Shown: in pieces, positions 1 through 64,000 of the stretch
Position numbering within the stretch: the first letter of the stretch is position 1
Layout: the number at the start of each line of letters is the position of its first letter
DNA from: Flavobacterium saccharophilum
GTDB lineage: Bacteria; Bacteroidota; Bacteroidia; Flavobacteriales; Flavobacteriaceae
DNA: 64,000 nucleotides
NCBI RefSeq assembly: GCF_900142735.1
Contig: NZ_FRBY01000005.1
Coordinates: 496,001 to 560,000, forward strand
Reading direction: 5' to 3'
Made by a program: the position numbers and the translations under genes
The notes under the pieces: generated by a model
The model's input: only the letters and a program-made list of their open reading frames with translations
The model's database searches: none
What the model was told of the DNA's origin: nothing

Positions 1-230
1 ATATAAGAACCATCAGCTCTTCTCACTTCTTTTTTGGTACGTACAACAACTGCAGTTGAAACAGCTCCTTTTTTAACGTTACCGTTAGGAGTTGCATCTT
101 TAATAGATACTACAATCTTGTCACCAACAGAGGCATACCTTCTTTTGGTACCTCCTAAAACACGGATAGTTAAAACTTCTTTTGCTCCCGTGTTATCTGC
201 TACTTTTAGTCTTGATTCCTGTTGTACCAT
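1..230 (-). CDS. rplN: 50S ribosomal protein L14 (partial, 3' end outside window)
   Basis: L14 is a large-subunit protein that binds 23S rRNA near the subunit interface. The minus strand from the ATG at 228-230 reads [19 protein letters not shown] and goes on with the family segment [16 protein letters not shown]. About 76 codons are present and the reading frame is intact up to base 1, so the truncation comes from the window edge and not from mutation. Only 2 bases separate its start from the stop of rpsQ, so it is the last visible gene of the S10 operon. Identity is certain from the conserved sequence and the gene order. Confidence 0.96.
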
Positions 231-232
231 AA

Positions 233-493
233 TTATTTAGCTCTTTCTAAGATTTCAACTAATCTCCAACATTTTGTTTTACTTAAAGGACGCGTTTCGC
301 TAATTCTTACAGTATCTCCAATGTTACAGTCGTTTGTTTCGTCGTGTGCAACGTATTTCTTTGTTTTCAACACGAACTTACCGTATAATGGGTGTTTTAC
401 TTTTCTTACTTCAGCAATAACAATAGACTTATCCATTTTATTTGAAGTAACAACACCTATTCTTTCTTTTCTTAAATTTCTTTTTTCTTCCAT
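233..493 (-). CDS. rpsQ: 30S ribosomal protein S17
   Basis: S17 is a primary 16S rRNA-binding protein of the small subunit with an OB fold. The 86 residues match the family length and carry the typical [14 protein letters not shown] start and the [18 protein letters not shown] segment. The start ATG is at 491-493. The gene lies between rpmC (17 bases upstream) and rplN (2 bases downstream), the standard S10-operon position, so it is surely cotranscribed with them. Confidence 0.97.
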
Positions 494-510
494 CTTTCAG
501 CAGAATACAA

Positions 511-702
511 TTATTGTAACTCTCTTTTAGTTAACTCTGTAGCTAATCTTGCAACTGTTCTTCTTACACTTCTAATTTGAAGTGGGTTCTCAATTGGAGA
601 AATAGCGTGAGCCATTTTTAGGTCAGCATATATTTTCTTAGTTTGACTAAGTTTTTCTTGCAACTCCGCTGCAGAAAGATCTTTTATTTCTGATTGTTTC
701 AT
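511..702 (-). CDS. rpmC: 50S ribosomal protein L29
   Basis: L29 is a small helical protein near the peptide exit tunnel of the large subunit. The 63-residue product begins MKQSEIKDLSAAEL and has the characteristic two-helix pattern and the RTVARLATELTKRE end. Length is normal for the family. It sits 13 bases downstream of rplP and 17 bases upstream of rpsQ in the same direction. Confidence 0.96.
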   Translation of the reverse strand: MKQSEIKDLSAAELQEKLSQTKKIYADLKMAHAISPIENPLQIRSVRRTVARLATELTKRELQ

Positions 703-715
703 AATATAAATTTAA

Positions 716-1141
716 TTATGCTTCGAAATCTCTAGCAACGACGAATTTAGTTTTTACTGGAAGCTTTTGAGCTGCAAGACGTAAAGCCTCTTTTGCAACT
801 GATAAAGGAACTCCTCCAACTTCAAACATAATTCTTCCGGGTTTAACAACGGCAGCCCAATATTCAACGGCACCTTTACCTTTACCCATACGTACCTCAA
901 GAGGCTTCTTAGTAATTGGTTTGTCTGGAAATATTTTGATCCATAATTGTCCTTCTCTCTTCATGAAACGAGTTGCAGCAATACGCGCAGCTTCGATTTG
1001 ACGAGACGTTAAGAACATTCCATCTTCATGTACAGATTTAATACCAAACATTCCATTAGAAAGTTCATGCCCTCTTTGAGAGTTACCTTTCATTTTACCT
1101 TTCTGTACCTTACGGTATTTTGTTCTTTTAGGCTGTAACAT
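716..1141 (-). CDS. rplP: 50S ribosomal protein L16
   Basis: L16 helps shape the A-site region of the large subunit. The 141-residue product starts [19 protein letters not shown] and contains the conserved [19 protein letters not shown] stretch near residues 82-100. Length agrees with the family. It lies between rpsC and rpmC, 19 bases after the rpsC stop, as in most bacteria. Confidence 0.97.
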
Positions 1142-1160
1142 TTTTCTTTAGTTTAAAAAT

Positions 1161-1922
1161 TTACTTTCTTTTACGAGCGTCTGGTTTTCCACCTTTATTA
1201 AAAGGCTTTCTGTCTCCTCTCGGAGAATCGCCACCTTTACCACCACCAGTTCCAGATTGTTTTTTATCCATTCCTGCAAGTGGAGAAAGATCTCTCTTTC
1301 CATAAACTTCACCTTTCATGATCCATACTTTGATACCCATTCTACCGTAAGTAGTATGAGCTTCAGCCAAAGCATAATCAATGTCAGCCCTGAAAGTTGA
1401 TAGAGGAATTCTACCTTCTTTGAAACCTTCTGAACGCGCCATCTCAGCACCATTCAAACGACCAGAAATCAAAACTTTAATACCTTCAGCGTTCATACGC
1501 ATAGAAGCAGCAATAGCCATTTTGATTGCACGTCTGTAAGAGATACGGCTTTCGATTTGACGAGCGATGCTTGTCGCCACAAGATAAGCATCTAATTCAG
1601 GTCTTTTGATTTCAAAGATGTTGATTTGAACCTCTTTGTCAGTAACTTTCTTAAGTTCCTCTTTTAACTTGTCTACCTCTTGTCCACCTTTTCCGATAAT
1701 GATACCAGGTCTAGCAGTAGTGATAGTAACGGTTACAAGTTTCAAAGTTCTCTCGATGATTACTTTTGATACACTAGCTTTTGATAAACGAGCGTGGATA
1801 TACTTTCTGATTTTGTGATCTTCGGCAAGTTTGTCACCGTAATCATTTCCACCATACCAGTTTGAGTCCCACCCTCTGATGATACCAAGTCTATTTCCAA
1901 TTGGATTTGTCTTTTGTCCCAT
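1161..1922 (-). CDS. rpsC: 30S ribosomal protein S3
   Basis: S3 lines the mRNA entry channel of the small subunit. The 253-residue product has the [18 protein letters not shown] start and a type-II KH domain with the [13 protein letters not shown] motif near residues 75-87. A lysine/arginine/glycine-rich C-terminal tail (about residues 220-253) is longer than in proteobacterial S3 and fits Bacteroidetes. It is 5 bases downstream of rplV. Confidence 0.97.
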
Positions 1923-1927
1923 GCTGC

Positions 1928-2341
1928 TTAAGAATTGCTTTGTGTGTTATTGATAGCTCCAAGCACGATTGTTACGTGATTAGAACGTTTTCTTATTCTG
2001 TGTGCACGACCTTGTGGAGCTGGACGAAGTCTTTTCAACATCATTCCACCATCTACTCTGATCTCTTTAACAAATAATCCAGCCTCTTCTAAATTACCTT
2101 CACTATTTTTTTGCTCCCAGTTGTTGATTGCAGATAATAATAGTTTCTCTAATTTTCTTGAAGCTTCTTTAGAACTGAATCTTAAGATGTTAAGTGCTCT
2201 TTCTACCTTCTGACCTCTTACCAAGTCCGCTACTAAGCGCATTTTTCTAGGTGAAGTAGGGCAGTTATTCAATTTTGCGAAAGCAATAGACTTATTAGCC
2301 TCTTTTCTCGCATCTGCTGTTTCTCTTTTACGAACTCCCAT
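1928..2341 (-). CDS. rplV: 50S ribosomal protein L22
   Basis: L22 lines the peptide exit tunnel with its extended hairpin. The 137-residue product carries the family pattern [20 protein letters not shown] near residues 26-45 and the C-terminal [16 protein letters not shown] hairpin tip. A 6-base gap separates it from the upstream rpsS and 5 bases from rpsC. Length is slightly longer than the 110 residues of E. coli, with the extra residues at the N-terminus. Confidence 0.97.
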
Positions 2342-2347
2342 TGCTTC

Positions 2348-2626
2348 TTATTTTTTACCTTTATTTTTTGCTCCAGCATGACCTCTAAAAGATCTAGTTG
2401 GTGAAAATTCTCCTAATTTGTGACCTACCATGTTTTCTGTTACGTAAACTGGTACAAATTGACGACCGTTATGAACTGCGATAGTTTGTCCAACGAAATC
2501 TGGAGTAATCATAGAAGCTCTAGACCAAGTCTTTACTACACTATTTTTACCACTCTCTACGTTTTCCTGAACTTTCTTGTCTAACTTATAATGAACGAAA
2601 GGTCCTTTTTTTAATGAACGTGCCAT
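2348..2626 (-). CDS. rpsS: 30S ribosomal protein S19
   Basis: S19 sits in the head of the small subunit beside S13 and contacts the tRNA region. The 92-residue product starts [15 protein letters not shown] and has the conserved [19 protein letters not shown] motif. Length is typical. It lies 6 bases from both rplB and rplV in the expected order. Confidence 0.97.
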
Positions 2627-2632
2627 ATCTTA

Positions 2633-3457
2633 TTATTTCTTTCTACGTTCTACGATATACTTGTTACTCGGGTTTTTCTTAGAACGAGTTCTATAACCTT
2701 TTGCTGGTATTCCATTTCTTGAACGTGGATGTCCACCAGAAGAACGTCCTTCTCCACCACCCATTGGGTGATCAACAGGGTTCATTGCAACAGGTCTTGT
2801 TCTAGGTCTTCTTCCTAACCATCTTGTTCTACCTGCTTTACCAGATACAACTAATTGGTGGTCTGAATTAGAAACAGCTCCAATTGTAGCCGAACAAGTT
2901 AACAAGATCAATCTTGTTTCACCAGATGGCATTTTGATTGTAGCATATTTTCCATCTCTTGCCATTAATTGAGCAAATGTACCAGCCGAACGAGCGATTA
3001 CCGCACCTTGACCTGGACGTAACTCAATACAAGAGATTACAGTTCCTAAAGGAATTCTGCTTAAAGGCAATGTATTACCAATTTCTGGTTGAGATTCTGG
3101 ACCTGAAACTAATTTCTGACCAACTTTCAATCCGTTTTGAGCAATTACATAAGTTTTCTCTCCATCAGCATAAGCTAATAAAGCGATAAATGCAGTACGA
3201 TTTGGATCATATTCGATTGATTTCACTGTAGCCGGAATTCCGTCTTTAGTTCTTTTGAAATCAATAATACGATATCTCTGCTTGTGACCACCACCCGTAT
3301 AACGCATGGTCATCTTTCCTTGACTATTTCTACCTCCAGAGTTTTTTATCGGCGCTATCAAAGAGCGTTCCGGCTTATCAGTTGTAATGGCGTCATAACC
3401 ATTCACAACTCTAAATCGCTGACCTGGGGTAATAGGTTTTAATTTTCTTACTGACAT
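2633..3457 (-). CDS. rplB: 50S ribosomal protein L2
   Basis: L2 is needed for subunit association and peptidyl-transferase activity. The 274-residue product has the N-terminal [10 protein letters not shown] start, the central [15 protein letters not shown] motif and the C-terminal [18 protein letters not shown] segment, which includes the conserved histidine loop. Length is the family norm. It lies 9 bases from rplW and 6 bases from rpsS. Confidence 0.98.
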
Positions 3458-3466
3458 TTTTCTATC

Positions 3467-3757
3467 TTAGATATTGTTGTAAAAATCAATTGTTTCTCCT
3501 TCTTGTACTTGAACAATCGCTTTCTTAATTGCATTTGTCTTTCCACTGATCAAACCACTTTTAGTGTATTTTGTAGTTCTATCCGGTCTTACGTTCATCG
3601 TGTTAACTGAAACGATAGTTACTCCATAAGCAGCTTCAACAGCTTTCTTAATTTGAACTTTGTTTGCTTTTTTGTCAACAACGAATCCGAAGCGGTTTAA
3701 AACTTCACTTTCTTTGGTTACTTTTTCTGTTACTATAGGTCTAATTATGATACTCAT
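3467..3757 (-). CDS. rplW: 50S ribosomal protein L23
   Basis: L23 lies at the tunnel exit and is the docking point for trigger factor and SRP. The 96-residue product starts MSIIIRPIVTEKVTKESE and contains NKVQIKKAVEAAYGV, the family signature. Length is normal. The gene is 7 bases downstream of rplD and 9 upstream of rplB. Confidence 0.96.
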   Translation of the reverse strand: MSIIIRPIVTEKVTKESEVLNRFGFVVDKKANKVQIKKAVEAAYGVTIVSVNTMNVRPDRTTKYTKSGLISGKTNAIKKAIVQVQEGETIDFYNNI

Positions 3758-3764
3758 ATTCCTA

Positions 3765-4394
3765 TTATTTGCTTAAATTTTCTTCAATTAACTCCAAAGA
3801 ACCTTCCAAAAGCACTAAATTGTTAGTGTTTAAAATAGCGTAAGTGCTTAATTCTGAGCTAGTTACGACATTAGAAGCCTTTAAATTGCGTGAGGACAAA
3901 TATACATTTTTATTCGACTCTCCCAACACAAATAGAGATTTTTTATTTTCTAACCCTAAAGCTTTCAAAACGTTAATGAAATTTTTAGTGTTTGGCGCTT
4001 CAAAATTAAAGTCTTCAAGAACGATGATATTCGTCTCTTTTGCTTTGATTGAGAAAGCTGATTTTCTTGCCAATCTTTTCAAAGATTTATTCAATTTAAA
4101 TGAATAACTTCTTGGTCTTGGTCCGAAAACTGTTCCACCACCTTTAAACAATGGATTCTTAATACTTCCCGCACGAGCCGTACCAGTTCCTTTTTGTTTT
4201 TTAATCTTACGCGTACTTCCTGTCACTTCAGCTCTTTCTTTAGCTTTATGAGTACCTTGTCTTTGATTAGCAAGATATTGCTTAACATCAAGGTATACAG
4301 CGTGATTGTTTGGTTCAATTGCGAATACTGAATCAGAAAGTTGAACTTTTCTTCCAGTATCTTTTCCGTTGAAATCTAATACATTTACTTCCAT
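3765..4394 (-). CDS. rplD: 50S ribosomal protein L4
   Basis: L4 is an early-assembly protein whose loop reaches the exit tunnel. The 209-residue product contains the basic loop [19 protein letters not shown] and the [16 protein letters not shown] stretch, near residues 68-103. Its ATG overlaps the rplC stop by one base (TAATG), so the two are translationally coupled. Whether L4 represses the operon here, as in E. coli, cannot be told from sequence. Confidence 0.97.
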
Positions 4395-5011
4395 TACTTC
4401 TGAATGATTACATAAGAGTTTTTATGTCCAGGAACACATCCTTTAATAACAAGTAGGTTCTTTTCAGCAACTACTTTTAAAACTCTAAGGTTTTGTACTT
4501 TTACATTATCTCCTCCCATTCTTCCAGCCATACGCATTCCTTTGAATACTCTAGATGGATAAGAAGAAGCTCCCACAGAACCTGGCGCTCTTAGACGGTT
4601 ATGTTGACCATGAGTTGCTTGACCAACACCACCAAATCCGTGACGTTTTACAACACCTTGAAAACCTTTACCTTTAGATACACCTTGTACATCTACAAAT
4701 TCTCCTTCAGCAAAAATAGAAACATCGATAAGATCCCCTAATTTTTGTTCAGTTGCGAAATCTTGGAATTCAACGACTTTTTTCTTAGCAACAGTTCCAG
4801 CTTTTTTAAAGTGACCTAAAGCCGCTTTAGTAGAATGTTTCTCGTTTTTGTCATCGAAACCTAGTTGCAACGCTTCGTACCCGTCAACACCTTTGGTTCT
4901 GACTTGGGTAACAACACACGGCCCAGCCTCGATTACTGTACAAGGAATGTTTTTCCCGTTTTCGTCGAAAATACTAGTCATGCCGATTTTTTTACCAATT
5001 AACCCAGACAT
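4394..5011 (-). CDS. rplC: 50S ribosomal protein L3
   Basis: L3 is an assembly initiator of the large subunit close to the peptidyl-transferase centre. The 205-residue product begins [19 protein letters not shown] and carries the [15 protein letters not shown] loop plus [13 protein letters not shown]. It is the first gene of the S10 operon here because rpsJ is placed in the upstream str operon. A consensus promoter lies 70-100 bases upstream of the start. Confidence 0.97.
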
Positions 5012-5080
5012 AAATATTAATTATTAATTACTAAAATTCCCTTCAATTTGAAAATAACAGAAATTTCCAAACAGGGAGTG

Positions 5081-5112
5081 CAAAAGTAGACATTAAAATT
5101 GAATATACCAAA
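5081..5112 (-). promoter_or_regulatory. Promoter of the S10 operon (rplC start)
   Basis: On the minus strand the -7 box TACTTTTG (5081-5088) matches TAnnTTTG exactly. TTTG at 5109-5112 lies 20 bp upstream, the spacing of the Flavobacterium housekeeping sigma consensus. The leader to the rplC ATG would be about 65 nt and A/T-rich. Confidence 0.75.
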
Positions 5113-5362
5113 CAGTTGCAAAAATTAAATCGCTCATTATCACAATCAAACGACCTAAACAAGCATCTACAGATAAAAATTTATACCAAAAAATAAATCT
5201 TCATAGCCTAATCTCTAGCGATATTTTTCTTAACATTTAGGTAACCAACAAAAGAAAAAACATCGGCAACACCCTAAACAAAAGACATTTCACCAAAAGC
5301 ACGCAACAAAACCTCAAAAAGTAAACATCACAAAAAACAAAAATCCAAATCCACCCAGAAAC
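5113..5362. other. Gene-free spacer between rpsJ terminator and S10 promoter
   Basis: About 250 bases, rich in A and C on the plus strand, lie between the terminator after rpsJ and the promoter of rplC. I see no ORF, hairpin or repeat in it. It could hold upstream activating sequence for the ribosomal promoter, but nothing in the sequence proves that. Confidence 0.5.
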
Positions 5363-5395
5363 AAAAAAGCGAGACATTTCTGTCTCGCCTTTTTT
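5363..5395 (-). terminator. Terminator after rpsJ (end of str operon)
   Basis: Perfect 8-bp stem GCGAGACA/TGTCTCGC (5369-5376 and 5381-5388) with a TTTC loop, with a run of T on the minus strand directly after the stem (plus-strand A at 5363-5368). A T run on the plus strand as well makes it potentially bidirectional. Confidence 0.85.
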
Positions 5396-5413
5396 ATAAA
5401 ATATAACAAAAAA

Positions 5414-5719
5414 TTATACTTTTATCTCTACTTCAACTCCACTTGGCAATTCAAGTTTCATTAATGCATCAATAGTTTTAGATGAAGATGAATAAATATC
5501 AATCAATCTCTTGTATGACATTACTTCAAATTGCTCTCTCGCTTTTTTGTTAACGTGCGGAGAACGTAACACAGTGAAAAGTTTTTTGTGAGTTGGCAAC
5601 GGAATTGGACCTGTTACAACTGCTCCAGTAGTTTTTACTGTTTTTACGATCTTTTCAGCAGATTTATCTACCAACATGTGATCGTAAGATTTTAGTTTTA
5701 TTCTGATTTTTTGACTCAT
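5414..5719 (-). CDS. rpsJ: 30S ribosomal protein S10
   Basis: S10 belongs to the small-subunit head and doubles as NusE in antitermination. The 101-residue product starts [20 protein letters not shown] and has [22 protein letters not shown] split across residues 38-59. It follows fusA by 11 bases and is followed by a strong terminator, so it closes the str operon instead of opening the S10 operon as in E. coli. That arrangement is normal in Bacteroidetes. Confidence 0.97.
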
Positions 5720-5730
5720 TTTCTTAAGAA

Positions 5731-7887
5731 TTAAGCGTTACCTTTTGCTTTTTTAATTACAGCTTCTGAAATATTAGAAGGTGTTTCTGCATAGTGAGAA
5801 AACTCCATTGTTGAAGTCGCTCTACCAGAAGATAATGTTCTTAACGTTGTTACATATCCAAACATCTCTGATAAAGGCACATCAGCTTTAATAGTTTTAG
5901 CACCGTTTCTGTCACCCATGTCATTAACCTGACCTCTACGACGGTTGATATCACCTACGATATCTCCCATGTTTTCCTCAGGAGTAATAACTTCCATTTT
6001 CATGATTGGCTCCAAAATAATCGCACCAGCAGCCTTAGCTACCTCTCTATAACCCATTCTTGCAGCTAATTCAAAAGAAAGAGCATCAGAATCGACAGGG
6101 TGGAAAGATCCATCCGTCAAAGTTACTTTCAAACTATCCACTTGATAACCTGCCAATGGACCAGTTTTCATAGCTTCACGGAAACCTTTTTCTACAGAAG
6201 GGATATATTCTTTAGGAACGTTACCACCTTTTACTGCATTAATAAACTGTAATCCAACAGGAACTTTACCATCAACTTCGTCAGCTGGCTCAAGTGTAAA
6301 TACGATATCACCGAATTTACCACGACCTCCTGATTGTTTTTTGTAAGTCTCTCTGTGTGTTGCAGTTCTTGTAAACGCTTCTTTATACTCAACTTGAGGC
6401 TCACCTTGGTTTACTTCAACTTTAAATTCACGTTTCATACGATCAACTAAGATATCCAAGTGAAGCTCACCCATACCAGAAATAATAGTTTGCCCTGAAG
6501 CCTCATCTGTTCTAACAGTAAATGTTGGATCTTCTTCAGCTAATTTAGCCAAAGCCATACCCATTTTATCAACGTCAGCTTTAGTTTTAGGCTCAATAGC
6601 AATACCAATTACCGGCGCCGGGAATTTCATAGACTCAAGAATGATTGGGTGTTTTTCATCACACAATGTATCTCCAGTTTTAATATCTTTAAATCCAACA
6701 GCAGCCCCAATATCTCCAGCCTCAATGTATTCGATTGGATTTTGCTTGTTAGCGTGCATTTGGTAGATACGAGAAATTCTTTCTTTACTTCCTGAACGAG
6801 TGTTCAAAACATAAGAACCAGCATCCAAACGTCCAGAGTAAGCACGGAAGAAAGCTAAACGACCAACGAATGGGTCAGTAGCAATTTTAAATGCCAAAGC
6901 AGCGAACGGCTCTTTTACGTCCGGACGACGTAAGATTTTAGTTTGATCTTCTTCTAATAACTCAGCATCATCAGGATGAATTCCTTCAATACCTTCCTTA
7001 TCCATTGGAGAAGGCAAATATTTACAAACCGCATCTAACATGAATTGAACTCCTTTGTTTTTGAAAGAAGAACCAGCGATCATCGGAATGATAGCCATAT
7101 CCATGGTAGCAGCTCTTAAAGCGTTGTTGATCTCTTCTTCTGTAATAGAGTTTTCATCTTCCATGAATTTCTCTAAAAGATTTTCATCATAATCAGCAAC
7201 TGCTTCAATAAGAATAGATCTGTACTCTTTAACCTCTGCAACCATATCAGCAGGAATTTCAACAATATCAAAAGTCGCCCCTTGAGTTGCATCATGCCAA
7301 ATGATAGCTTGGTTTTTTACTAAATCTACAACACCTTTGAAATCATTCTCTTCACCAATTGGCAAAGTGATCGCAACAGCATTTGATTTCAACATATCAC
7401 GAACTTGTTGACAAACTGCCAAAAAGTTAGATCCTTGACGGTCCATTTTATTAACAAATCCCATACGTGGAACTCTATATTGATCAGCAAGTCTCCAGTT
7501 AGTTTCTGATTGAGGCTCAACACCATCAACAGCACTAAACAAGAAAACTAAACCATCAAGTACACGTAAAGAACGGTTTACCTCTACAGTAAAGTCAACG
7601 TGTCCAGGAGTATCAATAATATTAAAGTGATATGGCAATGATTCAGGCAAAAGCTTACCTTGCTCAGTTGGAAAATTCCACTCACAAGTTGTTGCAGCCG
7701 AAGTAATTGTAATACCTCTTTCTTGCTCTTGAGCCATCCAGTCCATTGTTGCAGCACCATCGTGCACTTCACCAATTTTATGCGACTTTCCAGTATAAAA
7801 AAGGATACGCTCAGTTGTTGTTGTTTTACCAGCATCAATGTGAGCAGCAATTCCGATATTTCTTGTATATTTTAAATCTCTAGCCAT
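5731..7887 (-). CDS. fusA: Translation elongation factor G
   Basis: EF-G is the GTPase that drives translocation and, with RRF, ribosome recycling in the cytoplasm. The 718-residue product has the P-loop AHIDAGKT at residues 15-22, the DTPGHVDF and NKMD GTPase motifs, and the C-terminal domains ending before IKKAKGNA. Full length for the family, in one copy in this window. It lies between rpsG and rpsJ with gaps of 10 and 11 bases, clearly cotranscribed. Confidence 0.98.
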
Positions 7888-7897
7888 TTCTTACGAA

Positions 7898-8374
7898 TTA
7901 AAATCTAAAGTGAGAAAAAGCTTTATTAGCTTCTGCCATCTTGTGAGTATCCATTCTTTTCTTAACCGCAGCACCTTCTTCTTTAGCAGCAGCTAAACAT
8001 TCTGACGCTAAACGTTGTGCCATAGATTTTTCATTTCTTCTTCTAGAATAAAGTATCAACCACTTCATTGCCATAGAAATTTTTCTGTCTGGTCTAATTT
8101 GCATTGGAATTTGAAATGTAGCTCCACCTACTCTACGACTACGCACTTCTACGTGAGGCATAACGTTAGTTAAAGCATCTTTCCAAATTTCTAATGAAGA
8201 TTTTTCTGAATCTTGCTTCTTAGATTCGATAATGTCAATTGCATCATAAAATACTTTGAAAGCTGTAGATTTCTTACCGTCCCACATTAAGTTGTTCACA
8301 AAACGCGTTACCAATTGGTCGTTAAACCTCGGATCTGGTAAAAGTGGTCTTTTCTTTGCCGCTCTTTTTCTCAT
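7898..8374 (-). CDS. rpsG: 30S ribosomal protein S7
   Basis: S7 nucleates assembly of the small-subunit head. The 158-residue product starts MRKRAAKKRPLLPDPRF and contains the family stretch NLMWDGKKSTAFKVFYDA and the VEVRSRRVGGATFQIPM beta-hairpin. Length matches the family. It lies 23 bases after rpsL and 10 before fusA. Confidence 0.97.
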   Translation of the reverse strand: MRKRAAKKRPLLPDPRFNDQLVTRFVNNLMWDGKKSTAFKVFYDAIDIIESKKQDSEKSSLEIWKDALTNVMPHVEVRSRRVGGATFQIPMQIRPDRKISMAMKWLILYSRRRNEKSMAQRLASECLAAAKEEGAAVKKRMDTHKMAEANKAFSHFRF

Positions 8375-8397
8375 GTCTTTTTCTTAAAAGTTTTAAA

Positions 8398-8781
8398 TTA
8401 CTTTTTTGCTTCTTTTGGGCGTTTAGCACCGTACTTAGATCTTCTTTGCGTTCTTCCTGCAACCCCTGACGTGTCAAGCGCTCCACGAACGATATGATAT
8501 CTAACACCTGGTAAATCTTTTACCCTTCCGCCTCTAACTAATACTATCGAGTGCTCTTGTAAATTGTGTCCTTCTCCAGGGATGTAAGCATTCACTTCAT
8601 TACCATTTGTCAAACGTACACGCGCAACTTTACGCATTGCAGAGTTTGGTTTTTTTGGTGTAGTAGTGTAAACACGCGTACAAACCCCTCTTCTTTGAGG
8701 ACAAGAATCTAAAGCAACCGATTTACTCTTCTTAGTTATCTGAGTTCTTCCTGTTCTTACTAATTGTTGAATTGTTGGCAT
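8398..8781 (-). CDS. rpsL: 30S ribosomal protein S12
   Basis: S12 is the decoding-centre protein where streptomycin resistance arises. I take the ATG at 8779-8781, giving 127 residues starting [12 protein letters not shown]; a longer frame to 8865 adds 28 residues not found in the family and overlaps the promoter. Lysines are present in TTPKKPNSA (residues 43-44) and GRVKDLPG (residue 88), the wild-type residues at the classic streptomycin-resistance positions. It is the first gene of the str operon. Confidence 0.97.
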
Positions 8782-8835
8782 AATTAATACTAAAAATTTA
8801 TTATGTATATTAAATTCCCGCTTTTTACGGGGTTG

Positions 8836-8866
8836 CAAATGTATAAAATATTTTTCACTATACAAA
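8836..8866 (-). promoter_or_regulatory. Promoter of the str operon (rpsL)
   Basis: On the minus strand the -7 box TACATTTG (8836-8843) fits TAnnTTTG exactly, and TTTG (8863-8866) lies 19 bp upstream. This is the correct distance for the Flavobacterium vegetative promoter and places the transcript start about 50 nt before the rpsL ATG. Confidence 0.75.
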
Positions 8867-8964
8867 CGTTAATCCATTAATTTTCAATAACATTATTTAA
8901 GCTTATCTTTTTAGAAACAAACGACATATATTTTCAATACTTTTAACAAATCAAATTATCCCCC

Positions 8965-10665
8965 TTGAAACAGTTATTATACATATTATTTTTAAGCATA
9001 CCTCTAAGTTGTTATGCTCAAAATTTTCATCTAACAATTAAAGGAATAAACGACGCTGAAAACAAAACGATTGACTCCTTAAATTACTCCACTAAACACA
9101 CTAATATAAAGTCCTTATATGATGAAATAAACATTACCTCAGAAAAACTTTCCAAAAGAGGCTATTTAGACAATAAAATACTGGAAACAAAGAAGATAAA
9201 CGACAGCATCTATACATCAATACTTACGTTAAAATCAAGAACAAAACACATACATATATATATAGGTATAAATAATCCTTTTTTTCACTCCAACAAAAAC
9301 AAAAAGGACACTCTGATTTTACCATACGAAGAAGTCGAGACCTACCTAAATCAAAAAATAATCGAAGCAGAAAAACAAGGATTTGCATTAAGTAAAATAA
9401 AACTTGAAAATATACATAGAAAGAATTTGATAATTTTAGCAAGTCTTAATTTTAAATCCGAAAAAAAAAGGCAGGTAAATTCCATTATCCTAAATTACAC
9501 AAACAATAAAGACAAGACAAATTTCCCGAAAGGACACCTAAAACAACTTAATAAAAAGTACTTACACAAAACTTTTAATCAAGAAATTATCAAAGAAGTT
9601 TATAACGAAATAAACAGTTATGAATTCACAAACCAAACAAAATATCCAGAGATACTATTTACAAATGACTCAACTAAGATCTTCATTTATCTTGAAAAAA
9701 GAAAAGCGAACACTTTTGACGGATATATTGGATTTTCTAACGACAACGATGACAAAGTAAATATAAATGGATATTTAGACATCTCATTACTTAACACGCT
9801 TCATGCAGGAGAACAATTTTCACTATATTGGAAAAACGACGGAAACCAACAAACAACATTTAATACCAAACTAGAAATTCCGTACATATTTAAATCTTCA
9901 CTGGGACTAAAAGCTCAATTAAATATTTTCAAACAAGACAGCACTTTTCAAAACACAAAAACAGCAATCGATTTAGGCTACTATATTTCCTACCACTCAA
10001 AACTTTATTTAGGATATCAATCAACTGAATCTAGCGACATCCAAAACACAAACAGCAAAACAATAAGTGATTTCAAAAACTCCTATATCACTTCAAGCTA
10101 TGAATTCAAAAAAATAAATTACACAAATAACTTAATGCCGCAAAAAGCCAATTTAAATTTCGCGATTGGATTTGGAAAAAGAGATACAAATAACGACCCA
10201 AATACTGCCGAACCAAGCCAACAATTTTATATCAATCTGAATGCATCATATAATTTCAAGCTTAATGAAAAAAATTTCATTAACATAAATTCACAAAATT
10301 TTTATTTAAAAAGCAAAAACTACATTTCAAACGAACTATTTCGATTCGGAGGAATGAACTCCATAAGAGGCTTTTTAGAAAACAGCCTGCAATCCAACTT
10401 TAATTCATTAATTCTTACAGAGTACAGATACAAATTCTCAAAAAACATTTATGCAAACACAATTGCAGATTACGGGCTATATCAAGACTTAACAACCGCT
10501 ACAGAACCAAAAAAAATAAAGAATTTAATAGGATTAGGAATTGGCACCACAATTCAAACAACAAGTGGCTTACTAAAGATAACTCTGACAAACGGCGGCT
10601 CCAATACAAGCGAATTACAATTATATAACACTATCGTAAACTTATGTTATAATGTTAAATTTTAA
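8965..10665 (+). CDS. Omp85-superfamily outer membrane protein (POTRA plus beta-barrel)
   Basis: A 566-residue secreted protein of unknown exact role. It has a signal peptide ending SCYA before Gln19 and helical/strand POTRA-like repeats to about residue 235. A C-terminal barrel contains FRFGGMNSIRGF near residues 458-469, the conserved RGF-type loop-6 motif of the Omp85/BamA/ShlB superfamily. The last residues NLCYNVKF end in Phe, as outer-membrane barrels do. The start codon is TTG at 8965; no ATG gives a signal peptide. It diverges from rpsL. It is shorter than BamA (about 800) and closer in size to two-partner transporters or patatin-associated barrels, but no partner is adjacent. Confidence 0.7.
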   Translation: MKQLLYILFLSIPLSCYAQNFHLTIKGINDAENKTIDSLNYSTKHTNIKSLYDEINITSEKLSKRGYLDNKILETKKINDSIYTSILTLKSRTKHIHIYIGINNPFFHSNKNKKDTLILPYEEVETYLNQKIIEAEKQGFALSKIKLENIHRKNLIILASLNFKSEKKRQVNSIILNYTNNKDKTNFPKGHLKQLNKKYLHKTFNQEIIKEVYNEINSYEFTNQTKYPEILFTNDSTKIFIYLEKRKANTFDGYIGFSNDNDDKVNINGYLDISLLNTLHAGEQFSLYWKNDGNQQTTFNTKLEIPYIFKSSLGLKAQLNIFKQDSTFQNTKTAIDLGYYISYHSKLYLGYQSTESSDIQNTNSKTISDFKNSYITSSYEFKKINYTNNLMPQKANLNFAIGFGKRDTNNDPNTAEPSQQFYINLNASYNFKLNEKNFININSQNFYLKSKNYISNELFRFGGMNSIRGFLENSLQSNFNSLILTEYRYKFSKNIYANTIADYGLYQDLTTATEPKKIKNLIGLGIGTTIQTTSGLLKITLTNGGSNTSELQLYNTIVNLCYNVKF

Positions 10666-10674
10666 GGTTTAATT

Positions 10675-10689
10675 AAAAAAAAAAAAAAA
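10675..10689. repeat. Homopolymer of 15 A upstream of susC
   Basis: An uninterrupted run of 15 adenines 60 bases before the SusC start codon. Such tracts slip easily in replication, so its length may vary between cells. Confidence 0.8.
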
Positions 10690-10749
10690 TCATTAGGAAA
10701 GTTAACAAATTATTAAGAGTTTTGCGAGACTAATTCAAAATATTTAAAA

Positions 10750-13700
10750 ATGAAACTAAAGTTCAATGGATTCTTAGTGCTATTATTAGTACTAGTGGCG
10801 CAACTAACTTTTGCGCAAGAAAGAGCTGTTTCAGGAACTGTTTCTGATAATGCAGGTATGCCTCTTCCAGGTGTAAGTGTATTAGTAAAAGGAACAAAAT
10901 CTGGAACGCAAACCGATTTTGATGGTAAATTTTCTATCAAAGCATCAACAAGCCAAGTTTTGGTATTTAGCTACATTGGTATGAAAAGCCAAGAGATAGC
11001 GGCAAGCTCATCAACTATCAACGTAAAATTGACTGACGATTCAGTAGAGCTTGAAAGCGTTGTTATTACAGCTGCTTTAGGGATTAAAAGAGAGAAAAAA
11101 TCTATCAGTTATGCTGCTCAAGATTTAAAAGGTAGCATCATTAACGAAGGAGGTACTAATAATGCGGTTTCAGCATTATCTGGTAACGTTGCAGGTTTGC
11201 AAGTAATTTCTCCATCTACAATGGGAGGTTCTACAAGAGTTGTACTTAGAGGTGTTGGATCTGTAACAGGAGAAAACAGACCTTTAATCGTAATTGATGG
11301 TATTCCATTAGACAACGGTAACTACAACACAAGTAACACTCAAAGAGGTGCTGGAGGTAGAGATTATGGAGATGCATCAGCAGATATTAATCCTGACGAT
11401 ATCGAGTCTGTGACTGTATTAAAAGGAGGTCCTGCAGCAGCACTTTACGGAAGTAGAGCTGGTAACGGAGCTATTTTGTATACAACAAAATCAGCAAAAA
11501 AATCTGGCGGAAAATCTGAAATATCTTTCAATACTGGTCTTACGTTTGAAAACGTATACATCATGCCAAACTTACAACATGAGTATGGAGGAGGTAGTTC
11601 ATCTACTTTCCAACAACAAGTTATCAACGGTCAGACTTACAACGTTGCTGACTATGCTACAGACGAAAGCTGGGGTCCAAAGTATGACACAAATTTGAAA
11701 TACTTACCATGGAATGCATTTGATCCTGAATTTTCTAATGATTATTTAAAAGAAAAATCATGGGTAAACCCACAAAATGATGTTAGATCATTCTTTAACA
11801 CTGGTATCACAAGAAACAACTCTATCTCTTTTGCAAAATCTACACAAGATGCAGGAGTTAGATTCTCTTTCGCTAACCAAAAAACAGAAGGTATTGTGCC
11901 AAACTCTAGTTTGACAAAAAACACTTTCTCTATCAATGCTAATGCAAAATTAAGCGACAAGCTTAAAGCAGAAGGTATGGCTACTTACGTACAAACTAGA
12001 GGTTTTAACAGACCTGAAGTTGGATACGGAGATAACGGATTAGGACAAAAATTCTACCAATGGGGTCAAAGACAATTGGATTATGATGAATTGAAAGACT
12101 ACAAACTTGCAAACGGTGCTCAAAGATCATGGAATAGAATTGCATGGGATGACGCAACACCTAACTATTCAGATAACCCGTACTGGATCATCAATGAAAA
12201 CACTTCAAATGATACAAGAAACAGAATTTATGGTAACGGAAAACTTACTTACAATTTCACACCAGAATTATATGCTGTAGGTAACGTTTATGCAGATGTT
12301 TACAACTTGAATATTACAGAAAGAGTAGCAATTGGTTCGCAAGCAACTTCAAGCTATACTCAAAGTTCTAGAACTTTAACTGATTTCAACTACGAAGGTC
12401 GTTTACACTATGACAAAAAATTTGATAAATTCAGCATCAATTCATTCGTAGGTGCAAACAGAAGAAATTACAATTTCACTAGAGTTTCAGGTAATACAGT
12501 AGGTGGATTGGTTCTTCCAAACATTTACAACTTGTCAAACAGTGCAAGTCCAGCACAATCAACAAATTTTGACGAAAAAAACAGAACAAACAGTTTATAC
12601 GGTTTTGTTTCTGTAGGATATGATGACTTCTTATTTTTAGAGGTTACAGACAGACAAGATTGGTTTAGTACAGTAAAAGAACCAGTTAACTATGCATCTG
12701 TTACTGGAAGTTTCATTTTCTCAGAATTAACTAATATTTCTTGGTTAAACTATGGTAAAATTAGAGGAGGATGGGCACAAGCTGGTAACGCTGCTGCAAC
12801 TTACGCACAAGCTAACTACGCTGTTGTTGGAACATCTTTTCAAAACGATCCAAGATACAGCCAGCCAGCTACAGCTGGTAATCCAGATTTAAAACCTGAA
12901 TTAAAAACTACATCAGAAATTGGTTTAGAATTAAGTTTACTTGACAGAAGATTAGGTATTGACCTTACTTACTATGACGTAACAACTACAGACTTAATTA
13001 CTGCAATTGAAGGAGATCCATCTTCAGGTTTCCCAGGTAAAACTTTCAATGCAGGTAAATTACAAAACAAAGGTATCGAGGCTACTGTAACAATTAACCC
13101 AGTGAGAACACAAGATTTCAGATGGGATATCACTTGGAACTACGCTCAAAACAACAATAAACTTCTTGAGTTAACTGATGGTACTAATGAATTAACACTT
13201 GCAAACGCACCATTCCAAGCTAGATTATTAGCTGTTGTAGGTCAGCCTTACGGTCAAATCTACGGAACTGACTTTACATATGATGCTAACGGTAACAAAG
13301 TAGTTGATGCAGATGGAGCATATATTCCTTCAGCTCAAAAATCTTTAGGAACTGTTACTCCTAAATACAACATGGGTCTTAGAAACAACTTTAAATATAA
13401 AAACTTAAATTTTGGTTTCTTAATTGATATGCAAGAAGGTGGTAGCTATTTCTCTACATCTCATATGTGGGGTTCTTACTCTGGTATGTTAGAGCACACT
13501 GCAACACCTGGTCTTAGAGAAAATGGTGTAGTTGTTGATGCAGTTTATGAAGACGGAACAACAAACACATCTGTATTACCTGGTCAGACTTGGGCTCAAC
13601 AGCACTATGGTCTTGATGCAATGAACGTTTTTGACGCTAGTTATGTGAAATTAAGAGAAGTAACTTTTGGATACACATTACCTAAAAAAATCATCGGACC

Positions 13701-13875
13701 ATTAGCTGAAATTAGATTCTCACTTTTTGCAAGAAACTTATTCGCTTGGGGCTTAGACTGGAAAGGAATGGATCCTGAAATGGCATCTTACGGAAGTGGT
13801 AACACTCAAGGTCTTGAAGGTGGTTCATTACCATCAACTAGAACATACGGAATGAATCTAGAATTAAAATTCTAA
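10750..13875 (+). CDS. SusC/RagA-family TonB-linked outer membrane transporter
   Basis: A 1041-residue outer-membrane pore that imports large ligands with its SusD partner, driven by TonB. Seen in order: signal peptide ending TFAQ (residue 23), a carboxypeptidase-regulatory-like beta-sandwich (about 27-105, SGTVSDNAGMPLPGVSVLVKG split over two strands), a plug domain (about 118-232) with VIDGIPLD, DIESVTVLKGGPAAALYGSRA and NGAILYTTK, then a 22-strand-type barrel ending in Phe. Its stop is 13 bases from the SusD gene, so they form a pair. No glycosidase, lyase or regulator is adjacent, so the substrate cannot be named; peptide or glycan ligands are both possible. Confidence 0.93.
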   Translation: MKLKFNGFLVLLLVLVAQLTFAQERAVSGTVSDNAGMPLPGVSVLVKGTKSGTQTDFDGKFSIKASTSQVLVFSYIGMKSQEIAASSSTINVKLTDDSVELESVVITAALGIKREKKSISYAAQDLKGSIINEGGTNNAVSALSGNVAGLQVISPSTMGGSTRVVLRGVGSVTGENRPLIVIDGIPLDNGNYNTSNTQRGAGGRDYGDASADINPDDIESVTVLKGGPAAALYGSRAGNGAILYTTKSAKKSGGKSEISFNTGLTFENVYIMPNLQHEYGGGSSSTFQQQVINGQTYNVADYATDESWGPKYDTNLKYLPWNAFDPEFSNDYLKEKSWVNPQNDVRSFFNTGITRNNSISFAKSTQDAGVRFSFANQKTEGIVPNSSLTKNTFSINANAKLSDKLKAEGMATYVQTRGFNRPEVGYGDNGLGQKFYQWGQRQLDYDELKDYKLANGAQRSWNRIAWDDATPNYSDNPYWIINENTSNDTRNRIYGNGKLTYNFTPELYAVGNVYADVYNLNITERVAIGSQATSSYTQSSRTLTDFNYEGRLHYDKKFDKFSINSFVGANRRNYNFTRVSGNTVGGLVLPNIYNLSNSASPAQSTNFDEKNRTNSLYGFVSVGYDDFLFLEVTDRQDWFSTVKEPVNYASVTGSFIFSELTNISWLNYGKIRGGWAQAGNAAATYAQANYAVVGTSFQNDPRYSQPATAGNPDLKPELKTTSEIGLELSLLDRRLGIDLTYYDVTTTDLITAIEGDPSSGFPGKTFNAGKLQNKGIEATVTINPVRTQDFRWDITWNYAQNNNKLLELTDGTNELTLANAPFQARLLAVVGQPYGQIYGTDFTYDANGNKVVDADGAYIPSAQKSLGTVTPKYNMGLRNNFKYKNLNFGFLIDMQEGGSYFSTSHMWGSYSGMLEHTATPGLRENGVVVDAVYEDGTTNTSVLPGQTWAQQHYGLDAMNVFDASYVKLREVTFGYTLPKKIIGPLAEIRFSLFARNLFAWGLDWKGMDPEMASYGSGNTQGLEGGSLPSTRTYGMNLELKF

Positions 13876-13888
13876 AAAAAAAATCAAG

Positions 13889-15463
13889 ATGAAAAAATTA
13901 TTCATATCAATACTATCAATTGCAGCACTACTTACTACCACTGTAAGTTGTGATGATCAATTAGAAGAAATCAACAAAAACCCAAATGCACCTGAAATTG
14001 GACAAACGACTACTTTCGGAATTTTCAATGGTGCTAATTACAACCTAATGACCAATGCAAGAGGAAGTTTTTCTTCAGGAAGAATGGCATTACCATGGGT
14101 ACAGTATTCTGCACAGAGAAATTACACAGAAGAAGATCGTTTTCAATTTAGAGAGGCGACTAACAAAAGTTTGTGGACTGATTACTATGTAACTGCAATA
14201 GATTACAAAACTATTATCGATTTAAACACTGATCCTACGACCAGAACCGCAAATGAAATTTACGGAAATCCGAATAATCAGATTGCAGCTGCGAGAGTAA
14301 TGTTGGCTTACACTTTTTTACAATTAGTTGATGCTTACGGAGATGTTCCTTACTGGTCTTATGGTAATAACGATCCAGACTTTCAGGCATTACAAATTGA
14401 AAAATACATAAAACCAAAATTTGCTTCTCAAACTAAGATCTATGCTGATCTTATGAAAGAACTTAAAGAAGCTGCTGCAATGGTTGTAACTTCTGAATCA
14501 GTTGTTTTCACAAGAGGAGATAAACTTTTTGGAAGTCCAGCTAAACTTATCAAATTTGCTAACTCTTTGAGATTACGTATTGCAACAAGAGTTAAAGGTG
14601 TTGTTCCTGGAGCAGAAGCTCACATTACTGAAGCTATTGCAGGAGGAGTTATGACATCTAATGCTGATAATGTTGGATTGAAATACCAAAAAGACAATGT
14701 ACTTCCAAGTCCATTCTACAATGATTTCTACATTGGAAACAGAACAGATTTCGCTATTTCAAACACACTTGTTGACTTATTAAAAGGACAGTTAGGAAAT
14801 TTTGGAGTTGACCCAAGGTTACAAAAATATGCTGCTCCTAAAACAGCTAGTAAAACAGCCGTTAGAGATAATACATATGCTGAAACAGATGATTTAACTC
14901 AATATGTTGGTATGCCTTACGGTATCACAAGTGCACAAGCTGCTGGACAAAGACCAAATACTTCATTCTGGAGCTCAAATGTATTAAAGCAAGATTACAC
15001 AGAAATCCTAATGGAATATGCTGAAGTTGCATTTTTAGTATCTGAAAGCAAAGGATGGTCTGCTCCTGAATACCAAGCTGGTGTTAGAGCTTCTATGGAG
15101 CGTTGGGGAGTAGCTACTGCTAAAATCGACGCTTACGTTACTGCTTTACCTGCGCCAAATGAAGAAAATGTAATTACTCAAAAGTACATTGCTCTTTTCA
15201 TGCAACCTTATGAAGCGTTTGCTGAGTACAGAAGAACAGGATACCCTGATACACTTTTACAACCAGGTCAATCATATGCATTTAACGTACCACAAGCGGG
15301 AGTTACAACTTACACTTTCTTAGCGTTAAATAACTTAACTGCAATGCCAGCAAGATTTACTTACCCAGTTAGTTTACAACAACTAAATGGTGAGAATGTA
15401 GCTGCTGCTGCTGCTGCTATTGGTGGAGATGAATTAGACACAAAACTTATTTGGGCTAAATAA
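13889..15463 (+). CDS. SusD/RagB-family nutrient-binding lipoprotein
   Basis: A 524-residue surface lipoprotein that caps the SusC pore and binds the ligand. The signal peptide ends in TTTVSC with the lipid-bearing Cys21, followed by acidic residues. The helical TPR-like core typical of the family is visible, for example AAARVMLAYTFLQLVDAYGD near residues 131-150. It is of the SusD-like type 2 group judging by these motifs. It follows SusC by 13 bases and is followed by a strong terminator, so the operon is just the pair. Confidence 0.9.
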   Translation: MKKLFISILSIAALLTTTVSCDDQLEEINKNPNAPEIGQTTTFGIFNGANYNLMTNARGSFSSGRMALPWVQYSAQRNYTEEDRFQFREATNKSLWTDYYVTAIDYKTIIDLNTDPTTRTANEIYGNPNNQIAAARVMLAYTFLQLVDAYGDVPYWSYGNNDPDFQALQIEKYIKPKFASQTKIYADLMKELKEAAAMVVTSESVVFTRGDKLFGSPAKLIKFANSLRLRIATRVKGVVPGAEAHITEAIAGGVMTSNADNVGLKYQKDNVLPSPFYNDFYIGNRTDFAISNTLVDLLKGQLGNFGVDPRLQKYAAPKTASKTAVRDNTYAETDDLTQYVGMPYGITSAQAAGQRPNTSFWSSNVLKQDYTEILMEYAEVAFLVSESKGWSAPEYQAGVRASMERWGVATAKIDAYVTALPAPNEENVITQKYIALFMQPYEAFAEYRRTGYPDTLLQPGQSYAFNVPQAGVTTYTFLALNNLTAMPARFTYPVSLQQLNGENVAAAAAAIGGDELDTKLIWAK

Positions 15464-15489
15464 TTCCAACAAACCCTATAATACCAAAA

Positions 15490-15519
15490 ACCACTCTGTT
15501 CATTCAGGGTGGTTTTTTT
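15490..15519 (+). terminator. Terminator of the susCD operon
   Basis: Stem ACCACTCTG/CAGGGTGGT with one G-T pair and a 6-base loop, followed by TTTTTTT at 15513-15519. Its T tract falls where the -33 box of the next promoter would be. Confidence 0.9.
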
Positions 15520-15535
15520 ATATAAACATTATACC

Positions 15536-15543
15536 TATATTTG
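15536..15543 (+). promoter_or_regulatory. Probable -7 box of rlmB
   Basis: TATATTTG fits TAnnTTTG exactly and ends 4 bases before the rlmB ATG, which would make the transcript leaderless or nearly so. No TTG is present 17-23 bp upstream, only the T tract of the susD terminator. Confidence 0.5.
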
Positions 15544-15547
15544 CCGT

Positions 15548-16282
15548 ATGGAAAAAGAACATCAAATATTTGGGATTAGAGCCATTATTGAAGCAATACA
15601 GGCAGGAAAAGAAGTAGACAAAGTATTTATACAAAAGGAGATTTCTGGTGAATTAATGAAAGACTTAATGAAGGTAATGAAACGTGCCAACATAAACTTT
15701 TCATACGTGCCTGTTGAAAAATTGAATCGTCTAACACCAAATAATCATCAGGGAGCAGTTGCAACAATCTCCCCTATTGGTTTTATCGATTTAGAACATT
15801 TGGTTGAATCAACTATTGCCTCTGGATCTAAACCATTATTTTTAATATTAGATCAAATTTCTGATGCCAGAAACTTTGGAGCAATTATCAGAACTGCAGA
15901 ATGTACTGGAGTAAATGGTATTATTGTCCAAAAAGCAGGTTCTGCACCTGTAAATGGTGACACAGTAAAAACTTCGGCGGGAGCCGTATTTAATGTTCCT
16001 ATCTGCAAAGTTGAGCATATTAAAGATGCTATCTTTTATTTACAAGGATCAGGAATAAAAACTGTTGCTGCTACTGAAAAAACAGACCAAAACATTTACG
16101 ACATCGCTCTAAATGAACCTGTTGCAATTATCATGGGGTCTGAAGACAGAGGAATTAACCCATCTGTTCTTAAAATTGTAGATGAAAAAGCAAAGCTACC
16201 CATGTTTGGAACAATAGGATCACTAAATGTTTCCGTGGCTTGTGGAGCATTCTTATATGAAACTGTGCGTCAAAGAAGTTAA
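15548..16282 (+). CDS. rlmB: 23S rRNA 2'-O-methyltransferase of the RlmB/TrmH family
   Basis: A SPOUT-fold enzyme that uses SAM to methylate a ribose, most likely Gm2251 of the 23S rRNA peptidyl-transferase loop. From the ATG at 15548 it has 244 residues. An N-terminal L30e-like RNA-binding domain (1-75) is followed by the SPOUT domain with motif 1 DARNFGAIIRTAE (106-118), motif 2 IMGSEDRGI (195-203) and motif 3 SLNVSVACG (225-233). An in-frame GTG at 15509 would start inside the upstream terminator and is rejected. Assignment to RlmB and not another TrmH paralogue rests on length and the N-terminal domain. Confidence 0.88.
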   Translation: MEKEHQIFGIRAIIEAIQAGKEVDKVFIQKEISGELMKDLMKVMKRANINFSYVPVEKLNRLTPNNHQGAVATISPIGFIDLEHLVESTIASGSKPLFLILDQISDARNFGAIIRTAECTGVNGIIVQKAGSAPVNGDTVKTSAGAVFNVPICKVEHIKDAIFYLQGSGIKTVAATEKTDQNIYDIALNEPVAIIMGSEDRGINPSVLKIVDEKAKLPMFGTIGSLNVSVACGAFLYETVRQRS

Positions 16283-16332
16283 AAATACTGAGAAATATAA
16301 GGTGGCAAAATAAATATTCAAATTATTAATTG

Positions 16333-17136
16333 ATGTCTTCCAAATCTGCTCAAAAAATATTACTTATAAAAATATGCTGTATAATTACGGCATTTTTTGT
16401 TTGCGGAATGATCAATGCGCAAAGTAAAACTTACGGACAGTCATGGAATGAATTAAAATTCAATAGAACTATAAATAAAAAATGGTCCGGAGAATTAAAT
16501 CTTGGAAGCAGTTATAGCAGTACAGAATCTTCATCAAATATTTTTCAATCAAATATTCAACAATCTGTAGCAGTATGGGCACATTATTACCTAACACCTC
16601 GTTGGAAACTCTCAACGTCTGCGGCTTATTTTAACAATAAAGATGTACCCGAAATTGGACAATATGAATCCCCAGAATGGAGATTCGCTTTACAAGGAAT
16701 ATACTATTTTCATAAAACAGGATACACTTTAAGTACCCGAATGAGAATGGAACTCAGACATATGAAAAATGGTAATAATGATTATGAAGATGTTCTAAGG
16801 TATCGACAGCAAATAAAATACCAACAACCTATCAATAGTAAAGCTTTAAGAAAAGGGGTAATTTATGCAGTTGCATTTGACGAACTATTCTTTAAATCTG
16901 GCGCGAAAGTAACTGGAGAAAGTTTTTTTGACCGAAATAGACTAAATGTGGGAGGTGGATATTTAATCACCGATGATTTTCAGGTAGAATTGACTTACGC
17001 CAATGAATATCTTCCTAGAAACGGAGGTAATAAAATTATCAATGCTGCTTCTCTAATTATTACTTTTAATAATTTTTTCGAAAATATAAGTAAAAAATTG
17101 ACTCCTAAAAAACAAACTGAAGCTATCGAAGACTAA
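16333..17136 (+). CDS. DUF2490 outer membrane protein
   Basis: A 267-residue secreted protein, probably a small outer-membrane barrel. A signal peptide ends MINAQ near residue 29. The mature part shows alternating aromatic/polar strands such as WNELKFNRTINKKWSGELNL and FQVELTYANEYLPRNGG, typical of DUF2490 proteins in Bacteroidetes. Function unknown. I start at the ATG at 16333; a TTG directly before it is not needed. It is convergent with the next gene, with only 5 bases between stops. Confidence 0.75.
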   Translation: MSSKSAQKILLIKICCIITAFFVCGMINAQSKTYGQSWNELKFNRTINKKWSGELNLGSSYSSTESSSNIFQSNIQQSVAVWAHYYLTPRWKLSTSAAYFNNKDVPEIGQYESPEWRFALQGIYYFHKTGYTLSTRMRMELRHMKNGNNDYEDVLRYRQQIKYQQPINSKALRKGVIYAVAFDELFFKSGAKVTGESFFDRNRLNVGGGYLITDDFQVELTYANEYLPRNGGNKIINAASLIITFNNFFENISKKLTPKKQTEAIED

Positions 17137-17141
17137 AGACT

Positions 17142-17651
17142 TTATCTATCTTCTTCCTTCTTCAAAAAGCAAATTAACTGCTCTATTATTGCATTTTTAT
17201 GTAATTTAAAATTATAATCACGAATAAATTCTGTCCCTTTCATATTAATTTCAGCAACTACAGCTTCAAACCTCGAGAAAGCTTCAAGATCCCTATCATC
17301 CATCAAATATAGCACTTGCATTATTGAATCATTACGCATATATTGAGTATCATAATGTGATAATTTGTATGACTTCTGATCAGCCAGATGAACAATTAAA
17401 TCATCATTTATTTTCTTTCCCACTTTTTTAGGAGGAAATGGCGTAGGCTGTAAGGCAATGAAATAATGTTCTTTATCTGTTACTATATTAATTTTTAGCG
17501 ATTTTGATTTGGTTGTATAAAAAACAGCAGGGTCAAAATAATACACCATTGTGCCATCAGCCAGCAATCTGTTCTTTATATCACATTGAGCAAATATCTT
17601 TGAACTAACAACTAATAAAACTACAAGAATCAAAAAGCTTATATTTTTCAT
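17142..17651 (-). CDS. Secreted protein of unknown function
   Basis: A 169-residue protein I do not recognise. From the ATG at 17649-17651 it has a clear signal peptide, MKNISFLILVVLLVVSS through IFAQ, then a small soluble domain with one Cys soon after cleavage (AQCDIKN). The longer frame to 17705 puts 18 charged residues before the signal and overlaps a promoter, so it is rejected. It lies downstream of the rhomboid gene but has its own promoter-like box. Confidence 0.65.
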   Translation of the reverse strand: MKNISFLILVVLLVVSSKIFAQCDIKNRLLADGTMVYYFDPAVFYTTKSKSLKINIVTDKEHYFIALQPTPFPPKKVGKKINDDLIVHLADQKSYKLSHYDTQYMRNDSIMQVLYLMDDRDLEAFSRFEAVVAEINMKGTEFIRDYNFKLHKNAIIEQLICFLKKEEDR

Positions 17652-17682
17652 AGCAGATTGAGATGAATTAGAATATCTATAA

Positions 17683-17690
17683 CAAAAATA
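17683..17690 (-). promoter_or_regulatory. Candidate -7 box for the 17142-17651 gene
   Basis: On the minus strand TATTTTTG fits TAnnTTTG, 31 bases before the ATG. TTTG at 17707-17710 is 16 bp upstream, slightly short, so this is a moderate call. Confidence 0.45.
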
Positions 17691-17720
17691 GTGTTTTAAA
17701 ACCAAACAAAATATTTGCTT

Positions 17721-18485
17721 CTATTTTTTATCCTCTGATTCTGATCTGGTTACAGAGTAATTAATTAATTTATCAGAACTAAAATAACTTAAAATAAATT
17801 CATCTTCTTCAACATGCTTCTCAACCGGAACAAAATTCCCGTTTTCATCAAAATGTTTCATAAAAGGATCATCTTCCGGGCTAAAATCTGGCTTTTGCCA
17901 ATCATAAACAATAGCTCTTTTGTACTCGGGAGTTTTATAAAACAATGTCAATACAAATCCTGTAAGGAAACCTGCTAAATGACCTTCCCATGAAATTGTG
18001 GCATCTACATCAGGAAAAACATACCAAATCATTCCTCCATAAAGTAATATTACAGACAAAGAAAGAGCTACTAGCCTGTAATAACCCGTCTGAATTCCTT
18101 TAAAGAAAATAAAGCTGACTAAAACATAAATCAAACCACTCGCTCCAATATGATAATTTTCGCGACCGATTACCCAGGTAATCACCCCTGAAAAAATAAT
18201 TCCATACACAATAACCGAAATTGCCTGCCTGGAATAAAAATATTGCAATGCAGCTAGTAACACCAAAAGCGGTATAGAATTATTATACAGATGCCCTAAA
18301 TTTTCATGAATAAAAGGACTAAACAAAACGCCTTGTAAACCAGAAAAATCCCGAGGATAAATTCCGTTTTGATAAAAGTCAAAGTCAAATCTAATTTGGA
18401 ACCAATATACTATCCATAAAAAAAGGACAAATAATACGGGAAGACCAATAACAGCATTTGAAAATTTAAATTGGTTGTCGTTCAT
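17721..18485 (-). CDS. Rhomboid-family intramembrane serine protease
   Basis: Cleaves membrane proteins within the lipid bilayer. The 254-residue product has six predicted membrane helices between residues 10 and 185. The catalytic serine lies in GASG (Ser116) and the partner histidine in SWEGHLAG (His169); HENLGHLYNNS at 60-70 is the conserved oxyanion-side segment. A soluble acidic C-terminal tail (about 186-254) is cytoplasmic by inference. Substrates are unknown; nothing nearby suggests one. Confidence 0.88.
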   Translation of the reverse strand: MNDNQFKFSNAVIGLPVLFVLFLWIVYWFQIRFDFDFYQNGIYPRDFSGLQGVLFSPFIHENLGHLYNNSIPLLVLLAALQYFYSRQAISVIVYGIIFSGVITWVIGRENYHIGASGLIYVLVSFIFFKGIQTGYYRLVALSLSVILLYGGMIWYVFPDVDATISWEGHLAGFLTGFVLTLFYKTPEYKRAIVYDWQKPDFSPEDDPFMKHFDENGNFVPVEKHVEEDEFILSYFSSDKLINYSVTRSESEDKK

Positions 18486-18639
18486 GTTTTAGGAATTAAT
18501 AAATGCAAGAACATCAAAAAACTATCCAAATACAATTTACTGATAATTTGTCAGCTAAACATAATCTTTTCAATCTTAACTCTTGAGTAATTAACTTTTA
18601 AAAATTTCTAATTAAAATTGAAAATAGTAATTTTACAAA

Positions 18640-19917
18640 ATGGAAGCACCATTAGCCGAGCGTATTCGCCCACAGAAATTAGAAGATTATATTAGTCAAA
18701 GTCATTTGGTTGGTCCAAACGGATCTTTGACACAACAAATTTCGAAAGGAATTATTCCGTCTCTAATATTCTGGGGACCTCCGGGAACGGGAAAAACAAC
18801 CTTGGCACAAATCATTGCCCAAGAATCAAAACGCCCATTTTATATTTTAAGCGCCATAAACTCAGGCGTAAAAGATATCCGTGATGTGATTGATAAAGCC
18901 AAGCAGAGTGGTGGATTGTTTACAGCCAAAAACCCCATTTTGTTTATTGATGAGATTCATCGTTTTAGCAAATCACAACAAGATTCACTTTTGGCAGCTG
19001 TCGAAAAAGGCTGGATTACCTTAGTTGGTGCTACCACCGAAAATCCCAGTTTTGAAGTGATTCCCGCCTTATTATCACGCTGCCAGGTTTACATATTAAA
19101 TGCTTTTACAAAAGCTGATCTCGAAGCCTTATTACATCGAGCGATGAAAACTGACACCGAATTAGCTTCCAAAAACATTATTCTAAAAGAAACTGAAGCT
19201 TTATTAAGGCTCTCGGGAGGAGATGGCCGAAAGCTTTTAAATATATTTGAATTAGTTATAAATGCTTCGGCTGGAGATGAAATCATTATTACAAATGATC
19301 GCGTTTTTGAATTGGTTCAGCAGAATACGGTTTTGTATGACAAAAGTGGCGAACACCATTATGATATCGTTTCAGCTTTTATAAAATCGATACGAGGAAG
19401 TGATCCTAACGGAGCTGTTTATTGGCTTGCCCGAATGATAGAAGGTGGAGAAGATGTTAAATTTATTGCCCGCAGAATGCTTATACTATCAAGCGAAGAT
19501 ATTGGGAATGCTAACCCAACCGCTTTTATAATGGCCAATAATACTTTTCAGGCAGTCACCACTATTGGCTACCCAGAAAGCCGAATTATATTGAGCCAAT
19601 GCGCCATTTATCTGGCCACATCTCCTAAAAGCAATGCTTCTTATATGGCAATTGGTAATGCACAGCAATTAGTTAAACAAACAGGAGATTTACCTGTTCC
19701 AATACATTTAAGAAATGCTCCAACGAAACTTATGAAAGAATTAGGCTATGGAGATGAGTATAAATATTCTCACGATTATGCCAATAATTTTGCTGAACAG
19801 GAATTTTTGCCGGATGCCATAAAAAAAACGGTTCTTTACAATCCGGGAAACAATTCTAGAGAGAATAGTAACCGCGAATTTTTAAAGAACCGTTGGAAAG
19901 ATAAATACGGTTATTAA
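18640..19917 (+). CDS. rarA: Replication-associated recombination protein A (AAA ATPase)
   Basis: RarA acts at stalled replication forks and is related to clamp loaders and WRNIP1. The 425-residue product has Walker A GPPGTGKT (46-53), Walker [10 protein letters not shown] (101-109, Asp104 and Glu105), the sensor TTENPSFEV and the C-terminal MgsA tetramerisation region. Length is typical. It stands alone, convergent with the following gene 14 bases away. Confidence 0.95.
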
Positions 19918-19931
19918 AATCTATTTTTAAT

Positions 19932-20702
19932 TTAGAATTTAACTACAATTTTTTCTGAAACTAATTTGTCATTTTGATACGATTCAAAATACCATTGTCC
20001 ATCTTCTTTCAAAATTAAAGAACCCTGAACATTGTCTTTAATTGCAATAAATACATTTGTTTGAGAGGTTTTAAGTAATTTCATAACCACTTTTGGTGTT
20101 TTATCAATTAATTGATAACCTGACTCAGTTGGCTGTGCATACAACAAATTAGGATCTTTAAGATCCGGAGATGGGGCGACCACCACTAAGTTGTTCGTTG
20201 CCGGAGCTGGTGCTGCAGCAACCATGACAGCCGGAGCAGTAACTGCAGCAGCTGTGCGGTTAGTAGAAGTTATTGCTTTTCCACTATATTTATAATGAAG
20301 TCCATTTACAGAGATGAACGCCATATTTAGACTTTCTCTATACGCAGTTTCATAATCTTTTTCTTTGCTTTTCCCAACTTCTGAAGTGTAAACTATTTTC
20401 CCATAACAATCTTTAAATTCTACAAAGAGCTTTGTAATTAAAAAACCACTTTCTTTTCTTACATCCATATACAGTAGCTGACAACGATCTCCTAAATCTG
20501 CTGGAAGTTCTTCATTTACATAAAATGCTTGGAAACCAGCTTTAGTCAAATTCACTTTACTCATTGTTGACATTCTATATTGATTTTCTGTTTTCATGAA
20601 ATCATATTTCAATGGCACAATAACAGCTTTATAATCATTCACAGATTGCGCGAATCCACTAACCGCGCAAAAAATTGCAACCAACAAAAATTTAATTCTC
20701 AT
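19932..20702 (-). CDS. Secreted protein of unknown function
   Basis: A 256-residue exported protein conserved only by appearance. Signal peptide MRIKFLLVAIFCAVSGFAQ, then a domain to about residue 145, an Ala/Pro/Thr-rich linker (150-175) and a C-terminal beta-rich domain (185-256). Two domains with a flexible linker suggest a periplasmic or surface role. Its ATG lies one base from the stop of the upstream phosphatase gene, so it is cotranscribed with the phosphatase-radC-GNAT group. Confidence 0.65.
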   Translation of the reverse strand: MRIKFLLVAIFCAVSGFAQSVNDYKAVIVPLKYDFMKTENQYRMSTMSKVNLTKAGFQAFYVNEELPADLGDRCQLLYMDVRKESGFLITKLFVEFKDCYGKIVYTSEVGKSKEKDYETAYRESLNMAFISVNGLHYKYSGKAITSTNRTAAAVTAPAVMVAAAPAPATNNLVVVAPSPDLKDPNLLYAQPTESGYQLIDKTPKVVMKLLKTSQTNVFIAIKDNVQGSLILKEDGQWYFESYQNDKLVSEKIVVKF

Positions 20703-20703
20703 C

Positions 20704-21390
20704 TTATAAATATTTTTTAAGTTCTAATAAATGGTTTACCTGTTTTATATTTTTTGGAGCTTCTATCTTTTTTTCATTAAAAAAAATAGCATCCAAGCCT
20801 GCATTCAATGCACCATTAACATCCGCATCAAGACAATCTCCAATCATAATACTATTTTCCTTTGAAGCTCTGGCCGAATTAACAGCATAATCAAAGATAA
20901 TACTATTTGGTTTCTTCACACCTGCTAATTCTGAATTTGTTATCGTATTAAAATACCCTGAAAGCAGAGCATTATTTATCTTTTTTTCCTGAACATTCGC
21001 AAAACCATTGGTAATAATATGCAATTTGTATCTTGGTTTTAAATAGTCTAAAACTTCAATTGCACCATCAAAAAGGTGATTATTATCTGTTAAGAATTCG
21101 ATATAATCATGGGCAATCGTATTAATATCTTCATCTGAAATCTCAACATTTAAAGCATCAAAGGAAAACTTTAACCTGTTATAACGAAGTTCAACATGAG
21201 TAATTTGATCATTTTGATATAGCTTCCAGCAGGCTTGATTAATTGGAGCATATTTCTCAATGAAATCTTCAATTTTAATTTCTGGAAATTTACTCTTGAA
21301 AATGCGATCAAAAGCCATTTCTGAATTTTTATCAAAATCCCAAAGTGTATGATCTAAATCGAAAAAAACGTCTGTAATTGTGGTATTCAT
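20704..21390 (-). CDS. HAD-superfamily phosphatase, YjjG-type nucleotidase
   Basis: Likely a 5'-nucleotidase that removes non-canonical pyrimidine nucleotides. The 228-residue product has the HAD motif I FFDLDHTLWD (Asp11 and Asp13 as nucleophile and acid/base), motif II IITNGF, a conserved Lys in AGVKKPN and motif III IMIGDCLDADVNGA. Length and the NEKMAFD-like cap helices agree with the YjjG group. It lies between radC (3 bases) and the secreted protein (1 base). Confidence 0.85.
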   Translation of the reverse strand: MNTTITDVFFDLDHTLWDFDKNSEMAFDRIFKSKFPEIKIEDFIEKYAPINQACWKLYQNDQITHVELRYNRLKFSFDALNVEISDEDINTIAHDYIEFLTDNNHLFDGAIEVLDYLKPRYKLHIITNGFANVQEKKINNALLSGYFNTITNSELAGVKKPNSIIFDYAVNSARASKENSIMIGDCLDADVNGALNAGLDAIFFNEKKIEAPKNIKQVNHLLELKKYL

Positions 21391-21393
21391 AAT

Positions 21394-22083
21394 CTAAAAA
21401 ATTCCTTCATCTACAAAACTATAATATTTTGTTTCAGTAATAATCAAATGATCCAAAACTTTAACATCTAAACTATCACCTGCCTGTTTAACTTTTTTAG
21501 TAATTTGTCTGTCAGCATCACTTGGTTGCAAATTTCCAGAAGGATGATTATGGCACAAAATCAAACCAGTAGCTCCATTTTCAAGAGCTAGTTTAAAAAC
21601 TATGCGCACATCCACTATAGTTCCGGAAATACCTCCTTTACTTAATTGCGACTTAGAAATTACTTTATTTGAATTATTCAGAAAAAGCACCCAAAACTCT
21701 TCATGTGGTAATTCACCAATAATAGGCTGCATAATTTCAAAAACCCTTTTACTTGATGTAATTTTTACCAATTCAACTGCGTCCTCGGCTCTACGTCTTC
21801 GGCCAAGTTCTAATGCCGCGATAATGGTAATAGCCTTAGCCTCCCCTATTCCTTTAAAATTCATTAACTGCGAAATGGACATTTTTCCTAAGACATTTAG
21901 ATTATCAGCACTCGCTAAAATTCTTTTACTTAAATCCACCGCAGATTCGTTTCGACTTCCCGAACCAATCAAAATCGCAATCAATTCGGCATCACTTAAG
22001 ACGCTTTTGCCTTTAAGCATTAATTTTTCTCTAGGACGATCGTCTTCAGACCAATTTGTAATAGGAAAATGAGTAGTCTCCAT
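21394..22083 (-). CDS. radC: RadC-family JAB1/MPN-domain protein
   Basis: Named for DNA repair, though the biochemical role of RadC is unclear. The 229-residue product has an N-terminal helix-hairpin-helix region (FKGIGEAKAITIIAALELG, about 76-94) and a C-terminal JAMM metal site, HNHPSGNLQPSDAD (178-191), with the two His and the Asp in place. Full length. It is not beside a toxin or mobile element, so it appears to be the chromosomal housekeeping copy. Confidence 0.92.
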   Translation of the reverse strand: METTHFPITNWSEDDRPREKLMLKGKSVLSDAELIAILIGSGSRNESAVDLSKRILASADNLNVLGKMSISQLMNFKGIGEAKAITIIAALELGRRRRAEDAVELVKITSSKRVFEIMQPIIGELPHEEFWVLFLNNSNKVISKSQLSKGGISGTIVDVRIVFKLALENGATGLILCHNHPSGNLQPSDADRQITKKVKQAGDSLDVKVLDHLIITETKYYSFVDEGIF

Positions 22084-22093
22084 CTTTTTAAAA

Positions 22094-22555
22094 TTAAATG
22101 ATAGATTTACTCATGCAAACACTATTTACCAAACCTACATAAGGTTCATAGTTTTCTACAATTTCAAAACCTACTTTTTGATAAAGATTAATTGCTTCGA
22201 TTTGTTTGTATAATGTTTCTAAAACTATCGTTTCAAAACCCTGAGTTCTTGCTTCCTCTTCTAATTCTTTTATTATTTTCTGAGCCAAACCCAAGCCTCT
22301 GGCTTCTGGCGAAACGAACATACGCTTCAATTCAACTGTAGTTGAATTATATCTTTTAAAACAACCACAAGCAACCGCCTTATCATTCAAATAAATAACA
22401 AAAACATTCGGATTGAATTCGATTAAATTATTTTCCCAATAATCGTTTTTCAATTCCGGATAACGCTCCCACAAAAACGTATCAAAAATCTTTATTAAAT
22501 CCATAAAATCAGGGTTCTCGCTTGTCGTCTTAACAACTTTTGTAATTAAATTCAT
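22094..22555 (-). CDS. GNAT-family N-acetyltransferase
   Basis: Transfers an acetyl group from acetyl-CoA to an unidentified substrate. The 153-residue product has the acetyl-CoA loop RGLGLAQKIIKEL (about 92-104) preceded by LKRMFVSPEA and followed by the typical AINLYQKVGFEIV strand-helix. Single complete domain. It is 10 bases upstream of radC and may head that minus-strand operon. Confidence 0.87.
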   Translation of the reverse strand: MNLITKVVKTTSENPDFMDLIKIFDTFLWERYPELKNDYWENNLIEFNPNVFVIYLNDKAVACGCFKRYNSTTVELKRMFVSPEARGLGLAQKIIKELEEEARTQGFETIVLETLYKQIEAINLYQKVGFEIVENYEPYVGLVNSVCMSKSII

Positions 22556-22673
22556 TTACTATAATCTTAAAATGCTAATATATTAAAAAATAAGAAAAAT
22601 CATTCATAAAAGGCAGTGCTAAAATGATTAAATTTAAAACAAATAAGCTATTCATAAACTAATCTTAAGAAGA

Positions 22674-23300
22674 ATGAAATCAATACATCTTTTAATAATA
22701 TGCATTTTACTTTTCTCTTGTAACCATAAAGAGAAAAATATCCTTCTAGCCGAGAACAATTTGGAAATAGCACAAACTTTTGGCCAACAATTATCAGATG
22801 CGGCGATTTCAATTATTGATCCTTCCATAGATTATGACCCTGCTTATTTTTCAATTAAATATCCTAACGGTGATGTTCCAAAAAACAAAGGTGTCTGTAC
22901 CGATGTAATCATTCGTTCCTATCGAAAATTAGGTATTGATTTACAGAAAGAAGTACATGAAGACATGATCGAGAATTTTTCTCTGTATCCGAACTTCAAA
23001 AAATGGGGAATGACAAAAACAGACACTAATATTGATCACAGAAGAGTTCCGAGTTTAGAAGTATTTTTTGAAAGAAAAGGAACAAAACTACCAGTAACCC
23101 AAAATGGAAAAGATTATAAAACAGGAGAACTAGTAACCTGGATGATTAATGATAAATTACCTCACATCGGAATCGTAACCAGCAAAAAATCAAAAGACGG
23201 GCAACGAAATTTAATCGTGCATAATGTTGGTGGAGGACAAGTATTAGAAGATTGTTTATTCGAATATAAAATCGTCGGGCATTATAGCTATACAAATTAG
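22674..23300 (+). CDS. DUF1287 lipoprotein
   Basis: A 208-residue predicted lipoprotein with lipobox LFSC (Cys16). The body matches DUF1287: YPNGDVPKNKGVCTDVIIRS (about 62-81), HEDMIENFSLYP, and the C-terminal HIGIVTSKK and HNVGGGQVLEDCLFEY. A Cys in the GVCTD motif with later His residues resembles NlpC/P60-like papain folds, so a cell-wall hydrolase or amidase role is possible; this is inference. Its stop codon lies inside an octamer direct-repeat array. Confidence 0.8.
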   Translation: MKSIHLLIICILLFSCNHKEKNILLAENNLEIAQTFGQQLSDAAISIIDPSIDYDPAYFSIKYPNGDVPKNKGVCTDVIIRSYRKLGIDLQKEVHEDMIENFSLYPNFKKWGMTKTDTNIDHRRVPSLEVFFERKGTKLPVTQNGKDYKTGELVTWMINDKLPHIGIVTSKKSKDGQRNLIVHNVGGGQVLEDCLFEYKIVGHYSYTN

Positions 23301-23381
23301 ATAATTAGATAATGTGTCAATTAGATAATTTTTAAAAAAAAGTGCCAACTGCATAAACTGCAATCGGCACATTATCTAATT
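23295..23381 (+). terminator. Octamer direct repeats and 14-bp inverted repeat between convergent genes
   Basis: AATTAGAT recurs in exact 8-base register at 23295, 23303 and 23319. AATTAGATAATGTG (23303-23316) is perfectly inverted at 23368-23381, and GTGCC/GGCAC pairs inside. It probably ends both the DUF1287 gene and mpl transcripts. Confidence 0.65.
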
Positions 23382-23395
23382 TTATAATTGACTAA

Positions 23396-24751
23396 TTATC
23401 TCATTAACTCCTTAACTTCATCAAAATTCAAACCTCCGTAATTTCCTGAACTCATCAATAAAAGTGCAGAATTATCAAGATTTAGGTTGAATAAATATTC
23501 TTTGAATTCAGTAGGATTCGTATAAATAATCAAATCTTTTCTGTTGAAAGAATTGGCAATTTGCTCATAAGTCACTTCTTCCAATTGCTTAATTTTTACT
23601 GCATCAGGAGAATAGAAAACTACAGCAACATCTGCATATTCTAATGCTCCTTCATATTCTTTCAAGAATTCAGCATTTAAACTGCTGTAAGTGTGTAATT
23701 CTAAACAAGCAACTAAAGTTCGGTTTGGATATTGTTCTTTAACGGCTTTAGTTGTTGCTGCCACTTTACTAGGTGAATGTGCAAAGTCTTTGTAAGCTAC
23801 TTTTCCTTTTCCTTCCGCAATTTTTTCTAATCGTTTTGAAGCTCCTTTAAAACTTGCAATTGCTTCATAGAAATCAGCTTCATCAACGCCCATATTTTGA
23901 CAGATCCATTTAGCCCCGGCCAAATTATTTAAGTTGTGCGCTCCAAAAACTTCAATTGGCATATCGCCTTCCGGAGTTTTTAATAAAGTCACACCATCAC
24001 TTACTGTATATTCCGGTGTATGATAAGATAATTTGCGAATTGGATTTGTTGCTGCTTCAGCAACACGCTTCACCTCAGGATCATTTTCGTTGTAAACTAA
24101 AATACCTCCGTTGGTAATTTTTTGAATGAAAATTTCAAATTGCTCAACATAATTTTCATACGTTGGAAACACATTAATATGATCCCAGGCAATTCCTGAA
24201 ATTAAAGCAATATTTGGTTGATATAAATGAAATTTTGGCCGTCTGTCTATTGGAGAAGATAAATATTCATCACCTTCCAAAACCATAAAATCATTTTCTT
24301 CAGTAAGATGCACCATCGTATCAAAACCTTCCAATTGTGCTCCCACCATATAATCAACTTCAATATTATGATAATGCATTACGTGCAAAATCATCGAAGT
24401 AATGGTTGTTTTTCCGTGCGAACCACCAATTACAACACGGGTTTTATTTTTAGATTGCTCATATAAGAATTCAGGATAGGAATAAATTTTCAATCCTAAT
24501 TCCTGCGCCTTTAGCAATTCCGGATTATCTGCTTTCGCATGCATTCCAAGAATAATAGCGTCAATATCAGCAGTAATTTTTTCAGGAAACCAACCTAATT
24601 CTGCAGGTAAGATACCTTTTTTCTCTAATCTTGATTTTGAAGGTTCAAAAATAGCGTCGTCACTTCCTGTAACCTGATATCCTTTGTTATGTAATGCTAA
24701 TGCCAAGTTATGCATAGCGCTCCCGCCTATTGCGATGAAATGTGTTTTCAT
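23396..24751 (-). CDS. mpl: UDP-N-acetylmuramate:L-alanyl-gamma-D-glutamyl-meso-diaminopimelate ligase
   Basis: Mpl rejoins recycled murein tripeptide to UDP-MurNAc. I start at the ATG at 24749-24751 (451 residues, MKTHFIAIGGSAMHNLALAL), which puts the Rossmann motif at the N-terminus as in the family; the longer frame adds 11 charged residues. The ATP loop GGSHGKTTITSM is at 109-120, and the central EGDEYLSSPIDRRPKF and C-terminal DFAHSPSKV Mur-ligase motifs are present. The HNLA in motif 1 separates Mpl from MurC. It follows the TPR gene. Confidence 0.9.
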   Translation of the reverse strand: MKTHFIAIGGSAMHNLALALHNKGYQVTGSDDAIFEPSKSRLEKKGILPAELGWFPEKITADIDAIILGMHAKADNPELLKAQELGLKIYSYPEFLYEQSKNKTRVVIGGSHGKTTITSMILHVMHYHNIEVDYMVGAQLEGFDTMVHLTEENDFMVLEGDEYLSSPIDRRPKFHLYQPNIALISGIAWDHINVFPTYENYVEQFEIFIQKITNGGILVYNENDPEVKRVAEAATNPIRKLSYHTPEYTVSDGVTLLKTPEGDMPIEVFGAHNLNNLAGAKWICQNMGVDEADFYEAIASFKGASKRLEKIAEGKGKVAYKDFAHSPSKVAATTKAVKEQYPNRTLVACLELHTYSSLNAEFLKEYEGALEYADVAVVFYSPDAVKIKQLEEVTYEQIANSFNRKDLIIYTNPTEFKEYLFNLNLDNSALLLMSSGNYGGLNFDEVKELMR

Positions 24752-24773
24752 TAAATTCCAATTTTTATTGCCT

Positions 24774-25460
24774 TTAAGCCTCAAATTTTCTTTTCAATTC
24801 CTGGGCCTTTTTAGGATCTTTTAATTTGTTCAAATATAAATTATATAATTTTTGAAAAGTGACTTTTGATTTGCCAATTTCATTTGCCTTCAAATAATTT
24901 TTTTCTGCCGATGCATAACGTTTAAAATATTCGTCTATTCTTCCTTTCGACAAATAACCATCCACGGGTGAAATCCTGGCTAATTCACTTGAATATGCAT
25001 TTGCTTTTGATTCGCTGCCTCCAACAATTCCGGGTAATTGTAAATACAATTCTATTAATGCCCATCTGGCCTGAATGTGTTTCGGATTCAAAATAATTGC
25101 TTTTTCAAAGGCGGCTTTCATATCATCAACCATTCCGAAAGCTTTGAATTTATTTACCTCCATCGCTCTCATTCCCAAACAGCCACCATATTTATAGAAA
25201 TAATCGGCCTCTGTTGGCTTTAGCTCTTTCAGCTTTTTGTAATAGGATGCTGCCTTTTCCCATTGCTTTTCTTCTGAAAAAATATCAGCCAAACGTTCGA
25301 GCGTTTTAATATCATTGGGATAATACTTTAGGTTTTCCTGAAAAATCACTTCAGCTTCTTTATACTTTTTTGCATGAAATAACTTTTCAGCTTTTTCAAA
25401 ATTAGATTGCGCCCAAATTACAATTGGCAGAAATAAAAAAAGAAGTAGTAGCTTTTTCAT
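24774..25460 (-). CDS. Secreted TPR-repeat protein
   Basis: A 228-residue exported protein with signal peptide ending VIWAQ (residue 18) and TPR helices: FEKAEKLFHAKKYKEAEVIF (21-40), TLERLADIFSEEKQWEKAAS and YYKKLKELKPTEADYFYKYG. TPRs mediate protein contacts; no enzymatic motif is seen. It is 22 bases upstream of mpl in the same direction and may share its transcript, pointing loosely to envelope work. Confidence 0.8.
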   Translation of the reverse strand: MKKLLLLFLFLPIVIWAQSNFEKAEKLFHAKKYKEAEVIFQENLKYYPNDIKTLERLADIFSEEKQWEKAASYYKKLKELKPTEADYFYKYGGCLGMRAMEVNKFKAFGMVDDMKAAFEKAIILNPKHIQARWALIELYLQLPGIVGGSESKANAYSSELARISPVDGYLSKGRIDEYFKRYASAEKNYLKANEIGKSKVTFQKLYNLYLNKLKDPKKAQELKRKFEA

Positions 25461-25591
25461 ATTTCAAAAATAAGGAAATATAAAATGCATCATTTGCTTT
25501 TAGAGATAAATTAGTAATTTGTACGAAAATTATTTTAATAGTTTTCCCAACCTTTTAGACAAAACCGCACTCTATATACTACAATCGACTT

Positions 25592-28500
25592 ATGAAAAGT
25601 ATCTTATTTGTTTTCTTATTATTCACCACAGCCTTATTTGCACAACAAACGGATAAAAAATGGATTAAAGTTGCATCCTATGAAAATGAAGGTAAAATAA
25701 AATCAGCAAACAAAATCGTTGACCAAATCTACAAGAAAGCGGTAAACAGGAAAGATGAAGTTCAAATGATAAAATGCTTTTTTTATCACTCAAAATATCT
25801 TCAGGTTGTTGATGAAAATGCAAAGACAAAGATCTTAAAAAATCTTAAAACCGATATTAATCGGGTTTCAATTCCATCAAAAGCAATTTTGAATTTGATT
25901 TATGCGAAATGCTTAAGTAATTACTCTAATTATGATTATGCTGTCATGGTTATTGACAGTGCTGCAACAGTTGTAGAAGAAGCGGCATATGCTGTAGCAG
26001 ATAGTGTTGAAATTCCTTCATCTCAGGATTATATTAGTCCGCCAACTGAATTTACAGCCGAAAAAGAAGTTCTTGCAACTCTCGAAAAAACATTAGAAAA
26101 CGAATCAATTCTAAAAACTACTCCACTCACAAATTATCAGGCAATCTTTGATTTTTTGTCTTTAGAGAAACTAAAAAACGAAAACTTATACAATTATCTG
26201 CTAAAAGAAAATATCGAGTTTTTTACTCAAAAAATAGAACGATGGCAAATACAAAATAGCGAAATCGCAGTACATAAAAATGAACTATTAGGAAGTTCAG
26301 AAACATTTTTGAAACTTGACTTGAATTTTATAAAAGATGAGAACCTTAGAAAGGTTATAACTTTATATCAGAAGTTAGAATTAAGTAATCCTTCTTTGGA
26401 AAATCAATTTAACCGAATTACATTTTGCAGTGATTTTATAACAGAATCTATTGAGGATTTAAACAAGTACTTGAATGAACTTCAACAACAGACCAATGAC
26501 ACAATTCTTACACAAAAAATTCTCCTAAAAAAGGCTGAGCTTCTACTTACTCAAGCTTCAAAAGAATTACATCCTGATTATAAAGTTGAGGCTGTCAAAA
26601 TATATGACAATATTATAAAGATCAATGATAAAACTAACGCAGCTCAAAGTGCTCTACAGCAAAAACAAAACGTTGTTGCTAAATCATTGGATGTCCGCCT
26701 TCAAAAATACAGTTATAATAAAGAAAATACCAGAGCTTTTATCAACTATAAAAACATTGATAACTTAAAGATATCATTTTACAAAATAGATCAAAAGACC
26801 CTAAAAAAATTTTCAGCCTCAGAATTAATTCTTAAACAAGATAGTTTAACTGAGGTAATTATAAAATCCCAAAGTAAAATTGCTACCCAAGATTATCAGC
26901 TTCAAAACAAAAAAGATTATTTTGAATATACCACAGAAGTTCTCCTACCCCAATTAGAAACAGGAAGCTATTTAGTTTATTTTGAAAGCGATTCCGGATT
27001 AAAAGACAAAAAAGCTTTTGCACATGAAACTATGACAGTTTCAAATTTAAGTATTCTGGCCTCACAAGGAGACAACAAAGAAAACTTTCAGGTTATAGAT
27101 CGAAAAACAGGAAAACCTCTGGAAAATGTATCTATAAAATCATCATATTATACACTTAAAACAGATTCAAACGGTTTAGCGTCCTATATTGGAAAGAATA
27201 ACTACTCTTACAATGATCAAATTGAATTTACCTTAGAGAATGATACTATTTTACCAGACCGGAATTATATTCGCTATACTCAGCAATATACCACTAACGA
27301 AAAGAAGATTTTAACCGCTAAAGTCGAATTTTATTTGGATCGGGCGATTTACCGTCCGGGACAAACTGTCTTTTACAAAGGAATTGCAATTCAAAAGCAA
27401 GAAAACAAAACAAGCATTGTTGCCAATACTCCTTTTACAATCATACTTAAAGATGCTAATTATCAAAATCTTAAAGAATTTGAAATTACCACAAATGAAT
27501 TTGGTTCATTTTACGGAGAATTCGTTTTACCAAAAAATGGCTTAACCGGTAATTTCAATATTTATGTTAAAAGACCTGAAGGTTATGCAACAGGAGACAT
27601 TTATACAAAGAACAAAGCCAGCGAATCGTTCTGGAAAACTGTTATCCTTGAAAGTTTTGGAATTAACTTTAGAGTTGAAGAATACAAACGTCCAAAATTT
27701 AAAGTAGATTTTGATCCTAAAAAAGAGAGCTTTCAAGTAAATCAGTCGATTAAAGTAAACGGAACAGCAAAAGCATTTGCAGGTAGCAATATTTCTGATG
27801 CAAAAGTGACTTATACTGTAAATCGTTTTACAAGTTATTTTAGAAATTATTACGGACAGGAACAAAATGAAACTATTGCAACGGGCGAAACCAAAACAGA
27901 TGCCTCCGGGAAATTTGTCATTGAATTTATAGCCAAACCTTCAAAAAATGCAATAAAAGAACAATTGCCTGTTTTTAATTACAGAATAACGGCTGATGTT
28001 ACTGATATTAATGGAGAAACCCACACATCAGAAACCATAGTAAAAGTAGGTTATCATGATTTGATTATCAATGCAAGTATTCCAGATCGCATTGAAACTA
28101 AAAACAAAAATGAGATCATCCTCACAAGTTCCAACTTAAACGGAGAATTTTTAGCTGCTAAAGGTGAAATTAAATTGTATTTCGTCGCTCCATTTAGAAA
28201 TAAATTCAAAGAACAAGTTTGGCCAAAACCAGAAATCGAAACTATTTCAACCTCTGATTTTGAACGATTATTTCCTTATGAAATCCGTGAAATTAAAACT
28301 GATAAAAAAAGTGAAATTTTATTATTCTCAAAGAAAATAGATACCGAAAAAGACAAAAAAATAGCTTTAGATTTTATTTCGAATTATAAATCCGGAAATT
28401 ATAAAATTGTTTTTTCGGCAAAAGATACTTTTAATAATCCTATAGAATCTGTTTCAACTTTTGAAATCAAACAAAGCAAAGACAAGTTTAATCCGGGTAA

Positions 28501-31500
28501 ATTATTTACTGCCGAACAAATTAATAGTGATCCTAAAAAAGACGGTTTTGTCGAAGTCAAACTTTCTTCTGTAATTCCAGATCTTTATATAACTACAAAC
28601 GGAAACTATGGGAATCAGATCTATTTTGAAAATACCTATCATTTACAAAACAATGAAGTAACAATCAAAATTCCGCTAAAAAAAGAATTTGAAAAAGCAA
28701 TGCGTTTGGGTTTTCAAAGCATTTTTGAGAACGAAATTTTTAATGATGAAATAGACGTTCCTTTAAAAACGGCGGAATCTAAACTAGAATTGATTGTTGA
28801 AAGTTTTAGAAATAAGATCGAACCTGGAAGTACTGAGAAATGGTCTTTTAAATTAAAATCCATCAACGCTAAGACTGAGGCAGAAGTGTTAGCATCAATG
28901 TATGATAGTTCTTTAGATCAGTTTACTGAGAGAGATTGGAATATTTTAAATATCAATAATTACCGCTACAATTCCTCCAATCTTAAATCTGGTTTAGGAT
29001 TTGAAAAAATAAATGCTTCAATAGAAAACCTGGATGAAGATCTAACATTTAGTAAATTTTATAAAGAAGAAACAAAATTAAACTGGTTTGGCTTTGATTT
29101 TTACGATAGTCGATATGGAGATTCACTGGGCTTAACAATAGCAGAAATTAAAGATAAAAAAGTAGGTAGTGAAACTATTAAAGGAGATCCTGATGCTGTT
29201 TTAACTGTTGATGAGCCTGTTGGAGTTGGCGCTGCGGCTGCAGTAGTTCAGGAAGATAATCAAGTTTATAATACGGCAGCAGCACCAGCTTATTTAGCTG
29301 GACGAGCTCCAGGAATTCAAATCAGAGGTAAGGCAAGCATAGGTGGGCTAGACCCACTTTATATTGTAGATGGAGAAATTGTTGTGGACATTAAAAACAT
29401 AAATCCCGCAGACATTCTTTCAATGGATGTTTTAAAAGATGCGGCAGCAACTGCAATTTACGGAAGCAGAGCAGCAAACGGCGTCATAATCATAACAACC
29501 AAAAAAGCCCTTGAAGCCTTAACCCAAGTGAAAGCTAGAAAAAACCTGTCTGAAACTGCTTTCTTTTTACCTAATTTAAAAACAGACGCCAACGGAAAAG
29601 TAAGCTTCAATTTTACTTCACCGGAAGCCTTAACGGCTTGGAAACTTCGATTATTGGCACACAACAAAGATGCTGTTTCAGGTTATTTGGAGAAAAGTGT
29701 AGTAACTCAAAAAGAATTAATGCTATTGCCGAATTTCCCTCGCTTCTTTAGAGAGAAAGATACTATCGTTATCTCAGCTAAAATTTCGAATGTTACTGAT
29801 AAAGCAAAAAGTGGAATCGCAATCTTGCAATTTTTTGATGCTGTAACCATGCAGCCAATTGATGTTAAAATGGGGAACACAAAAAATGTTCGAAATTTCA
29901 ATGTTGGTGCTTTCGGAAATACAACGGCGAGTTGGACGATTTCAATTCCGGAAGGTTTGCAAGGCCTTCAATATAAAATTTTGGCAAAATCTGGCGATTT
30001 CTCTGATGGAGAAGAAAATATACTTCCGGTTTTAACGAACAATATGCTGGTTACAGAAAGTATTCCGATTTGGGTTCGTGAGAATTCAACGAAAGAATAT
30101 ACGTTTGAGAATCTAAAAAACAATACTTCTTCGACTTTAAGAAACCATCAGTTTACATTGGAATATACGTCAAATCCGACGTGGATTGCGATTCAGTCTT
30201 TGCCTTATTTAATGGAATACGAACATGAGTGTGCTGAACAGACTTTTGCCCGTTTTTATTCGAATGCTTTGGCTTCAGAAATTATTTCTAGTAATCCGAA
30301 GATTGCAACTGTTTTTGAAGACTGGAGAAAAAATGCAAAATTGAACTCAAAATTAGAAGAAAACGAAGAATTAAAATCGATTATTTTGGCCGAAACGCCT
30401 TGGCTAAATGATGCCCAAAGTGAAGACGAAAAGAAAAAGAATTTAGCACTTCTATTTGATTTAGAAAAAATGAAAACTTCGCAAGAAGCTACTTTCGAGA
30501 AATTAAAACAAAAGCAAAATCCATCCGGAGGATTTGCATGGTTTACCGGAGGCAACGAAAGCGAATACATTACCCGACATATTCTGGCTGGCTTAGGTCA
30601 TCTATCCAAACTGAATAAAAGAGAAGATACTAACACAAAAATTGATGCAATTGCCAAAACCGGAATTCCGTTTCTGGATAATAAATTCCTGGAATATTAT
30701 AAAGGTCAGACGAAAAACTTAAAAGCAACTGATAAACTTATATGGATCAATCCTTATTCTGATTTGCACTATCTATATACCAGAAGTTTTTATGTAGACC
30801 AATATCCGCTTTCAGATACTTTAAAAAAGGCAACTAAATTGTATTTGAAAACGGCTAAAAAAGATTGGCTTTCGTATTCTCTTTACGAAAAAGGTTTAGC
30901 TGCATTAGCTTTAAATCGTTTTGGAGAAAGTGATTCGGCTAAAAAAATTATTGAAAGTTTAAAAGAAACTTCTTCTAATAATGAAGATTGGGGAATGTAT
31001 TGGATTGCCAATAAAGCAGGCTGGTACTGGTATCAGGCTCCAATTGAAACTCAGGCTCTGTTGATTGAGGCTTTCGCCGAAGTGAATCACGATACCAAAT
31101 CAGTAGATGCAATGAAAGTCTGGTTGTTAAAAAATAAACAGACCAAAAACTGGCCTACTACAAAATCAACTACCGAAGCCATTTATGCTTTATTAATGCA
31201 AGGAAATGATTGGCTTTCTGTAAAAGACAATACCATTATTAAAATTGGAGATCAAAAAATCCTGACTAAAAAATTATCTCAAAACGAAAAAGAAGCAGAA
31301 ACCGGATATATCAAAATGAACTGGAAAGCTGATGAAGTTAAAAAAGAAATGGCTTCTATAAATATTCAGAACAAATCAAAAGTTCCTGGATTTGGTGGTG
31401 TGTACTGGCAATATTTTGAAGATTTAGATAAAATCAAAACTAATTCAGGAGGTGTTTTATTCGTTTCGAAAGAATTATATTTAAAAAAGAATTCTATGAA

Positions 31501-31873
31501 AGGTGATCAATTAGAAAGAATTACATCAAAAAATTCTTTAAAAACGGGAGACTTAGTTACAGTAAGATTGATTATTACTTCGAAAGAAGATACAGAATAT
31601 GTTCACTTAAAAGATATGAGAGCTTCTTGTTTTGAACCTGTAAATGTACTTTCAGAATATCAATACAAAGATCGTTTAGGATATTATATGAGTACTAAAG
31701 ACGCTGCAACTCATTTCTTTTTTGACCGAATCAACAAAGGAACTTATGTATTAGAATATGATATTAGAGTAAATAACAGCGGAGAATTCTCGAACGGAAT
31801 TACAACAATTGAAAGTATGTATGCTCCGGAATTTTCAAGTCATACTAAAGGGATTCGAGTAAAGGTGAATTAA
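25592..31873 (+). CDS. Alpha-2-macroglobulin-family protein with inserted TonB plug domain
   Basis: A 2093-residue secreted protein with a signal peptide ending ALFAQ (residue 18). Visible in order: a helical N-terminal region (20-470), an MG2 domain with [13 protein letters not shown] near 580-592, further macroglobulin domains to about 1190, a SusC-like plug segment (about 1227-1305: [39 protein letters not shown]), the central A2M domain ([18 protein letters not shown] at 1324 on), the thioester site CAEQ (Cys1547, Gln1550) in a helical TED domain, and a C-terminal MG10-like domain. Bacterial A2M proteins trap proteases by covalent thioester capture. The plug has no barrel here. No partner PBP1C gene is adjacent. 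Confidence 0.88.
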
Positions 31874-31910
31874 AAAATCGTTAAAATAAATAACTAACAT
31901 TCTTCTATAT

Positions 31911-31935
31911 AATAAAGAATAAACCTTTATTTTAG
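31911..31935 (+). terminator. Weak hairpin after the macroglobulin gene
   Basis: AATAAAG (31911-31917) pairs with CTTTATT (31925-31931), followed by TTTAG. It is AT-only apart from one pair, so termination is uncertain. Confidence 0.3.
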
Positions 31936-31990
31936 TCAAATATAAGATTCATGCTTTGTCGAAGAAAATAAAAATATAAAGCCAGTTATT

Positions 31991-32869
31991 ATGTTTGAAA
32001 TGAAAATAGATTTTCCTAAAAAAATAACTTCGGAAGTCATTGGTTACGAAACATTAATACATTTTTATGAAAAAATGTCAACTATTCGTGATAGTAAAAT
32101 AGAAATAGACTTTAGGTATAACAATTGGTTTGAAGCAAACTTGTGTGCTATTTTTGGCGCGATGATTGAAGAGTTAGAAAATAAAGGAAATGAAATTTCT
32201 CTAATAAATATTAAAAACCCAAAAGATATCTTATCAAGAAATGGTTTTTTAACAAAATTTGGAGTTCACAAACCATTTGAAACTTATAATACAGAACTTG
32301 ATTATAAAACATTTAGTCATAAACAAGGAAAATCATTTTCATCATATATTGATAATGAAATATTAAAAAAGCAGGGCTTTCCTAAACTTTCAAAACTATT
32401 AAGCAAAAAAATTAATGAAAGCATTTTCGAACTATATGAAAATGCAAGAACTCACGGTGAATGTAAAAACATACATACTTGCGGGCAATACTTTCCAAGT
32501 AAAAAAATGCTTGATATAACAATTGTGGATATGGGACAAACCATTAAACACAATGTAAATAATTATAACAAAACAAACTGGTCAGGTAGCGATTGTATAG
32601 AATGGGCGACACAAGACAAAAACACAACAAAAACAGGTACAATTTCCGGTGGATTAGGGTTAGCTATAATTTTTGATTTTATAAAATTAAACAATGGTAA
32701 AATTCAAATAATTTCTTCTGATGGATATTGGGAATTGAGAAAAGGAACTGTATTTAAACAAAATCTAAATTTCACCTTTCATGGCACAATTGCTAATTTA
32801 GAATTTAATTTATCAGATACAAATGAATATATTCTTAAAGAAGAGATAGATTTGGATAATATTTTTTAA
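31991..32869 (+). CDS. GHKL-type ATPase with N-terminal STAS-like segment
   Basis: A 292-residue soluble protein. The C-terminal half is a histidine-kinase-like ATPase fold: N box ELYENARTHGE (147-157, with Asn151), G1 box VDMGQT (179-184), G2 box SGGLGLAII (219-227) and a final FHGTIANLEF (263-272). There is no H-box histidine or dimerisation helix, so it is not a classical sensor kinase but resembles anti-sigma kinases of the SpoIIAB/RsbW kind. Residues 36-75 (KIEIDFRYNNWFEANLCAIF onward) look like a STAS-like strand-helix. It is followed by a DUF4325 gene and a PIN gene. Base composition is more AT-rich than neighbours, suggesting acquisition. Function unproven. Confidence 0.8.
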   Translation: MFEMKIDFPKKITSEVIGYETLIHFYEKMSTIRDSKIEIDFRYNNWFEANLCAIFGAMIEELENKGNEISLINIKNPKDILSRNGFLTKFGVHKPFETYNTELDYKTFSHKQGKSFSSYIDNEILKKQGFPKLSKLLSKKINESIFELYENARTHGECKNIHTCGQYFPSKKMLDITIVDMGQTIKHNVNNYNKTNWSGSDCIEWATQDKNTTKTGTISGGLGLAIIFDFIKLNNGKIQIISSDGYWELRKGTVFKQNLNFTFHGTIANLEFNLSDTNEYILKEEIDLDNIF

Positions 32870-32874
32870 CTTTG
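32867..32874 (+). promoter_or_regulatory. Possible internal -7 box for the STAS-like and PIN genes
   Basis: TAACTTTG fits TAnnTTTG exactly and its first three bases are the stop codon of the ATPase gene. No TTG lies at the right distance upstream, so the box is suggestive only. Confidence 0.4.
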
Positions 32875-32886
32875 CACACTTTATTT

Positions 32887-33246
32887 ATGGTAATTACAAT
32901 GGGAAATATAAAAATTAACGAAGTTATTGGTGGAAACTTTGCTGTTACGACTGATGATGGAAACTTAGTTTTTAACCTTTTAGACAAAAATCTTGAAGAA
33001 CAGAAAAAAACTAAATTAGATTTTTCTGAAATTATCGTCTTAACTACTGCTTTTTTAAATGCAGCAATAGGTCAACTATATAGCAAATACAAAAGTGAAG
33101 AGATTGCACCTTATTTGAAATTGACAAATGTTGCTGATGAGGATAAAATTTTATTTAAAAAAGTAACTGAAAGAGCCAAAGAATATTTTGCAAACAAAGA
33201 AAGTTTTGAAAAAAACTCTAATGATGCGATAAATGGCAACGATTAA
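32887..33246 (+). CDS. STAS-like DUF4325 domain protein
   Basis: A 119-residue single-domain protein. The pattern KINEVIGGNFAVTTDDGNLV, then LDFSEIIVLTTAFLNAAIGQLY near residues 44-66, matches the STAS-like DUF4325 family, which is found next to GHKL ATPases and is thought of as an anti-anti-sigma-like partner. I start at the ATG at 32887; the ATG at 32899 (MGNIKINEV) is an equally good choice, and an upstream TTG at 32872 lies in the promoter-like box. Its last 14 bases overlap the PIN gene start, so the two are translationally coupled. Confidence 0.8.
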   Translation: MVITMGNIKINEVIGGNFAVTTDDGNLVFNLLDKNLEEQKKTKLDFSEIIVLTTAFLNAAIGQLYSKYKSEEIAPYLKLTNVADEDKILFKKVTERAKEYFANKESFEKNSNDAINGND

Positions 33247-33778
33247 TATAGAAACTTACAAAATTGTTTATACTGACCAATTTTTTTTTGACACAAATGT
33301 TTGGTTATTATTATTTGGAAATCTAGCTAACTATAAACCAAAAGATCAAAAAGAATATTCAAAATTATTTAAAGAATCTTTGCAGCGAGAAATTCCAATT
33401 TACATTTCCTCAATGATTTTATCTGAATTTGCTAATGTTCTATTAAGATTAGATTTCAAACAGTGGAAAACCAAGAACAACTTTGCTGAGAATAAAGATT
33501 TTAAGAAGGATTTTGGAATAACACAAGAATACAAAAATAGTATTCAGAACACCAAAAGTCTATTAAAATCAATTTTAGAACTTCCAAATATTCATCTAAT
33601 CTCAGATTTTTTTAATGGAATTAATATAGAAAATATTTTAAAAGATTTTGATACTGTTGATTTTAATGATTCCTATATTACTGAATTGGTAAGAAACAAT
33701 TATAAAGTTGTAACCAATGATAAAGATTTTCAAAAATTAGATTCTAAAATTGACATAATTACTACTCAGATACAATAA
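33233..33778 (+). CDS. PIN-domain nuclease-like protein
   Basis: A 181-residue protein with the PIN acidic residues in order: FFDTNVWLL (Asp20), ILSEFANVL (Glu65), DFNDSYI (Asp146) and VTNDKDF (Asp163). PIN domains are Mg-dependent RNases, best known as VapC toxins. At 181 residues it is longer than the usual 130-140 of VapC, with an inserted charged stretch (75-105). It has no VapB-like antitoxin; instead it overlaps the STAS-like gene by 14 bases and is the third gene of the ATPase-STAS-PIN cassette. A regulated RNase is the likeliest activity, by inference. Confidence 0.8.
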   Translation: MATINIETYKIVYTDQFFFDTNVWLLLFGNLANYKPKDQKEYSKLFKESLQREIPIYISSMILSEFANVLLRLDFKQWKTKNNFAENKDFKKDFGITQEYKNSIQNTKSLLKSILELPNIHLISDFFNGINIENILKDFDTVDFNDSYITELVRNNYKVVTNDKDFQKLDSKIDIITTQIQ

Positions 33779-33843
33779 ATTTTAAGCAAATTAAATCTAA
33801 ACTACTCTATTTAAAGATTTAAAATTAATAATAGCGCATAAAA

Positions 33844-33873
33844 AAACCCGATAGATTAAAATCTATCGGGTTT
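33844..33873 (-). terminator. Bidirectional terminator between PIN cassette and S46 peptidase
   Basis: Perfect 13-bp stem AAACCCGATAGAT/ATCTATCGGGTTT with a TAAA loop. On the minus strand it is followed by a T run, making it a strong terminator for the peptidase; on the plus side the run is TTTACTTT, weaker. Confidence 0.88.
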
Positions 33874-33893
33874 ACTTTATAAATAAATTCAGA

Positions 33894-36038
33894 TTATTTT
33901 ACAATCGTCAATTCATCAATAATATTTTTTGCTCCTGCATATTTATCGATAATCCAAAGTACATAACGAATATCTACGTTGATTGTTCTTTGCAATTTAG
34001 GATCGAAAATAACATCTCCAGCCATAGCTTCAATGTTTCCATCAAAAGCAATTCCGATTAATTCTCCTTTTCCGTTAAGAACCGGAGAACCTGAATTTCC
34101 ACCTGTGATATCATTATCAGTCAAGAAGTTTACTGGCATGTAACCTGCTTTATCAGCATATTGACCAAAATCTTTTGCTTTGTTTAATTCTAACAAACGC
34201 GCTGGTAAATCAAATTCCTGATCTCCTGCTTTATACTTTTTAACCATACTTTCCATTGTAGTATAGTTGTTGATTTTAGCATCATTACGTGGATCAGCCG
34301 GCAAAGCGCGAACTTTTCCGTAAGTTAGTCTCAAAGTAGAGTTAGCATCAGGATACTGAATTGCATTCAATTTTGATTCTCTTAAACCTTCAACCAATTT
34401 ACGGTAAGCAATTGCAAAACCGTCATCAGCTTTTGCCTGATCGTCTGTCTTAGCGCGGTATTTTGTCATCAAATCATTAGAAATAATATACAACGGATCG
34501 TGTACAATTGCTAATGGTTTTGGATCAGCCATAAATGCCAATACTTTTTCTTTAGATGTGAAATAACTTATTTCAGTCGCTTTAGTAACGTCTGCTGTGA
34601 AATCGCCATTATTTGCTGCTTTCATTTTAGCAACTTGTGGTGCTAAACCATATTCTGCAGCTTTAGCAGCATATAAATTCAATTGTGCAGTTAACACATC
34701 TTTTTCAAGCGGCGCATAAAAATCACCATAAATATTATCGATCATAGCGTTGATCTTAGGTAACATCTCCGCTTTTTTAGCATCGTTTTCATTATAATAA
34801 GCAATCAATGCATTTCCTAAACTTGCCGGAGCAGTTGCATAACCTGAAGTACGTAAAACTTGAGATAGATAATTATCATGACGCGCTTTTAAGTTCGTTT
34901 CCTTATAATAATCATTAATCGTCGGAATTACATTTTCGTATTTTTCTTTGTTAGCAGGTTTAGCAGCCCATTCGTAGAATTTATCTTCCTGAGCCGATTT
35001 TGTTTCTGCAGTTCCGGCTTTAGTCAAAGCATCAATCATACCTTGACGGTTTTTCCAGTAATTTGCAGTTGAAGCATATTTAGACGCATATTGCAAACGA
35101 ACTGTTGCATCTTTGTCCATATACTTTTTCATTTGATCCATTCCGGTTTTTGCACCTTCAACCCAAGCAGGATAAGCAAACTTTACGTTTTGCTCAATTC
35201 CGCCCGCTGGCATCCAACGATTTGTTCTTCCTGGATAACCCAAAATCATCGCAAAATCATTTTCTTTGACACCTTTAATACTTACAGGCAAATAATGCTT
35301 TGGCTGTAAAGGCACATTTTCTTTTGAATACGTTGCAGGATTTCCAGCTTTATCAGCATACACTCTAAACATAGAGAAATCTCCTGTTTGACGAGGCCAC
35401 TCCCAGTTATCAGTGTCTCCTCCAAATTTACCAACACTTTCCGGTGGCGTTCCTACTAAACGAACGTCTGTGTAATCCTGGTAAACGAAATAATAATATT
35501 CATTCCCTTGAAAGAAAGGACGAACTGAAACGGTATATTTTCCACCTTCGTTATTTTCCTTTTCAATCAAAGCAATTTCTTGCTGAATGATTTTGTTTCT
35601 TTCAGTCTCTGTCATTGTATTATTTACTTTTGACAAAATTCTTTTAGAAACGTCATCCATACGAACAAAGAAACGAACGTATAAAGATTTTGGTTTCATT
35701 TCGGCACTTCTTTCTTTTGCCCAAAAACCATCTTTCAAATAATTTTGTTCTGCTGTAGAAAGTTCAGCAATTGCATTGTAACCACAGTGGTGATTTGTTA
35801 AAACTAATCCGTCTTTAGAAACGATTTCAGCTGTACAACCTCCATTAAACTGCACAATCGCATCTTTTAGACTATGATGATTGATACTGTAAATTTCTTC
35901 GGCTGTTAATTGCAAGCCCATTTTTTCCATATCTCTATGGTTCAATCTTTCGATAAACATCAAAAACCACATTCCTTCGTCAGCTCTTGCAGGAAAAGCC
36001 ATAAGACACATGGTTAAGAATAAAACTATTTTTTTCAT
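33894..36038 (-). CDS. S46-family dipeptidyl-peptidase (DPP7/DPP11 type)
   Basis: A periplasmic serine exopeptidase that releases dipeptides from peptide N-termini for amino-acid nutrition. From the ATG at 36036-36038 it has 714 residues with a signal peptide cleaved after FPARA, followed by DEGMWFL, the usual mature start. The catalytic triad motifs are LTNHHCGYNAI (about 80-90), GGDTDNWEWPR (206-216) and GGNSGSP (Ser649). The residue after AFD, at 667, is Gly, which in characterised enzymes goes with the hydrophobic preference of DPP7, while Arg marks DPP11. The longer frame to 36071 adds 11 residues before the signal and is rejected. Confidence 0.92.
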   Translation of the reverse strand: MKKIVLFLTMCLMAFPARADEGMWFLMFIERLNHRDMEKMGLQLTAEEIYSINHHSLKDAIVQFNGGCTAEIVSKDGLVLTNHHCGYNAIAELSTAEQNYLKDGFWAKERSAEMKPKSLYVRFFVRMDDVSKRILSKVNNTMTETERNKIIQQEIALIEKENNEGGKYTVSVRPFFQGNEYYYFVYQDYTDVRLVGTPPESVGKFGGDTDNWEWPRQTGDFSMFRVYADKAGNPATYSKENVPLQPKHYLPVSIKGVKENDFAMILGYPGRTNRWMPAGGIEQNVKFAYPAWVEGAKTGMDQMKKYMDKDATVRLQYASKYASTANYWKNRQGMIDALTKAGTAETKSAQEDKFYEWAAKPANKEKYENVIPTINDYYKETNLKARHDNYLSQVLRTSGYATAPASLGNALIAYYNENDAKKAEMLPKINAMIDNIYGDFYAPLEKDVLTAQLNLYAAKAAEYGLAPQVAKMKAANNGDFTADVTKATEISYFTSKEKVLAFMADPKPLAIVHDPLYIISNDLMTKYRAKTDDQAKADDGFAIAYRKLVEGLRESKLNAIQYPDANSTLRLTYGKVRALPADPRNDAKINNYTTMESMVKKYKAGDQEFDLPARLLELNKAKDFGQYADKAGYMPVNFLTDNDITGGNSGSPVLNGKGELIGIAFDGNIEAMAGDVIFDPKLQRTINVDIRYVLWIIDKYAGAKNIIDELTIVK

Positions 36039-36162
36039 ATTATTTTGTTTAGTCTTGCGAATATAACGCATTTTCGCAATTATTTCGTTTTATACATTCA
36101 TAAAATAAATATCATACTCTGTTTTTATCTTTATTTTACGAATTTAACATTGAAACCAATAA

Positions 36163-36193
36163 AAAAGGCGCTCTGAAAACAGAACGCCTTTTA
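36163..36193 (-). terminator. Terminator of obgE
   Basis: Stem of GGCG/CGCC and TCTG/CAGA with one mismatch and an AAAA loop, flanked by A and T runs on each strand. It can serve obgE on the minus strand. Confidence 0.75.
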
Positions 36194-36210
36194 AAAATAT
36201 TTTAAGACTT

Positions 36211-37212
36211 TTAATCGTTAAGCATTTTCCAAAGCTTGTCCTTCAAATCAGTTAAACCTTGTTGAGCAACTGATGAAATAAACATGTATGGAATATCTTT
36301 GAAAGCGACATCAAGTTCAACTTTCAATTCAGCTTTCAATTCATCATCCAGCATATCACATTTTGAGATTACTAAAAGACGTTCTTTATCCAACATTTCC
36401 GGATTATACTTTGTTAACTCATTAACCAAAATATCATATTCTGCTTTAATATCCGGAGTATCAACCGGAACTAAAAACAACAAAGTTGAGTTACGTTCAA
36501 TATGACGCAGAAAATAATGGCCTAAACCTTTTCCTTCAGCCGCACCTTCAATAATTCCGGGAATATCAGCAATTACAAAAGATTGATAATCTCTGTAAGC
36601 TACAATTCCTAAGTTTGGTTTTAAAGTTGTAAACGGATAATCGGCAATTTTTGGTTTTGCAGAAGTCAGTACAGACAATAAAGTTGATTTTCCAGCATTT
36701 GGAAAACCTACCAATCCAACATCAGCCAAAACTTTAAGTTCCAGAATTACGTCCATTTCTACACCGGGCAAACCTGGTTGTGCATAACGTGGTGTTTGGT
36801 TCGTTGAACTTCTAAAGTGCCAGTTTCCTAAACCACCTTTTCCACCTTTAGAAAGGATTCTTTTTTCTCCATCTTCGGTGATTTCGAATAAAGTTTCTCC
36901 GGTTTCTTTATCTTTTACGACAGTTCCTAAAGGTACTTCAATAAATTTATCATCTCCATCAGCACCAGTGCTACGGTCTCCTCCTCCATCTCCACCGTGA
37001 CCGGCTTTAATGTGACGCGCAAATTTTAAGTGAAATAATGTCCACAAACCTTTATTCCCCACTAAATATACGTGTCCACCGCGACCACCATCACCACCGT
37101 CCGGGCCTCCTTTTTCAATAAATTTCTCTCTATGTAAATGCGTAGATCCTTTTCCTCCTTTTCCGGATGAAACATATATCTTAACGTAATCTACAAAATT
37201 TCCTTCTGTCAT
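36211..37212 (-). CDS. obgE: Obg-family GTPase
   Basis: An essential GTPase bound to the large ribosomal subunit that takes part in ribosome assembly and stress control. The 333-residue product has the glycine-rich Obg fold (1-158, many GGDGG repeats) and a G domain with GFPNAGKS (169-176), the switch [16 protein letters not shown] and a later SKCD in place of NKxD. It lacks the extra C-terminal domain some Obg proteins have, as is usual in Bacteroidetes. It lies downstream of the CNNM gene across a heptamer-repeat spacer. Confidence 0.95.
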
Positions 37213-37231
37213 TTTTCCTTGTTTATATATA

Positions 37232-37297
37232 GTTTCAGGTTTCAGGTTTCAAGTTACTCAACAGGACGTCAGAAACTTGAAACTTGAAACTTGAAAC
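37232..37297. repeat. Inverted arrays of a 7-base repeat (GTTTCAG / TTGAAAC)
   Basis: Three heptamers GTTTCAG, GTTTCAG, GTTTCAA (37232-37252) face three TTGAAAC units (37277-37297) after GAAAC. The arrays are reverse complements and can fold into one hairpin. Related units occur near 45603 and 59134. Confidence 0.85.
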
Positions 37298-37307
37298 AAA
37301 TTTCCCT

Positions 37308-38582
37308 CTACTCTTTTAGAGCTTTTACTAATACTTTATCAATCTTTACGCCATCCATGTCTATAACTTCAAGCACAAATTTTTGCCAATATAATTTTTC
37401 ACCTTCTTTTGGAATATGTGAAAGCTCCGTCATAATCATTCCGCTTACGGTGTTTACTTCGTAATCATTTGTCAATTCGTCTAACTCAAAATACGTTAGG
37501 AAATCGTGCAATGAATAATGTCCGTCAACCAGCCATGAACCATCTTCTCTTTCTATTAATTGGAATTCATCTTTATAAAAATCTGATGCATCTCCCACTA
37601 AAGCTTCCAAAATATCATTCAAGGTAATAATTCCCTGAAAAACCCCGTATTCATCAGAAACCAAAGCATAATGTACTCCTGTTTTTTTGAAATTTTCCAA
37701 CGCTTTGTAAGCCGTTGTCTGCTCCATTAAATAAGGAGGATCTGTCATAATAGCTGACAAATCAAAATGCTCGCTTTCAATGTTGGCGAATATATTTTTA
37801 AGCGTTACAATTCCAACAATATCATCGTAGTTGTCATTGTATACCGGATAAACCGTATGCAAATCTTCTAAAACCAATGTTTTGATTTTGTCTTTATCGG
37901 CATTTAATGGCAACATATCTACCGATTTACGGTGGGTCATTAACGAGTTTACTTTTCGATCTCCAATATGAAACACACGCTCCACGATATCCTGCTCAAT
38001 TTCCTGAACTTCTCCGCCTTCGGTTCCTTCTTTTATAATGGCTTTAATTTCTTCCTCGGTTACTTTACCGTCTGCTGAGGGTTTGATTTGTAAAACATTC
38101 AACAAAAAATCAGTTGAAGAAGTTAATAACCAAATAAATGGAGCCGTAATAATAGATACTATTTTCATTGGCAATGCTACCGCTTTTGCAATGGCTTCCG
38201 GGTAATTTAATCCAATTCTTTTTGGCAATAATTCTCCTAAAACCAAAGAGAAAAAGGTTAAAACTACAACTACAATTCCCACTGCAACTGAATGTGCATA
38301 GGGTTTCAAAACGGCAAATCCTGCAACAAAAGCCTCAACGTCCATTGTGATTTTATCCCCACTGTAAATACCAGTTAAAATTCCGATTAAGGTAATTCCG
38401 ATTTGCACTGTTGATAAAAACTTATTCGGAGAATTAGCTAAATCAAGTGCTATTTTGGCGCTTTTATTCCCTTTTTTCGCGGCAGTTTCGAGTCTGTTTT
38501 TTCTAGCCGAAATCAATGCGATTTCTGACATCGAGAAAACTCCGTTTAATAGTATTAGAAAAAATATTATTAGTATTTCCAA
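37308..38582 (-). CDS. CNNM/CorC-type membrane protein with CBS domains (hemolysin family)
   Basis: A 424-residue inner-membrane protein, probably in Mg or other cation efflux; the old hemolysin name is not evidence of toxicity. It has the DUF21 transmembrane domain (1-185, GELLPKRIGLNYPE near 116-129), a linker, a CBS pair (about 205-335) with VYPVYNDNYDDIVGIV, and a C-terminal CorC_HlyC domain (340-424). Order and length match the family. It lies between adk and obgE on the minus strand, separated from adk by a structured repeat. Confidence 0.88.
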   Translation of the reverse strand: MEILIIFFLILLNGVFSMSEIALISARKNRLETAAKKGNKSAKIALDLANSPNKFLSTVQIGITLIGILTGIYSGDKITMDVEAFVAGFAVLKPYAHSVAVGIVVVVLTFFSLVLGELLPKRIGLNYPEAIAKAVALPMKIVSIITAPFIWLLTSSTDFLLNVLQIKPSADGKVTEEEIKAIIKEGTEGGEVQEIEQDIVERVFHIGDRKVNSLMTHRKSVDMLPLNADKDKIKTLVLEDLHTVYPVYNDNYDDIVGIVTLKNIFANIESEHFDLSAIMTDPPYLMEQTTAYKALENFKKTGVHYALVSDEYGVFQGIITLNDILEALVGDASDFYKDEFQLIEREDGSWLVDGHYSLHDFLTYFELDELTNDYEVNTVSGMIMTELSHIPKEGEKLYWQKFVLEVIDMDGVKIDKVLVKALKE

Positions 38583-38642
38583 TTTGTGGCTTGTTCGTTA
38601 TTTATTTGGTCGTTAAATATAATTGTAATCATGATGCTTTTT

Positions 38643-38780
38643 TAGCCCAGATGGAAGAGTAAAGCCCGGAGCTAAAAAAACTAATTTTTCTTGCCAGAAA
38701 ACAGCGACCGGAGGAAGCTCGTTTTATGGTTAGAAAAATAGTTTTTTTAGCGAGGACTTGAAACGTACAGCTGGAATAGC
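38643..38780. repeat. Structured intergenic element with 20/19-nt inverted arms
   Basis: GCTAAAAAAACTAATTTTTC (38671-38690) is inverted as 38733-38751 with one missing base. Outside these arms TAGCCCAG (38643-38650) partly pairs with CTGGAATA (38771-38778). The 42-base loop is GC-richer than its surroundings. No ORF. It resembles dispersed intergenic elements of flavobacteria. Confidence 0.65.
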
Positions 38781-38782
38781 TT

Positions 38783-39355
38783 CTACAAATTATCTATAAC
38801 TGACGTTAATCTCTCTGTAATTTCTTCGATAGTTCCGATACCGTTTACGGCATGAAACTTATTTTGTGCTTTATAATATCCAATTAATGGAGCTGTTTTT
38901 TCGTTGTATTCCTGATATCTTACACGAATTTTTTCTTCGTCCTGATCATCTACTCTTCCGCTTGTTTTTCCTCTTTCAAGCAAACGAGCTACCAAAATCT
39001 CATCGTCAGCTTCTAATGCAATAGTTGCCGTAACACTTGATCCGATTGTTGGTAAAAATTTATCTAAAGCCTCAGCCTGATCTAAAGTTCTTGGGTAACC
39101 GTCGAACAAAAATCCGTTTGAATCTAAATGTTTGTTCACTTCATCAATTAACATTGCAGTTGTAACTTCGCAAGGAACCAACTCTCCATTGTCCATAAAA
39201 ACTCTTGCTCTTTTACCTAAATCTGTATCATTTTTTAAATTAAAACGAAAAATATCTCCTGTTGAAAGATGTGTTAATTTGTATTTCTCTTTTAAAAATT
39301 CTGCCTGAGTTCCTTTTCCTGCTCCTGGCTTTCCAAATAAAACGATGTTAATCAT
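38783..39355 (-). CDS. adk: Adenylate kinase
   Basis: Interconverts ATP plus AMP with two ADP in the cytoplasm. The 190-residue product has the P-loop GKPGAGKGT (8-16), the AMP site FDGYPRTLDQAEAL (84-97) and a short lid RLLERGKTSGRVDDQ, without the zinc-binding lid insert of the 215-residue long form. Short-lid enzymes are usual in Bacteroidetes. It lies 75 bases downstream of hpt on the same strand; the pair covers purine salvage and nucleotide balance. Confidence 0.96.
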   Translation of the reverse strand: MINIVLFGKPGAGKGTQAEFLKEKYKLTHLSTGDIFRFNLKNDTDLGKRARVFMDNGELVPCEVTTAMLIDEVNKHLDSNGFLFDGYPRTLDQAEALDKFLPTIGSSVTATIALEADDEILVARLLERGKTSGRVDDQDEEKIRVRYQEYNEKTAPLIGYYKAQNKFHAVNGIGTIEEITERLTSVIDNL

Positions 39356-39430
39356 AATGTGAGTGTTACTTGACTTCTTATTTTCATGTAAGAAGTTTAA
39401 AATGAATATATAGTTGTGTTTTGTTTAATA

Positions 39431-39961
39431 TTATTCAGCCAATTTATAGACTTCGTTCAAATTTCTTCCTAAACCGTCATAGTCTAAACCATAACCAACG
39501 ATGAATTTATTTGGAATTCTGATTCCGATGTAATCAATTTTAATGTCTTTTTTATACGCTTCAGGTTTAAAAAACAAAGTCGCAATTTTAAAATGCTTTA
39601 CATTTTGTTGTTTAAACAAATGTTTTAATTCTTCGATTGTATTTCCGGTATCGATAATATCTTCAATTATTACCACGCTTCTACCTGAAAGATCCTGATT
39701 AATTCCAATTAATTCTTTAACAACATTAGTCGTTTCAGTACCTTCGTAAGATGCCATTTTGATAAATGAAACCTCGCATGGTTTTTGGTATTTTTTCAGA
39801 AAATCGCTAACAACCATAAATGCACCATTCAAAACGCCAATAAAAATTGGAGTATCATCTCCAAAATCATCTTCTACCTGTGCAACTATTTTGGTTAAAG
39901 CAAAATCAATTTCCTTAGCCGAAATAAACGGAACAAATTGTTTATCGTGAAGTTGTATCAT
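39431..39961 (-). CDS. hpt: Hypoxanthine phosphoribosyltransferase
   Basis: Salvages hypoxanthine (and perhaps guanine) to IMP with PRPP. From the ATG at 39959-39961 it has 176 residues, MIQLHDKQFVPFISA; the longer frame to 39988 overlaps the promoter box and is rejected. The PRPP-binding loop VVIIEDIIDTGNTIEEL is near residues 99-115, and the FKPEAYKKDIKIDYIGI end holds the purine-site lysine. Length is typical. Confidence 0.94.
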   Translation of the reverse strand: MIQLHDKQFVPFISAKEIDFALTKIVAQVEDDFGDDTPIFIGVLNGAFMVVSDFLKKYQKPCEVSFIKMASYEGTETTNVVKELIGINQDLSGRSVVIIEDIIDTGNTIEELKHLFKQQNVKHFKIATLFFKPEAYKKDIKIDYIGIRIPNKFIVGYGLDYDGLGRNLNEVYKLAE

Positions 39962-39985
39962 TATTTTTGATTTTAAAATAATGCG

Positions 39986-39993
39986 CAAAGATA
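39986..39993 (-). promoter_or_regulatory. -7 promoter box of hpt
   Basis: TATCTTTG on the minus strand fits TAnnTTTG, 24 bases before the ATG. No clear TTG was found at 17-23 bp upstream. Confidence 0.5.
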
Positions 39994-40146
39994 CAGAATT
40001 ACAACCAAATTGTTCGTATCAAATTATGTGGATACGATGACTTTTTTAAGAATGTTAAATATCACTTAATATTTACAAATCTTTTGTTAAGGTCATTTTT
40101 AATTTTATTAAATTGTTGTCTATTAAAATTTTAACTCAAAAAGACA

Positions 40147-41421
40147 ATGAAAACTACGATACAATTATTATCCCTGTCGTTATTAACCGTAATGACGGCC
40201 TGTCAGGGACAAGTAAAAAAAGAAGAAAAAGAAGCCCTGGCAAAACAACCGCCAACTGTTGTAAAAACTGCAATTGGAGACCTGACTTTGCCTCCGCCTT
40301 TTGCAACGGAATCTACATCAAAAAATAGTAAAGTGATAGGCTGGCCGGAAGGCAAAACACCAACCGCGCCGGAAGGTTTTACCGTTACGAAATTTGCAGA
40401 TGGTTTTGAAAACCCGCGTTGGACCTATATCGCACCAAACGATGATATTTTTGTTGTAGAAAGTGGAACGAGAACCAGTAAAAATCAAATTACCGTACTT
40501 CGAGATAAAGACAAAGATGGAAAATTTGAAACCCGTGAAGTTTTTATAAAAGACCTAAACAAACCTTTTGGAATGCTTGTTCTAAAAGACTTTTTTTACA
40601 TTGCCAACACTGATGGTTTATACAAATATCCCTATAAAAATAATCCGTTAAAACTAGAAACCAAAGGCGAAAAAATCCTTGAACTTCCTGCCGGAGGTTA
40701 CAACAATCACTGGACAAGAAATATAATTTCGAATGGCGATGGATCAAAAATTTATGTTTCTGTAGGTTCTGGAAGTAATGTTGCGGAACACGGAATTGAT
40801 AAAGAAGTTCGCCGTGCCGATATTCTCGAAATTAATCCCGACGGAACCGGCGAAAAAATCTATGCTTCGGGACTTCGAAATCCGGTTGGTATGGACTGGA
40901 ATCCAGTAAATAAGGAACTTTGGACCGCCGTTAACGAGCGTGATGAATTGGGCGACGATCTAGTTCCGGATTATATTACGAGTGTAAAAAGAGATGGTTT
41001 TTATGGATGGCCGTATTCTTATTTCGGAAATATTCCTGACCCAAGAATGAAAGGCGAACGCAAAGATTTAGTCGAAAAAGCAATTGTTCCAGATGTTCCG
41101 GTTGGCGCTCACACCGCCTCTTTGGGATTGGCATTTTATACTAAAGATAAATTTCCGGCAAAATATAAAAACGGTGCTTTTGTTGGGCAACATGGTTCAT
41201 GGAACCGTTCTAAAATCTCAGGCTATAAAGTTTTATTCGTTCCATTTAAAGACGGAAAACCTTCAGGAAAACCAGAGGATTTTTTGACTGGTTTTATTTC
41301 TGATAATGACAAAGCTGAAGTTTATGGACGTCCGGTTGCGGTTACGGTTATGAATGACGGATCACTTTTGGTCAATGATGATAGCGGAAATACGATTTGG
41401 AAGGTTACAGCTAATAAGTAA
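40147..41421 (+). CDS. PQQ-type sugar (sorbosone-like) dehydrogenase lipoprotein
   Basis: A 424-residue lipoprotein with lipobox MTAC (Cys19) and a six-bladed propeller like soluble glucose/sorbosone dehydrogenases. Seen are GFTVTKFADGFENPRWTYIA (blade 1), the WTRNIISNGDGSKIYVSVGS stretch, IYASGLRNPVGMDWNP and AEVYGRPVAVTVMNDGSLLV near the end, all standard for the family. Substrate and cofactor use are not proven; PQQ synthesis genes are not in this window. It stands alone between hpt and a TonB receptor. Confidence 0.85.
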   Translation: MKTTIQLLSLSLLTVMTACQGQVKKEEKEALAKQPPTVVKTAIGDLTLPPPFATESTSKNSKVIGWPEGKTPTAPEGFTVTKFADGFENPRWTYIAPNDDIFVVESGTRTSKNQITVLRDKDKDGKFETREVFIKDLNKPFGMLVLKDFFYIANTDGLYKYPYKNNPLKLETKGEKILELPAGGYNNHWTRNIISNGDGSKIYVSVGSGSNVAEHGIDKEVRRADILEINPDGTGEKIYASGLRNPVGMDWNPVNKELWTAVNERDELGDDLVPDYITSVKRDGFYGWPYSYFGNIPDPRMKGERKDLVEKAIVPDVPVGAHTASLGLAFYTKDKFPAKYKNGAFVGQHGSWNRSKISGYKVLFVPFKDGKPSGKPEDFLTGFISDNDKAEVYGRPVAVTVMNDGSLLVNDDSGNTIWKVTANK

Positions 41422-41478
41422 ATTCCAAAATTCATCCCGAAGCTTCGGGACCAAATTCCAACTCTTTGGCAATAATTT

Positions 41479-41609
41479 AAACACATAGAAACATAGTATT
41501 CTGGGAACTTAAAAAAAGGCGTTTCACTTGCAAAAAGACACATAGCTATGTGTTTTAAAACAAGTGAAACGCCTTTATACGCAAACCATAACTATGTTTC
41601 TATGTGTTT
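41479..41609. repeat. Three-tier nested palindrome between two plus-strand genes
   Basis: A 19-bp outer arm pair (41479-41497 and 41591-41609, AAACACATAGAAACATAGT and its complement), a 16-bp middle pair (41515-41530 and 41561-41576, AAAGGCGTTTCACTTG) and a 16-bp central palindrome ACACATAGCTATGTGT (41538-41553) are all perfect. It could fold into one long hairpin and is likely a terminator or repeat element. Confidence 0.9.
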
Positions 41610-41642
41610 AAAAATTAAGCTCAAAAACTAAACTGTCTTTTT

Positions 41643-43739
41643 ATGCTTTTAAAAAAATATTGCTTTTTACTTCTTGTACTAATTGTTTTCCAAAACACTT
41701 TTGCGCAGGAAGGAAAAAGCAAATCTATTGATTCTGTGAAAACAGAAAAACTGGAAGAAGTTATTATCAGTTCCTTTCATATTAATGACAGTTTGCAGAA
41801 CGCGCCGGCTTCTATTGGCATTTTATCCAAAAAAGAACTGATGCAAAATAATGCTACAGATATAACAACTGTTGTCAATACAATTCCAGGAGTTTTTATG
41901 CAATCTTCCAATTTTACGACAACCCGAATTTCGATTCGTGGAATTGGTGCTCGAACGCCGTATGGAACCAATAAAATCAGAGCTTTTTATGGCAGTATTC
42001 CGTTGACTTCAGGAAATAGTGAAACGGTTATTGATGATATTGATTTGGAGAACCTCAACCAAATTGAAATTATCAAAGGACCACTTTCGAGTATTTATGG
42101 CGCGGGTTTGGGTGGTGCGATTTTGATTTCGCCTCAACTTTCTAAAAGTAAAGGACAGACGGCCGGAATAAGTTCCACTTTTGGTTCTTTTGGATTATTG
42201 AAAAATACTTTGAGTTATAGTTTAAATGAGAAAAACTCAAGTTTGAATTTAAGTTATCACAATCTTAAAAGTGATGGTTGGCGCGAAAACAGTTCTTATA
42301 AACGAGAAGGATTTACGCTTGCCGGAGAATTATTCAGAAGACAATACAGCAAACTGACTTACTTTACCAATTACACTTATTTAAAAGCTTTTATTCCGAG
42401 TTCGATCAGTAAAGAAGTTTACGATTCGAATCCGCAATTGGGTGCGCCGACATGGGTGGCTTCAAAAGGATTTAAAGAATACAAATCAACTTTGGCAGGA
42501 TTGGGTTATGATTTTAAGATTACGGATAATCTGAATAATTCAACTTCCGTTTTCATTAATTATAAAGACAGCAACGAACCGCGACCTTTCGATATTTTGC
42601 GCCAATATACTTTTGCAACCGGAGCAAGAACGCAATTTTCAGGGAATTTCGAAATTGGAAAACTGAAAAATCAATTCATTTTCGGAATGGAATATTTTAC
42701 CGATAATTACAACGGAAATACTTTTGAAAATCTTTACAAACAAAACAACGGACAAGGTAGTTTGCAAGGAAATCAATTAACGGAAAGCGATCAGAAAAGA
42801 CATTTTTACAATATTTTTTCGCAAATCAGATCATTGCTATCTGAAAAACTGGAACTTCAATTCGGTTTAAATTATAATGAAACCCATTTTGAACTGACGA
42901 ACTTTCTTCCGCAAAAAATTGCAACAGAAAAATACAGTTATGACGGCATCTTTTCGCCTCAGCTTTCTTTATTATTCAAACCAAATCAAGAACAGACATT
43001 ATATTTTTCAGCAAGTCGCGGATTTTCATTACCCGCAACCGAAGAAACTTTGACAAGCAACGGAACCATCAATCCGGATATTAAACCTGAAAACGGTTAT
43101 AATTTTGAATTGGGCGGAAAATTCTATTTCTTCAACAAAAATCTTTACACTGAAATTGCTTTGTACCGAATGGAAATCAAAGATTTATTGGTAGCCAAAA
43201 GAATTGGCGATGATCAGTATGAAGGCGTAAATGCCGGAAAAACATTGCATGAAGGAATTGAAATTACGTTGAAACACAATTGGCAAATTAATCGACTTTT
43301 TAATCTGAATTCTTATGTTGGAGCATCTATCGGAAAATATGAATTTCAAGAATTCGTCGATAGCGGAAATGATTATTCAGGAAATAAATTAACTGGAGTT
43401 CCTGCCAATAAAGTCAATGCCGGATTAATTTTAAATACCCGTTTTGGAATTTATTTTAATGCCGATTATCAATTTGTAGATGATATTCCGATGAACGATG
43501 CTAATTCGGCTTTCTCCGATTCTTATAATATTGTCAATTTGAAAACAGGTTATCGTTTTGAAATTCTACATAATCTAACTACCAATTTAGCTTTTGGAAT
43601 TAACAATGTGACCAATGAAAAATATGCCTCTCTAATTTTGCCAAATGCACTTCCCGTTGGAACTTCTTCTCCAAGATATTATTACCCAGGTCTTCCTGTA
43701 AATTGCTACGGAAACATCTCTTTAAATTACTTATTTTAG
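41643..43739 (+). CDS. TonB-dependent receptor
   Basis: A 698-residue outer-membrane transporter. Signal peptide ends NTFAQ (residue 22); a TonB-box-like LEEVIIS is near residues 37-43; the plug runs about 48-170 with NTIPGVFMQSS, ISIRGIGAR and QIEIIKGPLSSIYGAGLGGA; the barrel ends SLNYLF with terminal Phe. No carboxypeptidase-like N-terminal domain and no SusD partner, so it is closer to siderophore or metal receptors of the FecA/CirA kind. Ligand unknown; no iron-uptake genes lie next to it. Confidence 0.9.
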   Translation: MLLKKYCFLLLVLIVFQNTFAQEGKSKSIDSVKTEKLEEVIISSFHINDSLQNAPASIGILSKKELMQNNATDITTVVNTIPGVFMQSSNFTTTRISIRGIGARTPYGTNKIRAFYGSIPLTSGNSETVIDDIDLENLNQIEIIKGPLSSIYGAGLGGAILISPQLSKSKGQTAGISSTFGSFGLLKNTLSYSLNEKNSSLNLSYHNLKSDGWRENSSYKREGFTLAGELFRRQYSKLTYFTNYTYLKAFIPSSISKEVYDSNPQLGAPTWVASKGFKEYKSTLAGLGYDFKITDNLNNSTSVFINYKDSNEPRPFDILRQYTFATGARTQFSGNFEIGKLKNQFIFGMEYFTDNYNGNTFENLYKQNNGQGSLQGNQLTESDQKRHFYNIFSQIRSLLSEKLELQFGLNYNETHFELTNFLPQKIATEKYSYDGIFSPQLSLLFKPNQEQTLYFSASRGFSLPATEETLTSNGTINPDIKPENGYNFELGGKFYFFNKNLYTEIALYRMEIKDLLVAKRIGDDQYEGVNAGKTLHEGIEITLKHNWQINRLFNLNSYVGASIGKYEFQEFVDSGNDYSGNKLTGVPANKVNAGLILNTRFGIYFNADYQFVDDIPMNDANSAFSDSYNIVNLKTGYRFEILHNLTTNLAFGINNVTNEKYASLILPNALPVGTSSPRYYYPGLPVNCYGNISLNYLF

Positions 43740-43762
43740 TCACAGAATTAAATCGATCAAAG

Positions 43763-44314
43763 ATGATATCTGAACTACAAAAGAAACTGGATTACGTTAG
43801 TGCTTACCGGGAAAACCGTTTGAAAGTGGCGCAGGAAATTTTAGAAAATCCCCGTTTCTTTTATGAATTAGTTTCGATTTGTTTTTCTCCATCTGACAAA
43901 AACAACCACAAAGCTTGTTGGATTTTAGAATTTGTATCTTATGAAGAATTGATTTGGCTTCAGCCTCATCTTGATTTTTTCTTCTCTAATTTGAAGAATT
44001 TAAAAGATGAAAGCGCCATTCGTCCCATTGCAAAAGTGACGCAGCTTTTAGTAAAATCGCATTATAAAAAAGATGAAAACAGCATTGTTCTTTCTGAAAC
44101 TAATCTTCAGGATTGCATCGAAACGTCTTTTGACTGGCTGATAAATGATGTAAAAGTGGCAACAAAAGCCTATTCGATAAGAACTTTATATGTTTTAGGA
44201 AATTATTACGACTGGATTCATCCTGAACTAAAAATTATTCTCGACAAAGATTATGGCGATCATTCTGCTGCATATAAAGCGGTTGCACGCGAAGTTTTGA
44301 AGAAAATAAAATAG
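43763..44314 (+). CDS. Small helical cytoplasmic protein of unknown function
   Basis: A 183-residue protein without signal peptide or membrane helix. From the ATG at 43763 it reads MISELQKKLDYVSAYRENRL and shows amphipathic helices in a repeated pattern, such as WILEFVSYEELIWLQPHLDF and AYSIRTLYVLGNYYDWIHP, that suggest a HEAT-like fold. I do not recognise a catalytic motif. It starts 24 bases after the TonB receptor and precedes purK. The longer frame from 43703 overlaps the receptor and is rejected. Confidence 0.65.
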   Translation: MISELQKKLDYVSAYRENRLKVAQEILENPRFFYELVSICFSPSDKNNHKACWILEFVSYEELIWLQPHLDFFFSNLKNLKDESAIRPIAKVTQLLVKSHYKKDENSIVLSETNLQDCIETSFDWLINDVKVATKAYSIRTLYVLGNYYDWIHPELKIILDKDYGDHSAAYKAVAREVLKKIK

Positions 44315-44340
44315 CATTTTCCAATTCAATCATTATAAAG

Positions 44341-44348
44341 TATCTTTG
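44341..44348 (+). promoter_or_regulatory. -7 promoter box of purK
   Basis: TATCTTTG fits TAnnTTTG exactly, 20 bases before the ATG. TTTTCC at 44317-44322 lies about 20 bp upstream as a degenerate -33 box. Confidence 0.6.
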
Positions 44349-44368
44349 CGCATCACAAACACACAACA

Positions 44369-45517
44369 ATGAATTATTTTTCTTCTGATTTTAAATTAGG
44401 AATATTAGGCGGTGGACAATTAGGCAAAATGCTTTTGTTTGACACACGAAAATTTGACATACAAACTTATGTTTTAGATCCGAGTGACGAAGCTCCGAGC
44501 AAAATTGCCTGCAACAAATTCTTTCAGGGCGATTTAATGGATTATGAAACGGTTTACAATTTTGGAAAACAAGTTGATGTTTTGACTTTCGAAATTGAAT
44601 TGGTTAATCTTGAAGCTTTAACGCAATTAGAAAATGAAGGCCTAAAAGTGTATCCTTCTCCAAAAACCTTAAAAGGAATTCAGAATAAAGGAGTCCAAAA
44701 ACAATTTTACGCAGAAAATAATATCCCAACTGCACCTTTTGAAAGATTTGAAAATTTAGATAATCTAAAATCTAAAATCAATGATTTAAAATTGCCTTTC
44801 GTATGGAAATGTACCGAATTTGGTTACGACGGAAATGGTGTAAAAGTAATTCGTCAGGTTTCTGATTTAGACAGTTTACCAAATGTTGAATGTATTGCAG
44901 AAACAATGATTCCGTTCAAAAATGAATTGGCCGTTATTGTTTGCAGAAATCCATCAGGAGAAATAAAAACATATCCGGTTGTTGAAATGGAATTTCATCC
45001 AGAAGCCAACCAGGTAGAATATGTAATCTGTCCGGCAAGAATCGACGAAAAAGTTGCAGAAAAAGCCCGGGCAATTGCTTTGAATGTTTCGGAAAAATTC
45101 AATCATGTTGGACTTTTAGCAGTTGAAATGTTTCAAACTAACGATGATGAAATCTTAGTAAATGAAGTTGCTCCTCGCCCACACAATTCTGGTCATTATT
45201 CTATTGAAGCAAGTTATACTTCGCAATTTGAAAATCATTTACGCGCTATTCTGGATCTTCCGTTAGGAAACACAGATAGCAAAGTTGCCGGAATTATGGT
45301 AAATTTAGTGGGTGCCGAAGGTTTTTCCGGAGATGTAGTTTACGAAAATATCGAAACCATTTTAGGATGGAACGGTGTTACGCCTCACATTTACGGTAAA
45401 AAACAAACAAGACCCTTCAGAAAAATGGGCCACGTAACGATTGTAAATGAAGATATGGCTGAAGCCAGAAGAATTGCAGAGGAAGTTAAGAATACTATTA
45501 GAGTGATCAGTAATTAG
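44369..45517 (+). CDS. purK: 5-(carboxyamino)imidazole ribonucleotide synthase
   Basis: Uses ATP and bicarbonate to carboxylate AIR to N5-CAIR in purine synthesis. The 382-residue ATP-grasp enzyme starts with LGILGGGQLGKMLLFD, has PFVWKCTEFGYDGNGVKV in the ATP-binding part, EMFQTNDDEILVNEVAPRPHNSGHYS at the metal site (about 257-282) and GHVTIV near the end. Full length. It is followed, across a repeat-bearing spacer of 121 bases, by purE, its pathway partner. Confidence 0.95.
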   Translation: MNYFSSDFKLGILGGGQLGKMLLFDTRKFDIQTYVLDPSDEAPSKIACNKFFQGDLMDYETVYNFGKQVDVLTFEIELVNLEALTQLENEGLKVYPSPKTLKGIQNKGVQKQFYAENNIPTAPFERFENLDNLKSKINDLKLPFVWKCTEFGYDGNGVKVIRQVSDLDSLPNVECIAETMIPFKNELAVIVCRNPSGEIKTYPVVEMEFHPEANQVEYVICPARIDEKVAEKARAIALNVSEKFNHVGLLAVEMFQTNDDEILVNEVAPRPHNSGHYSIEASYTSQFENHLRAILDLPLGNTDSKVAGIMVNLVGAEGFSGDVVYENIETILGWNGVTPHIYGKKQTRPFRKMGHVTIVNEDMAEARRIAEEVKNTIRVISN

Positions 45518-45542
45518 TTTTCAGTGGCAGTCGCAGTTTACA

Positions 45543-45623
45543 ACTTGAAACTTAAACAAAATAAACAGTTTTCAGTTTCGTTTTTCCGTCACAGTGAAAA
45601 ACCTGAAACCTGAAACTTGAAAC
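45543..45623. repeat. Heptamer repeat module between purK and purE
   Basis: CTGAAAC, CTGAAAC, TTGAAAC follow one another at 45603-45623; a single CTTGAAAC lies at 45544. GTTTTTC (near 45580) can pair with GAAAAAC (near 45597). Same heptamer as at 37232-37297 and 59134-59159. Confidence 0.65.
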
Positions 45624-45638
45624 AAATAAAACAAAAAC

Positions 45639-46124
45639 ATGAGCAAAGTAGCCATCATAATGGGAAGTATTTCTGACATGCCAGTCATGCAGGATGCTAT
45701 CGACATATTAAAACAGTTTAATATTGAAGTTGACGTAGATATCGTTTCGGCACACAGAACACCGGAAAAATTATTCGATTTCAGTAAAAATGCGCACACT
45801 CGTGGAATTTCGGTAATTATTGCCGGAGCTGGAGGTGCAGCGCATTTACCTGGAATGGTAGCTTCAATGTCACCGCTTCCTGTAATTGGAGTTCCGGTAA
45901 AATCAAGCAATTCAATTGATGGCTGGGATTCGGTTTTATCAATTCTGCAAATGCCAGGCGGAGTTCCTGTTGCAACTGTTGCTTTGAACGGGGCAAAAAA
46001 TGCCGGGATTTTAGCTGCGCAAATCATCGGAAGTCATGATAAAAAAGTACTTGATACTATTATTGCTTACAAAGAAGAATTGAAAGCGGCTGTTAATAAA
46101 GCAGCTGAAGGTTTGAATAAATAG
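45639..46124 (+). CDS. purE: N5-carboxyaminoimidazole ribonucleotide mutase
   Basis: Moves the carboxyl group from N5-CAIR to CAIR, the step after PurK. The 161-residue class I enzyme has VAIIMGSISDMPVM (4-17), the catalytic SAHRTPEKLF (37-46, His39) and GAGGAAHLPGMVAS (residues 61-74). Length is typical for class I, which works with PurK, consistent with the neighbour. Confidence 0.95.
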   Translation: MSKVAIIMGSISDMPVMQDAIDILKQFNIEVDVDIVSAHRTPEKLFDFSKNAHTRGISVIIAGAGGAAHLPGMVASMSPLPVIGVPVKSSNSIDGWDSVLSILQMPGGVPVATVALNGAKNAGILAAQIIGSHDKKVLDTIIAYKEELKAAVNKAAEGLNK

Positions 46125-46156
46125 ATTATTCCGCAGAGATACACAAAGATAAAACG

Positions 46157-46216
46157 CAGAGATTCACGAAGATTTTTTTAATTTTATTATTAAAGAAAAA
46201 AATTAGTGAATCTCTG
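46157..46216. repeat. Inverted repeat CAGAGATTCAC between convergent purE and the next gene
   Basis: CAGAGATTCAC (46157-46167) is perfectly inverted at 46206-46216. The 38-base AT-only loop is itself nearly symmetric. Further CAGAGAT and TCTCTGTG units lie on each side, so this is another direct-repeat array in inverted layout, likely a bidirectional terminator. Confidence 0.75.
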
Positions 46217-46256
46217 TGCTTTTTTAGCGAGTCTCTGTGAAATAAAAATTTATAAA

Positions 46257-46925
46257 TTACGCCTCATCTTCAACTTCTTCCAAAACAGATTCAAATTCAG
46301 ACGCTGTTACATCATCCTTATTTATCCAATTCTCTGAAGTAACCAAATCATAATTAACATTATCTTCTGTTGTCAATTCCCAGATAATACTTTCTGCTTC
46401 CGGAAACTGAATATTTTTAGACATTTGCTCTTCAAATAATCTTTTAATCAGGTTTCTATCAGACAAACCATTATTCAATAACTTCAATATATTTTCCGCT
46501 GTCAGTTTTTGTACTTCACCATTAGTTGGTGTCATAGAAAAATGAACAACAGACGCTTTTGCATTTGGAAATTTCCCATTGTAAGCTTTAAAAAGCAATT
46601 GATTTACATGAAATAATCTGCCTTGCATGTGTATCTCCGGATATTCTTCACATACTTTATCAATCAACATATTGTTGGATATTTGCTCAATTTGTCCTGC
46701 ACTTAATTCATCTCCCAATTTATATTCTAACACAATCTGTGCAGCTTCGTTAGGTTCATAATCCGAAATGGCCATTTCTAATAATTCCGGCAAACTGCTT
46801 TTCTCGGCTGTAGCTCCATCCGGATAATTGAATTTTTGCAGTAAAACAACAAAATCTTCATCTGACCAATATCCTTCTACTTCATTTACGGTATCTATAT
46901 TCTTGATTACAACTTGATAATTCAT
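46257..46925 (-). CDS. Acidic cytoplasmic protein of unknown function
   Basis: A 222-residue protein starting MNYQVVIKNIDTVNEVEGYW, with many Asp/Glu residues and a run of acidic residues at the C-terminus (VLEEVEDEA). No signal peptide, membrane helix or known motif is seen. It stands alone on the minus strand between purE and the M3 peptidase. I cannot assign a function. Confidence 0.65.
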   Translation of the reverse strand: MNYQVVIKNIDTVNEVEGYWSDEDFVVLLQKFNYPDGATAEKSSLPELLEMAISDYEPNEAAQIVLEYKLGDELSAGQIEQISNNMLIDKVCEEYPEIHMQGRLFHVNQLLFKAYNGKFPNAKASVVHFSMTPTNGEVQKLTAENILKLLNNGLSDRNLIKRLFEEQMSKNIQFPEAESIIWELTTEDNVNYDLVTSENWINKDDVTASEFESVLEEVEDEA

Positions 46926-47092
46926 CTTTTAATTTTTATAATTACGATTAGTATTTTATAATTCTAATCTATTTTTTCAATTTACGCTTTTAATATCTGC
47001 TACAGCAATAAATAACAAATCTATAACACAATTTAAGAGGATTTTATGCCTGCAATCAATTTCAAATAGCCCAATAAATTTTTATAAAGTGT

Positions 47093-47100
47093 TATCTTTG
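47093..47100 (+). promoter_or_regulatory. -7 promoter box of the M3 peptidase
   Basis: TATCTTTG fits TAnnTTTG, 46 bases upstream of the ATG. No convincing -33 TTG is present. Confidence 0.45.
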
Positions 47101-47146
47101 GAATTCAAAAAATTTGACTTCAATTAATAAAAAATAGTATATCATA

Positions 47147-49174
47147 ATGAGTGTTTTACTTTCAAAATTCAATACCAAACATAATACAGCACCATTTTCG
47201 CAAATTAAAATCGAAGATTACGTTCCTGCTTTTCAGGAAGGAATTGCTTTGGCTAAAGCCGAAATTGATGCCATCGTAAATAATCCCGAAGCACCAACTT
47301 TTGAAAACACAGTTGTAGCCATGGATTTTGCGGGAGATATTTTAGATCGTTTGTCTAGCATTTTCTTCAATTTAAATTCGGCTGAAACGAGTGACGAAAT
47401 GCAGAAAATCGCGCAGGAAGTTTCGCCTTTATTGTCTGAATTCGGAAATGACATTACTTTGAACGCTGCTTTATTTACTAAAATAAAAGCCGTTTACGAG
47501 CAAAAAGAAAAGCTGAATTTAAGTCCGGAACAAACTACGCTTTTAGATAAAAAATATAAAAGTTTCTCCCGAAACGGAGCGAATTTACCGGAAGATAAAA
47601 AAGATCAATTGCGTGAAATCGACAAAGAATTATCGAAGTTAAGTTTGCAATTTGGCGAAAATGTTTTGGCCGAAACCAATGCTTTCGAATTGCATTTGAC
47701 AGATGAAAAAGATTTAGCCGGTTTACCCGAAGGAACAATCGAAGCTGCAAGATTATTAGCAAAAGAAAGAGAAAAAGAAGGCTGGATTTTCACTTTAGAT
47801 CATCCGAGTTATGTTCCGTTTTTGACTTATGCAGATAATCGTGAATTACGCAAAAAAATGGCTATTGCCTTTGGCGCAAAAGCATTTCAGAATAACGAAT
47901 TTGACAATCAGGAAAATGTCCTGAAAATTGCTAAACTTCGTTTTGAAAGAGCCAATTTATTAGGTTATAAAACACACGCTCATTTTGTTTTGGAAGAAAG
48001 AATGGCCGAAAGTCCGGAGAAAGTTTTCTCTTTCCTAAATGATTTATTAGCAAAAGCAAAACCTGCAGCTCAAAAAGAATTTGCAGAATTGACTGCTTTC
48101 GCGAAAAAACTAGACGGAATCGAACAATTAGAAAAATGGGACGGCGCTTATTATTCTGAAAAATTAAAACAACAGCTTTTCAATTTAGATGATGAAAAAC
48201 TGAAGCCTTATTTTCAATTAGAAAAAGTTTTAGACGGAGCCTTTACGGTTGCCCAAAAATTATACGGATTAACGTTTACCGAAGTTTTTGACATCGATAA
48301 ATACCATGAAGAAGTTACCACTTATGAAGTAAGAGATGCTGATAACAATTTAGTTTCGATTTTCTATGCCGATTTCTTCCCAAGAAAAGGAAAAAGAAAT
48401 GGTGCCTGGATGACTTCATTCAAACATCAATCTATAAAAGATGGCGTAAATGAAAGACCACATATTTCGAACGTTTGCAACTTTACAAAACCAACAGAAA
48501 CGAAACCTTCGTTGTTGACTTTTAATGAAGTGACGACCTTATTCCACGAATTTGGACATGGTTTACACGGAATGTTGGCCAACACAACCTATCCAAGTTT
48601 ATCCGGAACTTCTGTTTTTTGGGATTTTGTAGAATTACCAAGTCAGATTATGGAAAACTGGTGTTACGAACCGGAAGCTTTGGCTTTGTTTGCAAACCAC
48701 TACGAAACCGGAGAAATTATTCCGATTGAATATGTACAAAAAATTAAAGAAAGTGCTAGTTTTCAGGAAGGACTGGCAACTTTGCGTCAATTGAGTTTTG
48801 GACTTTTAGATATGGCTTGGCACGGACAAGATCCAACAAACATTACTGATTTAAAAGCTTTCGAAACCGAACAATTTGCGAATACACAATTGTATCCGGA
48901 TGTAAAAGAAAATGCTATGAGTACCGCTTTTTCACATATTTTCCAAGGTGGATATTCTTCTGGATATTACAGTTACAAATGGGCTGAAGTTCTGGATGCC
49001 GATGCTTTTGAATATTTTCAGGAAAAAGGTATTTTCAATAAAGATGTAGCCACAAAATTCAAAGACAATGTACTTTCAAAAGGAGGAACAGAACATCCGA
49101 TGATTTTATACAAACGTTTCAGAGGTCAGGAACCAAAACCGGAAGCTTTGTTGAAACGTGCGGGACTTTTATAG
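47147..49174 (+). CDS. M3-family metallopeptidase (peptidyl-dipeptidase Dcp-like)
   Basis: A zinc oligopeptidase that degrades short peptides. The 675-residue product has the HEFGH zinc motif (His467, Glu468, His471) in FHEFGHGLHGML and the third-ligand region ELPSQIMENWCYEPEAL. Absence of a signal peptide means it acts in the cytoplasm. Length and the FNTKHNTAPFSQIKIEDY start match the Dcp branch and not thimet oligopeptidase-like PepF. Confidence 0.92.
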   Translation: MSVLLSKFNTKHNTAPFSQIKIEDYVPAFQEGIALAKAEIDAIVNNPEAPTFENTVVAMDFAGDILDRLSSIFFNLNSAETSDEMQKIAQEVSPLLSEFGNDITLNAALFTKIKAVYEQKEKLNLSPEQTTLLDKKYKSFSRNGANLPEDKKDQLREIDKELSKLSLQFGENVLAETNAFELHLTDEKDLAGLPEGTIEAARLLAKEREKEGWIFTLDHPSYVPFLTYADNRELRKKMAIAFGAKAFQNNEFDNQENVLKIAKLRFERANLLGYKTHAHFVLEERMAESPEKVFSFLNDLLAKAKPAAQKEFAELTAFAKKLDGIEQLEKWDGAYYSEKLKQQLFNLDDEKLKPYFQLEKVLDGAFTVAQKLYGLTFTEVFDIDKYHEEVTTYEVRDADNNLVSIFYADFFPRKGKRNGAWMTSFKHQSIKDGVNERPHISNVCNFTKPTETKPSLLTFNEVTTLFHEFGHGLHGMLANTTYPSLSGTSVFWDFVELPSQIMENWCYEPEALALFANHYETGEIIPIEYVQKIKESASFQEGLATLRQLSFGLLDMAWHGQDPTNITDLKAFETEQFANTQLYPDVKENAMSTAFSHIFQGGYSSGYYSYKWAEVLDADAFEYFQEKGIFNKDVATKFKDNVLSKGGTEHPMILYKRFRGQEPKPEALLKRAGLL

Positions 49175-49220
49175 ATTTTAGACTTCTTAGATCATTAGAC
49201 AACTTAGAATATTAAATATG

Positions 49221-49250
49221 AATCCGAAGTATTTTTACTTCGGATTTTTT
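49221..49250 (+). terminator. Terminator of the M3 peptidase
   Basis: Perfect 11-bp stem AATCCGAAGTA/TACTTCGGATT (49221-49231 and 49236-49246) with a TTTT loop and a T run to 49250. Confidence 0.9.
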
Positions 49251-49330
49251 ATTCAATCTTGATTCAAATATTACAAATCATTTTAATTATCTTCGTTCAT
49301 TTTTTTAATCCTAATCTTACAAAATACAAC

Positions 49331-49990
49331 TTGAAAAAATATTTAAAAATACTCGCTTATCTTTTTATTCTAGGATTAATTGCTATTGTTTCTGTAAATT
49401 ACTACGTAAAATCTTCGACCAAAAAGAACATTCATCATTCGCTTAGAAGGTTTCCTAAAAACGATGTTGGAATTATTTTTGGAGCCGGCATTAGAGGAGA
49501 TCAGCCGAGTAAGTATTTAAAAGACAGACTTGATGCCGGTATTTTATTATGGAAGGCAAAACGAATCAATAAAATTTTACTTTCAGGAGATAATGGCCGT
49601 GAAGAATATGATGAATTAACGGTAATGAAAAAGTACTGTTACACTCATGGAGTTGATACAACTAAAATCTTTATTGATTATGCTGGTTTCGATACCTACT
49701 CTACTATGTATCGTGCAAAACATATTTTCAATATCAAAAAAGCAACTTTAATTTCTCAGGAATATCATTTAAACCGAGCCATTTACATTGGACAAAAACT
49801 CGGAATTAAATCGGTTGGATATTCGGCTAACAAAGGAGAATATTCGGGATACAGATATGTTTGTTTTAGAGAATACGGTTCGATTTTTAAATCTTTTTTA
49901 GATGTTTTGAGAGATAGAGAACCAAGATTTTTAGGAAATCCGATTGATATTAATGGGGTTTCTAATTACTCTAAAGAGGATAAACGGTAA
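49331..49990 (+). CDS. SanA/YdcF-family membrane-anchored protein (DUF218)
   Basis: Homologous to SanA and ElyC, inner-membrane proteins linked to envelope integrity. I choose the TTG at 49331, giving 219 residues with a single N-terminal membrane anchor (MKKYLKILAYLFILGLIAIV), the usual form; a TTG at 49259 would add a second hydrophobic stretch and start just after the upstream terminator. DUF218 motifs are present: GIIFGAGIRGDQPSKYLKDR, KILLSGDN and ATLISQEYHLNRAIYI. The gene is bounded on both sides by nearly the same hairpin. There is no ATG near either start. Confidence 0.75.
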   Translation: MKKYLKILAYLFILGLIAIVSVNYYVKSSTKKNIHHSLRRFPKNDVGIIFGAGIRGDQPSKYLKDRLDAGILLWKAKRINKILLSGDNGREEYDELTVMKKYCYTHGVDTTKIFIDYAGFDTYSTMYRAKHIFNIKKATLISQEYHLNRAIYIGQKLGIKSVGYSANKGEYSGYRYVCFREYGSIFKSFLDVLRDREPRFLGNPIDINGVSNYSKEDKR

Positions 49991-50025
49991 AAAAAGTCCG
50001 AAGTAATTTGTACTTCGGACTTTTT
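49991..50025. terminator. Bidirectional terminator between convergent genes
   Basis: Perfect 15-bp stem AAAAAGTCCGAAGTA/TACTTCGGACTTTTT (49991-50005 and 50011-50025), with A and T runs giving a T tail on each strand. Its right arm touches the stop codon of the HicB-like gene. Confidence 0.92.
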
Positions 50026-50207
50026 TAGTTTAAAACTTCCAAATAATCTAAGACAGATTCTTGAAATGCTTCTTGAAGTTCAATTATCGAAACTCCCTCA
50101 AAAGTCACTACATCATTAATTCCTTGAATTTTTCCAAAAAAGACTTTATCTTCTTCTGAAAATTCTACGCTTCCGTTGTATCCTTTAAATTCAAAATAAT
50201 TTTCCAT
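50025..50207 (-). CDS. HicB-like single-domain protein (orphan)
   Basis: A 60-residue protein matching the N-terminal RNase-H-like domain of HicB antitoxins: YNGSVEFSEEDKVFFGKIQGIND (residues 10-32, split here by position) and TFEGVSIIELQEAFQESVLDYLE. It lacks the C-terminal DNA-binding part seen in full HicB (about 110-140 residues), and no HicA toxin gene is adjacent on either side. It may be a stand-alone relic or a free-standing domain. It diverges from gbsR and shares its promoter region. Confidence 0.75.
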   Translation of the reverse strand: MENYFEFKGYNGSVEFSEEDKVFFGKIQGINDVVTFEGVSIIELQEAFQESVLDYLEVLN

Positions 50208-50228
50208 TTTTATATTTTAACGTATATA

Positions 50229-50236
50229 CAAATATA
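50229..50236 (-). promoter_or_regulatory. -7 promoter box of the HicB-like gene
   Basis: TATATTTG on the minus strand fits TAnnTTTG, 21 bases before the ATG. The gbsR operator lies 32 bases further upstream. Confidence 0.5.
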
Positions 50237-50268
50237 AGAAAATACATCTAATTAAATTCTTTTCAAAT

Positions 50269-50294
50269 AAACTTTCATTTATTTTTGAAAGTTT
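50269..50294. promoter_or_regulatory. Putative GbsR operator 1
   Basis: AAACTTTCA and TGAAAGTTT are perfect inverted 9-mers separated by 8 bases. The right arm covers the TTG of the gbsR -33 box, the position expected for autorepression. A copy with the same spacing is at 50837-50862. Confidence 0.75.
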
Positions 50295-50315
50295 AAAAAC
50301 TTTTATATACATTTG
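50285..50315 (+). promoter_or_regulatory. Promoter of gbsR
   Basis: TTG at 50285-50287, 20 bp spacer, -7 box TACATTTG at 50308-50315. The box ends 4 bases before the ATG, so the mRNA should be leaderless. Confidence 0.7.
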
Positions 50316-50319
50316 TTTC

Positions 50320-50823
50320 ATGGAATTCAAAGAAGCAAAAAATAAGTTCGTACAAACCTGGGGAGCATTAGGTTCTCAATGGGGGATTAATAAAACCATG
50401 GCGCAAATCCATGCTTTATTAATGGTCTCGAACGAAGCCGTTTCGATGGAAGACATTATGGACGAGTTGCAAATTTCCCGCGGAAATGCCAGCATGAATC
50501 TAAGAGCTTTAATGGATTGGGGCATTGTTTATAAAGAATACAAGGCCGGAGAAAGAAGAGAGTTTTTTACTGCCGAAAAAGATCTAGACGAATTAGCTGT
50601 AAAAATCGCAAGAGAAAGAAGCAAAAGAGAAATCAAACCTGCGCTTAAAATCTTAAAGGAAGTTTCTACAATTGACGCCAGCAATTCGGCAGAAGAAAAA
50701 CACTTTGTAGATCAGACTTCTAAATTGTATGACTTTGTTTTAAAAGCAGATAATATGTTAGATAAAATGACAGAATTCAATGAAAACTGGTTAGGCCGTT
50801 TGGTTCTAAAAATCATGAAGTAA
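50320..50823 (+). CDS. GbsR/MarR-family transcriptional regulator
   Basis: A 167-residue winged-helix regulator. The helix-turn-helix lies about residues 35-60 (VSMEDIMDELQISRGNASMN), with a wing near GIVYKEYKAGERREFFTA; a helical dimerisation region follows. This matches GbsR-type MarR proteins, which repress osmoprotectant or membrane-stress genes in other bacteria. Here the likely targets are its own gene and the downstream membrane protein, DUF2071, DCC and epimerase genes, judged by the twin palindromes. No betaine genes are nearby. Confidence 0.88.
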   Translation: MEFKEAKNKFVQTWGALGSQWGINKTMAQIHALLMVSNEAVSMEDIMDELQISRGNASMNLRALMDWGIVYKEYKAGERREFFTAEKDLDELAVKIARERSKREIKPALKILKEVSTIDASNSAEEKHFVDQTSKLYDFVLKADNMLDKMTEFNENWLGRLVLKIMK

Positions 50824-50836
50824 AAAAATTTAATTA

Positions 50837-50862
50837 AAACTTTCATTTTTTTCTGAAAGTTT
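50837..50862. promoter_or_regulatory. Putative GbsR operator 2
   Basis: AAACTTTCA, 8 bases, TGAAAGTTT: the same perfect 9-bp arms and spacing as operator 1, placed 16 bases before the ATG of the next gene. No TAnnTTTG box lies between, so it may block read-through or act on a promoter not recognised here. Confidence 0.7.
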
Positions 50863-50878
50863 AAAACAAACAATAACT

Positions 50879-51217
50879 ATGAAAAATATTAATTATCTCA
50901 ACTATTTTTTTGTCGGTATCCCTGCAATTATTTTTCTATTAGCTTTTTTACAAATTATAGATCTTATAGTATTTGGTTTATTATTCAGCGTACTTACCGG
51001 ACTGTTTCAAGTAACCATTGGAGGATGTATGCTGATCGATGAACCTCATGACAAAAGTCTTCAATGGTATATAATTGGAGTACTATTATTCTTCATTATG
51101 ATATGCATCAATCCCTATTTACCAAAACATGATTTTAAAATTTACTTCTTTTATGCAATTCCAGCAATTCTTGCATTCCATCTTACAATACTAATCTATA
51201 AAAAAGCACACAAATGA
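50879..51217 (+). CDS. Small membrane protein of unknown function
   Basis: A 112-residue protein with four predicted membrane helices (about 8-27, 29-50, 62-80 and 90-107) and short charged loops (DEPHDKS, PKHDFK). No known motif. It is the first gene after gbsR and operator 2, and overlaps the DUF2071 gene by 4 bases (ATGA), so they are coupled. Confidence 0.7.
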   Translation: MKNINYLNYFFVGIPAIIFLLAFLQIIDLIVFGLLFSVLTGLFQVTIGGCMLIDEPHDKSLQWYIIGVLLFFIMICINPYLPKHDFKIYFFYAIPAILAFHLTILIYKKAHK

Positions 51218-51954
51218 ACTTCTTAAAAGCAGAATGGAAAAACTTAGCACTTTTCAATTATGAAGTTGCTGCTGAAATATTAAAAAAATATCTTCCAAGC
51301 GGTACTGAAATAGATTTATGGAATAACAAATGTTATGTAAGCTTAGTTGGCTTTATGTTTAAAAACACCAAAGTTTTGGGATTGAAGGTTCCGTTTCATA
51401 TCAATTTTGAAGAAGTTAACCTGAGATTTTATGTAAAACGTTTTGAAAATGGCGAATGGAAACGCGGCGTTGTTTTCATCAAAGAAATTGTTCCTAAAAA
51501 AGCCATCACTTTTATTGCAAATACTTTGTATCAGGAAAATTATGAAACTCAAAAAATGAGACATGAAATCATTGAAAACGAAAACAGCAAAACTTTTATT
51601 TATCAATGGAAAAAGGATGAAAACTGGAATAGCATTCAGCTCGAAACTGAAAAAAATCCAATAGAAATAGCAATTGATTCTGAAGCAGAATTTATTACCG
51701 AACATTATTTCGGTTACACCAAAATTGATTTGGAAACCACTTTTGAATATGAAGTTCAACATCCAAGATGGGAACAATTTGAGGTTTTAAATTATAATGT
51801 TGCTATCGATTTTAGAAAAACGTACGGCAAGGATTTCGAATTTTTACAAAACACAAATCCAACTTCTGTTTTCCTCGCAAAAGGATCTGATATTAAAGTT
51901 AAAAACAAACGAAAACTCGAAACAACTCTTGTTTTAGAAGAAGCTTACCATTAG
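51214..51954 (+). CDS. DUF2071 (YqjF-like) protein
   Basis: A 246-residue soluble protein of the YqjF family, function unknown. The family pattern is seen in LPSGTEIDLWNNKCYVSLVG (about 27-46), VPFHINFEEVNLRFYVK and EHYFGY near residue 165. Its start overlaps the preceding gene, and it lies 32 bases before the DCC gene in the probable GbsR operon. Confidence 0.85.
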   Translation: MNFLKAEWKNLALFNYEVAAEILKKYLPSGTEIDLWNNKCYVSLVGFMFKNTKVLGLKVPFHINFEEVNLRFYVKRFENGEWKRGVVFIKEIVPKKAITFIANTLYQENYETQKMRHEIIENENSKTFIYQWKKDENWNSIQLETEKNPIEIAIDSEAEFITEHYFGYTKIDLETTFEYEVQHPRWEQFEVLNYNVAIDFRKTYGKDFEFLQNTNPTSVFLAKGSDIKVKNKRKLETTLVLEEAYH

Positions 51955-51986
51955 AATTTTATTATTAATCTATAAAATCAGGAATT

Positions 51987-52808
51987 ATGAAAACGCTCGA
52001 AAACCAAACCTTACTTTATGATGAAGATTGTCCGCTTTGCAGTTTATACACCACAGGCTTTGTAAAAAGCGGTATGCTAGATGAAAATGGAAGAAAATCT
52101 TATTGCCAGTTATCTCAAGAAGAACAAAGTTTTGTCGATTTAAAACGAGCGCCAAATGAAATTGCTTTGGTTGATAATAAAACTAAAACGGTTACTTACG
52201 GGATTGATAGTCTAATAAAAGTCATCGGTTTTTCATTTCCGTTAATTGAAAAAATCGCGACGATTAAGCCTATTCATTTCATTCTGACAAAAATGTATTC
52301 TTTTGTTTCTTATAATAGAAAAATGATTATTCCGGGAAATGCAAAAACAGAAAACAAACTGCAATGTACTCCTGATTTTAATTATAAATACCGCTTTATT
52401 TTCATCGGTTTTGCTTTAACGATTACAACTATTGTTTTATTTGGTTTTTCTAATTTGATTCCGAATGTACCGAAAACAAGTATTTTAAGAGAATTCATTT
52501 TAGCCTTCGGACAGATTGTTTTTCAAAGTTTATTTCTTTTAAAAATGGATAAAAAAACAATAATCAATTATGCCGGAAATTTAATGACGATTTCTTTAAT
52601 GGGATCTTTGATTTTAGTTCCAATTTTAACTCTAAGTCAATTTGTTAATCTTCCGCAGTTTTTAATTTTAGGCTGGTTTGGAATCACTGTTTTCATCATG
52701 TTTGCAGAACATTTTAGAAGAGTTAAAGTACTACAACTTCCCTTTTATTTATGTTTTACCTGGGTTCTTTACAGAATTATTGCTTTAGTATTTATCTTAA
52801 ATTTATAA
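51987..52808 (+). CDS. DCC-family thiol-disulfide oxidoreductase-like protein with membrane domain
   Basis: A 273-residue protein. Its N-terminal DUF393 (DCC) domain has LLYDEDCPLCSLYT (9-22), with the CxxC-type pair Cys15 and Cys18, followed by several membrane helices in the second half (about 135-270). DCC proteins are predicted thioredoxin-like oxidoreductases. It is one base from the epimerase gene and so is in the same operon. Confidence 0.82.
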   Translation: MKTLENQTLLYDEDCPLCSLYTTGFVKSGMLDENGRKSYCQLSQEEQSFVDLKRAPNEIALVDNKTKTVTYGIDSLIKVIGFSFPLIEKIATIKPIHFILTKMYSFVSYNRKMIIPGNAKTENKLQCTPDFNYKYRFIFIGFALTITTIVLFGFSNLIPNVPKTSILREFILAFGQIVFQSLFLLKMDKKTIINYAGNLMTISLMGSLILVPILTLSQFVNLPQFLILGWFGITVFIMFAEHFRRVKVLQLPFYLCFTWVLYRIIALVFILNL

Positions 52809-52809
52809 A

Positions 52810-53721
52810 ATGAAAAAACTCATCATCGCAGCCGGAACAGGGTTTTTAGGACAAGTTTTAGTGAATCACTTCAAAAATAAATTTGAAGAAATTGTAATTC
52901 TGACTCGCGGAAAATCGCAAACAATTGACGGAATCAAATATGTAAACTGGAATGCCAGAACATTTTCTGGTTGGGAAAAAGAATTAGAAAATGCCACCGT
53001 TTTAATCAATCTTGCCGGAAAATCTGTTGATTGCCGCTATACCAAAGAAAACAAAAAAGAGATTTTATTGTCTCGAATTGAAAGCACAAAGATTTTAAAC
53101 AAAGCCGTTTTAAACTGTCAAAATCCACCGAAACACTGGCTGAATTCATCAACTTCAACTATTTATCGTTTTTCTTTGGATAAACAAATGGATGAAATTG
53201 ATGGCGAAATCGGAAATGACTTTTCCATCAATGTTGCCCTTTCCTGGGAAAAAGCATTCTTTAAAACTGAAACCACAGATACTTTAAAAACCGCTTTGCG
53301 TACTTCAATTGTATTAGGAAAAAAAGGAGGCGCTTTTATTCCATTAAAAACGTTAGCAAAAATTGGTTTTGGAGGGAAACAAGGAAAAGGCAATCAGTTT
53401 ATAAGCTGGATTCATGAAGAAGATTTTGCCAATGCAATTGAATTTATTCTTCAAAAGGAAATAATTGGAGTAATAAATGTTGTTTCTCCAGAGCCAATTA
53501 GAAATGCAAATTTTATGATGAAACTTCGAAAAGCAGTTGGTTTTCCTTTCGGAATTCCGATGAGTAAATTCTTTCTCGAAATCGGATCTTTCTTCATTCG
53601 CACAGAAACGGAATTGGTTTTGAAAAGTAGAAATGTGATTCCGAAACGACTTTTAGAGAATGGGTTTCAATTTAAGTTTGGAAATCTTGACAAAGCTTTT
53701 GAAAATCTATTAAGCAAATAA
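52810..53721 (+). CDS. TIGR01777-family NAD-dependent epimerase-like protein
   Basis: A 303-residue Rossmann-fold protein with AAGTGFLGQVLV (7-18) as nucleotide site, VLINLAGKSVDCRYT (about 65-79), the WLNSSTSTIYR active-site stretch, and the C-terminal domain FPFGIPMSKFFLEIG. It belongs to the extended short-chain dehydrogenase group related to YfcH. Substrate unknown. It is the fourth gene after operator 2. Confidence 0.85.
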   Translation: MKKLIIAAGTGFLGQVLVNHFKNKFEEIVILTRGKSQTIDGIKYVNWNARTFSGWEKELENATVLINLAGKSVDCRYTKENKKEILLSRIESTKILNKAVLNCQNPPKHWLNSSTSTIYRFSLDKQMDEIDGEIGNDFSINVALSWEKAFFKTETTDTLKTALRTSIVLGKKGGAFIPLKTLAKIGFGGKQGKGNQFISWIHEEDFANAIEFILQKEIIGVINVVSPEPIRNANFMMKLRKAVGFPFGIPMSKFFLEIGSFFIRTETELVLKSRNVIPKRLLENGFQFKFGNLDKAFENLLSK

Positions 53722-53738
53722 TTTATTATTTTCAGGCA

Positions 53739-53904
53739 GCTCCATCGGAGTGAAATGTTTATAGAAAATCATAAAAATGCGTCGTTAATTTAAGCTCCAG
53801 CGGAGCGACATTAGCGCTTTTTAATTAGTCCTAAAACATTTCACCCCGCTGGGGTTTTAACACTAAATGCCTGCAAATCTATAAACATGTCGTCCCTCCG
53901 GGAC
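53739..53904. repeat. Four-hairpin intergenic element, copy 1
   Basis: Four short GC-rich hairpins in order (GCTCCATCGGAGT, GCTCCAGCGGAGC, CCCCGCTGGGG, GTCCCTCCGGGAC), with inward-facing ATGTTTATAGA beside the first and its complement beside the fourth. No ORF. A second copy with changed but still complementary stems lies at 60433-60584. Confidence 0.82.
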
Positions 53905-53924
53905 TTGCAACACACCAACTAATC

Positions 53925-54374
53925 ATGACAACCATAAACCTCACAACAAAAATAAAAGCATCAAAAAAAACCGTTTTTGACGCATCAAGAAATATCGACA
54001 TTCACCAACAATCTGCAAGCAAATCAAATGAAAAAGCAATTGCCGGCGTTACATCAGGATTAATAAATTTAAACGAAACGGTAACATGGAAAGGAAAACA
54101 TTTTAGCTTTTATTTGACCCACAAAAGCAGAATTACAACTATGAATCTGCATGATTATTTTGTAGATGAAATGGAGCGTGGCAAATTCAATTCTTTCAAA
54201 CACGAGCATTTTTTTGAAGAAGAAAACGGTTTTACAATAATGAAAGACAAATTGCAATATGAAACACCGTTTGGAATTTTAGGAGAACTATTTGATATTT
54301 TATTTCTGGAAAAACATTTGACTCAATTTCTTTTGGAAAGAAATAAAATCCTAAAGGAAGTTTGTGAAATCTAA
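53925..54374 (+). CDS. SRPBCC-family protein
   Basis: A 149-residue single-domain protein of the START/Bet v1-like fold: INLTTKIKASKKTVFDASRNIDIH (4-27, strand-helix), then ITTMNLHDYFVDEMERG and KDKLQYETPFGILGELFDIL, the long C-terminal helix region. Such proteins bind hydrophobic ligands. It is separated from the epimerase gene by the four-hairpin element and is convergent with, and overlaps by 4 bases, the following minus-strand gene. Confidence 0.8.
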   Translation: MTTINLTTKIKASKKTVFDASRNIDIHQQSASKSNEKAIAGVTSGLINLNETVTWKGKHFSFYLTHKSRITTMNLHDYFVDEMERGKFNSFKHEHFFEEENGFTIMKDKLQYETPFGILGELFDILFLEKHLTQFLLERNKILKEVCEI

Positions 54375-54844
54375 TTATCATCTAAACTGATAATCTCATC
54401 TTCGATACCGCCTTTTTTAAAGAAAAAATCATGGATTAAAAAAACAGTAAAAGTGTTAACCAAAAGATGCGCCATGTAAGTGTATAAATTCATGGGCACA
54501 AAAAAACTATAAATCCAGGTAGCCAAAATAGAAGTAAGAACCATCATGAAATTTTGATAATATCTAATAAGTGATTTATTTACAAAATAAAAAACAAGCA
54601 GCAACAAACCAAATAACCGGTTAAGCAAACCAACAAAAAGAATAGAAAGTCCGCATATCAAAACCGACATTCCGAGATAAGAACCTATAATAAATGGCCA
54701 GATAAAAGCCAGGAAAAACATCCATCCGAAGAAAAACAAAATAAATTGCAGTTGCGTAAACTTCATTCCAAAAAAGGAGACATCCTTTTGCATATAGTGG
54801 TATTTGTTTTCAAATATAGAATTAAAAATCTTAAAGAAACTCAA
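54371..54844 (-). CDS. Membrane protein of unknown function
   Basis: A 157-residue protein with about four membrane helices (30-50, 55-85, 95-115, 118-140) and a charged C-terminus (GGIEDEIISLDDN). No motif recognised. Its first 14 bases overlap the end of the UbiA-like gene, so the two are coupled. Confidence 0.65.
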   Translation of the reverse strand: MSFFKIFNSIFENKYHYMQKDVSFFGMKFTQLQFILFFFGWMFFLAFIWPFIIGSYLGMSVLICGLSILFVGLLNRLFGLLLLVFYFVNKSLIRYYQNFMMVLTSILATWIYSFFVPMNLYTYMAHLLVNTFTVFLIHDFFFKKGGIEDEIISLDDN

Positions 54845-55637
54845 TCATCAGCCACCAAAAAATCGGAACACTCTCCACCCAGAAAGAAGTATAATATTTA
54901 GAACGATTCGGGTTTGCAAACAGAATAAACAACATCAGCATCACGACCATTATCAGATTGATGATCAAATCATGAAAATCAAATGACAATATTCCCACAA
55001 CCCAAAACGGAACTAACAGCGAAAATCCTAAAATTTTAGTTTTCTTCACACCAATAGTCTGGGGCACAGTCTGCAAATGCGGATCATCATTCGCTAAATC
55101 TAAAATTTCAAAAACTAAAATCAGTACAAAAACCAATACAAATCGCTGAATACATTTGATAAAAAAGTTCGTCGTAAAAGGAATTTCGGCATTTATCAAA
55201 GGCAAAACCAACGTCGCTCCTACCCAACAAAGGGCCACAATATAAATTTTTACGCCTGCCCAGTTTCTCGCATTTTTTCTGTTTGGAAAAAACGGCAAGG
55301 TATAAAGTGCGGTTATTAAAAATATTCCAACCGAAACAATTTGCGTAATTCGCTTTAAATGGAAAAAATAATAGCCCACTAAAACGAGTGAAATGAAGCT
55401 CAAAACGGCGATAATTTTCAGCTGAATTCCGATCGGATTTTTTTTAACACGGACTAATGCATCATATTTAACAAAATTATATCCTACAATTGTTCCAAAA
55501 AAAACGAACAAAGCCATTGCTTCATCATACTGAATATGAAATACATGAAACGTAACCCTGACCAAAGCATAACACGATAAAGCCACATGAATACTGCTAT
55601 TGAGGTAAAAATCTAATATCTGTTTCAAAAATTTCAT
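54831..55637 (-). CDS. UbiA-like membrane prenyltransferase homologue
   Basis: A 268-residue integral membrane protein with eight or so helices. The second aspartate-rich motif of UbiA enzymes survives as FEILDLANDDPHLQTVPQTIG (about 175-195). The first motif NDxxDxxxD is degenerate, GYNFVKYDALV near residues 52-62, which casts doubt on normal prenyl-transfer activity. Its 3' end overlaps a small membrane protein gene. Role unknown; quinone or glycolipid synthesis are possibilities only. Confidence 0.7.
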   Translation of the reverse strand: MKFLKQILDFYLNSSIHVALSCYALVRVTFHVFHIQYDEAMALFVFFGTIVGYNFVKYDALVRVKKNPIGIQLKIIAVLSFISLVLVGYYFFHLKRITQIVSVGIFLITALYTLPFFPNRKNARNWAGVKIYIVALCWVGATLVLPLINAEIPFTTNFFIKCIQRFVLVFVLILVFEILDLANDDPHLQTVPQTIGVKKTKILGFSLLVPFWVVGILSFDFHDLIINLIMVVMLMLFILFANPNRSKYYTSFWVESVPIFWWLMIEFL

Positions 55638-55784
55638 ATCTCAAATCTAATCAATTGGTAACAAATCAACTCTTTGGTTATAAATTTCATAAAAATTGAA
55701 GTTAAAAATACCCATTAAATTATTAATAATACTTAATTTTGCGCCACAAAAAACAACACATTTACTATATAATGTAATAAACCC

Positions 55785-55817
55785 TTGTAATTCTTACCTA
55801 ATTGGGAATTTACTTTG
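55785..55817 (+). promoter_or_regulatory. Candidate promoter of gcvP
   Basis: TTG at 55785-55787, 22 bp spacer, then TTACTTTG at 55810-55817, one mismatch from TAnnTTTG. Leader about 32 nt. Confidence 0.45.
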
Positions 55818-55854
55818 CTAATTACATTGCCTTTAAAAAACTAGATAGCTACAA

Positions 55855-58704
55855 ATGAGAACAGATGCTTTTGCTTTAAGACACATTGGCCCGAGAGAAA
55901 CAGATCTTCCACACATGTTAAAAACCATTGGAGTGGAATCGATTGAACAACTTGTTTATGAAACCCTTCCAGACGATATTCGTTTAAAAGCGCCTTTGAA
56001 TTTAGATCCTGCAATGACAGAGTACGAATTCGCAAATCATATTCAGGAACTAGGGAAGAAAAATAAAGTATTCAAATCCTATATTGGTTTGGGTTATCAC
56101 CCAACTATCGTTCCGGCTCCAATTCAAAGAAACATCTTCGAAAATCCAGGATGGTATACCGCTTACACACCTTATCAGGCAGAAATTGCTCAAGGTCGTC
56201 TTGAAGCTATTTTAAATTTCCAAACTACTGTTATTGAATTATCAGGAATGGAAATTGCCAATGCATCTTTATTAGATGAAGGTACAGCTGCAGCAGAAGC
56301 GATGGCGTTATTATTTGACGTTCGTACACGTGATCAAAAGAAAAACAATACAAACAAATTCTTCGTTTCTGAAGAAATTTTACCTCAAACTTTATCGATA
56401 TTACAAACACGTTCAACTCCGGTTGGAATTGAATTAGTTGTTGGTAACCACGAAACTTTTGACTTTTCAAATGAGTTCTTCGGAGCCATTGTACAATATC
56501 CAGGAAAATATGGTCAGGTAAATGATTATACTGCTTTTGTTGCTAAAGCAAAAGAAAATGAAATCAAAGTTGCCTTTGCTGCTGATATTTTATCATTAGC
56601 TACTTTAACTTCTCCGGGAGAAATGGGAGCAGCTGTAGTGGTTGGAACTACTCAACGTTTTGGTGTACCAATGGGTTACGGTGGTCCTCACGCTGCTTTT
56701 TTTGCAACTAAAGAAGAATACAAACGATCTATGCCAGGTCGTATTATCGGAGTTTCTATTGATGTAAACGGAAATCGCGCTTTACGTATGGCTTTAGGAA
56801 CTCGCGAACAGCACATTAAACGTGAAAAAGCAACTTCAAATATTTGTACAGCTCAGGTTTTACTTGCAGTTATGGCAGGAATGTATGCGGTATACCACGG
56901 ACCAAAAGGATTACAATATATTGCAGGTAAAGTTCACGCATCAGCGGTTACTACTGCTGAAGCTTTAAATAAATTGGGTGTTTACCAAACTAACACAGCT
57001 TACTTTGATACTATTCTGGTAAAAGCAGATGCTCAAAAAGTAAAAGCCGTAGCGGAGAAAAACGAAGTAAATTTCTTCTATGTTGATGCCGATACCATTT
57101 CTATCTCATTCAACGAAACAACTTCAATTGCTGACATCAATCAAATTATATCAATTTTTGCTGAAGCTTTAGGAAAAGAAACTTTTACCGTTTCTGAATT
57201 AACTGAAGCAAGTCAATTACCTGCTTCATTAGAAAGAACGTCTTCTTTCTTAACGCATGATGTTTTCAACAATCATCATTCAGAAAGTCAGTTAATGCGT
57301 TACATCAAAAAATTAGAGCGTAAAGATTTATCGTTGAACCATTCGATGATTTCATTAGGTTCTTGTACGATGAAATTAAACGCAGCTTCAGAAATGTTGC
57401 CTTTATCAATGCCAAACTGGAACAGCATTCACCCTTTTGCACCAGTAGAACAAGCGGAAGGTTATATCACAATGCTTAAAAAATTAGAAGAGCAATTAAA
57501 TGTAATTACTGGTTTTGCCGGAACAACATTACAGCCTAATTCAGGAGCTCAGGGAGAATATGCTGGTTTAATGGCGATTCGCGCTTACCATTTATCAAGA
57601 GGCGATAGCCACCGTAATGTATGTTTAATTCCTTCATCAGCTCACGGAACCAATCCTGCTTCTGCAGCAATGGCCGGAATGAAAATCATCGTTACTAAAA
57701 CTACTCCGGAAGGAAACATTGACGTAGAAGATTTAAGAGAAAAAGCGATTGAACATAAAGATGATTTATCTTGTTTAATGGTAACATATCCTTCTACTCA
57801 CGGAGTTTTCGAATCTTCAATTATTGAAATCACAAAATTAATCCACGACAACGGCGGATTAGTATATATGGATGGTGCTAATATGAACGCGCAAGTTGGA
57901 TTAACAAATCCTGCTACAATTGGCGCTGACGTTTGTCACTTAAACTTGCACAAAACTTTCGCTATTCCTCACGGTGGTGGTGGACCAGGAGTTGGACCAA
58001 TCTGTGTGAACGAAAAATTAGTTCCGTTTTTACCAACAAACCCAATCTTAAAAGTAGGTGGCGAACAAGCGATTACAGCAATTTCATCTGCACCTTACGG
58101 ATCTGCTTTAGTATGTTTAATCTCTTACGGCTACATCACAATGATGGGTGCTGAAGGATTAAAAAGTGCTACAGAGCATGCTATCTTAAATGCTAACTAC
58201 ATGAAAGCGCGTTTCGAAGGACACTACCCAATTCTTTATACAGGAGAATGTGGAAGAGCTGCTCACGAAATGATTTTAGATTGTCGTTCATTTAAAGAAA
58301 ACGGAATCGAAGTTGGTGATATCGCAAAACGTTTGATGGATTACGGTTTCCACGCACCGACAGTATCTTTCCCGGTAGCAGGAACTTTAATGATTGAACC
58401 TACAGAATCTGAAGATTTAGCAGAATTAGATCGTTTTTGTGATGCTCTTATCTCAATCAGAAAAGAGATTGAAGCTGCAACAGCCGATGATAAAAACAAC
58501 GTATTAAAAAATGCGCCTCACACATTAGCAATGTTAACTACTGACAACTGGGCTTTCCCTTACACTAGAGAAAAAGCGGCTTACCCATTAGAATACATTG
58601 CTGATAATAAATTCTGGCCATCAGTTCGTCGTGTTGACGATGCATACGGTGACAGAAATTTAGTTTGTAGCTGTGCGCCAATCGAAGCTTACATGGAAAA
58701 CTAA
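55855..58704 (+). CDS. gcvP: Glycine dehydrogenase (decarboxylating), P protein of the glycine cleavage system
   Basis: Decarboxylates glycine and passes the aminomethyl group to the H protein, feeding one-carbon folate units. The 949-residue single-chain enzyme holds both halves. The PLP lysine is Lys700 in LNLHKTFAIPHGGGGPG; GSCTMKLNAASEM, NSGAQGEYAGLMAIR and AHGTNPASAAMAG are family motifs. gcvT and gcvH are not in the window. It is followed by a perfect-looking terminator. Confidence 0.97.
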   Translation: MRTDAFALRHIGPRETDLPHMLKTIGVESIEQLVYETLPDDIRLKAPLNLDPAMTEYEFANHIQELGKKNKVFKSYIGLGYHPTIVPAPIQRNIFENPGWYTAYTPYQAEIAQGRLEAILNFQTTVIELSGMEIANASLLDEGTAAAEAMALLFDVRTRDQKKNNTNKFFVSEEILPQTLSILQTRSTPVGIELVVGNHETFDFSNEFFGAIVQYPGKYGQVNDYTAFVAKAKENEIKVAFAADILSLATLTSPGEMGAAVVVGTTQRFGVPMGYGGPHAAFFATKEEYKRSMPGRIIGVSIDVNGNRALRMALGTREQHIKREKATSNICTAQVLLAVMAGMYAVYHGPKGLQYIAGKVHASAVTTAEALNKLGVYQTNTAYFDTILVKADAQKVKAVAEKNEVNFFYVDADTISISFNETTSIADINQIISIFAEALGKETFTVSELTEASQLPASLERTSSFLTHDVFNNHHSESQLMRYIKKLERKDLSLNHSMISLGSCTMKLNAASEMLPLSMPNWNSIHPFAPVEQAEGYITMLKKLEEQLNVITGFAGTTLQPNSGAQGEYAGLMAIRAYHLSRGDSHRNVCLIPSSAHGTNPASAAMAGMKIIVTKTTPEGNIDVEDLREKAIEHKDDLSCLMVTYPSTHGVFESSIIEITKLIHDNGGLVYMDGANMNAQVGLTNPATIGADVCHLNLHKTFAIPHGGGGPGVGPICVNEKLVPFLPTNPILKVGGEQAITAISSAPYGSALVCLISYGYITMMGAEGLKSATEHAILNANYMKARFEGHYPILYTGECGRAAHEMILDCRSFKENGIEVGDIAKRLMDYGFHAPTVSFPVAGTLMIEPTESEDLAELDRFCDALISIRKEIEAATADDKNNVLKNAPHTLAMLTTDNWAFPYTREKAAYPLEYIADNKFWPSVRRVDDAYGDRNLVCSCAPIEAYMEN

Positions 58705-58729
58705 GAAATAAGTTCTTCTAATTATATCA

Positions 58730-58761
58730 AAACCCGACAGGTCTTAAGACTTGTCGGGTTT
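58730..58761 (+). terminator. Terminator of gcvP
   Basis: A 16-bp palindromic stem, AAACCCGACAGGTCTT with its complement and one G-T pair, followed by TCTTTTTT. Confidence 0.9.
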
Positions 58762-58818
58762 CTTTTTTAAATCCCAATTTTAAAATCCCTAAAATCTAAA
58801 ATCATAATGAGTGCGTGC

Positions 58819-58937
58819 CAGTATTTAAAAAAAGGCCTAATCAACTTTGCGCTTATGAGGCCTTTTCTTAAATACTGTCGGGCTATCCATGCTACTTCGG
58901 TAGCTTACTCCTATCCCTCACGCGGAAGAAACGACAG
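58819..58937. repeat. Composite hairpin element with UUCG-type stem
   Basis: CAGTATTTAAAAAAAGGCCT (58819-58838) is inverted at 58858-58877 with one mismatch in 20. Next to it GCTAC-TTCG-GTAGC (58891-58904) is a stable tetraloop hairpin, and CTGTCG (58875-58880) can close with CGACAG (58932-58937). TCGGGCTATCC beside it recalls dispersed flavobacterial intergenic repeats. No gene is seen in 58770-59009. Confidence 0.75.
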
Positions 58938-59009
58938 GTTTTGAAGAAGAGTATCGTTTATATTTTCATCAAGTTCTCAAATGGTCTAATCAAAGAAAAC
59001 AGTAAGTTT

Positions 59010-59107
59010 GTCATTCCGAGGAACGAGGAATCCCCGCAAGTAGCTCCGTTCCTAATAGCCAATCCTTGTCGAGCTTCTCGCGGGGATTCCTCGTTCCTCG
59101 GAATGAC
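59010..59107. repeat. 98-bp element with 28-bp perfect inverted ends
   Basis: The arms 59010-59037 and 59080-59107 are exact reverse complements, starting GTCATTCCGAGGAACGAGG. The 42-base loop starts AAGTAGCTC and has a further AGCTC/GAGCT pairing. This type of palindrome is dispersed in many Bacteroidetes genomes. Open frames on both strands across it are a by-product of the symmetry and are not called. Confidence 0.9.
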
Positions 59108-59133
59108 ATACTTTGTGAAATTACCGCAATGGA

Positions 59134-59159
59134 GAAACCTGAAACCTGAAACCTGAAAC
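59134..59159. repeat. Heptamer repeat GAAACCT x3
   Basis: GAAACCT three times in register, then GAAAC. Same unit as the arrays near 37232 and 45603. Confidence 0.85.
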
Positions 59160-59183
59160 AAAAAAAACTTTCCTCAAAATCTC

Positions 59184-59201
59184 ATTTCAAACGTTTGAAA
59201 T
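59184..59201. promoter_or_regulatory. 18-bp perfect palindrome upstream of the ketoacyl synthase gene
   Basis: ATTTCAAACGTTTGAAAT reads the same on both strands, 153 bases before the ATG at 59354. The size and symmetry fit an operator for a dimeric regulator. Shorter palindromes TATGCATGCATA (59271-59282) and TATGATA-GT-TATCATA (59291-59306) lie closer to the gene. Confidence 0.5.
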
Positions 59202-59353
59202 CTCGGTAAAACTTAAATTTCATTAAAAAATTAACAATATATCTCACAAATAATTATTATTTGATAATTATATGCATGCATAGTATTTTTTATGATAGTT
59301 ATCATAATTTTTTATATAATTTAGCAATAAATTTATTGGATAATTAAGGAATA

Positions 59354-60412
59354 ATGAAAATAAAAATAATAGGTATCGGAAGTTACATTCCGAATAAGGC
59401 AGTAAGCAATACTGATTTTGACAAACATGTATTTTTAAATGAAGACGGAACTCCTTTTGGCTACCCAAATGAAGTTGTAATCAAAAAATTCAAAGGCATC
59501 ACCGGAATCGAAAACCGACGCTATGCCGAAACTCAACATAACGCCTCAGATTTAGCTTTTTTCGCTGCTGAAAAAGCAATTGAAAACGCAGGAATCGATC
59601 GCGAAACTTTAGATTATATCATTTTTGCCCATAACTTTGGAGATGTAAAATCAGGAACCCATCAAACCGATATTTTACCAAGTTTAGCAACTCGTGTAAA
59701 AAACAAATTGGCAATCAAAAACCCTAAATGTGTGGCTTACGATATTCTTTTCGGATGTCCGGGCTGGATCGAAGGTGTTTTACAAGCTAATGCATTCATC
59801 AAATCCGGAATGGCAAAAAGAGTTTTAGTTATTGGAGCTGAAACTTTATCAAGGGTTGTTGACGATCACGATCGTGACTCCATGATCTATTCTGATGGCG
59901 CAGGAGCTTCAATCTTAGAAGGAACTGAAGGCGAATCTGGTTTGTTATCTTACGAAAGTGCTACTTTCGCTAATGATGAAGCCAACTTTTTATACTTCGG
60001 TAAATCATACAATCCAGATTTAGATCCGGATATCAAATACATTAAAATGTACGGTCGTAAAATTTACGAATTTGCATTGAGCCAGGTTCCGTGTGCCATG
60101 AAAAGCTGTTTAGATAAAAGCGGTATCGGAATTGACGAAGTGAAGAAAATCTTAATTCACCAGGCAAACGAAAAAATGGATGAAGCGATTATCGAGCGTT
60201 TCTACAAATTATACGACAAGACTGCACCTAAAGACATCATGCCAATGAGTATTCATGATTTAGGAAATAGTAGTGTTGCAACTGTTCCAACTTTATACGA
60301 TTTAATCCTAAAAGGAAAAATCGAAGGTCATGAAATCAACAAAGGCGACGTTATCATTTTTGCTTCTGTTGGAGCCGGAATGAACGTTAATGCTTTTGTA
60401 TATAGACATTAA
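59354..60412 (+). CDS. 3-oxoacyl-ACP synthase III family protein (FabH-like)
   Basis: A condensing enzyme that joins an acyl-CoA or acyl-ACP to a malonyl extender. The 352-residue product has the catalytic triad Cys135 (DILFGCPGWIEG), His269 (ILIHQANEKM) and Asn305 (HDLGNSSVAT). It is longer than housekeeping FabH (about 320-335) and not in a fab operon, so it may start a special lipid or secondary product. It is the first of several plus-strand genes for methyltransferase, glycosyltransferase and lipid transporter functions, but it has its own terminator. Confidence 0.88.
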   Translation: MKIKIIGIGSYIPNKAVSNTDFDKHVFLNEDGTPFGYPNEVVIKKFKGITGIENRRYAETQHNASDLAFFAAEKAIENAGIDRETLDYIIFAHNFGDVKSGTHQTDILPSLATRVKNKLAIKNPKCVAYDILFGCPGWIEGVLQANAFIKSGMAKRVLVIGAETLSRVVDDHDRDSMIYSDGAGASILEGTEGESGLLSYESATFANDEANFLYFGKSYNPDLDPDIKYIKMYGRKIYEFALSQVPCAMKSCLDKSGIGIDEVKKILIHQANEKMDEAIIERFYKLYDKTAPKDIMPMSIHDLGNSSVATVPTLYDLILKGKIEGHEINKGDVIIFASVGAGMNVNAFVYRH

Positions 60413-60432
60413 TCCTAAGTCCAATTTAAGAA

Positions 60433-60584
60433 GTCCCATTGGGACGCCATGTTTATAGAATAATAAATGCGGTTCAGGAAAAGCTCCATTGGAGCGTTAT
60501 CTGACAATTAGAAATATCGCTCCGATGGAGCTTTAATAAATTGACCATGCCATTTTATCTATAAATATTACGCTTCTATGAAGC
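60433..60584. repeat. Four-hairpin intergenic element, copy 2
   Basis: Hairpins GTCCCATTGGGAC, GCTCCATTGGAGC, GCTCCGATGGAGC and GCTTCTATGAAGC in the same order as copy 1 at 53739-53904, with ATGTTTATAGAA beside the first and TCTATAAATAT beside the last. Stem bases differ from copy 1 but stay complementary. Confidence 0.82.
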
Positions 60585-60611
60585 TACAATCAAATTACAT
60601 AAAAGAAATCT

Positions 60612-60650
60612 AGTCCGCATTTAAAAACAACATTTTAAATGCGGACTTTT
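60612..60650 (+). terminator. Terminator of the ketoacyl synthase gene
   Basis: Perfect 15-bp stem AGTCCGCATTTAAAA (60612-60626) and its complement (60633-60647) with a 6-base loop and a short T run. It lies downstream of repeat copy 2; nothing else is seen between 60651 and the promoter at 60697. Confidence 0.85.
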
Positions 60651-60696
60651 CATTTTTTCATTCGAATTAAAAAACGCAAAAAAGAAGTAATCTTTG

Positions 60697-60704
60697 TATA
60701 TTTG
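60697..60704 (+). promoter_or_regulatory. -7 promoter box of the methyltransferase gene
   Basis: TATATTTG fits TAnnTTTG, 52 bases before the ATG. The -33 region has no clear TTG. Confidence 0.45.
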
Positions 60705-60756
60705 CGACCTAATATAAAATTAAGAACGAGAGATTGTTTCGTTCCTCGCAAAGACT

Positions 60757-61284
60757 ATGTACGAAAAAACGTTTCCAAATAAAAGATTCAAACTTACTTT
60801 AGAATTTTTACAAAAGCATATCAAAACCTCTGAAACAATCCTTGATTTAGGAGTTGAAAATCCGTTTTCGAAAATCATGAAAGAAGCTGGTTATTCAGTA
60901 AAAAATACTACTGGCGAAGATTTAGATTTGGATCAAAACGTTTTCAAAACAGATAACCAGGATGTTGTAACGGCTTTTGAAATCTTTGAACATTTATTAA
61001 ATCCATTTACAATTTTAAGCGAAATTAAATCCGACAAGCTTTTAATTTCAATCCCGATGCGTTTATGGTTTTCTCCGGCATATCGTTCTAAAACGGATAT
61101 GTGGGACAGACATTATCATGAATTCGAAGATTGGCAATTAGACTGGCTTTTAGAAAAAACAGGCTGGAAAATCATCGACAGACAAAAATGGACAAACCCC
61201 GTTAAAAAGTTTGGTCTTCGTCCGTTTTTAAGAAGTTTTACCAACAGATATTACATTGTTTACGCTGAGAAAATAAAAGCCTAA
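60757..61284 (+). CDS. Class I SAM-dependent methyltransferase-like protein
   Basis: A 175-residue protein with the shape of a small class I methyltransferase: motif I ILDLGVENPFSK (28-39), VVTAFEIFEHLLNPFTIL (about 69-86, post-motif with the EHLxxP pattern) and LLISIPMRLW. Motif I lacks the usual GxGxG, so SAM binding may be altered. The substrate is unknown; the following glycosyltransferase suggests a sugar or lipid. Confidence 0.75.
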   Translation: MYEKTFPNKRFKLTLEFLQKHIKTSETILDLGVENPFSKIMKEAGYSVKNTTGEDLDLDQNVFKTDNQDVVTAFEIFEHLLNPFTILSEIKSDKLLISIPMRLWFSPAYRSKTDMWDRHYHEFEDWQLDWLLEKTGWKIIDRQKWTNPVKKFGLRPFLRSFTNRYYIVYAEKIKA

Positions 61285-61309
61285 ACAAAATCCCAATATT
61301 TAAATCCCA

Positions 61310-61430
61310 AATTCCAATTATTTGGAAAATTTCAAAAAAAAATCCAAATTCCAATTTAAACCATATCGGTAAGGATTGGAATTTGGAGTTTTTAAAGATT
61401 GGAATTTATTTTTAAATAATTTGGAATTTA
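61310..61430. repeat. AATTCCAA repeat module, copy 1
   Basis: Multiple AAATTCCAAT and complementary ATTGGAATTT units; CCAAATTCCAAT (61344-61355) is inverted at 61375-61386. The order of units matches the module at 63890-63990. It separates the methyltransferase and glycosyltransferase genes. Confidence 0.75.
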
Positions 61431-61441
61431 AAATGAAATTT

Positions 61442-62290
61442 ATGAAGTACTATATTGTTATACCGGCTCACAACGAACAGGATTTAATCGGGCTGACCCT
61501 GCAATCTTTGGTTTCACAAACGGTTTTACCTTCAAAAATTGTCGTAGTAAACGACAATTCTACAGATAAAACAGAAGAAGTTGTTTTGGGTTTTGCTAAA
61601 GACAATCCGTATATTTCTGTGGTAAACAAGACTTCAGATGCGATTCATATGCCGGGAAGCAAGGTAATTCAGGCTTTTCAAAAAGGTTTTGAAACTTTAG
61701 ATTCTGAATACGATATAATTGTCAAAATTGACGGTGATTTAATTTTCCCTCCCAACTATTTCGAAACAATCATAAAACACTTTAAATCCGATCCAAAAAT
61801 CGGAATGGTGGGCGGATTTTGTTACATCGAAAAAAATGGCGATTGGGTTTTAGAAAACCTAACTGATAAAGATCATATTCGCGGTGCTTTGAAAGCGTAT
61901 AGAAAAGCAACATTTCAACAAATTGGAGGTTTAAAACCTGCTATGGGTTGGGACACGGTAGACGAATTATTGTGTAAATATTACGATTGGAAAGTCGTTA
62001 CAGATGAATCTTTACATGTAAAACACCTTAAACCAACAGGTGCCAATTACAATAAAACAGCACGTTACAAACAAGGAGAAGCTTTTTATACTTTAGGATA
62101 CGGTTTCTGGATTACGGCAATTGCTTCGGCAAAACTGGCGATGATGAAGAAAAAACCTTTCCTATTTTTGGACTACATAAAAGGATTCTGGAAAGCCAAA
62201 AAAGCAAAAACTCCTTTATTAGTTACCCCTGAACAAGGCAAATTTATCCGAAATTATCGTTTCAAAAAAATGAAAGAAAAGTTAATTTGA
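61442..62290 (+). CDS. Family 2 glycosyltransferase
   Basis: Transfers a sugar from a nucleotide donor. From the ATG at 61442 it has 282 residues starting MKYYIVIPAHNEQDLIGLTL, the canonical GT-A beginning; in-frame ATGs at 61433 and 61376 are alternatives, the latter inside a repeat. Donor and metal motifs are VVVNDNSTDKT and IVKIDGDLIFPP (DxD), with a GWDTVDELL acceptor-side motif. A basic C-terminus suggests membrane association. Acceptor unknown. Confidence 0.88.
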   Translation: MKYYIVIPAHNEQDLIGLTLQSLVSQTVLPSKIVVVNDNSTDKTEEVVLGFAKDNPYISVVNKTSDAIHMPGSKVIQAFQKGFETLDSEYDIIVKIDGDLIFPPNYFETIIKHFKSDPKIGMVGGFCYIEKNGDWVLENLTDKDHIRGALKAYRKATFQQIGGLKPAMGWDTVDELLCKYYDWKVVTDESLHVKHLKPTGANYNKTARYKQGEAFYTLGYGFWITAIASAKLAMMKKKPFLFLDYIKGFWKAKKAKTPLLVTPEQGKFIRNYRFKKMKEKLI

Positions 62291-62310
62291 TTCGGAAAAC
62301 AGGCGAAAAT

Positions 62311-62338
62311 CCAAAACTCATAACCCAAAACTCGTAAC
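62311..62338. repeat. Two 14-base direct repeats
   Basis: CCAAAACTCATAAC (62311-62324) and CCAAAACTCGTAAC (62325-62338) are adjacent and differ by one base. The unit is two heptamers long, like the other short-period arrays in the window. Confidence 0.7.
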
Positions 62339-62370
62339 TTCTTTTTACCTTAGCCAATATTTCAAAAACT

Positions 62371-63117
62371 ATGATGCTAATTCGTTATTTATCTCAAATA
62401 GGAAGATATTTTTTAATGCTGAAAGAAATTTTCAATAAACAGACTAAATGGTCTGTTATGAAAAAATTGATTTTCAAAGAAATCGATGACTTAATAATCG
62501 ACTCTCTTGGTATCGTTTGCTTTATTTCCTTTTTTATCGGAGGAGTTGTGGCTATCCAAACGGCATTAAACTTAACGAACCCATTAATTCCAAAATATTT
62601 AATTGGTTTTGCTACACGTCAATCTGTAATTCTGGAGTTTGCTCCTACTTTTATTTCGGTAATTATGGCCGGAAAAATGGGGTCTTATATCACTTCAAGT
62701 ATTGGTACAATGCGTGTTACAGAACAAATTGATGCTTTAGAGGTTATGGGAGTTAATTCCTTAAACTATCTTGTTTTTCCAAAAATAGTAGCCTTATTAA
62801 TGTATCCGTTCGTAATCGGAATTAGTATGTTTCTGGGTATTTTTGGTGGCTGGCTGGCTTGTGCATATGGTGGATTTTCAACTAGTCAGGACTTTATTCA
62901 GGGTGCTCAAATGGAATTTATTCCTTTTCATATTACATATGCTTTTATTAAAACGCTAATTTTCGCAATGTTGTTAGCGACCATTCCATCTTTTCACGGA
63001 TATTACATGAAAGGTGGCGCACTTGAAGTTGGTAAGGCTAGTACAGTATCATTTGTCTGGACATCTGTTTGTATTATTCTTTTCAATTATATATTAACTC
63101 AATTACTATTAGGATAA
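62371..63117 (+). CDS. mlaE: MlaE-type ABC transporter permease
   Basis: Membrane permease of the phospholipid-trafficking (Mla-like) family. The 248-residue product has the expected helices and motifs: SFFIGGVVAIQTALNL (about 53-68), IMAGKMGSYITSSIGTMRVTEQIDALEVMGVN (split over residues 98-129) and GGALEVGKASTVSFVW near the end. It overlaps the ATPase gene by one base (TAATG). The MlaD-type substrate protein is not in the window and may follow beyond its end. Confidence 0.9.
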   Translation: MMLIRYLSQIGRYFLMLKEIFNKQTKWSVMKKLIFKEIDDLIIDSLGIVCFISFFIGGVVAIQTALNLTNPLIPKYLIGFATRQSVILEFAPTFISVIMAGKMGSYITSSIGTMRVTEQIDALEVMGVNSLNYLVFPKIVALLMYPFVIGISMFLGIFGGWLACAYGGFSTSQDFIQGAQMEFIPFHITYAFIKTLIFAMLLATIPSFHGYYMKGGALEVGKASTVSFVWTSVCIILFNYILTQLLLG

Positions 63118-63878
63118 TGATCGAAGTAAAAAACATAGAAAAATCATTTGGCGACAGTAAAGTTTTAAAAGGCGTTTCGACTGTTTTTGAAACTGGAAAA
63201 ACCAACCTAATAATTGGACAAAGTGGATCTGGGAAAACTGTTTTATTAAAAACGTTATTAGGAATTCACGCGCCAGACTCTGGTACAATTGAATTTGACG
63301 GACGTATTTATTCTGATTTAAATCCGGATGAAAAAAGAGAACTAAGAACGGAAATCGGAATGGTTTTTCAGGGAAGTGCTTTATTTGATTCGATGACAGT
63401 TGAAGAAAATGTTGCTTTTCCTTTAAGAATGTTCACCAACGACAACAGGGCTAAAATTAAAGAGCGTGTTGACTTTGTTTTAGAAAGAGTAAATCTGGTT
63501 GACGCACATAAAAAATTACCTTCGGAAATCTCTGGAGGAATGCAAAAACGTGTAGCGATTGCACGTGCGATTGTAAATAATCCAAAATATTTGTTTTGTG
63601 ATGAACCAAACTCTGGTTTAGATCCAAACACTTCAACTTTGATTGATAATTTGATTAAGGAAATTACTGAAGAATATAATATTACAACGGTAATCAATAC
63701 GCACGATATGAACTCTGTAATGGAAATTGGAGAGAATATTGTATTCTTAAAAAAAGGAGTAAAAGCCTGGCAGGGAACTAAAGAAGAAATCTTTAGAACG
63801 GATAATAAAGATATTGTTAAGTTTGTTTACTCTTCAAACCTGTTTAAAAAAGTAAGAGAAGCTTATTTAAAAGGATAA
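63117..63878 (+). CDS. mlaF: MlaF-type ABC transporter ATP-binding protein
   Basis: ATPase partner of the preceding permease. From the ATG at 63117 it has 253 residues: Walker A GQSGSGKT (34-41), signature SGGMQKR, Walker B YLFCDEPNSGLDP and the switch His in INTHDMNSVM. The longer frame from 63069 overlaps the permease and is rejected. Length and the E-loop sequence agree with MlaF. A strong inverted-repeat terminator follows. Confidence 0.9.
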   Translation: MIEVKNIEKSFGDSKVLKGVSTVFETGKTNLIIGQSGSGKTVLLKTLLGIHAPDSGTIEFDGRIYSDLNPDEKRELRTEIGMVFQGSALFDSMTVEENVAFPLRMFTNDNRAKIKERVDFVLERVNLVDAHKKLPSEISGGMQKRVAIARAIVNNPKYLFCDEPNSGLDPNTSTLIDNLIKEITEEYNITTVINTHDMNSVMEIGENIVFLKKGVKAWQGTKEEIFRTDNKDIVKFVYSSNLFKKVREAYLKG

Positions 63879-63889
63879 AACCTTTTTAA

Positions 63890-63990
63890 ATTCCAATATA
63901 AAAAATTCCAAATTCCAATAACTTGGAAAACTTCAATATTAAAAAAATCCAAATTCCAATTTTTACTAAGATTGGAATTTGGATTTTTTT
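63890..63990 (+). terminator. AATTCCAA repeat module, copy 2, with 20-bp terminator stem
   Basis: Stem 63941-63960 pairs perfectly with 63971-63990 (ATTGGAATTTGGATTTTTTT), giving a 20-bp hairpin ending in T. The upstream part repeats ATTCCAAATTCCAAT and TTGGAAAA as at 61310-61430. Confidence 0.85.
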
Positions 63991-64000
63991 ATTGAAATTT

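What the first reader, a model, noticed from the sequence alone, without database searches (positions are those of the whole stretch)
31991..33778. Three-gene cassette: GHKL ATPase, STAS-like DUF4325 protein and PIN nuclease
Seen: an ATPase with N, G1 and G2 boxes but no histidine-kinase H box, a STAS-like partner, and a PIN protein with all four acidic residues. The second and third genes overlap by 14 bases and the first two are separated by under 30. Known: GHKL plus STAS pairs (SpoIIAB/SpoIIAA, RsbW/RsbV) work by partner switching; PIN proteins are RNases, often toxins. Inference: the pair may control a PIN RNase, giving a phosphorylation-gated toxin or anti-phage system instead of a sigma-factor switch. 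The cassette is more AT-rich than its neighbours and sits alone between two ordinary genes, as mobile defence modules often do.
Basis: partly seen in the sequence, partly recalled or inferred. Interest (0 to 1): 0.88.

Follow-up and report, generated by a model that had tools for sequence, protein, structure and literature searches.

The report
VapKSC kinase-gated RNase toxin cassette
The cassette looks like a three-gene bacterial alarm in which a kinase frees an RNA-cutting toxin from its partner protein; this kind was described in 2026, and close relatives of this copy appear to have swapped the RNA cutter for a known phage-starving enzyme.

Summary
Window 31991-33778 holds a GHKL kinase-like ATPase with an N-terminal STAS-like part, a DUF4325 STAS protein and a PIN protein with intact catalytic acids. 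In 73 of the 80 loci kept (of 261 found) by a STAS-seeded scan of bacterial and archaeal genomes all three genes stand together.

The system is already in print. PMC13373217 (EMBO J, June 2026) names it VapKSC and shows that VapS neutralises VapC, that a phosphomimetic VapS does not, and that the operon protects E. coli against one phage. Profiles of the window's family match PDB 9z7o (Escherichia VapS, VapC) at 3.7e-25 and 7.8e-16, the best PDB matches by far.

Not described there: three marine Flavobacteriaceae carry the same kinase-STAS pair directly behind an anti-phage dCTP deaminase gene and have no PIN gene. Their VapS lacks most of the tail that restrains VapC, and their kinases are sister to the window's kinase in the tree made. 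Four relatives show the empty site. This effector exchange is the part worth testing.

The parts
31991..32869 (+). vapK: 292-aa kinase-like protein, N-terminal STAS-like part (about residues 1-110) and C-terminal GHKL ATPase (N box E147/N151, G1 D180-x-G182, G2 G221-x-G223)
32899..33246 (+). vapS: 115-aa STAS-like (DUF4325) antitoxin; Thr50 aligns with the regulatory Ser48 of Escherichia VapS; 65-residue stretch after it includes the C-terminal tail (annotated ORF may start at TTG 32872)
33233..33778 (+). vapC: 181-aa PIN-domain RNase; Asp20 aligns with Asp28 of Escherichia VapC
31874..33893 (.). Stretch between the two flanking genes that carries the cassette here and in two relatives, and is only about 86-191 bases and cassette-free in four others

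Best explanation
The cassette is a vapKSC operon. At rest VapS (STAS) binds VapC (PIN RNase) and keeps it inactive. A signal, probably single-stranded DNA produced by phage attack or DNA damage, activates VapK. VapK phosphorylates Thr50 of VapS, VapS releases VapC, and VapC cuts RNA (tRNA or rRNA), so growth stops and the phage is limited. Shown in sequence: gene order, intact motifs, membership of the family. Shown by others for the Escherichia copy: VapC is toxic, VapS neutralises it, S48E or loss of the tail abolishes this, and phage protection needs VapC D28, VapS S48 and VapK F54. Inferred for this copy: every activity, the ssDNA signal and the RNA target.
For: Fixed gene order and strand in 73 of 80 kept genome loci, 13 of 16 viral loci (with duplicates) and 14 of 16 of L001-L016. 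VapS and VapC profiles match 9z7o at 3.7e-25 and 7.8e-16. Ser/Thr at the phosphosite in 45 of 46 kinase-found VapS; seven PIN positions identical in 34 of 34. SpoIIAB is the first Foldseek match of the kinase model. Published tests of the Escherichia operon (PMC13373217, section 13).
Against: No experiment on this copy. The authors themselves could not test VapK activity or ssDNA sensing. The residue equivalent to VapK F54 could not be placed, because the Escherichia VapK was not found. The VapS model has only weak structural matches (best RsbV, E 0.24). Distant kinase relatives often lack PIN: 21 of 40 Bacteroidota regions have no PIN hit, so the kinase does not always serve VapC. The window copy has no other defence gene near it.
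Confidence: 0.9

Rival explanations
1. A classical partner switch (SpoIIAB/SpoIIAA or RsbW/RsbV type) that controls a sigma factor, with the PIN gene a chance neighbour.
For: GHKL plus STAS make-up; SpoIIAB is the first Foldseek match of the kinase model; RsbV is the best, weak match of VapS.
Against: The PIN gene follows in 73 of 80 kept genome loci, across many phyla; 9z7o shows VapS bound to VapC (PMC13373217; sequence match).
Confidence: 0.03
2. A CapKS-like transcription regulator of a neighbouring immune operon.
For: CapK and CapS are the nearest characterised relatives named in PMC13373217.
Against: By that paper CapK begins with an HTH and CapS ends with a winged HTH (184 residues); window VapK (292 aa) starts directly with the STAS-like part and window VapS has 115 aa, and neither gave an HTH match in Pfam.
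Confidence: 0.02
3. An RNase toxin-antitoxin operon of this kind that serves general stress control or its own upkeep, not phage defence.
For: The window copy stands alone without other defence genes; toxin-antitoxin operons often persist by addiction (recalled); the paper itself calls the line between stress response and immunity fuzzy.
Against: About 2-log protection against phage Bas42 by the Escherichia operon; 36% of 289 operons lie within 10 kb of another immune gene (paper); phage and plasmid copies; the same kinase-STAS pair beside an anti-phage dCTP deaminase.
Confidence: 0.2
4. A decayed, inactive copy.
For: Low GC and a stand-alone place.
Against: All three frames open and catalytic residues intact; intact copies at the same site in two more species, kinase identity 98% and 85%.
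Confidence: 0.03

Closest known systems
VapKSC (Escherichia sp. E4736; PMC13373217; VapS-VapC in PDB 9z7o)
   Same: Three genes in the same order; STAS-GHKL kinase, short STAS antitoxin with Ser/Thr at the regulatory position and a C-terminal tail, PIN RNase with the same acidic residues
   Different: Distant in sequence; Thr50 in place of Ser48 (the paper allows Ser or Thr); chromosomal Flavobacterium copy alone at a site that is empty in four relatives
CapK/CapS immune-operon regulators (PMC13373217)
   Same: STAS-GHKL kinase and STAS substrate, same proposed ssDNA signal
   Different: By the paper CapK has an HTH and CapS a winged HTH and they control transcription; both parts are missing here
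SpoIIAB/SpoIIAA and RsbW/RsbV partner switches
   Same: GHKL kinase fold (SpoIIAB first) and phosphorylated STAS protein
   Different: Sigma factor as target; no STAS-like part in the kinase (recalled); here a PIN RNase is the third partner
VapBC toxin-antitoxin
   Same: PIN RNase toxin held by an antitoxin
   Different: VapB is a DNA-binding antitoxin (recalled and PMC3834315 abstract); VapS is a STAS protein that does not displace the metal ion
Anti-phage dCTP deaminase (PADLOC dCTPase)
   Same: In L034, L038 and L040 it stands directly before a VapK-VapS pair
   Different: Not in the window; 5 of 6 hits in 349 Flavobacteriaceae genomes have no VapK/VapS within the 1.5 kb seen on each side

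Membership tests
VapKSC | Co-directional operon kinase, STAS protein, PIN protein | tested here: met
VapKSC | VapK with STAS and GHKL parts and no HTH | tested here: met
   Model with two parts, STAS sequence match of the N-terminal part (0.0017), SpoIIAB match, GHKL boxes, no HTH in Pfam
VapKSC | VapS: STAS domain with absolutely conserved Ser/Thr | tested here: met
   Profile match to 9z7o_A 3.7e-25, Thr50 on Ser48; Ser/Thr in 45 of 46, one Val in distant L164. In the 80 loci Ser/Thr is required by the search pattern and proves nothing
VapKSC | VapS C-terminal tail that blocks VapC | tested here: met
   65 residues after Thr50 in the window, median 66 in 82 PIN-linked VapS, 68 in Escherichia VapS (from the lengths); modelled as a long helix, last residues at low confidence. 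Function not tested
VapKSC | VapC: PIN RNase with catalytic acids (D28) | tested here: met
   Profile match to 9z7o_C 7.8e-16, Asp20 on Asp28; seven positions identical in 34 of 34
VapKSC | Aromatic ssDNA contact in VapK (F54) | tested here: inconclusive
   Escherichia VapK not found. Residue 46 is F or W in 49 of 58 (Trp46 in the window) and is a candidate only
VapKSC | Phosphorylation of VapS by VapK, RNA cleavage, phage protection | not testable with these tools
   Needs experiments
CapK/CapS | HTH on the kinase and winged HTH on the STAS protein | tested here: not met
   No HTH match in either; VapS 115 aa
SpoIIAB/SpoIIAA-type switch | Sigma factor as the controlled partner | not testable with these tools
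   Needs binding tests; no sigma-factor match among the three proteins
VapBC | DNA-binding VapB antitoxin beside the PIN gene | tested here: not met
   The partner is a DUF4325 STAS-like protein

The most novel reading that the evidence does not exclude
VapK-VapS is a portable phospho-switch that can be refitted to different effectors. In Dokdonia, Mesoflavibacter and Tenacibaculum it has moved from the PIN RNase to an anti-phage dCTP deaminase, and VapS has lost most of the tail that blocks VapC. The same damage signal would then drain dCTP instead of cutting RNA. The window's kinase is sister to that clade in the tree made, so this cassette is a close PIN-linked cousin of the exchanged form.
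Probability: 0.5. Interest if true: 0.8.

Novelty: new member of a known kind. Interest (0 to 1): 0.45.

Why it matters
The window gives an intact Bacteroidota copy of a system described only in 2026, at a site that is empty in relatives. The wider point is effector exchange: if VapK-VapS can gate a dCTP deaminase as well as an RNase, then how the deaminase is switched on in these operons becomes testable by swapping and mutating two small genes, and kinase-STAS pairs become a handle for finding further effectors.

Tried and rejected
Wide kinase alignments could not be used for the collection scans; A5 gave one viral locus and the STAS alignment A6 was used instead. Sigma-factor switch, CapKS regulator and decay were considered and rejected (see rivals). 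Escherichia VapK was sought to place F54 and not found. Kinase-STAS pairs without PIN were inspected for other effectors; no consistent one emerged and no claim is made.

Defence neighbourhood: 140 flanking proteins (of 280 listed, after leaving out those over 700 aa) against 140 control proteins from 20 other stretches of trio-carrying or related Bacteroidota genomes (of 164). At 1e-20, 136 PADLOC models matched in the first set (25 shown: type I restriction-modification, AbiE, PDC-S02) and 20 in the second (HerA, RtcR and other broad models). The tool does not tell how many distinct proteins these are, and the first set spans several phyla, so this is only suggestive. Of 10 flanking proteins scanned singly, 7 had no match at 1e-10.

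Limits: the 80 genome loci are the best of 261 by similarity to the window VapS, which favours close relatives. L105 and L106 end just after vapS, so a missing PIN there means nothing; L029 ends inside vapS. L027 is the same phage as L013, L032 the same contig as L017, and L025 and L026 look like near-copies, so the viral count is inflated. PIN was counted at E below 0.01; the PIN of L162 and L167 is weak (5e-04, 1e-04). The kinase tree left out L026, L029, L030, L032, L033, L086, L088, L098, L103 and any protein under 240 aa, and did not hold the 85%-identical copy of G632; 47 of its 85 inner branches are well supported; L011, L012, L014 and L240 have long branches. The three dCTP-linked operons form one clade, so the tail loss is one event.

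Full report
OBSERVATION. Genes 2 and 3 overlap by 14 bases. Gene 2 is best started at the ATG at 32899, in line with homologues, giving 115 aa. Pfam gives DUF4325 (8.8e-13) and PIN (4.8e-06), and HATPase_c only weakly (0.00099, below its cut-off). PADLOC of 2023 gave one weak match, DrmA for gene 1 at 0.00056. PHROG 3364, a phage protein family of unknown function, matches residues 5-285 of gene 1 (4.8e-39).

KINSHIP AND ORDER. The kinase occurs in 12 of 299 genomes of the genus, the window's own included; 11 of these 12 loci have the trio and L012 only the pair. In the phylum 40 of 395 genomes match at E<=1e-10, distant members included; in the phylum of a Nitrosomonas locus 7 of 349 at E<=1e-12. 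A STAS-seeded scan of genome contigs found 261 relatives and kept the best 80. By profile, 73 of 80 have kinase, STAS and PIN; 3 have kinase, STAS and dCTP deaminase; 2 have kinase and STAS near a contig end; 1 has STAS and PIN; 1 has STAS alone. Of 40 regions fetched around kinase hits (37, 3), 19 have the trio, 8 a pair, 11 a kinase hit alone and 2 none by the refined profiles; four further places seen only as short loci (L117, L119, L121, L122) have the trio. The trio is thus usual for close kinase relatives and not for distant ones. It is also in Streptococcus phage Javan172 beside the integrase, where GenBank does not annotate the PIN gene, on a Deinococcus plasmid, and in archaeal records L062, L064, L084 and L100. 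The VapKSC paper speaks of diverse bacterial groups; in its main text the word archaea was found only in a reference.

KNOWN SYSTEM. PMC13373217 (sections 7, 13 and 14 read, passages of others) describes CapK/CapS and the operon vapKSC: 289 instances, 36% within 10 kb of another immune gene. Shown there: a 2:2 VapS-VapC crystal structure, VapC toxicity, neutralisation by VapS, loss of neutralisation on removing residues 94-116 or by S48E, and about 2-log protection against phage Bas42 that needs VapC D28, VapS S48 and VapK F54. Kinase activity and ssDNA sensing of VapK could not be tested by the authors. Profiles of the window's family match that structure, PDB 9z7o: VapS 3.7e-25 (next match 2e-05 to a repetitive designed protein) and VapC 7.8e-16, the only match at 0.01. 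Window Thr50 aligns with S48 and Asp20 with D28. The other literature searches (2 listed, 15 of 16, 15 of 77, 10 of 20) showed no other description of the trio in what was listed; passages of six further papers were seen, and none of those passages describes it. The library lacks most subscription journals and preprints.

STRUCTURE. The kinase model (pLDDT 93.7) has an N-terminal alpha/beta part and a GHKL part. Foldseek ranks SpoIIAB first (1l0o, E 2.1e-04, TM by target 0.67). By sequence, profile positions 21-92 match a STAS anti-sigma antagonist (0.0017). The VapS model (pLDDT 89.7) has only weak matches, the best RsbV (E 0.24). 9z7o is not among the 50 Foldseek rows shown; that library ends on 8 April 2026.

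RESIDUES. In loci found through the kinase, with VapS, VapC and VapK picked by the profiles, the phosphosite is S or T in 45 of 46 VapS (Val in L164), seven PIN positions are identical in 34 of 34, and N151, H155, D180 and G182 in 58 of 58 kinases. Kinase residue 46 is F or W in 49 of 58, which may be the ssDNA aromatic (F54 in VapK, W68 in CapK); that is inference.

SITE. The cassette stands between the same two flanking genes in two more genomes: G296 (kinase 98% identical) and G632 (85%). Of 25 relatives' loci with the downstream gene, four (L190, L191, L193, L201) show the upstream gene within the 1.5 kb seen and no cassette; 86 to 191 bases lie between the aligned gene ends there. In the remaining loci the upstream gene was not within the stretch seen, except one at about 7 kb. 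No att site or target duplication was identified. Cassette GC is 0.259 against 0.337.

EFFECTOR EXCHANGE. In Dokdonia pacifica (L034), Mesoflavibacter zeaxanthinifaciens (L038) and Tenacibaculum skagerrakense (L040) a gene for 678-684 aa lies directly before vapK on the same strand (gaps of 27 and 18 bases and an overlap of 47), and no PIN gene was found in the stretch. PADLOC calls it dCTPase at 9.3e-120, 1.3e-114 and 2.3e-118. A Geminocystis plasmid homologue at 36% identity is annotated anti-phage dCTP deaminase. P-loop, HAE and PCxxC motifs are present, and the flanking genes differ between the three. Their VapS keep the Thr but have 52, 54 and 52 residues after it, fewer than any of 82 PIN-linked VapS (59-82, median 66); the missing part lies in the region that the paper found necessary against VapC. 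In a tree of 88 kinases the three form one clade (100/99), the window's kinase is its sister (100/94), and Christiangramia and Lutibacter, both with PIN, lie next outside (100/96). This reads most simply as one exchange of PIN for deaminase; the root was set at the midpoint for drawing only. It is rare: in 349 Flavobacteriaceae genomes 6 carry the deaminase and one, whose protein is identical to that of L038, has VapK-VapS within the locus. In 395 genomes of the order a search with the L038 kinase at E<=1e-40 matched 6, all with PIN and none above 62% identity. The word deaminase was not found in the main text of the VapKSC paper, and none of the 10 papers listed (of 20) holds dCTP deaminase together with STAS or GHKL. 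That VapS controls the deaminase is inference.

VERDICT. The window cassette is a VapKSC operon, a new member of a known kind. The novelty lies in its close relatives.

Noticed in passing
L034:7030-10309, L038:7044-10315, L040:7074-10300: Operons of anti-phage dCTP deaminase, VapK and a short VapS without PIN in three genera, at different chromosomal places.
   Followed up: partly
L030:1087-3632 (viral contig): A distant kinase relative and a STAS protein with a 408-aa gene between them that has no Pfam or PADLOC match; perhaps another effector.
   Followed up: partly
L015:3655-7173 (Halobaculum marinum plasmid): A kinase relative and a small STAS-like ORF, preceded by a 665-aa gene with a weak nuclease-related (NERD) match, E 0.0021, below the cut-off.
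   Followed up: partly
L144, L145, L150, L156, L164, L174, L180, L241, L242: Distant kinase-STAS pairs with no PIN gene; L144 has a 153-aa gene with a probable membrane stretch overlapping the kinase by 4 bases.
   Followed up: partly
Francisella phage KIRK, Fhv_0046 to Fhv_0048 (table in PMC7924643, passage seen): A 293-aa unknown protein, a DUF4325 protein and a small membrane protein in a row beside the phage repressor; perhaps a kinase-STAS pair with a different partner. Sequence not seen.
   Followed up: no
L013:5956-7748 (Streptococcus phage Javan172): Complete vapKSC next to the integrase; the PIN ORF at 7218-7748 overlaps only a short hypothetical gene in the GenBank annotation.
   Followed up: partly
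window 25592-31873: The alpha-2-macroglobulin-like neighbour seems to carry a stretch like the plug of TonB-dependent (SusC-type) receptors inside it (read by eye; names recalled).
   Followed up: no
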